Assembly: GCA_019309115.1 (NCBI GenBank)
Contig: JAFDGW010000024.1
Location: 1 to 39,709 of the forward strand
Reading direction: 5' to 3'
DNA length: 39,709 nt
From: Deltaproteobacteria bacterium
GTDB lineage: Bacteria > Desulfobacterota > Syntrophobacteria > Syntrophobacterales > Thermodesulforhabdaceae
This document shows positions 1 to 39,709 of the stretch, piece by piece. The notes beneath the pieces were generated by a model. The model was given only the letters and a program-made list of their open reading frames with translations, ran no database searches and was not told where the DNA came from. Within the stretch, counting starts at the first letter, position 1. Each line of letters starts with the position of its first letter. The translations under genes were made by a program, and so were the position numbers.

Positions 1-144
1 AAAACCTCTACAACCTATTAAAAAAATTAGATAAATAAAATCTGTAGTGTCGAAAACAAAACCAACTTCTAATGATTTCAGTATGTTAAAAAAAATTTTG
101 ACAAACTTGGGTTAGCGTAATACATTTTTCAAACTCGACCGGGC

Positions 145-249
145 TCATGCAGCCCAGACTATGACAAATTCAACAGGCCATACAATTCCTTCTTCTTCTT
201 TGAAAGTTCGGATGAATCGTTCTGTTTCTGCATTTCCTCTGGGATCATC
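145..249 (-). pseudogene. IS3-type transposase (rve integrase core) fragment
   Basis: On the minus strand the frame reads DPRGNAETERFIRTFKEEEG followed by a short hydrophobic tail and a TGA stop at 145-147. This matches the region around the third catalytic acid of IS3/rve-type integrase cores, whose usual form is N-A-x-x-E-R-F-x-R-T-x-K-x-E. Immediately upstream in the same frame there is a TAG stop at 250-252, and no start codon or remaining catalytic domain is present. It is therefore a short relic of a transposase. The family assignment (IS3 rather than a related rve family) is inferred from motif similarity only. Confidence 0.6.
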
Positions 250-433
250 CTAAGAAGGGAGCAGTATAAAAATAGACAATGACGGAACTTTCCCTCCAAA
301 TAAATCCCGACGTTTAAGCCTTAAAACCCGAAGGGAGAGTAACCTTTTTTCCGGTTTTTTACCAATACAAAGTTGAAAGGAGGGAACGCTCAAAACGATA
401 TCTGAATAGCCTTTGCACCATAACACGACCCTG

Positions 434-449
434 TTTTTCGAACAGGCTC
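434..449. repeat. Solo copy of IS terminal repeat
   Basis: The 16 bases TTTTTCGAACAGGCTC are identical to the outer 16 bases of the right-hand 17-bp inverted repeat at 35296-35312 and, reverse-complemented, to the left-hand repeat at 32591-32607. Its orientation is that of a right end, so any parent element would have extended toward position 1. A 16-base match in a 40-kb window is unlikely by chance. No transposase of the same type is visible beside it. Confidence 0.6.
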
Positions 450-656
450 GAGCTACCTGCGACACAACTATATAGTTTGCCACCATTGGGCTAACTCCCA
501 AATTTTTTGTAAAAAGGGTTGTCGAGCCCAATGATTAACAAGCTTTTCCTAATTCTTATTCATTTTTTCGGCCTTGTCTATGATTGTTGCATATTTTTGC
601 GTAAACCGCTCATTAGCTTATCCAACACAGCCATGCGAAAGTGTTCCCCCTCATCT

Positions 657-1712
657 TTAGGAATCTATTCCAACAAAAGCTTTGAAAATGGAAGCCAAAT
701 TTTCCGGAGAATAAATTGCAATTTCATTTTGCAGGAGTTTCTGTAGGTAATAATCGTCGGTGCGATGGTCGGGCACCATATTCTGACGGCAAACGATCCT
801 CATAATGCATGAACCCCAGTTCTCGTTACTGCCTAATGACGGAGAAAAACAGGCAAAGTTAAATGTGGAAAAACCAAGGTGTTCGTAAAACCCCAGGGTC
901 ATAGAGATAGCTTCCGCCATAATTAATATCTCTGCATTACCAAAATCCAAAAAGCTTCTGATTTCAGGCCACACTACAAGTACTTCATTTGTTCCCATTG
1001 GTGAAAAGGCGGTCAGTACATGACAACCCTGCTTTTCCAGCACGTACCTCAGTCCTAAGTCTTTTTCTGTACTGACTAAAGCTTTCCAGAAGTTTTCCCC
1101 GTTACTGTCATAAAACTTCTTAGTGGCGAACAACAGCCTTTCATGATGCGTGGATGGAATTTCATCTCCCAGTAACTGAAAGTGAGGGTGAACAAGGCTA
1201 GCACCGGCCGGTGCCAGATAGTTTGCATTTATGGTCCAGTATTTACGAGTCTGATCCTTTTCAAAAACCCTTTTGATAAAAGAAAAGGCTAGTTGCAGAG
1301 CGTCGTTTACAAGATCTGGTGAAAAAGCGGAAAGGCGACGATAATGTTCTTTTCCCACCATTATTACGGCGTGATATGAAGCCACTGGAAATAAGTTCGG
1401 AAAAAGCACACAGTCCCCTTTTATCAGTCTCCCACCTGGTATGAGGTCATCCGGGTATCGGGGAGTGGTTTTCTTCCATCGATCATCGCAAAGGAAGCAG
1501 TTTGACATAGTTTCTTTAATACACCTGGTAATATATTCTTCATCGGTTTTTGGAAACAGGATTTCCCGCTTGCCGGCCAATCCATCACTGAGGATACTTA
1601 TATGGCCCAGCAATGGATCCCTTCTATACTCCAGTTCTGCGTTCACTAGCTTTCCACCTTCTAAAGGATTATGAAACCTGGCATTCACCTTTCGACTATC
1701 AAATCGAATCAT
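657..1712 (-). CDS. GalT-like nucleotidyltransferase (HIT superfamily)
   Basis: A 351-residue protein resembling galactose-1-phosphate uridylyltransferase. The catalytic signature H-P-H-F-Q is at residues 175-179, where the middle histidine (H177) is the nucleophile that forms the nucleotidyl-enzyme intermediate in this family. A C-x2-C pair (C72, C75, in NCFLCDD) matches the zinc site near the N terminus of GalT enzymes. Known relatives move UMP or AMP between sugar 1-phosphates (GalT, ADP-glucose phosphorylase) or cleave Ap4A. No galactose-pathway genes are nearby, so the substrate cannot be deduced. It is the most downstream gene of a minus-strand group after rlmI and the small ORF at 1741-1923. 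Confidence is high for the superfamily, low for the exact reaction. Confidence 0.75.
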   Translation of the reverse strand: MIRFDSRKVNARFHNPLEGGKLVNAELEYRRDPLLGHISILSDGLAGKREILFPKTDEEYITRCIKETMSNCFLCDDRWKKTTPRYPDDLIPGGRLIKGDCVLFPNLFPVASYHAVIMVGKEHYRRLSAFSPDLVNDALQLAFSFIKRVFEKDQTRKYWTINANYLAPAGASLVHPHFQLLGDEIPSTHHERLLFATKKFYDSNGENFWKALVSTEKDLGLRYVLEKQGCHVLTAFSPMGTNEVLVVWPEIRSFLDFGNAEILIMAEAISMTLGFYEHLGFSTFNFACFSPSLGSNENWGSCIMRIVCRQNMVPDHRTDDYYLQKLLQNEIAIYSPENLASIFKAFVGIDS

Positions 1713-1740
1713 AAGACGACTCCTCCAATTTCTGCAGTTA

Positions 1741-1923
1741 TCACAGTAATTCTATCTCGCCAGTTCTTCTTCTGGAAGCGACCGCTTCGACAAATTCTTT
1801 TACCATCTTTTTTCTCATATCAACTGCTTTTTTCCAGTACTTTAATCGCTCGGCAGGATTGTGCGAAAAAGAGTAGAAATCTATCCAGGGGTACATACTC
1901 AAACATTTTTCATTACAAAACAT
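1741..1923 (-). CDS. Small hypothetical protein (60 aa)
   Basis: A short basic protein beginning with an F-C-N-E-K-C (C-x3-C) stretch and continuing as a charged, probably helical segment rich in Lys, Arg and Glu. Its ATG overlaps the 3' end of the upstream rlmI-like gene by 25 bp and is preceded by GAGGT at about 8 nt, a good ribosome binding site, so translational coupling is plausible. The next gene (GalT-like) begins 28 bp downstream. I recognise no family. It could still be a chance frame in the gap between two genes; the support is the RBS, the overlap and the lack of any other use for this DNA. Confidence 0.45.
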   Translation of the reverse strand: MFCNEKCLSMYPWIDFYSFSHNPAERLKYWKKAVDMRKKMVKEFVEAVASRRRTGEIELL

Positions 1924-3089
1924 TTGAGGTACCTCGTTTCAGGCATTGGTAGTAGAACAGGATGATCAGGAGATTGGCCTCGTGTTTCGAGTACAACAAA
2001 TTTCCTGCCGCTGGCAAGGGACGCATTCATCAGAACCTCGTGAAACATCTGTTCGGTAAGGTGGTAAGAGCAGGAACAAGTTATGAGCACCCCATGTGTA
2101 GCAAGAGCCAACATGGCACGGCGGTTAAGGTCGGTGTAACCTTTTACAGCCTGAGGAAGACTCTTTTTATTTTTCACGAAAGCGGGAGGATCACAAACTA
2201 TTACGTCGAACTTTTCTCTGTTGGCTTTTAAAAAATCGAAGACGTCGGCTTCAACAAAAGTGCATATATTCTGAAAACCGTTTTTTCTAGCGTTCCATCT
2301 GGCACGGTCCAGAGCCTTGCTCGACTGATCAACGCCCACGACTAACTTAGCTCCAAAACGAGCTGCATACAAAGACCAGGCACCATCATAGCAAAAAAGG
2401 TCCAATACTCGCTTTCCATCCACAAAATGCTTCAATATCTTCCTGTTTTCCCTCTGATCCAGGTACATGCCCGTTTTTTGTCCTTCCAACGTATCTACCA
2501 GAAAAACTAGTCCATCAAGCACAACCGTGTGCTCGTCAGGGAGATTTCCATACGCAATGCCTTTCTCCAAGGGCAACTCTTCTAGAACGCGTGCCGCCGA
2601 ATCATTGCGATAAACAACGGCTTCCGGAGAAAAAATATCCACTAGAAACTCAACCAGCATATCCTGCATAACGCTTACACCATAAGTGTTAACTTGAGCA
2701 ACCAACACATCTCCGTAGCGGTCCACGATAAAGCCAGGCAGTCCGTCCGATTCACTAAAAAACAAGCGATAACAATCACAACCCGGAAAAATTTCCTTCC
2801 TTCGAGCGTCTGCATCAATGATCAACCTGCGAAAATAATCCCTAGAAGGCCTCGTACCGGCGGGGCAGATGATTCTTACGGCTATAAGCGACCGAGGATT
2901 AATATACCCCAACCCCAGGTAGGCGCCCTTGCTACTGACTACCCTTACCCAGCTTCCCGGAGTAAAATCTTTTACCGGACCATCAATTTCATTGCTAAAA
3001 ACCCATTTATGCCCATACAATAACCTGCGATCCCTGCCCCGCTGTAATCTAATCTCCGGATAATCTTTCAATGCCGTTGAAAATTCCAT
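1899..3089 (-). CDS. rlmI: 23S rRNA m5C methyltransferase, RlmI/YccW type
   Basis: A 396-residue class I SAM-dependent methyltransferase. An N-terminal PUA-like RNA-binding domain covers roughly residues 10-75. The SAM-binding motif I is VLDLFCYDGAWS near residues 228-239, with the acidic motif II V-G-V-D-Q about 15 residues later. Motif IV is D-P-P-A-F (300-304), and C338/C340 in the T-C-S-C-S segment match the motif VI cysteines of RNA m5C methyltransferases. RlmI in E. coli methylates C1962 of 23S rRNA; the same architecture and length are seen here, but position specificity is inferred. The gene is transcribed away from rpoD, with the rpoD-side terminator between them. Confidence 0.85.
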   Translation of the reverse strand: MEFSTALKDYPEIRLQRGRDRRLLYGHKWVFSNEIDGPVKDFTPGSWVRVVSSKGAYLGLGYINPRSLIAVRIICPAGTRPSRDYFRRLIIDADARRKEIFPGCDCYRLFFSESDGLPGFIVDRYGDVLVAQVNTYGVSVMQDMLVEFLVDIFSPEAVVYRNDSAARVLEELPLEKGIAYGNLPDEHTVVLDGLVFLVDTLEGQKTGMYLDQRENRKILKHFVDGKRVLDLFCYDGAWSLYAARFGAKLVVGVDQSSKALDRARWNARKNGFQNICTFVEADVFDFLKANREKFDVIVCDPPAFVKNKKSLPQAVKGYTDLNRRAMLALATHGVLITCSCSYHLTEQMFHEVLMNASLASGRKFVVLETRGQSPDHPVLLPMPETRYLKCFVMKNV

Positions 3090-3104
3090 AAGTCATGACC
3101 TCAC

Positions 3105-3140
3105 AAAAAAGGCGGGCCATTTCAAAGACCCGCCTTTCTC
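3105..3140 (-). terminator. Rho-independent terminator of dnaG-rpoD
   Basis: Read on the minus strand, the sequence forms a GC-rich hairpin (AGGCGGGTC, 8-nt loop, GGCCCGCCT) followed at once by a run of T residues. It begins about 25 bp after the rpoD stop codon. The T-run lies only on the rlmI side, so it ends transcripts coming from rpoD. Confidence 0.85.
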
Positions 3141-3161
3141 CCAAGTTTATTTCTTTCAATT

Positions 3162-4964
3162 TTACCATTCAATAAAAGTCTTTAGCTCTTTTCTTCTGCT
3201 TGGATGTCTCAGCTTCCGGAGAGCTTTAGCTTCAATCTGCCTTATTCGCTCACGGGTCACATGAAAATCCTGCCCCACCTCTTCCAGCGTGTGATCCGCC
3301 TTCTCACCTATACCAAACCGCATTCTCAGTACCTTTTCTTCACGGGGTGTGAGCATGGCCAGAGCCCGTCTGGTACGTTCCACCAGGTTCAATCTTACGA
3401 CGGCGTCGGCTGGATTAACGGCCTTCTTGTCCTCTATGAAATCTCCAAGATGGCTGTCTTCCTCTTCTCCAATAGGAGTCTCCAAACTTATGGGTTCCTT
3501 GGCTATTCTCAGAATTTTTCGAACCTTATCCACCGGAAGTTCCATTCTTTCGGCTATCTCTTCCGGCATCGGTTCACGACCCAGCTCCTGTACAAGCTGT
3601 CTAGATGTACGGATAAGCTTGTTAATGGTTTCTATCATATGAACCGGGATCCTAATTGTTCGAGCTTGATCCGCTATAGCCCGCGTGATTGCTTGGCGGA
3701 TCCACCAGGTCGCATAGGTGCTGAACTTGTAGCCCCTTTGGTACTCAAATTTGTCCACGGCCTTCATAAGACCAATATTGCCTTCCTGGATCAGATCCAG
3801 AAACTGAAGTCCACGATTTGTGTATTTTTTCGCAATGCTTACAACGAGACGAAGGTTAGCTTCGATAAGTTCCGTTTTTGCCTGCTTGGCCTTTTGCAAA
3901 CCATCTTCCACACGCCGGAGCAACTGGCGAAGCGTTCTGGAATCAATCTTTGCTTCCATCTCAAGTTCGGTAATCTTATCCCTGGCTACGATTGCTTTCT
4001 CAACGAGGGTCCGAAACTCGCCTGGGTCTATGCGGAAGCTACGGGCAAGCTCGTCCACTCCACTTTCCCGTTCACCTGCTTCCTCGTATAGCTTATAAAT
4101 TTCCTGAAAGGGCTTTCCACACCTGAGTATGCATTCCTCAAGGTCTCGCTCGGCTCGCTCAATGTTTTCAAGATAGTAATTTAGCTTTTCGATAACCCTC
4201 TCTATCTGGTTCTTTCCCAGCTGCAAGCCTTTAAGCAAGTTAACAATTTGTTCTTTGTTAACATGAATCGATTCCCTCAGCCGATCCTTCTCTTCTGGAT
4301 CAATATTATCAGATAGAAGTCGGACCTGCATGCTTTTGTTTTCATTATCAAGCTTCTCAACCTGAGATAGGATAGTGATTACCCTTTCCCTGAGCTCTTC
4401 CTTCTCCTCGTCTGTTATGTCATCGTCCAATCCCCTCAGCACTTCGGTAACGTCTATAGCTTCATTTTCCAACTTTTCTCTGATTGAAAGAATTTCCCTG
4501 ATCCCAATGGACGACTCCATAATAGCATTGAAAACTTCTCGCTCACCGGCTTCTATTCGTTTGGCTATTTCCACCTCCTCCTCTCGGCTCAGCAACGCTA
4601 CTTGCCCCATCTCTCGCAGATACATCCTGACCGGGTCAGCCACTCGTCCAGTGCTATCTTCATAGTCATCCTCTTCGGTTTCTTCCGCTCCCTCTCCTTC
4701 ACCCTCATCCGAGGAAATACCAGTACGGGCCTTTGCAATTGCCGCTTCGTCTTCCGAATCAACAATCTCTATATCCATTTCATCAAAGATCATCATCATG
4801 TCATCGAGTTTTTCGGGAGATACAGCGTCTTCGGGTAGGGCTTCATTAAGTTCGTCATAGGTCAGATATCCTCGTTCTTTACCCTTGGAAATTAACTCCT
4901 TCAACTCTTCAATCTGAACTTGCTTTTTTTCATCACTACTCTGTTTTTTGGATTTCCTGCTCAT
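3162..4964 (-). CDS. rpoD: RNA polymerase primary sigma factor (sigma-70)
   Basis: A 600-residue housekeeping sigma factor, a typical length for proteobacterial RpoD. An N-terminal acidic region 1.1 with a Glu/Asp-rich stretch precedes region 1.2 ([20 protein letters not shown]). A non-conserved insert follows. Region 2 contains [20 protein letters not shown], then the [17 protein letters not shown] and [17 protein letters not shown] segments that bind core and the -10 element. Region 4.2 ([20 protein letters not shown]) is the -35-recognising helix-turn-helix close to the C terminus. It starts 4 bp after the dnaG stop, the classic dnaG-rpoD arrangement without rpsU in front, and is followed by a strong terminator. 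The long open frame on the other strand (3204-4091) is a shadow. Confidence 0.98.
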
Positions 4965-4968
4965 GGGT

Positions 4969-6762
4969 TCACTTCCCCCCTTTATTAAAATGACAATCGA
5001 GCGTCTGTAATTGCCTGAGCAAATCCCTTATAGCCTGGAAATCACCCCTTTGTTCAGCTTCAGAAAGCCTTTCTTTTAACTTCTCGCGCTGCACAGTGAT
5101 GGATTTTTTTAGGCATGCAGCAAGATAATCTTTGAAAAATGCAAAAGCCTGTTCCGTATTTCCATAAACACTATCCTCGACCATGTATCGAGACAACACT
5201 GCCTTAGCTACCTGGTCGTCAATCCTTTCATAAACTCGCTGTATATCAAACTCATCTTTCCTAAAAAGCCATTCTTCTCTGACGCCGCGAAGTATAGTTC
5301 CGTGAGCACTCGTAACCGTGTCAAGCAGTCTGTTGAAATCATGCTCGCTTATTTCCTTTACAAAATAAGGATACTTTATAAGTAGTTTCACAAGACCTTC
5401 TTCCGAAGTGCTGGTGACCACAAGGTCGCTTTCTGCTGGCAACGAAACTTTTGCTTTTACGCCCCTCCATTTGCGGAATTGTTTGCTAATTACATCAGGA
5501 GAGACATCAAGCCTTTCGGTGACCAAGCGCATATATTCACTCTGCAAAAGAGGATCTGCTATGTTCTGAAATAAGAGAAAAAGCTCATGAAGAATCTCCA
5601 GCTTTCCCGTGGCAGATCCGTCCCAGATCTTAACATGCTCGTCAATAACAAACCGTCCAAGATCTGTTCTTTTTGCCACAAGGAGTTCAAATTCATCCCA
5701 CCCCCGCTGGCTCAGAAAGTCATCGGGATCTAGCCCGTCGGGTAAAACGATACAGCTACACTTCAGCCTCTCCTGAATCAGAAAAGGGAATATACGCAGC
5801 ATTGCCCTTTTGCCAGCATCATCTCCATCGTAAACAAGAATTACCTCATCGGCGATTCTCCTGAGCAATCTTGCTTGCTGAGCCGTAAAAGCAGTACCCA
5901 GTGTGGCAACAACTCTGTATTCGCCAACCCTGTGAAATGCCAGAGCATCCATGTAGCCTTCCACAAGGAAAACATGTCTTTCCCCTTTTTTGGCCGAGCG
6001 GCAAGCACGCTCAGCTCTGTCGAGCTGATACAGAAGAGCTCTTTTGCGGTAAACCGGAGTTTCAGGGCTGTTTAGGTACTTTGGATCGGATCCATCGATG
6101 CTGCGTCCACCAAAGGCAACTACACGCCCTCTGGTATCCCGAATAGGGAATATTACCCGGTTTCTGAACCTATCGTACAAAGAACCTTTCGACGAAGTAA
6201 CAAAAAGTCCCGCTTCCTCTCCGAGCTTGGTATCTAACCCACCTTGCCTAAAATGTTGCACTAAGGCATCCCAATCGTCTGGAGCATAACCCAGCTCTTC
6301 ATCTCGAATCAGTTTTTCAGGGATTCCCCTCGATTTAAGATAATCCAGAGCTTTCTTACCGTTCGAATCGTATAAAAGGGTATGGTGGTAAAAATTCTTT
6401 GCCTTTTCCAATAAATCAAGGTACTCGTTTTTTTGGGAAGAGCTTCTGTTCGAGCTGGTGCTTCTTTCAGGAATACTGATACCGTAACGATCAGCCAAGT
6501 ATCTTATGGCTTCGGCAAAGGAAAGCCCTCTGTGCTTCATAATGAATTGAATTACATCTCCACCAGCGCCACACCCAAAACAGTAAAAAAACTGACGTTC
6601 TGGGTTAACAAAAAAGGAAGGGGTTTTTTCCGGGTGGAAAGGACAGAGGGCAGCATAGCGCTTGCCTGCACGTCGGAGTGGTATGGTTTCAGATATTACA
6701 TCCACAATATCTACCGCCTCTTTCACCCGTTCAGCGAGATCGCGACCTACACCGTCGGTCAA
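4969..6762 (-). CDS. dnaG: DNA primase DnaG
   Basis: A 597-residue primase that makes RNA primers for replication. The N-terminal CHC2 zinc-binding domain uses C40, H43, C61 and C64 ([11 protein letters not shown] then YCFGCG). The TOPRIM catalytic core includes the V-E-G-Y-M-D-A segment and Y-D-G-D-D-A-G, holding the metal-binding acids. The C-terminal part is the divergent helicase-binding domain. The start codon is TTG at 6760-6762, chosen because GGAGG lies 8 nt upstream and the product then begins with the typical N-terminal helix of DnaG. It is immediately followed by rpoD and probably co-transcribed with it. Confidence 0.97.
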
Positions 6763-6829
6763 AAGAATGCCCTCCGACGTCCCTTAGATTTGGAAACGTT
6801 TATTCATAACCAAGCGAAAAAGAAAAGTC

Positions 6830-6835
6830 TATAAT
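6830..6835 (+). promoter_or_regulatory. Candidate -10 box for plus-strand RNA
   Basis: A perfect TATAAT hexamer on the plus strand. A start site near 6842 would place the structured region at 6852-6955 at the very 5' end of the transcript. The -35 region at 17 bp spacing (TAACCA) is weak, so this rests mainly on the -10 match in A+T-rich DNA. Confidence 0.4.
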
Positions 6836-6841
6836 GAGAAA

Positions 6842-6972
6842 AGAATTATTCGAAAAATCTGTCAGGTGCGTGGAAGTACTCCACTTTGCTCTGTAAGCGA
6901 GCTATTAAGGCGCAGTTGTACTGTGCTTTACAAGTCAGACATTTGCAGATTTTTCAAACGCCCCTTTTTCTC
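6842..6972 (+). ncRNA. Candidate structured RNA, family not recognised
   Basis: A perfect 10-bp closing stem pairs 6852-6861 (GAAAAATCTG) with 6946-6955 (CAGATTTTTC). Inside are three consecutive hairpins, each with a 5-nt loop: GTGGA/TCCAC at 6870-6884; T-T-T-G-C-T/A-G-C-G-A-G at 6885-6901; and a 10-bp stem TAAGGCGCAG/CTGTGCTTTA at 6906-6930. Several pairs are G-T on the plus strand; they would be A-C mismatches on the minus strand, so the plus strand is the more likely transcript. A T-rich end (CCCCTTTTTCTC, 6961-6972) follows and a TATAAT box precedes it. It could instead be a small palindromic mobile element (MITE). Boundaries are approximate. Confidence 0.4.
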
Positions 6973-6979
6973 AAAGTCG

Positions 6980-7008
6980 TTGACTTTAAGGGTGTGACGG
7001 GGTAATAG
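6980..7008 (+). promoter_or_regulatory. Promoter of tRNA-Pro
   Basis: TTGACT at 6980-6985 and TAATAG at 7003-7008 are separated by exactly 17 bp, a good sigma-70 promoter. The predicted start (about 7015) is 20 bp before the mature tRNA 5' end at 7035. Confidence 0.7.
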
Positions 7009-7034
7009 AGGCTCAGTAATGCGGAATAATGAGT

Positions 7035-7112
7035 CGGGGCGTAGCGCAGTCTGGTGAGCGCACTAGCATGGGGAGCTAGGGGTCGGCGGTTCAAATCCGC
7101 CCGCCCCGACCA
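7035..7112 (+). tRNA. tRNA-Pro (GGG)
   Basis: A complete cloverleaf can be drawn: acceptor CGGGGCG/CGCCCCG, D arm closed by GCGC/GCGC, anticodon stem CTAGC/GCTAG with loop ATGGGGA (anticodon GGG at 7070-7072), T stem GGCGG/CCGCC with loop TTCAAAT, discriminator A and an encoded CCA. It has its own promoter. Its 3' part from the anticodon stem on (7064-7112) is repeated at 7801-7851, which marks the tRNA as an integration site. Confidence 0.95.
7064..7112 (+). repeat. Direct repeat copy 1 (att-like, in tRNA-Pro)
   Basis: The 49 bases from the anticodon stem to the CCA end are repeated at 7801-7851. The two copies differ only by two extra bases (GT) in the distal copy. This is the usual footprint of a tyrosine-recombinase element that integrated inside a tRNA gene and restored the tRNA with its own copy of the 3' part. 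Confidence 0.85.
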
Positions 7113-7800
7113 GAAAAATCAGCAACTTACAGAGGCAGAAAAATCTTAACAGCGGCTTTGGGGGCTGTTTTGGGGACTACTCACTCAAGGGTTCGCGTAG
7201 GGGAAAAACGGTATTGCTCACAGATAAGTTCATGCGAGGAAGCAATGTTTTATCTTCACGAATGTGGACTTAAGCGGCTAGTCAGAGACAAAGGTAGAAT
7301 TACTTGCGAGAAACTGTGTCGTTGACGAAATAGCATAAGCTTACACAAGCAGAAATGAGGAGGCAGAAAATGTACTTTGTAGGCAACATAGTAAAGGAAA
7401 GCATACTAAGAGCATTACTAATGATCTTACTTTGCCTACTGATGACGTGCTACTGTAAGATTGCCTCTGCTGATTCGGTCCAGCTTGAATCTATTGGCGT
7501 TAAGATAATTAGCAAAAGCAAGGATTACATAGAATATAGTTTTAAGGTTAAAGTTCGAAGCCTCGGCAAAGAAGGAAAGGTTTGTGTGGATGTTAAGGGG
7601 CTGGATATAAATGACTACGAAATAGAAAGCACCCTTGTCTGCGGCGTTGTCCAAGATGACGAAACTGCAATCCTTACTGATACGGACTTCGTCAAAATAG
7701 ATAAGGCTAAAAAGATAAGGACATGGATAGCGGAAATGCCTGATTACTCTACACGTACCGTTAGCACACGCTCACCGTCCATATAAAGACATAGACGGAA
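7113..7800 (+). mobile_element. Shell of an integrated element (about 0.7 kb)
   Basis: The DNA between the two tRNA-Pro repeats is 688 bp and carries one small gene (7370-7786). The remaining 257 bp upstream of that gene (7113-7369) contain no integrase, excisionase or other frame I can recognise. Either a larger element has collapsed by deletion, or this is a very small passenger moved by a recombinase supplied from elsewhere. The outer limits are defined only by the repeats. Confidence 0.65.
7370..7786 (+). CDS. Small exported protein of unknown function
   Basis: A 138-residue protein starting at an ATG preceded by GAGGAGG at about 6 nt; an upstream in-frame ATG at 7355 lacks such a site. 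An N-terminal hydrophobic segment (residues about 13-29) ending near C-K-I-A-S-A-D looks like a Sec signal peptide. The mature part has alternating beta-like segments: a body with a V-K-V-R-S-L-G-K-E-G-K-V stretch, and a Thr/Ser-rich tail. This fits a small extracytoplasmic beta-sandwich of the FxLYD-like kind, but I cannot assign a family. It is the only gene between the tRNA-Pro repeats and appears more A+T-rich than its neighbours, in keeping with acquisition by transfer. Confidence 0.65.
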   Translation: MYFVGNIVKESILRALLMILLCLLMTCYCKIASADSVQLESIGVKIISKSKDYIEYSFKVKVRSLGKEGKVCVDVKGLDINDYEIESTLVCGVVQDDETAILTDTDFVKIDKAKKIRTWIAEMPDYSTRTVSTRSPSI

Positions 7801-7851
7801 TAGCATGGGGAGCGTTAGGGGTCGGCGGTTCAAATCCGCCCGCCCCGACCA
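7801..7851 (+). repeat. Direct repeat copy 2: displaced 3' end of tRNA-Pro
   Basis: A 51-base copy of the tRNA-Pro 3' part, with GT inserted where the 3' strand of the anticodon stem begins and the rest (including T arm, acceptor strand and CCA) identical. It has no 5' half, so it is not a functional tRNA. A likely reading is that it is the original host 3' end, displaced by the insertion and since released from selection. Confidence 0.85.
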
Positions 7852-7894
7852 TTATCCTTTCAAAGGTAAGGGGCCAAAAAAGAAGGAGCTGTTC

Positions 7895-9028
7895 ATGAAA
7901 AGGGCAAGTCTTTTAGGTTTGTGTTTTTTTATGATTGCTTCTTTACTATTTGGGTGCGGTCATACCAGTGTTGAAACGGTTTCACCTGTTGTGCCGGAAT
8001 CTCAAGTGGGTGGCTTTCAGAAAGTGGTGATACTTCCTTTTGCTGATTACACTACATTTGGTACGCCTTATGACTATTGGAGGCGGAACATCCTGGTAAT
8101 GGAGGCCATTCAGGACGAGCTTAAAAAATATGGTTATCTACCGGCTATGCAGGAAGATGTGATAGCATACCTGCTGGAGAAAGGGATTATAAGGGAAAAG
8201 CTTGCGGAACAGAATGAGGGCCCGGAGGTTCAGGTTCTGCGGGAAGAACTGGCAGGGGAATGGACAAACATGATGAAGCAGGAAATAGCCCGCGCTCTTT
8301 ATATGAACCTCAGCCGAAATCAGCCCGAAGAAAGGTATTGGAACGAACAACGCCTTATAGCTTTGGATCACAAGACTATTGAGGAAATAGGCGATTACTT
8401 TAAGGCTAAATATATCGTTCGTGGCAGGATCGTGGAACTCAGCGCTGGACAGGATGATAGCTTTAATCCGGTACAGACAGGATTGCTGCCTTTCTTCTTC
8501 AAAGTCGGTTCGAGAACCATCTTCGGTATAGCTCAGTCGGATACTTATGAAATGATCGATAAGATGGCCATAGGTGGTCTTATGGGTGCTGTTTTGGGCC
8601 CAGATGATTTTCCTATTGAGGATGATCAAAAAATTGAAGGACATCCAAGATTTGGGGGCGGTATAGTTGAATCTAACGATTGGAGTGGTTTTAATACGGC
8701 CATTTGGGGAGTTGCGGGTGTGGCGGCAGCTCATCTGGCTCATAAAGGCGGGCGCGTTGACAAAGCCGTCGTCCAGCTGAGAATTGTAATCCAGGATGCT
8801 GACACTGGTGAAATAGTTTGGGCGAACAGAGCGGAAGTTAAAACAACACCTCGATCTGTTTATGGTGAGCACGACCCGGAAGTTCTTTTGGCCAGAGCTA
8901 TACAGGACGCTGTAGCCACTCTCATGCAAAACTTTGTCCTTTCGCAGGTAGAAGGAAAATATGTCACCTACGATCGCTACGGTACTATTTCGGTCGTGCC
9001 AAAATCTCAGGTTATAAAGAAGCGATAA
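7895..9028 (+). CDS. Predicted lipoprotein with TolB-N/CsgG-like fold
   Basis: A 377-residue protein. The start at 7895 is chosen because AAGGAG lies just upstream and it gives a clean lipoprotein signal: basic start, hydrophobic core, and the lipobox L-L-F-G-C with the lipidated cysteine at residue 21. A longer frame from 7805 would run through the tRNA fragment and is rejected. The segment V-V-I-L-P-F-A-D near the mature N terminus, A-K-Y-I-V-R-G-R-I-V in the middle, and a late beta strand with D-A-D-T-G-E-I-V-W-A are typical of CsgG/LpoB/GNA1162-like outer-membrane lipoproteins. Function is unknown. The gene begins only 43 bp after the displaced tRNA end. Confidence 0.75.
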   Translation: MKRASLLGLCFFMIASLLFGCGHTSVETVSPVVPESQVGGFQKVVILPFADYTTFGTPYDYWRRNILVMEAIQDELKKYGYLPAMQEDVIAYLLEKGIIREKLAEQNEGPEVQVLREELAGEWTNMMKQEIARALYMNLSRNQPEERYWNEQRLIALDHKTIEEIGDYFKAKYIVRGRIVELSAGQDDSFNPVQTGLLPFFFKVGSRTIFGIAQSDTYEMIDKMAIGGLMGAVLGPDDFPIEDDQKIEGHPRFGGGIVESNDWSGFNTAIWGVAGVAAAHLAHKGGRVDKAVVQLRIVIQDADTGEIVWANRAEVKTTPRSVYGEHDPEVLLARAIQDAVATLMQNFVLSQVEGKYVTYDRYGTISVVPKSQVIKKR

Positions 9029-9074
9029 CGACCCCATCCACAGCAGCGACACAAGGAGCGGCTTGTAAAAGAGA

Positions 9075-9794
9075 TTATATGGCCTCTGCCTTTTTAGTGG
9101 AGAAAAGTTGTTCTACTTCTCGAAGATCCGAAACAGCATAATACGGCGGTGGAAGATCACCTCTCAGTATTAATGCTAGCGCCTTCCTTTCTCGGTCAGG
9201 CCTTATGATGTACCAAACCGTTTTCATTCCAACCTGCATAGCCGGGGCGACGTCCAATTCATAAGTGTCACCTATCATCCAACAAAGCTCGGGAGGCCGC
9301 TTTGCCAGCGATAGTGCGAGCTCAAAAATTCCTGGATTCGGTTTCTTTACACCCATTTCGTAGCTTAAGATTTTGTACTTGAAATAAGGGATGAAATCGC
9401 GAAATCGCCTTGAAAATCCTTCAAAAAAAGGATGCCAGATGTTGGAAATACAACCTAGTTCAAATCCCTTCTCGTGAAGTGATTGTAAGACTTCAAAGGC
9501 ACCAGGAAGGGGTTCCACGCAGCAAAGCTGCTCCTGCCAGACGTCGCTGACTGCCTTTCGTAAATCTTCTTGAGATACTCGGCTTCTGCTAGTGGATATG
9601 CAGTTCCACAGCACCTCAGTAAGCTGGCTTGGTGTTCTAGCATTGGTGGTCATTACAATTTTGCCCACCTTTTTGATTTCTCTTTCTGTAAGCCCCAACC
9701 TGTGGCCAATGAGTCTTCTCGGCGATGCTTCAGAACCCGTGACCAGAGTGTGCCCTATATCGAAGAAAACGATTGGTTTGTCGGTACGATCCAT
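9075..9794 (-). CDS. HAD-superfamily hydrolase
   Basis: A 239-residue haloacid-dehalogenase-like protein. Motif I is F-F-D-I-G-H-T near residues 10-16, keeping the nucleophile aspartate but with Gly where most phosphatases have the second, acid/base aspartate. Motif II is the serine in G-C-I-S-N-I-W, motif III the lysine in G-V-K-K-P-N-P-G, and motif IV is M-I-G-D-T-Y-E-L-D. An alpha-helical cap lies between motifs I and II. Such proteins usually dephosphorylate small metabolites. It starts 12 bp after the thymidylate-synthase-like gene, so a role in nucleotide or pterin metabolism is possible but not shown. It is the last gene of the long minus-strand group and meets the lipoprotein gene tail to tail. 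Confidence 0.8.
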   Translation of the reverse strand: MDRTDKPIVFFDIGHTLVTGSEASPRRLIGHRLGLTEREIKKVGKIVMTTNARTPSQLTEVLWNCISTSRSRVSQEDLRKAVSDVWQEQLCCVEPLPGAFEVLQSLHEKGFELGCISNIWHPFFEGFSRRFRDFIPYFKYKILSYEMGVKKPNPGIFELALSLAKRPPELCWMIGDTYELDVAPAMQVGMKTVWYIIRPDRERKALALILRGDLPPPYYAVSDLREVEQLFSTKKAEAI

Positions 9795-9806
9795 TTTTCG
9801 ACTTAA

Positions 9807-11276
9807 TTAGTCTTGAACAAAGGGGGTTCCATCTTTAAGGCATCGCTCCGCCCGCTCAAGCTGACGGCCAAGATAAATAGCGTGGCTGATTTCTGAAACT
9901 ACTCCGTCTCTGGCAATTTCATGTTGCAGTCGAGCAGCTTTCTTCCCCCTGTACGTCTTCAACGTTACGTCGTCCGCACGATATTCCACAATTATTTCGC
10001 CATTGTCTATGGAAATGCGAAAATATCCCATTGGATCCAGACGGTAGCGAAACTCCTTTTCTCCAGCAATAATTGCCGCCCGATCTATCTCCATTTCGTC
10101 AATACTTATGGAATGACTTATAATGGTAATTGCTCCTCCGGGAAGGTCCGTGTTGCTTGCCACCAGATCTCTCAGTGCCATGAGCCCATAAAAATTTACC
10201 AGCCATGCGTCCAACGCATTATGGGTGCGGAAGGTAGCCGTCAATGTTAGTTTTTCCTCAAATTTTCTGAAAAAGATGGAAACCAGGCAAGGACGTCCGC
10301 TTGCAGTCTCTGAAAGATCCCTTCTTGGATCCCAGAGCACTACGTAGCTCTTTCTGTCTTCAGAGTCTTTGCGAAGTCGCTTTGTTACCTTCTCGATTTG
10401 ATCAAAACCGAAGTGAGCCCTTATGCGATTACCATAAGTGTAGGTGGTATCTTCAGGCAGTAGCTCTGATAGGAATTCCCGTTGATATTTTTTCATGGTC
10501 TCAACGGAAAAGCCGTACTTTGAGAGTTCCTCCGGATCAACAGGAGCAGGGTCTTCCACCACTACTTTCACATTTTGGAGCTCTCTTCTGGGCCCTTTTT
10601 TCAGCCGGACCGGACGACCAAAGTGGTACAGGGTATGTATGAGATCTTTCCATGCTGTCAATGGATCTTTTGCCCAAATAGAGTGCATACGCGGATTGCT
10701 GGGATACCAGGTAACCCTCATGGAAGGAAGGGGCACCCGAAGACGTGGAGGTAGGGACGAATTTTCGGGTTTGTACTCCTCTAGAAGCTTTCTGACAAAG
10801 TAAATTGCTTTATCGTCCTGAGCTTCCCCGGCAAAGACCACTTTGAGTGGTTTTCTAAACATCTCTGGTCTGACCAGGTCGTCCAAAATCCGTGATGTTC
10901 CAATAATCCGTGCAACTCCAGGTTTTGACCCGTCAGGCAAAGGTTCATACTGCACCGACGAATTCTGAACCGGCTCTATGCCTTTCTCAAAAAAAGCAAT
11001 CAATTGCTCTGCAGAACCGGACCGGTTTCTTCCACACAGTATCAAAAAGTCTATTTGGGGATTATACAGCAGATTTCTCAGGAGCTCCCGAAGTCCGTTT
11101 CCGTAAAGGGTGCCAACTACAGCAACCGGGGTTCTTTCTGGATTGAGATCAATTCCCGCTCCCTTCAGCCTTTTTATTACATATTCAACGCCGGACCACA
11201 GGGTTATAATTCCCACGGTTCCGTTGGAATTCAACACCTTAAGCTGGTCACGACAGTAAAGGGGTATGAATTCCAT
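9807..11276 (-). CDS. MtrA/DUF4346-like + thymidylate-synthase-like fusion
   Basis: A 489-residue two-domain protein. Residues about 1-180 resemble the MtrA (methyl-tetrahydromethanopterin:CoM methyltransferase subunit A)/DUF4346 pterin-associated domain, with V-A-V-V-G-T-L then NPQIDFLILCGRNRSG (72-87). Residues about 200-485 resemble ThyA: T-Y-G-N-R-I-R (280-286, the dUMP-binding arginine region), W-D-P-R-R-D (315-320), G-R-P-C-L with the expected catalytic Cys330, and the R350-centred F-R-T-H-N-A segment where ThyA has Q-R-S-x-D. The enzyme probably methylates dUMP (or hydroxymethylates a pyrimidine nucleotide) using a folate or related pterin. Its start codon overlaps the stop of the dCMP deaminase gene (TGATG); that enzyme makes dUMP, which supports the assignment. 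Confidence 0.72.
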   Translation of the reverse strand: MEFIPLYCRDQLKVLNSNGTVGIITLWSGVEYVIKRLKGAGIDLNPERTPVAVVGTLYGNGLRELLRNLLYNPQIDFLILCGRNRSGSAEQLIAFFEKGIEPVQNSSVQYEPLPDGSKPGVARIIGTSRILDDLVRPEMFRKPLKVVFAGEAQDDKAIYFVRKLLEEYKPENSSLPPRLRVPLPSMRVTWYPSNPRMHSIWAKDPLTAWKDLIHTLYHFGRPVRLKKGPRRELQNVKVVVEDPAPVDPEELSKYGFSVETMKKYQREFLSELLPEDTTYTYGNRIRAHFGFDQIEKVTKRLRKDSEDRKSYVVLWDPRRDLSETASGRPCLVSIFFRKFEEKLTLTATFRTHNALDAWLVNFYGLMALRDLVASNTDLPGGAITIISHSISIDEMEIDRAAIIAGEKEFRYRLDPMGYFRISIDNGEIIVEYRADDVTLKTYRGKKAARLQHEIARDGVVSEISHAIYLGRQLERAERCLKDGTPFVQD

Positions 11277-11848
11277 CAGGATGTTGCCCCCAGCCTTCTG
11301 CGAGACGTCAGCTGCCTGATGTCGGATAACATGTATTCAAAAGCTTCATCGCTTATCCTGAGCTGCTCGAAAACTTCTATGCCCGCCTCTTCCACAGCTT
11401 TTTGCCAAAATGCATCCCGTTCCGGGCTGGAGGATTCATAGGGTTGCTCATAATAGATTGCCTTGACTCCGGCCATGGCAAGAAGTTTTAGGCACACATA
11501 ACATGGGGCAAGGGTAGTATAGAGTGTGCTGTCCTGAATAGATATCCCATAGCGCGCGGCCTGAGCTATCGCGTTTGCTTCTGCGTGTGAGGCTCTGCAA
11601 AAATTATATTTATCAATGTCCGGTATTTTCAGAGCTCTGCGGAAGCAGTAAGGTGATCCGTCTTCCATAGGAGGACCGTCAATGCAATGCGGCGCACCAG
11701 GCATAGCGCCGTTGTAACCAGTTGCCAGGATGTGGTTGTCTTTGACAATTACGGCTCCAACCCTTCTAGAATTACACGTAGAGCGCGTGCTCACTATCTT
11801 CGCAATCAGCATGAAATATTCGTGCCAGCTAGGCCGTTTTGCGCTCAT
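11276..11848 (-). CDS. dCMP deaminase
   Basis: A 190-residue zinc-dependent cytidine/deoxycytidylate deaminase. The zinc site is H88-A-E90 together with P115-C116-Y-V-C119; the glutamate is the proton shuttle. The N-terminal W-H-E-Y-F-M and the substrate segment G-Y-N-G-A-M-P-G-A-P-H-C are typical of dCMP deaminases (ComEB type) rather than cytidine deaminases. It converts dCMP to dUMP, the substrate for thymidylate synthase, and its stop codon shares a base with the start of the thymidylate-synthase-like gene. Its own start lies 20 bp inside the end of the HoxU-like gene. Confidence 0.92.
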   Translation of the reverse strand: MSAKRPSWHEYFMLIAKIVSTRSTCNSRRVGAVIVKDNHILATGYNGAMPGAPHCIDGPPMEDGSPYCFRRALKIPDIDKYNFCRASHAEANAIAQAARYGISIQDSTLYTTLAPCYVCLKLLAMAGVKAIYYEQPYESSSPERDAFWQKAVEEAGIEVFEQLRISDEAFEYMLSDIRQLTSRRRLGATS

Positions 11849-12488
11849 CGGCTTTCAATACCAGAGCCGCCGTCGGACAGATGTTTATGCAGGCTAGACA
11901 ACTTCTGCACTTAGCCTCCACATTTTCACCGGGATCTGAAAAAAATGCAACCATAGTATCGAATCCGCGTCTAGCAAAAGTCAGTAGCGGTTTTCCTTCG
12001 TTTTGAGTTCTGCATACATGTACACATCTTCCGCACAAAACGCAACGGTAGGGAAAATAAAACATAAAACCAAAATCTACCACTTCCGGGATGTCTCGTT
12101 CTAGTTTCTCCAAAGGCTTCGGGCTAAGGCCCACCCCAAGGTGTTTCGCAATTTTCATAAGGGTACAGGGCTTTTCAGTAGGGCAGGTTTTCGCATGACA
12201 GGGATGGCCCGACATGATCAACTTGAAAGCTGATTTCTGAAGGCGCTTAACCTCGGGGGTATCAGTCCGAATAACCATTCCGTCTTCAACGTTTACTGTG
12301 CAAGAAGGAACCGGCGCAGGCCGCCCTTCAATTTCCACAAAACACAACCTGCATGAAGCATGAGGATGTTCTCTGTCTTTCAAGAAGCACAGGTTCGGGA
12401 TAAATATCCCATTACTCAGACAGGCTTCAAGAACAGTTTGACCTTCCTCAACCTCGATGCTCTTACCGTTCACTATTATTTGCACCAT
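11829..12488 (-). CDS. HoxU/NuoG-N-like iron-sulfur subunit of a diaphorase
   Basis: A 219-residue iron-sulfur protein. A [2Fe-2S] ferredoxin domain uses C34, C46, C49 and C63. A His-Cys [4Fe-4S] site follows (H95-P-C97, C102, C108), then two [4Fe-4S] sites: C149, C152, C155, C159 and C194, C197, C200, C204. This equals the N-terminal part of NuoG, [FeFe] hydrogenase or HoxU, without any catalytic domain. It would pass electrons between the NuoF-like flavoprotein and an unknown catalytic partner. I start it at the ATG at 12488, with GGAGG 11 nt upstream; a GTG at 12506 lies too close to that site. It follows the NuoF-like gene by 45 bp. Confidence 0.85.
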   Translation of the reverse strand: MVQIIVNGKSIEVEEGQTVLEACLSNGIFIPNLCFLKDREHPHASCRLCFVEIEGRPAPVPSCTVNVEDGMVIRTDTPEVKRLQKSAFKLIMSGHPCHAKTCPTEKPCTLMKIAKHLGVGLSPKPLEKLERDIPEVVDFGFMFYFPYRCVLCGRCVHVCRTQNEGKPLLTFARRGFDTMVAFFSDPGENVEAKCRSCLACINICPTAALVLKADERKTA

Positions 12489-12533
12489 AGCGATCGCTTC
12501 CTCCACGAATACGTAACTCTAGGTGCGAATGCT

Positions 12534-14495
12534 CTAAGAATCAGCACCATCCATGGCTCGTTTTGGCTGCTGATCCGGGGGCCTTTCGATTATCGGTGCC
12601 AGCTCTGGCGGCGAAACCTTAACCACCGCATCATACTCTGGCGGACAGGATGTCATACATTCGCCGCATTTTACACATAGGCTCTGGTCTATCGCTTTCT
12701 TGCGTCCTTTTGTGGTAAAAATAGCTTCCACCGGGCAGGAACCAACACAGGCTTCACAGCCTCTGGCACACTTTTCAAGATCAATATAGTAAGCGATTAA
12801 ATCACGGCATTTTAGTGCCGGGCATCGCTTTTCCTTAACGTGTGCTTCGTACTCGTCCATGAAGTAGCGGAGCGAAGTAAGAACGGGATTCGGTGCTGTT
12901 TTGCCTAAGCCGCAAAGCGAACCTTTTTTTATATCTTCAGCAAGTTGCCGCAAGGTTTCCAGATCTTCTTCCCTTCCCTCACCTTTTGTTATTCTATTGA
13001 GAATATTCAGCAGGTGCTTTGTTCCAATACGACAGAAGGTACATTTGCCGCAGGATTCCTTTTGAGTAAATTCGAGGAAGTATCTGGCTACATCAACCAT
13101 GCAACTATCTTCATCCATTATTACCATGCCGCCGGAACCCATCATTGCGCCGGCCTGAGTTAGTGAGTCAAAATCTATCGGCGTATCGAGGAATTGCTCA
13201 GGTAGGCAACCTCCCGATGGGCCTCCAATCTGGACAGCTTTGAACTTCTTCTTGCCAGGGATGCCTCCACATATATCAAATATCAGAGTACGTAGGGTGG
13301 TTCCCATTGCGATTTCCACAAGGCCAGGATGCTTAACGTTTCCGACGACAGAAAATATGGCCGTGCCGGGACTTCCCTCAGTGCCTATCGATCGAAACCA
13401 GTCGGCCCCTCTACGAATTATGGGAGGCACGGAAGAAAGTGTTTTTACGTTGTTTACCACCGTGGGCTTACCCCACAACCCCTTTTCCACCGGGTAGGGT
13501 GGCCGGTGCTGGGGCATACCTCGTCGTCCTTCAACAGACTGAATCAGAGCGGTTTCTTCACCACATACAAAAGCACCCGATCCCTGAAACACTCTCACAC
13601 TGAGTGAAAAATCCGAACCCAAAATATTTTCTCCTAAAAGCCCATACTCCCTTGCCTCTTCAATGGCGTGCTGAATGGTTCTCACCGCCAGAGGATATTC
13701 CGCTCTCACATAAACCAGCGCTTCATCCGCTCCGACGGCATATGCACATATTATGAGCCCTTCCAAGAGTTGATGAGGATTACTTTCAATTATCGTTCGG
13801 TCCATGTATGCGCCGGGATCGCCTTCGTCAGCGTTGCATATTACAACCTTTCCGTCTGCACTTTTTTCAAAGGCAAACTTCCACTTCTTACCTGTGGGGA
13901 AACCAGCACCACCACGCCCCCTGAGACCCGACTTTGTCACGATTTCAATGATTTCCTCACGTTCCATTTGCAGGGCAGAAGCAAGAGCACTGTAGCCATC
14001 TTTGTCGAGGTAATGATCAATGTTCCACGGGTCAATCAGACCACATAGCTCCATGACAACGCGCTGTTCCATGCTGAAACGAGGAAAAGTGGTGACAGGG
14101 GGAATGAGATCATTCTCTTCCATTGCACCCAGGACGTACTCAAAAGCAGGATCTCCATCTTCAAGATAGGAACGGCAAATCAACTTGGCCTTGTTGGCGT
14201 CCACATTGTAGTAACAAATAGGTGGAAAACCGGTAGTAGGATGGTCGATTATCAGGAGAGGTTCTGCATAACAGTGTCCGAGACATCCAACGCTTATAAT
14301 CCGAGCATTAAGCCCCTGAGCCTCCAATACATCTTCAATGGCTTTCTTCGTTTCTTCGGCTCCTGCCGCCCTTGCGCATGTTGACATGGTGATGCGAATG
14401 GAAGGTATCCCCTCTGCTCGTTCAGCTTCAAGACGCTTGCGAGCAGCACCCCTTAGCTTCTCATAAGTCTCGATAATTTTTGTGTCTTTAGCCAT
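12534..14495 (-). CDS. NuoF/HndC-like NAD(P)H-binding flavoprotein
   Basis: A 653-residue diaphorase subunit. An N-terminal thioredoxin-like [2Fe-2S] domain keeps C40, C71 and C75, with only one cysteine visible at the first position pair. The FMN/NADH-binding core begins with GLRGRGGAGFPTG (190-202) and includes V-C-G-E-E-T-A-L. A [4Fe-4S] site S-C-G-K-C-T-F-C-R with a later S-L-C-G-L follows. The C terminus adds a two-cluster ferredoxin domain (C-x3-C-x2-C-x3-C-P and C-x2-C-x2-C-x3-C-P). This layout is that of HndC/HydB/HoxF-type subunits of NAD(P)-linked hydrogenases and formate dehydrogenases, including flavin-based electron-bifurcating ones. The start codon overlaps the NuoE-like stop (TGATG). 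Confidence 0.88.
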   Translation of the reverse strand: MAKDTKIIETYEKLRGAARKRLEAERAEGIPSIRITMSTCARAAGAEETKKAIEDVLEAQGLNARIISVGCLGHCYAEPLLIIDHPTTGFPPICYYNVDANKAKLICRSYLEDGDPAFEYVLGAMEENDLIPPVTTFPRFSMEQRVVMELCGLIDPWNIDHYLDKDGYSALASALQMEREEIIEIVTKSGLRGRGGAGFPTGKKWKFAFEKSADGKVVICNADEGDPGAYMDRTIIESNPHQLLEGLIICAYAVGADEALVYVRAEYPLAVRTIQHAIEEAREYGLLGENILGSDFSLSVRVFQGSGAFVCGEETALIQSVEGRRGMPQHRPPYPVEKGLWGKPTVVNNVKTLSSVPPIIRRGADWFRSIGTEGSPGTAIFSVVGNVKHPGLVEIAMGTTLRTLIFDICGGIPGKKKFKAVQIGGPSGGCLPEQFLDTPIDFDSLTQAGAMMGSGGMVIMDEDSCMVDVARYFLEFTQKESCGKCTFCRIGTKHLLNILNRITKGEGREEDLETLRQLAEDIKKGSLCGLGKTAPNPVLTSLRYFMDEYEAHVKEKRCPALKCRDLIAYYIDLEKCARGCEACVGSCPVEAIFTTKGRKKAIDQSLCVKCGECMTSCPPEYDAVVKVSPPELAPIIERPPDQQPKRAMDGADS

Positions 14496-15040
14496 CAGCC
14501 CGCCGATTCCTTAGCTTGCTTTTCCCGTTTTTCCTTTTCACGCTGGACTTCAAACTGCACAAAAAGCCCTTCTACCTTGCTGGGCTGCATGTACCCTATT
14601 ACATGATCGTCAACGACCGCAACGGGCGCCAGCGCACAACAACCCACACAGGCAACCCGTTCCAGACTGTATTCCCGGTCCGGGGTTGTTTCACCCGGCT
14701 TTATGTTTAGCTTCCTTTCAAAGTTTTCAAGTATTATATCGCCTCCAGCCACATGACACGCCGTGCCCATACAAACTTTAATCTCATGCTTTCCCGGAGG
14801 ATGAAACCGAAACTGGTTGTAAAAGGTAGCAACCCCGTAAACTTCACTGGACGAAAGATCCAGATATTTGGCGACTTCCCTTATCGCACCGGGAGATAAA
14901 AACTTAAATCGCCCCTGAACCGCCTGGAGAATAGGAATAAGGCTACCCCGTTCACGGGGGAATCTGGAAAATATTTCTGGGAGCTCGGCCTTTATCGCCT
15001 TCTCTTCCTCTTCGGTTACCAGATGTTCTGGCGCTGTCAT
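14495..15040 (-). CDS. NuoE/HndA-like [2Fe-2S] subunit
   Basis: A 181-residue thioredoxin-like [2Fe-2S] protein with ligands C90, C95, C131 and C135 (V-C-M-G-T-A-C then C-V-G-C-C). An N-terminal helical domain containing G-S-L-I-P-I-L-Q-A-V-Q is typical of NuoE. It pairs with the NuoF-like subunit in NADH-oxidising modules. The start at 15040 has AGGA 8 nt upstream; an ATG 9 bp earlier is also possible, whereas the longer open frame to 15244 would overlap rpe heavily and adds unrelated sequence. The C terminus carries a Lys/Glu-rich tail. About 73 bp separate it from rpe, the largest gap in this gene train. Confidence 0.88.
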   Translation of the reverse strand: MTAPEHLVTEEEEKAIKAELPEIFSRFPRERGSLIPILQAVQGRFKFLSPGAIREVAKYLDLSSSEVYGVATFYNQFRFHPPGKHEIKVCMGTACHVAGGDIILENFERKLNIKPGETTPDREYSLERVACVGCCALAPVAVVDDHVIGYMQPSKVEGLFVQFEVQREKEKREKQAKESAG

Positions 15041-15113
15041 TTTTACCATCCTGCACTTTCTGTTTACACTAGTAATAGATAACCAATGTACATGTATTTT
15101 TACAATAAATAGT

Positions 15114-15824
15114 TCATCTATGCAAGGAACTTTTCCAATCTTGCACCTTCCCAAGTGCTCCTTCAGCATATTTTCTGATGGCTTCGATGTTCTCCCTGTA
15201 GGATTTTCCCTCGAATATCGCCGTGCCGGCAATGTACACGTCAACGCCGTACTTAGCGAGTTCCACCACCGTGTCTTTGTTTACCCCTCCATCAACTGCG
15301 ATAAGAACATGGAGGTTTCTTTCTGCTATCATTTGGCGGAGGTGCTTAATTTTTGAAAGCACTGATGGGATGAAACTTTGGCCACCAAAGCCCGGATTTA
15401 CGGACATCACAAGGATAAGGTCCAACATATCCAGCACAGGTTCCGCACAAATTGCAGGCGTTCCGGGATTGAGGGCAAGGCCTGCCTTTATGCCCTTGTC
15501 CTTAATTTGTTGTAATACTCTGTGGATGTGAGTGCAGGCTTCCACATGAACTACTAGCCAGTCCGCCCCGGCATTTGCAAAGGCTTCGATGTAATTTTCC
15601 GGGTTTTCAATCATAAGATGCACATCAAAGGGAAGTTTTGAGTACTTTCTTATTGCAGCGACTACATCTGGCCCGATAGTCAGGTTAGGGACAAAATGAC
15701 CATCCATAATGTCAACATGAATCCAGTCTGCTCCGGCTTCTTCTACTGCTTTAACCTCTTCACCCAGTCTGGAAAAATCCGCAGCCAATATGGACGGTGC
15801 AATTATGACCTTCCTTTCCTCCAT
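15114..15824 (-). CDS. rpe: Ribulose-phosphate 3-epimerase
   Basis: A 236-residue TIM-barrel enzyme interconverting ribulose 5-phosphate and xylulose 5-phosphate. Diagnostic segments are A-P-S-I-L-A-A-D-F near the start, the metal-binding [12 protein letters not shown], the second metal-ligand strand F-D-V-H-L-M-I, the loop [12 protein letters not shown], and the phosphate-binding end V-D-G-G-V and A-G-T-A-I-F. I prefer the ATG at 15824, which has AAGGA 8 nt upstream; an ATG at 15845 overlaps the rsmB stop as ATGA and would add seven residues. Confidence 0.95.
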
Positions 15825-15841
15825 TTGCCCGTTCCTTCGTT

Positions 15842-17182
15842 TCATTTAGGTTTTGCCCATGTCACCCCAAAAAAGCCGTCGATACCATGCCTGTGAGGCC
15901 ACGTCCTCAGGTTGTACTTTTCAAGCAGTTTTTCCGAATGGGGAATCACGTCTGACGGATTGATTCGGGGCCATTTCCACTTTTCTTCAAACCTCTGTGC
16001 TATATCTTCGTTTTCTTCGCTGAAAATGGTGCATGTTGCGTAGGTTAATGTTCCTCCCGGTTTGACAAAATTAGCTGCGTGATCCAAAAGATCGTACTGT
16101 TGCTTTCCCGCTCGCCAAGGATCTCTCGGATGAGTTTTCCACTTGATGTCCGGATTGCGCCTTATAGTGCCCCAACCCGTACATGGAGCGTCAAGGAGAA
16201 CCCTGTCAAAAAGTCCCACTTCTTCGGGATTAAGGGATCTCACATCCTCTGTTCTTGTCGAAATTATTTCAATACCCAGTCGTTTCACATTTTCCATCAA
16301 GGCCTCCAGTTTCCAAGAAGCGGAATCAACGGCTAGTATCTGGCCCTTGTTTTTCATTATTTCGGCCAGTTGAGTTGCTTTTATGCCGTAACCGGTGCAC
16401 AGGTCGAGCAGGCGTTCTCCCGGCAAGGGGTTTACCATGAGGGGTATCAACTGAGAAGCTTCGTCCTGTATCTGAATCCAGCCTTGTATAAACGGTTCAG
16501 TTTGCCCTATATCTTCGCTAGGATTTCTAATTGTCATCGCCGTTGATAGGTATCTTCCCTGTTCAACGATAGCACCTCGCTTCCGAAACCATTGGGCTAC
16601 CATTTCGGGTTGTGCTCTAAGCAAATTAACCCTTATGGTCAGACCGGGCACTTCGTTGTTAGCTTCGCAAATCTTCTGCACTTCTTCCATGGAAAAATGG
16701 TGCATCATCTTTTCGACGAACCATCTGGGGTGGGATGTCAAAACGGCGAGGTAGGTTAGAGGATCGGATTTCCGATCAGGAAATGGCCAGTCAGGATGTC
16801 GTCGGGCCGCATTGCGGAGTATTCCGTTCACGAAGGACACGATATGTTTGGGTTGAGTAGCACGGGCTATTTTTACTGTTTCGTTAACAGCAGCATGAGC
16901 CGGGATTTTAGTGAGAAACGTTATCTGATACAAACCCAGCCGGAGAAGTACCATCACATGTGGTGCAATTTTCCTGAGGGGTGTTTTACTCAGCGTTTCA
17001 ATGTACCAATCCAGCCTCCCCTGCCATCTTAGTACGCCGTACACAAGTTCGGTAGCGAGCGCTTTTTCTCGCTTGTCCATGGTATTGAAGCGCCGAAACA
17101 TGCTCCGAAGCAGTGAATCCGGATGAATTTGCCTTTCCTGTATGAGTAGCAAAGCATGATAAGCCAGGGTTCGAGCGTTCAT
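15842..17182 (-). CDS. rsmB: 16S rRNA m5C967 methyltransferase
   Basis: A 446-residue protein with an N-terminal NusB-like RNA-binding domain (about residues 1-140, with [13 protein letters not shown]) followed by a SAM-dependent methyltransferase domain. Motif I is [14 protein letters not shown], motif IV holds D-A-P-C-T-G-W-G-T and motif [10 protein letters not shown], the two cysteines used by RNA m5C methyltransferases. The fmt-rsmB neighbourhood is widely conserved in bacteria. It overlaps the DUF116 gene by 4 bp, which suggests coupled translation. Confidence 0.95.
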
Positions 17183-17958
17183 CCCTTACCACGAATTTCC
17201 TTTAAAATGGCTTCGATTTCTTTTACGTCAACCTGTGTATTAAAGCATGGACCGTGAGGTCGCCGGTTAAATATGCCATAAACTGGCAGGGGAGTTGTAT
17301 CCTGTATTCCGCTGGTCAAATCTCTTTCGCAAGCCACGGCAATGATAAGCTCCGGCTTGGTTTCGATAACTATTCTTCTAGCAATCGTTCCTCCCGTTGC
17401 AACTCTTAGAGCTGTTCCATATTTTTCCGAAATTTCCAGCAAATCCTTTATTACGCATTTTCCGCATCTTTTGCAGTTTTCCACCCGGTAAGTTATCTTT
17501 ACCGGACATTCACTGTATTGAAGACAATGGGGCATGAGTAGCAAAATTCTTTCCGGTCTTTTGCCGTTTAAGCACTGGTGGAGTACCAGACGGTTATTCA
17601 CGCCTACAAAAGCATGCTGCACCTGCTGCTTTGAAAGCCCTATGAGTTTTCCTACTGCGATGAAGATTGGTAAAAAGTAACGGATTGCAATAGTTCTCAG
17701 AAACCTGGAAAAGGGAACAGGGCTATCACGACCTGCTATTACCACCCATGACAAGCTTGAAAACGTTATAATAACAAACATGCCTGTAAGGCCCAATATT
17801 GCCACAAGGGTCCATTTAACAAAGTGTGGGAGAGCGTTTAACCCTTTCATGGGAATAAGGTAAGCACTTAAGAGAAATGCTAAAATCAGAAGGGCCGTCA
17901 GTACTATCAGAAGCAAAAAAACCAGTGATTCCTTTTTGTCCGATACGTGAACCTGCAT
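17179..17958 (-). CDS. DUF116 membrane protein
   Basis: A 259-residue protein with two N-terminal membrane segments (about residues 12-34 and 48-75) and a soluble, cysteine-rich C-terminal domain. That domain carries P-H-C-L-Q, E-C-P and ENCKRCGKC, which may bind a metal or an iron-sulfur cluster, and A-V-A-C-E-R-D-L further on. This pattern is the DUF116 family, whose function I do not know. Its position between fmt and rsmB is a common arrangement for the family in anaerobes. It begins 5 bp after fmt and overlaps rsmB by 4 bp, so it belongs to the same operon. Confidence 0.85.
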   Translation of the reverse strand: MQVHVSDKKESLVFLLLIVLTALLILAFLLSAYLIPMKGLNALPHFVKWTLVAILGLTGMFVIITFSSLSWVVIAGRDSPVPFSRFLRTIAIRYFLPIFIAVGKLIGLSKQQVQHAFVGVNNRLVLHQCLNGKRPERILLLMPHCLQYSECPVKITYRVENCKRCGKCVIKDLLEISEKYGTALRVATGGTIARRIVIETKPELIIAVACERDLTSGIQDTTPLPVYGIFNRRPHGPCFNTQVDVKEIEAILKEIRGKG

Positions 17959-17963
17959 TAGGC

Positions 17964-18929
17964 CTATCCCAGAATCGCACCTATGATGTTCGGCTTTCCC
18001 CTTACGAATTTTTCAGCACTCACCTTCCGGCGCCCTTCCAATTGCAGGCTACTCACGCTTACGAGATTGCCGTCACCGGTTCCGATCAGAAGGCCATCTT
18101 CGGTAAGTCGCACAACTTTTCCCGGGCTAATTCCCATCAATTGCACCGAAGCAATATTGCCGCCATAGCATTTGAGCCTTCGACCTTGCCAGAACGTATG
18201 AGCGCCTGGCCATGGATCAAACGCTCTGATTGTTCTTACAATCTCATCCGCCCTCCTTTGCCAGTTTATGTTCAATTCCTCTTTCTTTATGGGTTCTGCA
18301 TAGGTTGCGATAGAGTGATTCTGCGGGACTGGTTTTATTGCACCAGATGCCCAGTCTATGAGTGTTTTCCTAAGGAGGGCTGAACCAAGTGTGGCCAACC
18401 GATCATGAAGTGAACCGGCTGTTTCATTGGGGGCAATCCTTATTTCTTCCTGAGCCAGTATGGGGCCAGAGTCGAGTCCTTCATCGAGCAACATTATGGT
18501 TACACCGGTTTTTTCCTCGCCGGCGAGGATAGCCCGTTGTATTGGGGCAGCACCTCTATATTTTGGAAGCAGCGATGGATGGGCGTTGATCACGCCCAAG
18601 GGGAAAGCGTCCAATAGCGCTGGTGGAATTATCTGACCATAAGCCACAACTACACCAACATCAGCTCTCACGGATTTAATCTTATCAATGACTTTTTGCT
18701 CTTTTATCCGATCGGGTTGGTAGCATGGAAGTTCAAGAAGCTGAGCCGCCAGCTTTTTTACAGGTGGATGGGTCGGCTTCTTTCCCCGGCCTGCTGGCCG
18801 ATCAGGTTGAGTTACCACCAGCCTAATGTCGAATTTTTCTGACTCTGCCAGTTCCTGCAAGAAAGGCAGCGAAAACTCTGGAGTTCCAAAGAAAACAACG
18901 GAAATCTTCTTATCTTTGTTCATATTCAT
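17964..18929 (-). CDS. fmt: Methionyl-tRNA formyltransferase
   Basis: A 321-residue enzyme that formylates initiator Met-tRNA using 10-formyl-tetrahydrofolate. The N-terminal catalytic domain begins V-V-F-F-G-T-P-E-F and contains the catalytic cluster N-A-H-P-S-L-L-P-K-Y-R-G-A-A-P-I, followed by D-E-G-L-D-S-G-P-I-L. A smaller C-terminal tRNA-binding beta-barrel follows with W-P-G-A-H-T-F. It sits 8 bp after def, the standard pairing of the formylation and deformylation enzymes. Confidence 0.97.
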   Translation of the reverse strand: MNMNKDKKISVVFFGTPEFSLPFLQELAESEKFDIRLVVTQPDRPAGRGKKPTHPPVKKLAAQLLELPCYQPDRIKEQKVIDKIKSVRADVGVVVAYGQIIPPALLDAFPLGVINAHPSLLPKYRGAAPIQRAILAGEEKTGVTIMLLDEGLDSGPILAQEEIRIAPNETAGSLHDRLATLGSALLRKTLIDWASGAIKPVPQNHSIATYAEPIKKEELNINWQRRADEIVRTIRAFDPWPGAHTFWQGRRLKCYGGNIASVQLMGISPGKVVRLTEDGLLIGTGDGNLVSVSSLQLEGRRKVSAEKFVRGKPNIIGAILG

Positions 18930-18937
18930 AACTCTGC

Positions 18938-19468
18938 TTAGGACCCTCGGGCAAAGGATTTTCCTTTATCGGCCATGCGCTTTTTCCACTTTCTCTTGAA
19001 CAGCTCACGTCCCACCGGGCCTAATCTGTCCACGAACAGATAGCCGTTCAGGTGATCTATCTCATGTTGCAATGCTATTGCCAGAAGTCCATCCGCTTCT
19101 AGCGTTATCTGTTTTCCCTCCGGCGATAAAGCCCTGACAGTTACTTTCTCATGACGTTTTACCTTGGCGTAAAAACCGGGGACACTTAGACAACCTTCTT
19201 CGTACTTTGTGGTGCCTTCGGCTTTTATAATCACCGGATTTATTAATGCAATAAGTCCTTGTTGAATTTCCGGTTTTTGCAGGTCGATGACTATTATCTG
19301 TTCGAGCTTACCCACCTGATTTGCGGCAAGGCCTATGCCCGGCGCATCATACATGGTTTCCGCCATGTCATCTATGAGTTTTCGGACTCTGGAGTCGATT
19401 TCTGTAACCGGTTTTGCCTGTTCCTTCAAAACAGGATCTGGATAAGTGTGAATGGTGAGCAACGCCAT
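18938..19468 (-). CDS. def: Peptide deformylase
   Basis: A 176-residue metalloenzyme removing the formyl group from nascent proteins. All three family motifs are visible: motif 1 GIGLAANQVG, motif 2 E-E-G-C-L-S-V-P with the metal-binding cysteine, and motif 3 QHEIDHLNG with the two metal-binding histidines and the catalytic glutamate. It is the first gene of the long minus-strand group. The ATG is preceded by AGAGGTG. The 150-bp gap upstream is shared with the divergent mla operon. Confidence 0.97.
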   Translation of the reverse strand: MALLTIHTYPDPVLKEQAKPVTEIDSRVRKLIDDMAETMYDAPGIGLAANQVGKLEQIIVIDLQKPEIQQGLIALINPVIIKAEGTTKYEEGCLSVPGFYAKVKRHEKVTVRALSPEGKQITLEADGLLAIALQHEIDHLNGYLFVDRLGPVGRELFKRKWKKRMADKGKSFARGS

Positions 19469-19548
19469 GGTTCACCTCTTCTGTCGTCTCGTTCGTTTCT
19501 TCAAATAACTACCTTAAGCTGCTTTGTACAGACCACATTAATCCTTTT

Positions 19549-19578
19549 TTGACAAGTCCTCAGTCTTTGTGGCATGTT
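19549..19578 (+). promoter_or_regulatory. Possible promoter of the mla operon
   Basis: A perfect TTGACA at 19549-19554 faces the mla genes; the best partner is CATGTT at 19573-19578, an 18-bp spacing with a poor -10 match. It lies in the divergent gap with def, about 40 bp before the GTG start of the STAS gene. Confidence 0.35.
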
Positions 19579-19618
19579 TTAGGGGCATATTCCGTCTAGT
19601 AATTCAGAGAGGGTAATC

Positions 19619-19939
19619 GTGGCAGATGTGGAATTCAGGAAGGACGACGAAGGAAAGGGTGTGATTTGTATCCGTGGCAATCTTACCATGGCCACTGTTC
19701 CAGCAGTCCGAAACAACATAAAGAAGCTCACTCCTTCCGATGGACTGAAAGAAACAATCGTTGATCTTGCATCTATTGACAGAATGGACACTGCTGGTGT
19801 TGCACTTCTTGTTGAGCTTTGCAGCGAATGCAGAAAAAAAGGATGTAGCTTCAAGGTGGTTAATCCCGATGAAATGGTTAGAAAAGTGATTCGTCTTGCC
19901 CAGCTAGAACAGCTTCTGACGGAAGAAGGGTTGGATTGA
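19619..19939 (+). CDS. mlaB: STAS-domain protein (MlaB-like)
   Basis: A 106-residue single STAS domain. The core segment I-D-R-M-D-T-A-G-V-A-L-L matches the loop that carries the conserved Ser/Thr in anti-anti-sigma factors and MlaB; here it is a threonine. The start is GTG with AGAGAGGG upstream. It overlaps the ABC ATPase gene by 4 bp, and MlaB is known to bind the MlaF ATPase and regulate transporter assembly, so MlaB is more likely than a sigma-factor regulator. It is placed first in the operon, whereas in E. coli mlaB is last. Confidence 0.8.
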   Translation: MADVEFRKDDEGKGVICIRGNLTMATVPAVRNNIKKLTPSDGLKETIVDLASIDRMDTAGVALLVELCSECRKKGCSFKVVNPDEMVRKVIRLAQLEQLLTEEGLD

Positions 19940-20751
19940 TGGCATTTTCTGACAGCATTATTGTCGTGAGAAATCTGGATAGCTACTATGGAACTCGTCA
20001 GATTTTGCATAGCCTCTCTTTTCATATTCCGGCTCATCAGATTTTCGTGATCATGGGCGTGAGTGGCTCGGGTAAGACAACCCTGTTCAGGCACCTTATT
20101 GGCCTTAAGCCAACACCTCCTGGAAGCGTATGGATCTACGGTGAAGACATTGGTAGCTGGAAGTCGGGGGACTGGCATAAGTATTGGCAAAGAATAGGCG
20201 TGCTGTTCCAAAATGGTGCCCTTTTCAGTTCTATGACCGTCGCAGAAAATATTACCCTTCCTTTGGCTGTCCATACCAACCTACCCCGTGAAATTATAAC
20301 CATTATGGTTGAGATGAAACTTCACATGGTAGGATTGTCCGGCTTTGCAAACTACATGCCCGCTCAGCTCAGCGGTGGTATGCGCAAAAGAGCAGGCCTG
20401 GCCCGTGCCATTGCCATGGACCCGGAGATCCTTTTTGTGGATGAGCCGTCTTCAGGGTTGGATCCCATAACTGCGGCTGGTTTAGACGATCTGCTGCTTT
20501 CCCTCAAAGAAGCGCTTGGAATGACAGTCGTTGTTGTAACTCACGAGTTGGAGAGTGCCTTCAAAATAGGTGATTACATGATAGTCATGGACAGAGGGCG
20601 TATTCTGGTTTCTGGTACTCCTGATGATGTCAGAAAATCGAATGATCGGCGGGTCAGGCAGTTTTTGGAAAGGCGTGCAGATGAAAGCGGCCAGGATCTT
20701 GAGGCCTATCTTGAACGTTTGTGTACGGTGAGGTCTAGGGTGAAGTCATGA
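19936..20751 (+). CDS. mlaF: MlaF-type ABC transporter ATPase
   Basis: A 271-residue ABC ATPase. The Walker A motif is G-V-S-G-S-G-K-T-T-L, the signature is L-S-G-G-M-R-K-R (the basic residues after the signature are typical of Mla/MCE ATPases), Walker B is I-L-F-V-D-E-P-S-S-G-L-D-P, and the H-loop is V-V-T-H-E-L. It powers phospholipid movement between inner and outer membranes together with the permease and MCE protein encoded next. It overlaps both neighbours by 4 bp. Confidence 0.93.
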   Translation: MMAFSDSIIVVRNLDSYYGTRQILHSLSFHIPAHQIFVIMGVSGSGKTTLFRHLIGLKPTPPGSVWIYGEDIGSWKSGDWHKYWQRIGVLFQNGALFSSMTVAENITLPLAVHTNLPREIITIMVEMKLHMVGLSGFANYMPAQLSGGMRKRAGLARAIAMDPEILFVDEPSSGLDPITAAGLDDLLLSLKEALGMTVVVVTHELESAFKIGDYMIVMDRGRILVSGTPDDVRKSNDRRVRQFLERRADESGQDLEAYLERLCTVRSRVKS

Positions 20752-21539
20752 CAATTACCAATGTTATTGCACACTTAGGCTCATGGGGTCTTGGAAAAAT
20801 TTTTGGCCTTGGGCGTATGGGAGTTTTCTTACTTCAGGCTGTGTCGGGTTTATGGAAGCCACCGGGAAAATTCCTTGCTATCGTTAAACATATTTACTTC
20901 ATAGGCCATCGTTCACTTTTCGTTATCTGTTTTACCGGTGCTTTTTCCGGCATGGTATTGGGGCTTCAGGGTTATTACACGCTTTCAAAGTTTGGTTCGG
21001 AAGGTTTGCTGGGTGCTGCTGTGGCCCTGAGCCTCATTCGGGAGCTCGGGCCGGTGTTGTCCGCCCTCATGGTAACAGGTAGGGCAGGTAGCGCTATCTG
21101 CGCCGAGATAGGCATCATGAGAATAGAAGAACAGATAGATGCTCTGCGGTGTATGGCAATCGATCCGCACGGTTATCTTGTGACTCCGCGTTTTATCGCT
21201 GGTTTTGTGTGTTTTCCTCTGCTGACTTCCATTTTTGATGTTATCGGCATTCTTGGCGGCTACGCCATTGGAGTTATGCTACTCGGAGCAAATCCTGGTG
21301 CTTACTGGGATGGCATATACAAAAGTGTGGCATGGGAAGATGTTTCCATGGGTTATGTAAAATCACTTGTTTTTGCGTTGCTAACAATATGGATATGCAC
21401 TTACAAAGGTTACTACGCAGGGGTTGACTCCGGATCTATGGGACCGGAAGATGTAAGCAAGGCAACAACGGAAGCCGTGGTTTTATCATCGGTATCAATA
21501 CTGGTTGCCGATTATGTTATCACTTCTATTATGTTGTGA
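20748..21539 (+). CDS. mlaE: MlaE-type lipid ABC permease
   Basis: A 263-residue integral membrane protein of the MlaE family. Recognisable parts are G-M-V-L-G-L-Q-G-Y-Y near the first core helix, R-E-L-G-P-V-L-S-A-L-M-V-T-G-R-A-G-S-A and the following coupling region E-I-G-I-M-R-I-E-E-Q-I-D-A-L, with T-P-R-F-I-A-G after it. About five to six membrane segments are predicted from hydrophobicity. It forms the transmembrane dimer that works with the MlaF-like ATPase. It overlaps the preceding gene by 4 bp. Confidence 0.93.
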   Translation: MTITNVIAHLGSWGLGKIFGLGRMGVFLLQAVSGLWKPPGKFLAIVKHIYFIGHRSLFVICFTGAFSGMVLGLQGYYTLSKFGSEGLLGAAVALSLIRELGPVLSALMVTGRAGSAICAEIGIMRIEEQIDALRCMAIDPHGYLVTPRFIAGFVCFPLLTSIFDVIGILGGYAIGVMLLGANPGAYWDGIYKSVAWEDVSMGYVKSLVFALLTIWICTYKGYYAGVDSGSMGPEDVSKATTEAVVLSSVSILVADYVITSIML

Positions 21540-21553
21540 GAAGGAGCAGCAAA

Positions 21554-22009
21554 ATGGAACATGCCACCAGCCGCCGTGTTGAATTGGCAGTGGGCGTCTT
21601 TATGCTGATAGGTCTGATTCTTACGGGTTACGTGTCTTTCAGGCTCGGCGAAGTGAACCTGTGGGGTGGTGACGAGTACGTGGTGTACGCCAGGTTCTCA
21701 AATGTAGCGGGCCTCAAGAAAAAGGCACCTGTTACAATTGCCGGCGTTGAGGTGGGCTATGTTGACGATATAAAGCTGGACAGGGGCGAGGCGTTGGTAA
21801 CTCTAAAGATCAAAAAAGGGATCAAGCTTGAAGAGGATGTTATCGCCAGCATCAAGACCATGGGTATAATCGGAGACAAATACGTGGCCATATCTCCTGG
21901 TGGATTGGACGAATATATTGAACCAGGAGGAGAAATAACCGATACTCAACCTCCCCTGGATATTGAGGAACTTCTTGGAAAATTTGTTTTCGGCAAGGTC
22001 GGTGAGTGA
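21554..22009 (+). CDS. mlaD: MlaD-type MCE protein
   Basis: A 151-residue protein with one N-terminal membrane anchor (about residues 11-29) and a single MCE domain facing the periplasm (V-Y-A-R-F-S-N-V-A-G-L, then P-V-T-I-A-G-V-E-V-G and G-D-K-Y-V-A-I-S-P-G). MlaD forms the hexameric lipid channel on the permease. I start it at the ATG with AAGGAG 9 nt upstream rather than at 21536, which overlaps mlaE. No mlaC-like periplasmic carrier follows; the next gene is on the other strand. Confidence 0.92.
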   Translation: MEHATSRRVELAVGVFMLIGLILTGYVSFRLGEVNLWGGDEYVVYARFSNVAGLKKKAPVTIAGVEVGYVDDIKLDRGEALVTLKIKKGIKLEEDVIASIKTMGIIGDKYVAISPGGLDEYIEPGGEITDTQPPLDIEELLGKFVFGKVGE

Positions 22010-22015
22010 ATCAGG

Positions 22016-24619
22016 TTACACTCTACTAATCGACCGTTCTGCGGTTACCGTTCTATTCTGCGTTATAGATTCTATCGTGGTCATGACTTCGTCAAGAGTA
22101 AATGGCTTCGTTAGCGTAGCTCGAATATCGAGTTCTTCCAGGGCTTCCTTTTCGCTAACATGATAGCCACTTATCATGAGGACAGGAGAAGAATGACCGA
22201 GTTCACGAAGTTTCTGTACAAATTCGATACCATTGAGATTTTTCATAGAGTAGTCTGTTATCACCAGATCGAAATGGTGGTTTCCGGATTCTTTTATGTG
22301 TTGCAGGGCCACCAGAGGGTCAGTGAAACTGAGAACTTTATAGTTCTTACTCTCCAGTAATTGACTAAATAGTTGGGCTATGTATTCTTCGTCGTCTACC
22401 AGTAGTATGGTCCGGGATTTTCCATCACAAAAGGGCCGGTGTTTGCTGGCTGGTGGTTGATCGGAGGAAATGTATTCTGATGTTGGTAAATAAACGGTAA
22501 ATTTGCTCCCTTTGTTAAGTTCACTCTCAACTTCAATTGCTCCGTTCAGGTCTTTTACTATGCCCTGTACGACTGAAAGTCCGAGTCCCGTGCCTTCCCC
22601 CGGTAACTTGGTGGTGAAGAAGGGTTCAAATATTCTGTCGATGTAATCATCAGGGATGCCACAACCAGTGTCTTCCACCGAAATTGTTATGTATGTACCT
22701 GGTTTCAAGCCAAGCTGTTTCGCTTTTGGCTTATCTAAATCGACCCTATCTACAGTTATTGTCACAGTTCCACCATGTTTCATGGCATGTATAGCGTTTG
22801 TGGCTAGATTCATTATTAACTGGTGTATTCGAGCAGGATCCGCATTGATAAAGCTCGGTTCCGGACGAATGTTTGTTCGCATTTTGATGTTACTGGGAGA
22901 TGCAGCTTCTATGAGCCGAATCGTTTCCTTTACTAGAGGGTTCAAGTCTATGGTGCGAAATGATTTCTCTGTGCGTCTGGCAAACACCAGTATCTGGTGT
23001 ACCACATCCCGTGCTCGATGGACTGCCTCCACAATTGTGTTGCAATGTTCGATCAATTCCTGTGAATTAGGAAGCTCTTTAAGTCTAGTGAGGGTTACCT
23101 CAACTGCCCCCGATATTATGGTCAGTATGTTGTTGAAGTCATGAGCAATGCCTGCAGCCATGACACCCAAGGCCTGTGCTTTCTGACTTTCTCTGATTTC
23201 TCTTTCTTGTTTAACGTACTCGGTAATATCTCGGGCAATGTAGAGGTAGTTAGTAACGGTACCGTCTTTGTGGCGCAAAGGTGATATAGACAGGTGAATG
23301 TATGCAACCCTTCCGTCGGACAGTTTTAACGGCAGTGTGTTGGTCCAGTCTTCGCCGCCCTCAAGTCTTCCCCGAATTTCACTTTTTTCTGCAGGAGCGA
23401 CATCTTTGAGAGGGGGATATTCAAAAAGATTCTTTCCGAGAACAGCCGGTGATTCTAATCCTGAAAGCTTGAAAAAAGCCAGGTTTGCATAGTGAACCTT
23501 CCATGATGCGTCGGTCACTGCAATAGCGTCCTTACTGCTGTTTATTGCCTTCCGCAAAAGCCTTTCCATGGCTTCGGAGTGTTGCGTCACATAGTCAAGC
23601 CTGGTTTGTAGCTGTTGCTGAAGTTTCTCGTGAGCTTCTCTAAAAGCGGTGAGAACGCTGTTGAAGGCTTGGGCCAGAGTATGAAATTCTTTGTAATCGA
23701 AACAAGCTGGATCTAATTCTCCTGATAAAGGGTTCAAGGCAACTTTTTCGGCATGTCGTATAAAATTGTACAGTTGCAGGGAAAAGTATTTCAACAGCAG
23801 ACACATAACCAAGGACGCAAATGCGAAGGTTGCAAACAAGAGTGAAAATACCGTCTTCAGGAGATGTTTTCTTTCTTGAGCCAAAGGTTTTGAGGTTCCT
23901 ATAAGGTAGATTTTTTTTAAGCTATGGAGGGGTACATAGAAAAAATCGGCGTTGCTCTCGTAACCCAGGTCTTCGAAAGACACGGACTCAGTGACCGGTA
24001 GTCCGTTCACCAAGTCTACTATAGTTTTCCCTTCTTTAATGCCAAGGCGGTTGAGAAAAGACGAAGAAAGCAGTTGAAGTAAAGCTGAGTCTGAAATCGG
24101 GTCATAGATACCCAGGGCGTAACCGACTAACTGGTCATGGTGCATTATCGGTTTAACGAATCCGAAAAACCATCCGCCTTTTTTACGAATAATCTTTTCA
24201 TTAAGTTCTCCGTGATATTCTTCAAATAATCTAATAAACCAAGATTTGGTGTATTCCAGCATACTTTCCGGGTACAGGTTCTTGTCGGTGTCCACAATGG
24301 CAATGAAAATACCGCTCGTGGCACTAGTATAGTTCATTGCAATGTTATTTAGCTGGGGCTTGAGGCCGAGCATTAAACTAACCCGACAGGTATTATCTTT
24401 TTCCATGTTTTCCAGTCTGGTTTTTAACGAGGCCAAACGCTGATTGATAAATATTTCCAGCTTTAATGCCTCCGCCATTGTAGATGACTTAAATTCATTC
24501 AATTGGGATCTTTGAAGCGTCAGATAAAGAGTGGATCCATATAGCAGGGCTACACCGAGTACTAGCAGCAATACTACAATTAGAATAGTTTTACATAAGC
24601 TTCTGTTAGTGAAGTTCAT
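22016..24619 (-). CDS. Hybrid sensor histidine kinase
   Basis: An 867-residue membrane kinase. A first membrane helix (about residues 11-31), a roughly 220-residue extracytoplasmic sensor region, and a second helix (about 255-278) precede a PAS domain (about 360-475, with a C-terminal PAC part). The HisKA phosphorylated histidine is H493 in G-I-A-H-D-F-N-N-I-L. The ATPase domain shows N-L-A-T-N-A-I-H-A-M, D-T-G-C-G-I-P and G-T-G-L-G-L-S. A C-terminal receiver domain has its aspartate at about residue 789 in V-I-T-D-Y-S. I chose the second ATG, with AGGA 5 nt upstream; an ATG 6 bp earlier is possible. No DNA-binding response regulator gene lies nearby. Confidence 0.92.
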   Translation of the reverse strand: MNFTNRSLCKTILIVVLLLVLGVALLYGSTLYLTLQRSQLNEFKSSTMAEALKLEIFINQRLASLKTRLENMEKDNTCRVSLMLGLKPQLNNIAMNYTSATSGIFIAIVDTDKNLYPESMLEYTKSWFIRLFEEYHGELNEKIIRKKGGWFFGFVKPIMHHDQLVGYALGIYDPISDSALLQLLSSSFLNRLGIKEGKTIVDLVNGLPVTESVSFEDLGYESNADFFYVPLHSLKKIYLIGTSKPLAQERKHLLKTVFSLLFATFAFASLVMCLLLKYFSLQLYNFIRHAEKVALNPLSGELDPACFDYKEFHTLAQAFNSVLTAFREAHEKLQQQLQTRLDYVTQHSEAMERLLRKAINSSKDAIAVTDASWKVHYANLAFFKLSGLESPAVLGKNLFEYPPLKDVAPAEKSEIRGRLEGGEDWTNTLPLKLSDGRVAYIHLSISPLRHKDGTVTNYLYIARDITEYVKQEREIRESQKAQALGVMAAGIAHDFNNILTIISGAVEVTLTRLKELPNSQELIEHCNTIVEAVHRARDVVHQILVFARRTEKSFRTIDLNPLVKETIRLIEAASPSNIKMRTNIRPEPSFINADPARIHQLIMNLATNAIHAMKHGGTVTITVDRVDLDKPKAKQLGLKPGTYITISVEDTGCGIPDDYIDRIFEPFFTTKLPGEGTGLGLSVVQGIVKDLNGAIEVESELNKGSKFTVYLPTSEYISSDQPPASKHRPFCDGKSRTILLVDDEEYIAQLFSQLLESKNYKVLSFTDPLVALQHIKESGNHHFDLVITDYSMKNLNGIEFVQKLRELGHSSPVLMISGYHVSEKEALEELDIRATLTKPFTLDEVMTTIESITQNRTVTAERSISRV

Positions 24620-25799
24620 TGACATCCTGATAGCCAGCTCTCCTCTGTTTTTTTGTGGCGGATTGTATCACTTCATCGGCCGACAGTAGGATTTCTTGCG
24701 GAATCTTAATACCCAGTTCCCTGGCACGATCCAAATTGAAAACCAGTACATATTTCTCGGCCTTTTCGATAGGAATATTTCCCGGATATTCCCCCTTCAA
24801 AATACGGATTACCATGCGGCCTGCTTGGCGGCCCATTGAAAAAAAATCCACAGCAGCCCCACCGAATAACCCCATTCGTGCAAATTCGTGGTTCACGGCA
24901 ATTTCTGGTTTTTCTATATGCTTTGTAGTCCATTTGAAAATCTCGGGAGCAGTAAATCGTTTTCCGCTCTGGCTGGGTAACGTAACTGCCACGGGATATA
25001 TAGCGCTAACCATTGGGTCTCTGTCCAAGCTGATTATTATTTTCTTGTAATCCTCCCACGATAACGCCATCCTGAACTCCCAAGGACACGGAAAAGATGG
25101 CGTTGAATTCAGTTCAGAGATGATTTGCTTGGTTATGGCACATCCGGTAGGAGAAAGATCGGTAATAAACACCACTTTTTTGATGCCTGGAAAGAGCTTC
25201 TTGTAAATTCGCAATGCATCGAGGACGTGAAGGTTTTCGTAAACACCGGTTATATTTTTGCCTGGGTGTTTCCTGGTTTCCATCCAATCCACAATACGGT
25301 CATAATCTTCAGGTTGTCCGTTCATGCCGCTGAAAACGATGGGGACATGCTGCCCTACAAGCCTGAGTGCCACCGTCCGAAAGGCGTTGTCATCTAGGGT
25401 TACAAGCACGTTTGGTTTGAAACGATAGAACTCCTTTAAAGCCTCCTCGCCTCGTTTTTCAATTTCTTCTGGACTGGTAAAGCGTCGTTTTGTATCCATG
25501 TAAAAGATTCGAACGATCAGGTTTTTACCGGTTTTATATCCGGCTTTTGCCAGTTCAAATAGAATGCCTCTTTGTTGAGGGGAGCTACATACATTGTCAG
25601 GACTGTAACTGTTTATTATTAGCAGTTTAATCGGTTGTACTGAAGCGGTCAGTTCGGAAAAGACATTGACTGTCGGGAAACCGATGGCAAAGGTTGTCAC
25701 AAGCAGAACCACGAATGGCCTAAGCCATAATGATATTAATGATATTAGGGAGATATTACCTATTATGAAGCGGCTTTTGGTTATTTTGTTTAGCGTCAT
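24606..25799 (-). CDS. ABC-type periplasmic binding protein (PF04392-like)
   Basis: A 397-residue exported protein. An N-terminal hydrophobic stretch looks like a signal peptide or anchor. The mature part begins L-L-I-I-N-S-Y and contains a two-lobed binding-protein pattern: F-K-P-N-V-L-V-T-L-D-D-N-A, V-P-I-V-F-S-G-M-N, G-V-Y-E-N, and a C-terminal G-G-A-A-V-D-F with the family's closing segment. This resembles the ABC_sub_bind family (PF04392, TrpX-like). No permease or ATPase genes accompany it. It overlaps the histidine kinase gene by 14-20 bp, so it probably presents a ligand to that kinase rather than to a transporter. The start at 25799 avoids overlap with the divergent YihY gene. Confidence 0.78.
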   Translation of the reverse strand: MTLNKITKSRFIIGNISLISLISLWLRPFVVLLVTTFAIGFPTVNVFSELTASVQPIKLLIINSYSPDNVCSSPQQRGILFELAKAGYKTGKNLIVRIFYMDTKRRFTSPEEIEKRGEEALKEFYRFKPNVLVTLDDNAFRTVALRLVGQHVPIVFSGMNGQPEDYDRIVDWMETRKHPGKNITGVYENLHVLDALRIYKKLFPGIKKVVFITDLSPTGCAITKQIISELNSTPSFPCPWEFRMALSWEDYKKIIISLDRDPMVSAIYPVAVTLPSQSGKRFTAPEIFKWTTKHIEKPEIAVNHEFARMGLFGGAAVDFFSMGRQAGRMVIRILKGEYPGNIPIEKAEKYVLVFNLDRARELGIKIPQEILLSADEVIQSATKKQRRAGYQDVNELH

Positions 25800-25822
25800 T
25801 TTATAACTCTGGAAGGTTTTCA

Positions 25823-26740
25823 ATGAATGGCAAAAAAGTGTCGAACTCAAAAGTTACTATGCATTTTTTCCTCAGAATGTGCAAGTTTTTGTTGATAAAT
25901 GCTTGGATTGTCATCCAGGAATTCCGAAGCAACAACGGCTTTGGCCTCTGCGCCGAGCTGGCTTTTTGGTTCTTTTACTCCGTGTTTCCTTTTCTTATCT
26001 TCCTTCTTGCCCTGGCCGGTTTTTTGCCCTTTATTTCCAACGAAGCTCAAATTCTTGGCGTCCTGAAAGAATTCCTTCCCGAACAGATGTACATCCTGAT
26101 CGGGAATACACTGGCTGACGTACTTGTCAAACCGAAGGGATACATGGCCCTTGGAACCCTGTTGCTTGCCTTATGGGCATCGTCAAATGCAGTAAATAGT
26201 ATGATTGGTACACTCAACAGGATTCATGGTGTTAGGGAAACTCGACCCTACTGGAAGGTTAAAGCCATATCACTTTTGCTAACCTTGACCTTATGCAGTG
26301 TTTTCATTTGTACCTTCCTGTTGTTGGTTCTCGGTCCCATTATCACTCACTGGATTTTTTCCATGATAAAATGGAAACATAGCTTGGGAATTGTCCTGTC
26401 TTTTTTTCGCTTTTTAATAGCCACGTTGGGACTGCACGTTGCCCTTTTGTTAGTTTACCGTTTTGGACCCGATATCCCTCGCTATACGATATATAATCTT
26501 CCCGGCACGGTTTTCGCCATCTTGGGGGAGATTGTGAGTTCCCACCTCTTTAGCATGTATCTTCAAAAGGTAGCCCCTTACAACAAGTTCTACGGCGCCT
26601 TGGGCACCGTTATCGCCTTTATGACATGGTTATATACACTCGGCGCATTCATCCTTATGGGGGGACAAATTAATAGTTTTTTGATGCGTCGTTCGCCCAA
26701 GTTTGAGGCCAGAAGAGTCAACAATAACCAATGCCGCTGA
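25823..26740 (+). CDS. YihY/UPF0761 family membrane protein
   Basis: A 305-residue inner-membrane protein of the YihY (formerly 'RNase BN/BrkB') family. Six membrane segments are apparent. Family signatures include E-L-A-F-W-F-F-Y-S-V-F-P near the first helix, L-W-A-S-S-N-A-V-N-S-M in the middle, and Y-G-A-L-G-T-V-I-A-F-M-T-W-L-Y near the end. The molecular function of this family is unknown; the RNase label is an old misassignment. GGAAGG precedes the ATG. It meets the LPG-synthase-TM gene tail to tail with one base between stops. Confidence 0.88.
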   Translation: MNGKKVSNSKVTMHFFLRMCKFLLINAWIVIQEFRSNNGFGLCAELAFWFFYSVFPFLIFLLALAGFLPFISNEAQILGVLKEFLPEQMYILIGNTLADVLVKPKGYMALGTLLLALWASSNAVNSMIGTLNRIHGVRETRPYWKVKAISLLLTLTLCSVFICTFLLLVLGPIITHWIFSMIKWKHSLGIVLSFFRFLIATLGLHVALLLVYRFGPDIPRYTIYNLPGTVFAILGEIVSSHLFSMYLQKVAPYNKFYGALGTVIAFMTWLYTLGAFILMGGQINSFLMRRSPKFEARRVNNNQCR

Positions 26741-26741
26741 A

Positions 26742-27782
26742 TTACTTCTTTCCGATGGCTGCTTCCTCTCCGAAGGTTGCTAGATTCCTGTAGAACAATA
26801 TAATTCCGACTAATGTAGGACCGAAGTAGTAAACGAGCCGATATAGCATTATTGCCAGCAAGCTTTTATCATAGTCTAACCCTAGCAGATAAAAAGCACT
26901 CACCATGGAACTTTCCATAATGCCGACAGATCCCGGTATGATCGAAATCAGCGAAACGAAAAGACCGACGCAGAACCCCACTATCAGAAGAGGTATTCTC
27001 ACATAGTATCCGACTGCAAGGAAGGAGGCGGCGAGGCAGCAAAACATGAGCGACCAGTCGATCAGAGCATAAAGACCGGCTTTCAAAATATGCTGAGGGT
27101 TCTCTAACATGAGGCACATGCTTTTATCGAAGTGATTGAATGTGGCATTGATCTTTTCAAGAAGCCGCCTCGGCACCCGAGATGTTCTGGCAAGGGGATT
27201 TGCACACCTTTGAATCAGTTCCCACGAAAATTTCCTGAAACGGCCGTGCACAATAAAAGCAGCAGAAAAAACAAGAAAAAGAATAATTGCACAAAAAATA
27301 AGCACAACGCCAATTTCCATCGTACCGAACTCGAGGTAATGACGGCCGTAAAGAAATCCAAAGGCTACAACAATGAACACAATACCGATGGTGTTTGTAA
27401 AAAAACTGTGGACTATGGATACCGACAAGGTTTGGCTGGGAGGGATTTTCTTTTTGGCCAGGAGATAAATTTTAAGGGCAAGGCCACTTATTCCTGCAAA
27501 AGCTACAACGTAATTAATCACAGTTGACACAAAGGCAATGCTAAAAATATCCAGGGTTTTGACCCTATTCCCCGTGGCTTCAAGAAGCGTTTTAAGTATT
27601 CCGGCGATGCAAATATAACTTCCAGCGGAACAGCAAAAGGTAACGAATATCCACCAAATGTTCATGTGTCGTATGCTGGAATAAAGGACTGCAAAATCAG
27701 CTTTGTGTAGAATGTAAACCAGAAGGAGTATCCCGATTGATATAGATAGCCAAAACCGCTTCCTTCGGTAAATAACCTTCAA
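26742..27782 (-). CDS. LPG-synthase-TM family (YbhN-like) membrane protein
   Basis: A 346-residue polytopic protein with about eight membrane helices matching the transmembrane part of lysylphosphatidylglycerol synthase (UPF0104/PF03706). Features include the early W-W-I-F-V-T-F segment, N-Y-V-V-A-F-A-G-I-S-G-L-A-L-K and the late S-I-I-P-G-S-V-G-I-M-E-S-S motif. The soluble aminoacyltransferase domain of MprF is absent, so it is more likely a lipid flippase or glycolipid-related protein than a lipid aminoacylase. Substrate unknown. Confidence 0.85.
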   Translation of the reverse strand: MKVIYRRKRFWLSISIGILLLVYILHKADFAVLYSSIRHMNIWWIFVTFCCSAGSYICIAGILKTLLEATGNRVKTLDIFSIAFVSTVINYVVAFAGISGLALKIYLLAKKKIPPSQTLSVSIVHSFFTNTIGIVFIVVAFGFLYGRHYLEFGTMEIGVVLIFCAIILFLVFSAAFIVHGRFRKFSWELIQRCANPLARTSRVPRRLLEKINATFNHFDKSMCLMLENPQHILKAGLYALIDWSLMFCCLAASFLAVGYYVRIPLLIVGFCVGLFVSLISIIPGSVGIMESSMVSAFYLLGLDYDKSLLAIMLYRLVYYFGPTLVGIILFYRNLATFGEEAAIGKK

Positions 27783-27804
27783 TAAAGGAGTTCCCCTGTC
27801 GAAT

Positions 27805-27987
27805 TCAAACGGATTTTTCTTTTCCTGTTTGAATTAACCGCTCACGGACAGGACAGGATTCAATAGCTTTTGTGATCGTTTCCATTTCCTCTTGGGTTCT
27901 GAATACCCACTCTGACGGATCACAATAACAATAAACCGCCAGTTCGCATTCTGTACACTGGTCGAATTTTGTTGCAACTGTGCTCAT
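27805..27987 (-). CDS. Small cysteine-rich protein of unknown function
   Basis: A 60-residue protein starting at the ATG that overlaps the HNH nuclease stop as ATGA. Five cysteines are arranged as C-x2-C-x5-C-x-C, then one further on in E-S-C-P-V-R-E-R, enough for a zinc or iron-sulfur site. There is no signal peptide. I do not recognise the family. The tight coupling to the HNH gene suggests the two act together. An upstream frame extension to 28032 exists but lacks a better start site. Confidence 0.6.
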   Translation of the reverse strand: MSTVATKFDQCTECELAVYCYCDPSEWVFRTQEEMETITKAIESCPVRERLIQTGKEKSV

Positions 27988-28304
27988 TTCTTCTGCTCTT
28001 GAGTTTGTAAGTGTTGAAGATACTCTTTCCATTCCACAGGGAGTAAATATTTTTTCCTGCTATTGCACTCCTTACAGGCTGGAACCACATTGCCTTTGGT
28101 TGTCCGCCCTCCTCTGATTATTGGGACCACGTGGTCCATTGTAAGTTCACTGGGCAAGAATTCCCGCCCGCAGTAATGGCACCTGCCCTGTGCTATTTTG
28201 CGCTGCCACCAAGCCGTTTTTCTCAATGCCCGGGCTTTCTCCTTCTCTCGCTTTACGAATCTTTCAGATACAGTGACGATAAATCCCGGAGGTTGCGATT
28301 TCAT
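27984..28304 (-). CDS. HNH endonuclease domain protein
   Basis: A 106-residue stand-alone HNH nuclease. The zinc ribbon C42-x2-C45 is followed by the catalytic L-T-M-D-H-V-V-P with D57-H58, N72 in G-N-V-V-P-A, and the second pair C77-x2-C80 with N81. This is the full ββα-metal layout seen in McrA-like and 5-methylcytosine-type HNH proteins. The basic N-terminal helix probably binds DNA. Role (restriction, repair or a housekeeping function) is not evident; no methyltransferase is adjacent. It overlaps the cysteine-rich gene by 4 bp. Confidence 0.85.
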   Translation of the reverse strand: MKSQPPGFIVTVSERFVKREKEKARALRKTAWWQRKIAQGRCHYCGREFLPSELTMDHVVPIIRGGRTTKGNVVPACKECNSRKKYLLPVEWKEYLQHLQTQEQKK

Positions 28305-28401
28305 AGTTCAAGCATTCCCTCCATAGGTCTATTCGATACCGATTGCTTCTCAAAAAACATATTCTTCACACGTCTTTCACGAAATCAATCTCCTTTTTAA
28401 G

Positions 28402-29838
28402 TTAATCTTTCTCCTTGATGGGCGGAAGAGCCACATAGAAAGTGTGTTCACCTCTCTTTATGAGCAACAGCAAACTTTCCGTTTCCTTCGCTTTCGCAAG
28501 AGCTCTCTTGAAATCCCTCACGTTTTGAACCCTACGCCTGTTTACTTCTTTTATGAGATCACCTTTATGTAACCTGGCCTCCCATGCCGGAGATCCGGGT
28601 TCGACTTCTGTGATGATCACACCTTTTTCACTCCTGTCCCAGCCAAATTGTTCTGCCAGATCGGGAGTGAGGTTTTGCACCGATATTCCCCAATTCTTCG
28701 CTTTCTCAGCGACCGCCGTTTCACCCGGTCTTTCTTCCGGCATCGTACCAACCGTAACCTTGATGCGCTTTTCTCGCCCGTCTCTTAGGATCAGCACGGA
28801 TACCTTCGCTCCTGGCTTGGTGGCAGCAACCACACGGGACAGGGTATGAGCGTCCTGAATATCCTTTCCGTTAAATTCAAGAATGATGTCTCCACGTTGG
28901 ATACCTGCCCTATCCGCGGGACCATCCGATAACACATCAGCCACTAGTGCTCCTTTGGGCTCTTTCAATCCAAAGGATTTAGCAAGCTCGGGCGTAACAT
29001 CTTGAATCATCACACCAAGCCATCCGCGAACTATACGTCCCTGCTTGAGTTGAGGGAGAAGCTCCTTTGCCATGTTTATCGGGATGGCAAACCCTATACC
29101 CTGTGCCCTTGCCACAATGGCCGTGTTTATGCCAACCACCTCTCCATCCATGTTAAACAGTGGCCCACCACTGTTCCCTGGGTTTATCGCCGCGTCCGTC
29201 TGAAGAAAGTCATCGTAAGGACCAGCACCTATAACACGGCCCTTTGCGCTGATAATTCCGGCCGTAACGGTGTGACCAAGACCAAAAGGATTCCCGACGG
29301 CTATCACCCAATCACCTACACGGATTTTATCGGAGTTTCCAAGTTTGGCAGGCTCAGGAAAGTCTTTGTCTGGCTTCACCTTAATGAGAGCTAGATCGGT
29401 CTTGGGATCACGACCAACAACTGACGCATCGTACTCTTTTCCTGTGTCTAGAATAACACGAATTTCATCGGCTTTTTCCACAACGTGGTTGTTTGTCAGA
29501 ATGTACCCGTCTTGGCTTATTACAAAACCGGATCCAAGTGAATGGGTTTTGAACTTCCTCTGGGGAATATCACCAAAAAAACGCTTGAAAAAATCATCTC
29601 CAAAGAAATCCTTGAAGGGCGAGTCAGGCCCGAAAAAAGGCTGTAAAGGATGTCCTTTTATAACCTTGGTTGTTGAAATATTGACAACACTGTGCCTTAC
29701 TCTTTCCACAAGATCGGCAAAGGACGCTGGACGCTCATCGTTTCCCGGCCACTTGGCGTAAACGAAACCACCAGATAGCACAATTGCAAATGCCACCAAA
29801 AAAACCACAGGCTTTATTACCTTAAGATAGTGGCGCAT
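28402..29838 (-). CDS. degP: HtrA/DegP-type periplasmic serine protease
   Basis: A 478-residue protease/chaperone. The start at 29838 is set by AAGGAGG 8 nt upstream and by the signal peptide that follows (V-F-L-V-A-F-A-I-V-L to about residue 28); the longer frame to 30021 is rejected. The catalytic triad is H118 (T-N-N-H-V-V), D148 (T-D-L-A-L-I-K) and S223 (GNSGGP). Two PDZ domains follow (about 260-350 and 375-470), each with a carboxylate-binding G-W-L-G-V-like or related loop. It should degrade misfolded envelope proteins in the periplasm. The Phe-rich stretch near residues 68-90 matches the LA loop of DegP proteins. Confidence 0.95.
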   Translation of the reverse strand: MRHYLKVIKPVVFLVAFAIVLSGGFVYAKWPGNDERPASFADLVERVRHSVVNISTTKVIKGHPLQPFFGPDSPFKDFFGDDFFKRFFGDIPQRKFKTHSLGSGFVISQDGYILTNNHVVEKADEIRVILDTGKEYDASVVGRDPKTDLALIKVKPDKDFPEPAKLGNSDKIRVGDWVIAVGNPFGLGHTVTAGIISAKGRVIGAGPYDDFLQTDAAINPGNSGGPLFNMDGEVVGINTAIVARAQGIGFAIPINMAKELLPQLKQGRIVRGWLGVMIQDVTPELAKSFGLKEPKGALVADVLSDGPADRAGIQRGDIILEFNGKDIQDAHTLSRVVAATKPGAKVSVLILRDGREKRIKVTVGTMPEERPGETAVAEKAKNWGISVQNLTPDLAEQFGWDRSEKGVIITEVEPGSPAWEARLHKGDLIKEVNRRRVQNVRDFKRALAKAKETESLLLLIKRGEHTFYVALPPIKEKD

Positions 29839-29940
29839 TCTTTGATCCTCCTTTGATTTGGAACGGTTGCATTTTGGATGGAATTTCTTAATAAGAAATA
29901 AGCAGAAAATCAAGCAAGCTTTTTGGGAGGGATGGAAACG

Positions 29941-30288
29941 ATGGTAAAGAGGGAAAAAGAACGATATCTTTTTCGCGATGCTGCTGAAGTAGCCAGAGAT
30001 ATGGTGGTGGAAAAGAATCAAGAATTGCGACAGCTTTATCAGAAAGCTATCCGTGATTATGGAAAAGGGGAATTATTGTTGAAAATCCTTGACCGAGCTG
30101 TAGATATTTTACAAGATGAAGAAGTCACCGAGTCTTTTTTTTCCACCAAGGAAAACCTTATATCCTTCATGTGTAGTGTGTGGCTTCAATTTTTGCTAGT
30201 TGAAATCGGGGGTGTAGGGCAAGACAAACTGAAATTGGTGGCCCGTGAGTTGTTTCAAGAACACCAAAAATCAATTACAATCCATTAA
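29941..30288 (+). CDS. Hypothetical helical protein (115 aa)
   Basis: A 115-residue, charged, mainly helical protein. The start at 29941 has GGAGG 10 nt upstream; an ATG at 29932 overlaps that site and a TTG at 29923 precedes it. There is no signal peptide and no motif I know. It is divergent from degP (about 100 bp between starts) and its end overlaps the end of the RSH gene by 18 bp. Real by its RBS and length, but unassigned. Confidence 0.65.
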   Translation: MVKREKERYLFRDAAEVARDMVVEKNQELRQLYQKAIRDYGKGELLLKILDRAVDILQDEEVTESFFSTKENLISFMCSVWLQFLLVEIGGVGQDKLKLVARELFQEHQKSITIH

Positions 30289-32460
30289 TCGTAGTTTACT
30301 TTTGTATTGTTCAATTGTTACTTTTGGGTAAAGTTGATTTAGTTTTTTAAAGAACTCCTTGGCCTCTTCAAGGGAGTTTAGAGTTACTGAAAGCAGTGTA
30401 GAAACACGTCCGTGTTTATCTTTACGCTGTTCAATGTGCAGTATTTCAAACTCTCTGCTATGCTGCCAATCAAGAAGAAATTGGCCTGGACGAACATCCT
30501 TGATGATCGTTCGAAAAACCAACGGTGTATCCCAGGGGTTGTCGGAAAGCCAGTTTATCTTGACAAGACGGTCGGCAGGAAGGTTGTGTCTTTCCATGGG
30601 ATTGTTGCAATAAGGTCGATGTATAGTGACACCTCGTTCACTCAAAACCCCAATGCATCCTTCTTGGCCGGGATAGGGAGAGCAGCATTGTGCGAATTTA
30701 TGAACGACTCTGTCGAGTTGACCAATAGATATTTTGAACACCGGGCAATGTTGGCCCTCCAATTTTAACTTGTCCAATTTTATCCGATTGCCGTCGGGAA
30801 TAGCGTCTCTTATGACTTTGATGAGTTCTTTTGGAGATATAAGATCCTGCCCAAGGTGTTCTAACAGGCTTTTCTCGTTATCAAAACCTAGTTGCTCGAA
30901 CATTTTTTTCATGACATCAGGGCTCATATCAACAGTTCTAATGTCCAGGAAATCCAGGATCTGGTCAAATATTTCACGCCCATAGTTCAGGGCGTATCTT
31001 TTACGCTGTTTTTGCAAAAGTTTGCTGACACCGATTTTGGCTTTTGCCGTCTTGCACAGAGCTTCAGCCTCTGGATCAATCATTACAGACGTCGCATGTG
31101 TTAACACCTTTATGGTTGCTTCGTTTTCCAGGGGGTCGGTGGGTAGTAGCTTTCGATTGCCAATGAGCGCTCCAGAGCAGCAATCACCCAATTGTGAATG
31201 TATTTTATATGCGAAATCGAGAACTATACTTCCCTTGGGGAAAAAATACTGATCGCCTTTGGGCGTGTACACCGCTATTTCTTCTAATTGGGAAGATTTA
31301 AGCACCTTTCTACGTTCTCCTGGATTGGAGTATTTTGCAAGATCCTGCAAAAACCTGGCTATTTCATCGTTATGTTCTTCCCGAAAAAACCTTTTATCCT
31401 CATACCACCGCCTCAGAATTCCATACATGGCCCACTCGTCCATTTTCTGCGTGCGTATTTTAACAAGGAAATTACTCTGCTTTTCGTCTTCGTCTTGGTT
31501 CCTGTTCTGCTCTCCTCTTTGTGGTTTGCTTGTTTCGCCGGTATCATATTTAATCCTAACATGAATACTCTGATACCCATTTTGCTTGGGGTTCGCTATA
31601 AAGTCACGAATGGTGGACCTCTGCGGCACAAAAGCTGAGTTGACCACTCCCAATGCCTGATAGCAAAGCATGGGATCATTGTCATAGATGACAACCGTAA
31701 AATCCACGTAGTTTTCTGCGTTTCCAATGTCCAGGGTCATGGTGTTATGATCGTAGTAACTGCCTAGCCCCTTTACGCGACTTCGCACCTCGACCCTAGC
31801 CGGAAAGTTTTCAAATGCTCTTACCAAACGGTTGCGAATTTCCACAATTTCCGGGGATTCTCCCACTTTTTTGACATGATTCAATATGCGCCTACTCTTG
31901 CGAGGATACAATTCAGTTAAGGTCAGATTATAAAACTCGCGTTTAACGTTGTACATGTTAAGAATGACAGCAAGAGGAACATAGATGTCAATGGTTTCCT
32001 GGGCAATTCGGCGCCGCTTTGGTTGTGCAAGGTAGTGAAGAGTCCGCAGATTGTGAAGTCGGTCCGCCATCTTTATCACCAGCACTCCCAAATATTTGCT
32101 TGCTGAAAGGAGCACCTTCACATAAACCTGGTCCTTGAAATGGAACAGATCCTTCGTACATCCATCAACCAACTCTGCTACTGTCTTACCAAACTGTCGT
32201 TCTATATCCTCCAGTGCAACATCTTCTACGTCTTCTACCACGTCGTGCAAAAGGGCTGCGCATAAAAGAAACGTATCCATAATGTGAAATTCATTTGCTA
32301 TAATCTGCGCAACTCTGACGGGATGGACTATGTAAGGTTCGCCGGATTTCCTTCTTTGGCCTCGGTGCTTCTCGCTGGCATAATAAAAAGCATCTATGAC
32401 CATGTCACCGCCATCAGGACACTTCGAGGCAATGTCGTGAATGATCGCGTTCAACCTCAT
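30271..32460 (-). CDS. Long RelA/SpoT homologue, synthetase domain degenerate
   Basis: A 729-residue RSH protein with HD hydrolase, synthetase-like, TGS, helical/zinc-finger and C-terminal ACT-like regions in the usual order. The hydrolase residues are all present: H46, H72-D73, E76-D77, D133 and N137. The synthetase region keeps the fold and the N-P-K-Q-N-G-Y-Q-S-I-H segment and R228/K230, but key residues are changed: the Mg-binding aspartate is Asn250, the nucleotide-stacking arginine region reads D-F-T-V-V, and the catalytic E-x-Q-x-R-T reads L-V-K-I-R-T. It also has an Asn/Glu/Asp-rich insert (about 306-330). TGS is at about 394-455 and the C-C-S-P-Y-P-G zinc-finger region near 615. It probably hydrolyses (p)ppGpp but does not make it. 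Confidence 0.88.
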   Translation of the reverse strand: MRLNAIIHDIASKCPDGGDMVIDAFYYASEKHRGQRRKSGEPYIVHPVRVAQIIANEFHIMDTFLLCAALLHDVVEDVEDVALEDIERQFGKTVAELVDGCTKDLFHFKDQVYVKVLLSASKYLGVLVIKMADRLHNLRTLHYLAQPKRRRIAQETIDIYVPLAVILNMYNVKREFYNLTLTELYPRKSRRILNHVKKVGESPEIVEIRNRLVRAFENFPARVEVRSRVKGLGSYYDHNTMTLDIGNAENYVDFTVVIYDNDPMLCYQALGVVNSAFVPQRSTIRDFIANPKQNGYQSIHVRIKYDTGETSKPQRGEQNRNQDEDEKQSNFLVKIRTQKMDEWAMYGILRRWYEDKRFFREEHNDEIARFLQDLAKYSNPGERRKVLKSSQLEEIAVYTPKGDQYFFPKGSIVLDFAYKIHSQLGDCCSGALIGNRKLLPTDPLENEATIKVLTHATSVMIDPEAEALCKTAKAKIGVSKLLQKQRKRYALNYGREIFDQILDFLDIRTVDMSPDVMKKMFEQLGFDNEKSLLEHLGQDLISPKELIKVIRDAIPDGNRIKLDKLKLEGQHCPVFKISIGQLDRVVHKFAQCCSPYPGQEGCIGVLSERGVTIHRPYCNNPMERHNLPADRLVKINWLSDNPWDTPLVFRTIIKDVRPGQFLLDWQHSREFEILHIEQRKDKHGRVSTLLSVTLNSLEEAKEFFKKLNQLYPKVTIEQYKSKLRLMDCN

Positions 32461-32590
32461 CTACTCTCCGATCCTGCATTGATTTCTTGCTTGCTTCCGG
32501 GTTTCTTCCATCCCACGCTGAATTTTGCTTTTTTCAACATAACTTAGGATATTTCTAATTAACCTATCGACGAGGGAAGTTCAAGGTGGG

Positions 32591-32607
32591 GAGCCTGTTC
32601 GAAAAAT
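32591..32607. repeat. Left 17-bp terminal inverted repeat
   Basis: GAGCCTGTTCGAAAAAT here is the exact reverse complement of 35296-35312. After a 3-base difference just outside, five more bases (AAGGT/ACCTT) also pair. The span between the two ends is 2.7 kb and includes a transposase remnant next to the right end. Confidence 0.8.
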
Positions 32608-32667
32608 GCTCCCAGGAGTTAGTTTATATCTGGATTCTGGATGAACCCTTCAAACTGCTATTCAACA

Positions 32668-32764
32668 GGAAGAATCGTTTACTTTTAATTCCTCTATGGG
32701 TGCATCGTGGATTTTATTGATTACCTGTTCAACTCTAAACTATTGATTTCATTGGTGCGCGCGG
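32668..32764. repeat. 97-bp imperfect direct repeat, distal copy
   Basis: Aligns without gaps, at roughly three quarters identity by eye, to 34544-34640. The right end holds TGGTGCGC-G-CGG, a copy of the last 12 bases of tRNA-Arg (minus strand), and the rest copies the DNA just beyond the tRNA 3' end. It borders the integrase remnant, as an att site would. Confidence 0.75.
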
Positions 32765-32824
32765 ATTTTTGGGTGGAAAACAACCAAAAAATAATAAACG
32801 GATTTCGGTGGGAAAGGTGGGAAA

Positions 32825-33035
32825 ATGCGAGAAGGGTTTAAAAAATTCCTCGGAGTAAAAGTTTATATCAGTGCTTTCTAGGAAGACTCTGGATGGAAAA
32901 CCTGAGTGAAAATTTTCAGACTTCATGGAAGAGCATTACCTGCCGTGGGCCAGAGAGGAAAAGGCATTAAAGACTTACAAGCGTGAAGAACAGGTCTATC
33001 GCATCTGGGCACTTGTCAATAAAATTGTGTCGTAA
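32825..33035 (+). pseudogene. Tyrosine integrase N-terminal remnant
   Basis: Two short frames give the start of a phage-type integrase: an ATG at 32825 followed by R-E-G-F-K-K-F-L-G-V-K-V-Y and a TAG at 32879, then, one frame over, FMEEHYLPWAREEKALKTYK and further to a TAA at 33033-33035. The second part is the typical start of the SAM-like core-binding domain (F-x-x-x-Y-L-P-W-A). The catalytic domain is missing altogether. It sits 60 bp from the att-like repeat, the usual place for an integrase gene. Confidence 0.65.
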
Positions 33036-33128
33036 GAGATCACATGGTAACGATAGCGGCATTGCAGATTTTTGTATACAATGACCGGGCTTTGTGATAG
33101 GTGGGAGTGGTCTGAGAGGAGAAGATAG

Positions 33129-33836
33129 TTGAAGCGAAAGAAAGCACCCGCCGTTGATATTTCATTAAGTGCAGAAGCTTTGGGATTACCTTTCTCGGAG
33201 GAAAGCTGGGAGGCAACCCCTACGGAAGTTCGGCATTTTATCATTGAGCGTGAAGGGACGATCATTGAGCACGAAAAGACGATAGCCAAACTTTCGGAAC
33301 GTGTTGAGAAGCTTGAAAGACAGGTTGAAGAACTTTTAAACCGCGATTCTTTCAACTCAGACCAACTTCCGTCGTCGGATGGTCCTTATCGTAAGCCAAG
33401 GGCGAGCAAGAAGAAGGAAAAGAAGCCACAGAGGAAGAAGGGTCATCCTAGAGCAAAGCAACAATTATTGGAGCCCACGGAAGAGCATCATATTTATCCG
33501 GAGCAGTGTAAGTGCGGTTGTTGTGAGTTTGAAGATATTCAACGTTATTATATACATCAACATATTGAGCTTCCCATAATTCCCCTGGAAGTGTCACATT
33601 TTCATCTCGGTGCCTGGGTTGCCTATCAGTCTTGGGGCAATCCAGAAAGTAATCGACCGTGCTTCTGAAGCTATTTTGCCTCATAGGGTACCAGAAGTGA
33701 TACGAGCGAATTTTGTCCCTGCGCCATACTTGTAAGCTCCAATGCAAGTCCACCTTCAATGTCCTTGTGGATGCGTCCTATGCTTATTTCAAGGGACAAA
33801 AACCTGAGCTTGAATGGTTGGTTAACTGAAATTGGT
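33129..33836 (+). pseudogene. IS66-family transposase (TnpC) pseudogene
   Basis: The first frame (33129-33668, TTG start with AGGAG upstream) has the IS66 N terminus: a leucine-rich coiled coil (I-I-E-H-E-K-T-I-A-K-L-S-E-R-V-E-K-L-E), a basic linker, and the zinc-ribbon C-K-C-G-C-C. It then shifts: a second frame at about 33595-33727 reads P-I-S-L-G-A-I-Q-K-V-I-D-R-A-S-E-A-I-L-P-H, the start of the IS66 DDE domain. A third piece up to 33836 (V-L-V-D-A-S-Y-A-Y-F-K-G-Q-K-P-E) may also come from it. Frameshifts, stops and an internal deletion make it inactive; no tnpA or tnpB is present. Confidence 0.8.
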
Positions 33837-33948
33837 AATGTATAATACCCCCGTGGTCGCTTACGTTCTTGCATCCTACATAGATTCTTAATGGAAACTG
33901 TAGAGACTACTGTTCAAAAATTGCCAGTAAAATTTTTGAGAATGCCGA

Positions 33949-34230
33949 TTATTGCATGTTCTGCGTCTGTTTTAACATCTTATCGTAGTCTGAACGCGAT
34001 CCTATCCAGAACCATATTATCTCATTATCTTGCTGAATGCCCAAAGCACGATAATCTCTTGATATGCGAACAGCATAGATAGGTCGTTTTGAATGAACTC
34101 TCTTAAAACGCAAGCCTGGGTAAAAAGGATCTTTTTCAAACCGCTGATAAGCTTCTCTTGCCTGTTTTTGAACATCTTTAGGCAACTGGGCGAAGAGTTT
34201 ACGAAATTGCTCTGTGGTATGAGATATCAT
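33949..34230 (-). CDS. RelE/ParE-type toxin
   Basis: A 93-residue type II toxin of the RelE/HigB-like superfamily. Typical features are the helix with L-P-K-D-V-Q-K-Q-A-R-E, the strand region G-L-R-F-K-R-V and the core I-Y-A-V-R-I-S-R-D-Y-R-A-L-G, followed by a W-F-W-I-G-S-R-S-D-Y-D-K-M end. Members cleave mRNA at the ribosome or inhibit gyrase; which applies cannot be told. The start overlaps the antitoxin stop as ATGA, the standard antitoxin-first arrangement. The frame is intact although surrounded by pseudogenes. Confidence 0.85.
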   Translation of the reverse strand: MISHTTEQFRKLFAQLPKDVQKQAREAYQRFEKDPFYPGLRFKRVHSKRPIYAVRISRDYRALGIQQDNEIIWFWIGSRSDYDKMLKQTQNMQ

Positions 34231-34445
34231 AACTGGGTAGTATTCAGGAGTTTAGTCTTACCTTCTGCATACTCTGCAAGTGCTTCATCTGCTAATTTCT
34301 CCAGGAGATCTTCAGACTCAGCAAATGCCTTTTCCCATTTTTTCTCTGCTATAATTTCATCAATCAACCAACGTGCGAGAGCATTTTGTTCTAGCTCTGG
34401 TAATTTAGATGCTTCCTCAAAGGCTTTCTTAAGTAGTTTGGTCAT
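34227..34445 (-). CDS. Antitoxin of the RelE-type pair
   Basis: A 72-residue acidic, helical protein starting at an ATG with GGAG 9 nt upstream; the longer frame to 34481 lacks an RBS. Sequence such as L-P-E-L-E-Q-N-A-L-A-R-W-L-I-D-E-I resembles the small antitoxins paired with RelE-like toxins in many genomes (AAAELPEEEQ-type proteins). The very acidic C-terminal half should wrap the toxin. It is co-directional and overlaps the toxin gene by 4 bp. Confidence 0.8.
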   Translation of the reverse strand: MTKLLKKAFEEASKLPELEQNALARWLIDEIIAEKKWEKAFAESEDLLEKLADEALAEYAEGKTKLLNTTQL

Positions 34446-34543
34446 AGTAAATCTCTCCAACTTTGCTTTTTTATCTTTCACTGCTGCAAGCCTTTAGACT
34501 ACCGTAACGATCATTAGGTGTCCAACCTATTTTCGCAATTAGT

Positions 34544-34705
<162 letters not shown>

Positions 34706-34861
34706 ACAACTAAGCTGCGAACTTCTAACATACAAAGAAGGGCAAAATCAACCTCTGGGTGTAAATTGATCGCAGTTTTTTGTAATTTCCAGAAACGAGT
34801 TTTCTGACTCGACTCCTTCCAGGGGTGAAGAAACAGGGAGATAAGAGGTCATGTAAAGAAG

Positions 34862-35293
34862 GTGGAATTTCTTGTTTCAGGAATGCCAATAGGGGATTAT
34901 GTCGTTGGTGTTAGTATAGCACCTTCATACGGAGACGAAAGAAAGCTTTTACTTCAGATAATTCAGGAACTTCAGCTTAGGGGGAATGGATACTTTATCG
35001 CAGATGCTCTGTATGGCATGAGCAATGAGATTTTAGAGCAGCTTCTTACACTCAGAGATATCCTGTTGAGCAGGTTATTAGGAAAGATAAAAAATAGCTA
35101 TGGTGATAAAGAAAATGCCAAATCCTACGATATGGCAGTAAAGTATGTAATAGCAAAAGCAGTTCTGCTCAACTACTGCTTCCTCATCTCCTTCCTTTAC
35201 ATTTACCTCTTCAAGCTTCTACTGCGTCGCCTGGTGGCTAGATCAGTTTGCACGAAAATAAGAAAGAACCAGAATATAAACTCACTCGCGTGA
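34862..35293 (+). pseudogene. DDE transposase C-terminal remnant
   Basis: The frame begins within a transposase-like region and reads M-P-I-G-D-Y-V-V-G-V-S-I-A-P-S-Y-G-D-E-R-K-L-L followed by Y-F-I-A-D-A-L-Y-G-M, which fits the stretch around the second catalytic aspartate of IS4-like DDE transposases. The C-terminal part ends in a hydrophobic and basic tail just 2 bp before the right inverted repeat. The N-terminal half and the last catalytic glutamate region are not convincing, so it is a remnant of the IS whose ends are the 17-bp repeats. The exact IS family is not certain. Confidence 0.6.
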
Positions 35294-35295
35294 AT

Positions 35296-35312
35296 ATTTT
35301 TCGAACAGGCTC
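35296..35312. repeat. Right 17-bp terminal inverted repeat
   Basis: ATTTTTCGAACAGGCTC, the exact reverse complement of 32591-32607, directly after the transposase remnant, as expected for an IS end. A 16-base copy in the same orientation is at 434-449. No matching target-site duplication is seen outside the two ends. Confidence 0.8.
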
Positions 35313-35335
35313 ACCTTAAAACAAACCGTTTTCAT

Positions 35336-37102
35336 TTAGATTTGATTTACGCAAAGGCTTAAAGTTTTTCCGCTTGGTTTCGCGGATGGAGTAATAAACC
35401 TCACCCCTCGATTTTCCATAGTGATTTCCACGATGGGAAAAATTGTACCTTCTTCTTCAGATGAAATTGGGTCCACAATATCTATTTCCAAGAATTTGGC
35501 ACGACCAGATTGAAGAGCTTTCAAAATGTCAGGCACTGTGAAACGTTCGTGGAATAAAGGCATGGAATTCGAAAATGGCTCCATAAAGATAAAATCCTCA
35601 TCAATGTGCCCTCGTGCCTTGAAAATCCTGTTGGGGCCGAAATATGGGGACGCTTTCATAGCAACCAGCTCGTTTAATGCTTCGTCAGGTGTTGCAATTA
35701 CAAGGCGACCGTAGCCAACCTTTCGGGCTTCCTCATATAAGCTTCCGGATATTACATTACTACAAAGTGTTTCAAAGCCTTCCGTCGATGCACGCCAGCA
35801 AATTGTTGGGCGTGTGTCGGCAAAGGCTAACGGCACATAGGGATTTATAAATTTCGCAATAGCCAAAGTGATTTCGTTCAGGCCAACTATCAGCACGCCC
35901 GTTTTCTCTGGTGGAGCATCAACCTTAAGGAGCCTGGCCAGAGGCTTGCATATGAACGTTGCGATAGAACCAGACATGAGGATTATACCAAATATAGTGG
36001 CTTTTAAGATTTCAATTTCCTTGGGACTGTGTCCTAGATGAAGTGAAGCATATGCCACAGACGCAATTGCTAAAATGCCTCTTGGCCCAACGAAAGCAAT
36101 GTAAGTCTGTTCTTTCATGGGTATGGTAGACCCCAAGAGAGCCCCATAAACGGCAATCGGCCTTACAACAGCTCCGAGGATCAGAGCCACGAGAAACATA
36201 CTCATCCATTGAGATTTTAACGGTCGGAGATCAACCTCAGCCGACAGCAAAACAAAAATGGTAGCAATCAATATACTTCCTATCTGCTCTTTAAAGCTCA
36301 AAATCCTTCTCAGCTGTTCTCTAGGAAGCCTTGTCAGAGTAAGTCCCGTTACAACCGACGCCAGCGGCCCAGATCCTTCAAAGATTAGGTTTGGCGCCGC
36401 AAATGCAAAAATGGCGCTGGCTATAGCTACTATGGCCGGTAACGTTTCGTCGGAAAGCCTTTGTAGAAGTGGAAAGATCCAAGTCTTTAGCAGCCATCCC
36501 CAGCTCAGGCCAATGCCGATTCCAGCGAATATTCGGAGCACGAGTTCAAGGGCAAGGCCGATTCCTTCTGTCTCTGATTTAGGATGTGTCAGGAGTTCCA
36601 AGGCCACGGCACTGACCATGACACCTGCTACATCACCCCATATAGACTCCCAGTGCAGGAGAGCCTCTAGCCTTGGAAGAAGGGATACATTTCTAAGAAT
36701 GCTACCCATGACGGTCGGTCCTGTAACTATGATTACGGAACCGAAAAGGGCTGAATATGCCCAAGAAACGTTGAGAAAATATTTTGCCAGCAGTGTAGCC
36801 CCGATTCCTGTAATAGCAAGAGTGCCCACGAGCAAGCGGTGTAATGCTGCTTTTTCTGATTGAAAAATATGCCCGCTTAAAGAGAGACCTCCTTCGAACA
36901 AGATAAGAGCTACTACAATTTCCACCAACACAATGAGGCCGTTGCCGAGGTGTGCGGTGTTGATCAGATGTAGCCCCATCTGGCCAGAAAGTACGCCGAA
37001 GGCAAGGAAAAAGATAATGGCTGGAATCCGTAGGATCTTGCCCAGGACGTGGGATAATACCCCAAAACAAAGCGCCAGTGCCACGGTGTAAAAAGCTGCC
37101 AT
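35336..37102 (-). CDS. CPA-family cation/proton antiporter with RCK-like domain
   Basis: A 588-residue protein. About 12 hydrophobic helices in residues 1-395 form a Na+(K+)/H+ exchanger domain (PF00999). The region W-E-S-I-W-G-D-V-A-G-V corresponds to the acidic ion-binding site, keeping the aspartate but with Gly where CPA1 proteins often have Asn. The C-terminal part begins G-V-L-I-V-G-L-N-E-I-T-L-A and looks like a Rossmann-type TrkA-N/RCK regulatory domain, with V-I-A-T-P-D-E-A-L-N further on, followed by a TrkA-C-like end. It likely controls cytoplasmic pH and Na+ or K+. It is a single gene, divergent from korD. Confidence 0.85.
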   Translation of the reverse strand: MAAFYTVALALCFGVLSHVLGKILRIPAIIFFLAFGVLSGQMGLHLINTAHLGNGLIVLVEIVVALILFEGGLSLSGHIFQSEKAALHRLLVGTLAITGIGATLLAKYFLNVSWAYSALFGSVIIVTGPTVMGSILRNVSLLPRLEALLHWESIWGDVAGVMVSAVALELLTHPKSETEGIGLALELVLRIFAGIGIGLSWGWLLKTWIFPLLQRLSDETLPAIVAIASAIFAFAAPNLIFEGSGPLASVVTGLTLTRLPREQLRRILSFKEQIGSILIATIFVLLSAEVDLRPLKSQWMSMFLVALILGAVVRPIAVYGALLGSTIPMKEQTYIAFVGPRGILAIASVAYASLHLGHSPKEIEILKATIFGIILMSGSIATFICKPLARLLKVDAPPEKTGVLIVGLNEITLAIAKFINPYVPLAFADTRPTICWRASTEGFETLCSNVISGSLYEEARKVGYGRLVIATPDEALNELVAMKASPYFGPNRIFKARGHIDEDFIFMEPFSNSMPLFHERFTVPDILKALQSGRAKFLEIDIVDPISSEEEGTIFPIVEITMENRGVRFITPSAKPSGKTLSLCVNQI

Positions 37103-37391
37103 GTTTCCGTCTCCATCACGTATTTGTTGGGCGGTTTAGGAAAATTGAGCATCTGTGCAATGTAAATTTTCATTTTACCAAGCGGGGTGAAGCTATGCTG
37201 CGTCGGGTTCTATCCAGCCTTTTCAGAAGCGACAAAACCCTGCCTTAATTTTGGCTTCTACGCAAGAACCAATTTTTTCACACAGCGATCTAGAATCATT
37301 ACCTCTAGATGACAAATCAGTCCACTAAGTTTATTATTGCCCCGGTATCCGGTGTTTGTAAGGAATCTTCCATGAAAAGGGTGGTAGCACA
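37103..37391. other. Divergent intergenic region, antiporter/korD
   Basis: This 289-bp gap separates two divergent starts and must carry both promoters, but I could not pick convincing -35/-10 pairs on either strand. Small dyads such as CTAGA-x-TCTAG near 37290-37308 might be operator sites. The minus-strand frames reaching into it are shadows. Confidence 0.4.
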
Positions 37392-37634
37392 ATGAGCCAG
37401 CGAGCTGAAGGACAAAAAAGGAGTTATGAAATCGAAATATTTCGTGCATGGTGCAAATCCTGTGGTATTTGCGTTGCCTTTTGCCCGAGGCAGTGTATTG
37501 AAATGGACGAAGATGGAAATCCTCAGGTGGTAGCACCGGAGCGGTGCACGGGGTGTGGATGGTGTGAAACACATTGTCCGGATTTTGCCATCAGTGTTCG
37601 GGTAAAAAAGGAACCCAAGGCAGAGGCTGTGTAA
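37392..37634 (+). CDS. korD: 2-Oxoacid:ferredoxin oxidoreductase, ferredoxin (delta) subunit
   Basis: An 80-residue protein with two [4Fe-4S] sites: C-K-S-C-G-I-C-V-A-F-C-P and C-T-G-C-G-W-C-E-T-H-C-P, the 8Fe ferredoxin pattern. It is the first gene of a four-gene set with alpha, beta and gamma subunits, so it should carry electrons inside the enzyme complex. The neighbouring alpha gene starts about 25 bp downstream. Confidence 0.9.
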   Translation: MSQRAEGQKRSYEIEIFRAWCKSCGICVAFCPRQCIEMDEDGNPQVVAPERCTGCGWCETHCPDFAISVRVKKEPKAEAV

Positions 37635-37658
37635 AAATCAATATTGGGAGATATGGTT

Positions 37659-38804
37659 ATGGAAGACGCTGTGCGGTCAGGTAAGCCAGTGCTTCTTCAA
37701 GGTAATGAAGCAATGGTCGAAGGTGCTCTGGCGGCGGGCTGTAGGTTTTTTGCAGGGTATCCCATAACACCGGCTACAGAGATAAGCGAAGCTATGTCGG
37801 TAAAACTACCAGCCGTTGGAGGTACCTTCATCCAAATGGAGGATGAAATTGCCAGTCTGGGAGCTGTCATTGGTGCATCACTTGCGGGTGCTAAGGCAAT
37901 GACCGCAACATCAGGTCCTGGTTTTTCCCTGATGCAGGAGAATATCGGTTTTGCGTGTGTTGCCGAGGTTCCGTGCGTTATAGTGAATGTAATGAGGGGA
38001 GGACCCAGCACGGGACTTCCAACTAGGCCTAGCCAGGGCGATGTTATGCAGGCTCGATGGGGAACTCATGGGGAACATCCTGTAATCGTGTTATCTGTCT
38101 CCACTACATGGGAATGTTTTGACGTTACAGTTAAAGCTTTTAATCTCTCGGAAAAGTATCGCACCCCGGTGATAATTCTCTCTGACGAAGTGGTTGCCCA
38201 CACCCGGGAAAAGGTACAACTGCCGCACCCTCAGGAAATTGAAGTTATTGACCGCATAAAGCCAAACATGCCTCCGGAGTGGTACATACCTTATGAAGAC
38301 AATGCGCGCGGCGTACCCCCGATGGGGGTTTTCGGAGATGGATACCGCTACCATGTTACCGGGTTGATACACGATGTTCGAGGTTTTCCCACAGAGCGAC
38401 CGGATGAAATTCAAGCTTTTTTAAATCGCCTTCACCGCAAAATCTATCAGAACTACTTTGATATAGTCTTTATAGAGGAGGAATTCACAGAAGATGCAGA
38501 GTTGCTAGTCATATCCTATGGTTCTGTAGCAAGGTCGGCTAAACGCGCAGTTAGAGAGGCCAGAAAAAGGGGTGTCAAAGCTGGTATGGTAAAGCTTATA
38601 ACTCTCTGGCCCTTTCCCCGACAGTTTCTCGAGCCGTACCTCAGGAAGGTTCGGGCTGTACTGGTGCCAGAAATGAACTTTGGGCAGGTGGCTCGAGAGG
38701 TTAAACGAATCAACCAAGGCATGACAAGGGTGGAAAAGCTGAACAGGATTGATGGACAATTGATAACACCCAGTGAAATACTAACCAGGCTTTTAAAAAT
38801 GTAG
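37659..38804 (+). CDS. korA: 2-Oxoacid:ferredoxin oxidoreductase, alpha subunit
   Basis: A 381-residue alpha subunit. The N terminus (L-L-Q-G-N-E-A-M-V-E-G-A-L-A-A-G-C) and G-Y-P-I-T-P-A-T-E-I are diagnostic, followed by A-T-S-G-P-G-F-S-L-M and R-G-G-P-S-T-G-L-P-T, which line the active site. The C-terminal part (E-M-N-F-G-Q) is the transketolase-C-like domain. The enzyme oxidatively decarboxylates a 2-oxoacid (2-oxoglutarate is most likely by similarity) to the acyl-CoA, reducing ferredoxin, or works in reverse. I use the ATG at 37659 because GGGAG lies 8 nt before it; the ATG at 37653 and a TTG at 37644 are less well placed. Confidence 0.92.
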   Translation: MEDAVRSGKPVLLQGNEAMVEGALAAGCRFFAGYPITPATEISEAMSVKLPAVGGTFIQMEDEIASLGAVIGASLAGAKAMTATSGPGFSLMQENIGFACVAEVPCVIVNVMRGGPSTGLPTRPSQGDVMQARWGTHGEHPVIVLSVSTTWECFDVTVKAFNLSEKYRTPVIILSDEVVAHTREKVQLPHPQEIEVIDRIKPNMPPEWYIPYEDNARGVPPMGVFGDGYRYHVTGLIHDVRGFPTERPDEIQAFLNRLHRKIYQNYFDIVFIEEEFTEDAELLVISYGSVARSAKRAVREARKRGVKAGMVKLITLWPFPRQFLEPYLRKVRAVLVPEMNFGQVAREVKRINQGMTRVEKLNRIDGQLITPSEILTRLLKM

Positions 38805-38814
38805 GGGCGAGCTG

Positions 38815-39657
38815 ATGGCAGAGTTGACCAAACTTATTCACAAATATTTGAGGCACGACAAGAAATTTCCCCATGTATGGTGTCCCGGCTGTGGAAACGG
38901 GATTATCCTTGGATCACTTATAAGGGCCATCGATAAAACAGGCTTTGAAAAGGATGATATAGTACTCATATCTGGTATTGGCTGTTCCAGCAGGCTTCCT
39001 GTGTATGTGGATTTCAACACCCTTCACACTACTCATGGTAGAGCTTTGACCTTTGCAACGGGTGTAAAACTAGCTAATCCCAGGCTACAGGTTATTGTCG
39101 TTATGGGTGATGGTGACGCTATGGCCATCGGGGGAAATCACTTCATACATGCAGCCAGAAGAAATCTGAACATTACGGCAATCATAGTAAACAACAACAT
39201 TTATGGAATGACGGGTGGACAATTTTCGCCAACCACGCCTTACGGAGCCAGATCCACCACATCTCCCTTTGGGCATATTGAACATCCGTTTGCCATATCA
39301 GAGCTGGCCGTCACCGCCGGTGCAAGCTTTGTGGCCAGGGGAACCGTTTATCACACTCATCTACTTGATCAACTTATAGAAAAAGCAATTTATAAGAGGG
39401 GCTTTGCCGTTGTAGAAGTTATAAGCAATTGTCACACTCAATATGGAAGAAAGAACAAAAAGGGTGGTCCTGTTGAAATGCTGAAGTGGATGAAAAAATC
39501 CGCGGTCAGGGTGGAGCGAGCAAAAGAGATGAGTGCCGAGGAAATGGAAGGCAAGTTTACCATAGGGGTTTTGGTTGATAGAGAATTGCCTATTTTTACC
39601 AAGGAATACGAAAAAATAAGGCAGGAAGCTAAAAAGGAGTATGGTATCCTTGGGTAA
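38815..39657 (+). CDS. korB: 2-Oxoacid:ferredoxin oxidoreductase, beta subunit
   Basis: A 280-residue thiamine-pyrophosphate-binding beta subunit. C-P-G-C-G-N-G near residue 25 contributes cluster-binding cysteines, and G-D-G-D-A-M-A-I-G-G-N-H with the later N-N-N-I-Y-G-M-T-G-G-Q is the TPP-Mg binding signature. S-G-I-G-C-S-S-R holds a further conserved cysteine. The start is 10 bp after the alpha gene, whose end carries the ribosome binding site. Confidence 0.95.
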   Translation: MAELTKLIHKYLRHDKKFPHVWCPGCGNGIILGSLIRAIDKTGFEKDDIVLISGIGCSSRLPVYVDFNTLHTTHGRALTFATGVKLANPRLQVIVVMGDGDAMAIGGNHFIHAARRNLNITAIIVNNNIYGMTGGQFSPTTPYGARSTTSPFGHIEHPFAISELAVTAGASFVARGTVYHTHLLDQLIEKAIYKRGFAVVEVISNCHTQYGRKNKKGGPVEMLKWMKKSAVRVERAKEMSAEEMEGKFTIGVLVDRELPIFTKEYEKIRQEAKKEYGILG

Positions 39658-39671
39658 GCAACGGAGGGATT

Positions 39672-39709
39672 ATGGCCTTTAGATACGAAGTGCGGCTTAG
39701 CGGTTCTGG
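39672..39709 (+). CDS. korC: 2-Oxoacid:ferredoxin oxidoreductase, gamma subunit (partial)
   Basis: Only the first 12 codons are in the window: M-A-F-R-Y-E-V-R-L-S-G-S, with the next base pair matching glycine. This is the typical start of the gamma subunit (R-x-S-G-x-G-G-Q-G). GGAGG lies just upstream. It is cut off by the window end, not by a mutation. Confidence 0.8.
   Translation, partial: MAFRYEVRLSGS

Follow-up and report, generated by a model that had tools for sequence, protein, structure and literature searches.

Synthesis of dTMP is essential, and to our knowledge only two routes to it, those of ThyA and ThyX, are established. The known proteins that resemble the one described here are canonical ThyA (PF00303), the methanogen-type thymidylate synthases (TIGR03283), MtrA, which is the corrinoid subunit of the H4MPT:coenzyme M methyltransferase, and two-domain proteins in which MtrA is joined to DUF4346. 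The window analyzed (the whole stretch of 39,709 nucleotides) encodes a protein, hereafter the fusion, in which a thymidylate synthase (TS) domain is flanked by an MtrA-like domain and DUF4346. A literature search made largely outside the subscription journals found no paper describing this architecture. A lineage that includes cultured bacteria appears to rely on this third architecture, with no recognizable folate pocket or DHFR. The fusion links DNA precursor synthesis with domains of methyl-transfer proteins, and offers a way into the chemistry of methanogen-type TS, which has been little tested, and into the role of DUF4346. The features of the locus are given below in window coordinates.

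9075 to 9794, minus strand: HAD-superfamily hydrolase (PF00702), third gene of a conserved triad
9807 to 11276, minus strand: MtrA-like/TS/DUF4346 fusion of 489 aa, proposed dTMP synthase
9813 to 10043, minus strand: DUF4346 ("PterinBD") domain, residues 412-488 (PF14251, 71.5 bits, cut-off 29.6)
10062 to 10685, minus strand: TS domain, residues 198-405 (PF00303, TIGR03283; TS-fold chains at Z 17-22)
10287 to 10289, minus strand: codon of Cys330, the equivalent of E. coli ThyA Cys146 (HMMER and MAFFT alignments)
10752 to 11276, minus strand: domain with the MtrA fold, residues 1-175, lacking the cobalt-ligating His (model pLDDT 93; 5laa at Z 13.7; loop CGRNRSGS)
11276 to 11848, minus strand: dCMP deaminase of 190 aa, predicted to supply dUMP (PF00383, E 7e-24; PHROG dCMP deaminase, E 3e-52)

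The original prediction of two ORFs overlapping by one base was borne out on the minus strand, where the stop codon TGA of the deaminase and the start codon ATG of the fusion form a TGATG junction (context TCCTGATGGAA). The deaminase matched dCMP-deaminase families and carries the zinc-site motifs HAE and PCxxC. The HAD hydrolase gene starts 12 bases downstream of the fusion, and the order deaminase, fusion, hydrolase is kept in seven related loci (L002-L008), where the deaminases are 75-80% identical. On the other side, a ferredoxin-domain (NuoG-like) gene (window 11829-12506) overlaps the start of the deaminase gene by 20 bases, and thus the dTMP genes may share one operon with the NADH-dehydrogenase-like genes at window 12534-15244. 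At another locus (L009, 2952-4262), a radical SAM/DUF3641 gene and a CMD-family gene lie upstream of the fusion, and the same genes occupy this place in L010, L011, L013, L016, and L017.

The fusion scored 40.2 bits with PF00303 (cut-off 24.3), which places it in the TS superfamily. Among the NCBIfam TS models, the methanogen type TIGR03283 scored best, residues 206-396 aligning over nearly the whole model with 121.2 bits, a score under the equivalog cut-off of 174.55. In a model of the full-length protein, the TS domain aligned with TS-fold enzymes along some 200 residues, at Z 17-22; the pTM of this model was 0.54, and for that reason the relative placement of the domains was left uninterpreted. 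In ThyA, Asn177 is the dUMP-selective residue. The ThyA residue roles used for the comparison are in part those described in PMC6754364. By alignment, the fusion has counterparts of ThyA Tyr94, Cys146, Arg166, Ser167 (as Thr), and Asn177, including the predicted catalytic Cys330. The nucleotide-binding arginines, which had been described as kept, were found in part: R308 and R350 are present, but the Arg126/127 pair of ThyA reads R308/K309, the second position being His or Arg in part of the family. The pair that binds ribose, His207/Tyr209, is replaced by Ser391/Asp393. In 39 of 39 distinct fusions, both the R[TS]HN motif and the counterpart of N177, an Asn, were constant, and the catalytic PC motif was read in all of them except L071, where the pattern caught an upstream PC. 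The position of D169 is Asn in every fusion but Asp in the TS sequences used for comparison (canonical, archaeal-virus, and short), while Glu58 and the Trp80/Trp83 region have no equivalent.

With its Cys/Asn/Arg core, the fusion is predicted to be a TS that binds dUMP. Given the lack of Glu58 and Trp80/Trp83 counterparts and the Asn in place of D169, it is doubtful that folate is bound as in ThyA, and these losses, together with the replacement of His207/Tyr209, weaken the predicted binding of dUMP and methylene-tetrahydrofolate. The fusion thus shares with canonical ThyA the fold, the catalytic Cys, and the Tyr94, Arg166, and Asn177 equivalents, but differs from it in lacking E58, W80, D169, H207, Y209, and the C-terminal closing segment, as well as a DHFR partner in its own genome. 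It differs from the methanogen type by its score below the equivalog cut-off, the change of D169 to Asn, the loss of H207/Y209, and the domains fused at both sides.

The original prediction had named a canonical ThyA or ThyX elsewhere in the genome as evidence against a dTMP-forming role, and neither was found by profile search. In this genome (96.4% complete), which belongs to a relative of sulfate reducers, the single PF00303 match is the fusion itself, and a dedicated profile of the short TS paralogs matched the fusion alone, revealing no hidden short TS. Thymidine salvage was also considered; the sole weak thymidine-kinase match proved to be a PilT-like ATPase. Of 98 relatives whose genomes have a completeness of 85% or more, the fusion is present in 17 and ThyX, an unrelated protein with apparently the same role, in 51, and the two never occur together (hypergeometric P = 6e-7 if genomes are independent and 8e-5 counting genera, with shared ancestry uncorrected). 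Within family f3, the fusion occurs in genus g6 and ThyX in the remaining genera. Nine genomes have the fusion without ThyX, a short TS, or canonical ThyA. Eight others carry a short TS paralog alongside the fusion, which counts against a sole-TS role there. PF00303 alone overlooked one fusion (G096).

Phages often bring nucleotide-synthesis genes in groups, and a whole fusion (45% identity) was found on an IMG/VR viral contig (L032) that also encodes a terminase, a head-decoration protein, and a sliding clamp. The second gene after the fusion on this contig encodes an adenosylcobalamin-dependent ribonucleotide reductase and is followed by a cobalamin adenosyltransferase gene. The segment (6001-11405) comprises the fused TS, a small protein, the reductase, the adenosyltransferase, which is of the PduO type, and a DNA methylase-like gene. 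The phage apparently supplies the B12 cofactor for its own reductase. Because the fusion is the sole TS candidate in its genome, excludes ThyX across the 98 relatives, and has a phage copy near a ribonucleotide reductase gene, it very probably makes dTMP from dUMP. The predicted pair leading from dCMP through dUMP to dTMP is therefore strongly supported by genome context, which includes the absence of ThyX, another TS, and thymidine kinase.

The 39 distinct members of the family come from Desulfobacterota and the one phage contig. All keep the dUMP-type Asn and, wherever its motif was read, the catalytic Cys. We identified 17 full-length homologs (48-69% identity) in Syntrophobacterales, Desulfacinum, Desulfosoma, Desulfobaccales, and other Deltaproteobacteria, and a divergent branch in family f83 (35-37% identity) that retains the architecture. 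Searching 395 genomes of the phylum with a profile of the N-terminal domain gave matches in 30, comprising 29 fusion-sized frames and one lone MtrA-like protein. The cultured Desulfacinum infernum and D. hydrothermale carry the fusion, and both also have the short TS paralog. A second family, of short methanogen-like TS proteins (about 230-260 aa; L020 391-1197, L021 2384-3163, and profile matches), occurs widely across the phylum, in most cases where neither DHFR nor ThyX is present, and apparently serves as the TS in many of these genomes.

The N-terminal domain scored only 12.3 bits with the MtrA family PF04208 (cut-off 25). Its structure was modeled with confidence from 19 family members (residues 1-178; pLDDT 93, pTM 0.87), and the top structural matches were all MtrA (Z 12.7-13.7), the next unrelated chain being at 7.5. 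The match to 5laa (Z 13.7) covered 139 residues at 2.4 A. According to this model, residues 1-175 adopt the Rossmann-like fold of MtrA. MtrA has His84, Glu54, and a GAIPF meander, but the fusion lacks all three: the loop that bears His84 in MtrA has the sequence CGRNRSGS or one like it, in which no histidine is conserved, and the Glu54 partner of the cobalt site is also gone. A His-on corrinoid is therefore not expected in these proteins, though binding in another mode is conceivable. Standalone MtrA-like proteins of 109 aa, also without the histidine, were seen in L068 and L069 with no TS gene nearby; L069 (G184:C22, around 16597-16758) is on a contig that may not belong with the rest of that genome.

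The MtrA/DUF4346-like and ThyA-like fusion of the original prediction was right in both homologies, but DUF4346 is not one unit with the MtrA-like part. It is a separate C-terminal domain, and hence the TS domain sits between the two. A role of DUF4346 as a putative pterin binder is suggested by its Pfam family name alone. A Paraburkholderia megaplasmid (L035) encodes a protein in which MtrA (143 bits) and DUF4346 (77.5 bits) are linked without an intervening TS, and similar proteins are encoded on Planococcus plasmids. These two-domain proteins share both flanking domains and their order with the fusion; unlike the fusion, they have no TS domain, and the Paraburkholderia protein retains the cobalt-site motifs TENLG and GH, with both His and Glu. 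This protein (3173-4354) also has a Cys-rich N-terminal extension; its MtrA is of the corrinoid type, and its host is an aerobic bacterium. As the Paraburkholderia protein lacks a TS, the TS domain of the fusion looks inserted between two domains that were already together. On this view, an MtrA-DUF4346 corrinoid protein would have received a methanogen-type TS domain between its two domains. Its MtrA part would then have lost the cobalt ligand and taken on a structural, docking, or pterin-handling function.

We consider it probable that the gene pair is the de novo route of the cell from dCMP to dTMP, with methylene-tetrahydrofolate as the donor and help from the flanking domains. This explanation rests on the architecture, its conservation, the sole TS candidate, and the ThyX exclusion reported above. 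The deaminase would make dUMP from dCMP, the TS domain would bind dUMP, Cys330 would add to C6, and C5 would be methylated. The one-carbon unit would most likely be methylene-tetrahydrofolate, presented with the help of DUF4346 and the MtrA-like domain, a help that we infer from the lack of the usual folate pocket in the TS domain. The original prediction had also proposed an unusual pterin or C1 pool, and such a special donor is partly supported. The H4MPT marker Mch and the His of a cobalt-ligating carrier were not found in the fusion-bearing genomes and in the loop of the fusion, respectively, but the canonical folate-pocket residues and DHFR are indeed missing, and a non-canonical donor or reductant could therefore be in use.

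One such alternative is that dUMP is methylated by a methyl-level donor, either a methyl-corrinoid or methyl-tetrahydrofolate, the Cys-activated C5 taking a methyl cation equivalent with no need for a hydride or DHFR. On both sides of the TS lie domains of a corrinoid methyl carrier, the residues for folate and hydride transfer (E58, W80, D169, Y209) are lost, and a lone DUF4346 gene adjoins metE on a Nostoc plasmid. DHFR was not detected in the family of this genome or in any of the nine fusion-only genomes. However, it was also missing in 89 of the 98 genomes, ThyX users included, so its absence is weak evidence on the chemistry and is not specific to the fusion. The loss of the MtrA cobalt ligand His84 and its Glu54 partner also argues against a corrinoid donor, and we regard methyl-level donation as rather unlikely. 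In its fullest form, it would be a third dTMP route, in which a ThyA-type Cys enzyme receives a methyl-level group from methyl-tetrahydrofolate or a corrinoid through its own MtrA-like and DUF4346 domains, with neither folate hydride, flavin, nor DHFR; we find this version improbable.

Little credence can likewise be given to ordinary ThyA chemistry, in which methylene-tetrahydrofolate provides both carbon and hydride, the extra domains are structural, and an unrecognized reductase acts on dihydrofolate. The TS fold and the Cys/Asn/Arg core fit this reading. An unidentified DHFR has been inferred for folate-making bacteria without folA (PMC1971073), and six f2 genomes encode a weak DHFR homolog. 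The residues that hold and activate folate in ThyA are nevertheless absent from the fusion. In the one genome with canonical ThyA, a DHFR gene adjoins that of ThyA.

A modified pyrimidine nucleotide, such as hydroxymethyl- or hydroxy-dUMP/dCMP, had also been suggested as the product in place of dTMP. Of the solved structures, a phage dCMP hydroxylase (9iqu, Z 21.7) lies nearest to the TS domain, with the CMP hydroxymethylase MilA (Z 18.6) next and ThyA after it. Yet the fusion is the only TS candidate in nine near-complete genomes with no other dTMP route found, it excludes ThyX, and its dUMP-type Asn is invariant, all of which make this product very unlikely. Use of methylene-H4MPT, as proposed for TS of methanogens, can be practically dismissed despite the best score with TIGR03283, since Mch, a marker of H4MPT C1 metabolism, was absent in 18 of 18 fusion-bearing genomes. 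Of note, a protein of Gordonia phage Phendrix (L036, 2477-3361) that is annotated as a thymidylate synthase carries Asp in place of N177. Cytidylate-modifying TS-fold enzymes likewise have Asp there, and the annotation may be wrong.
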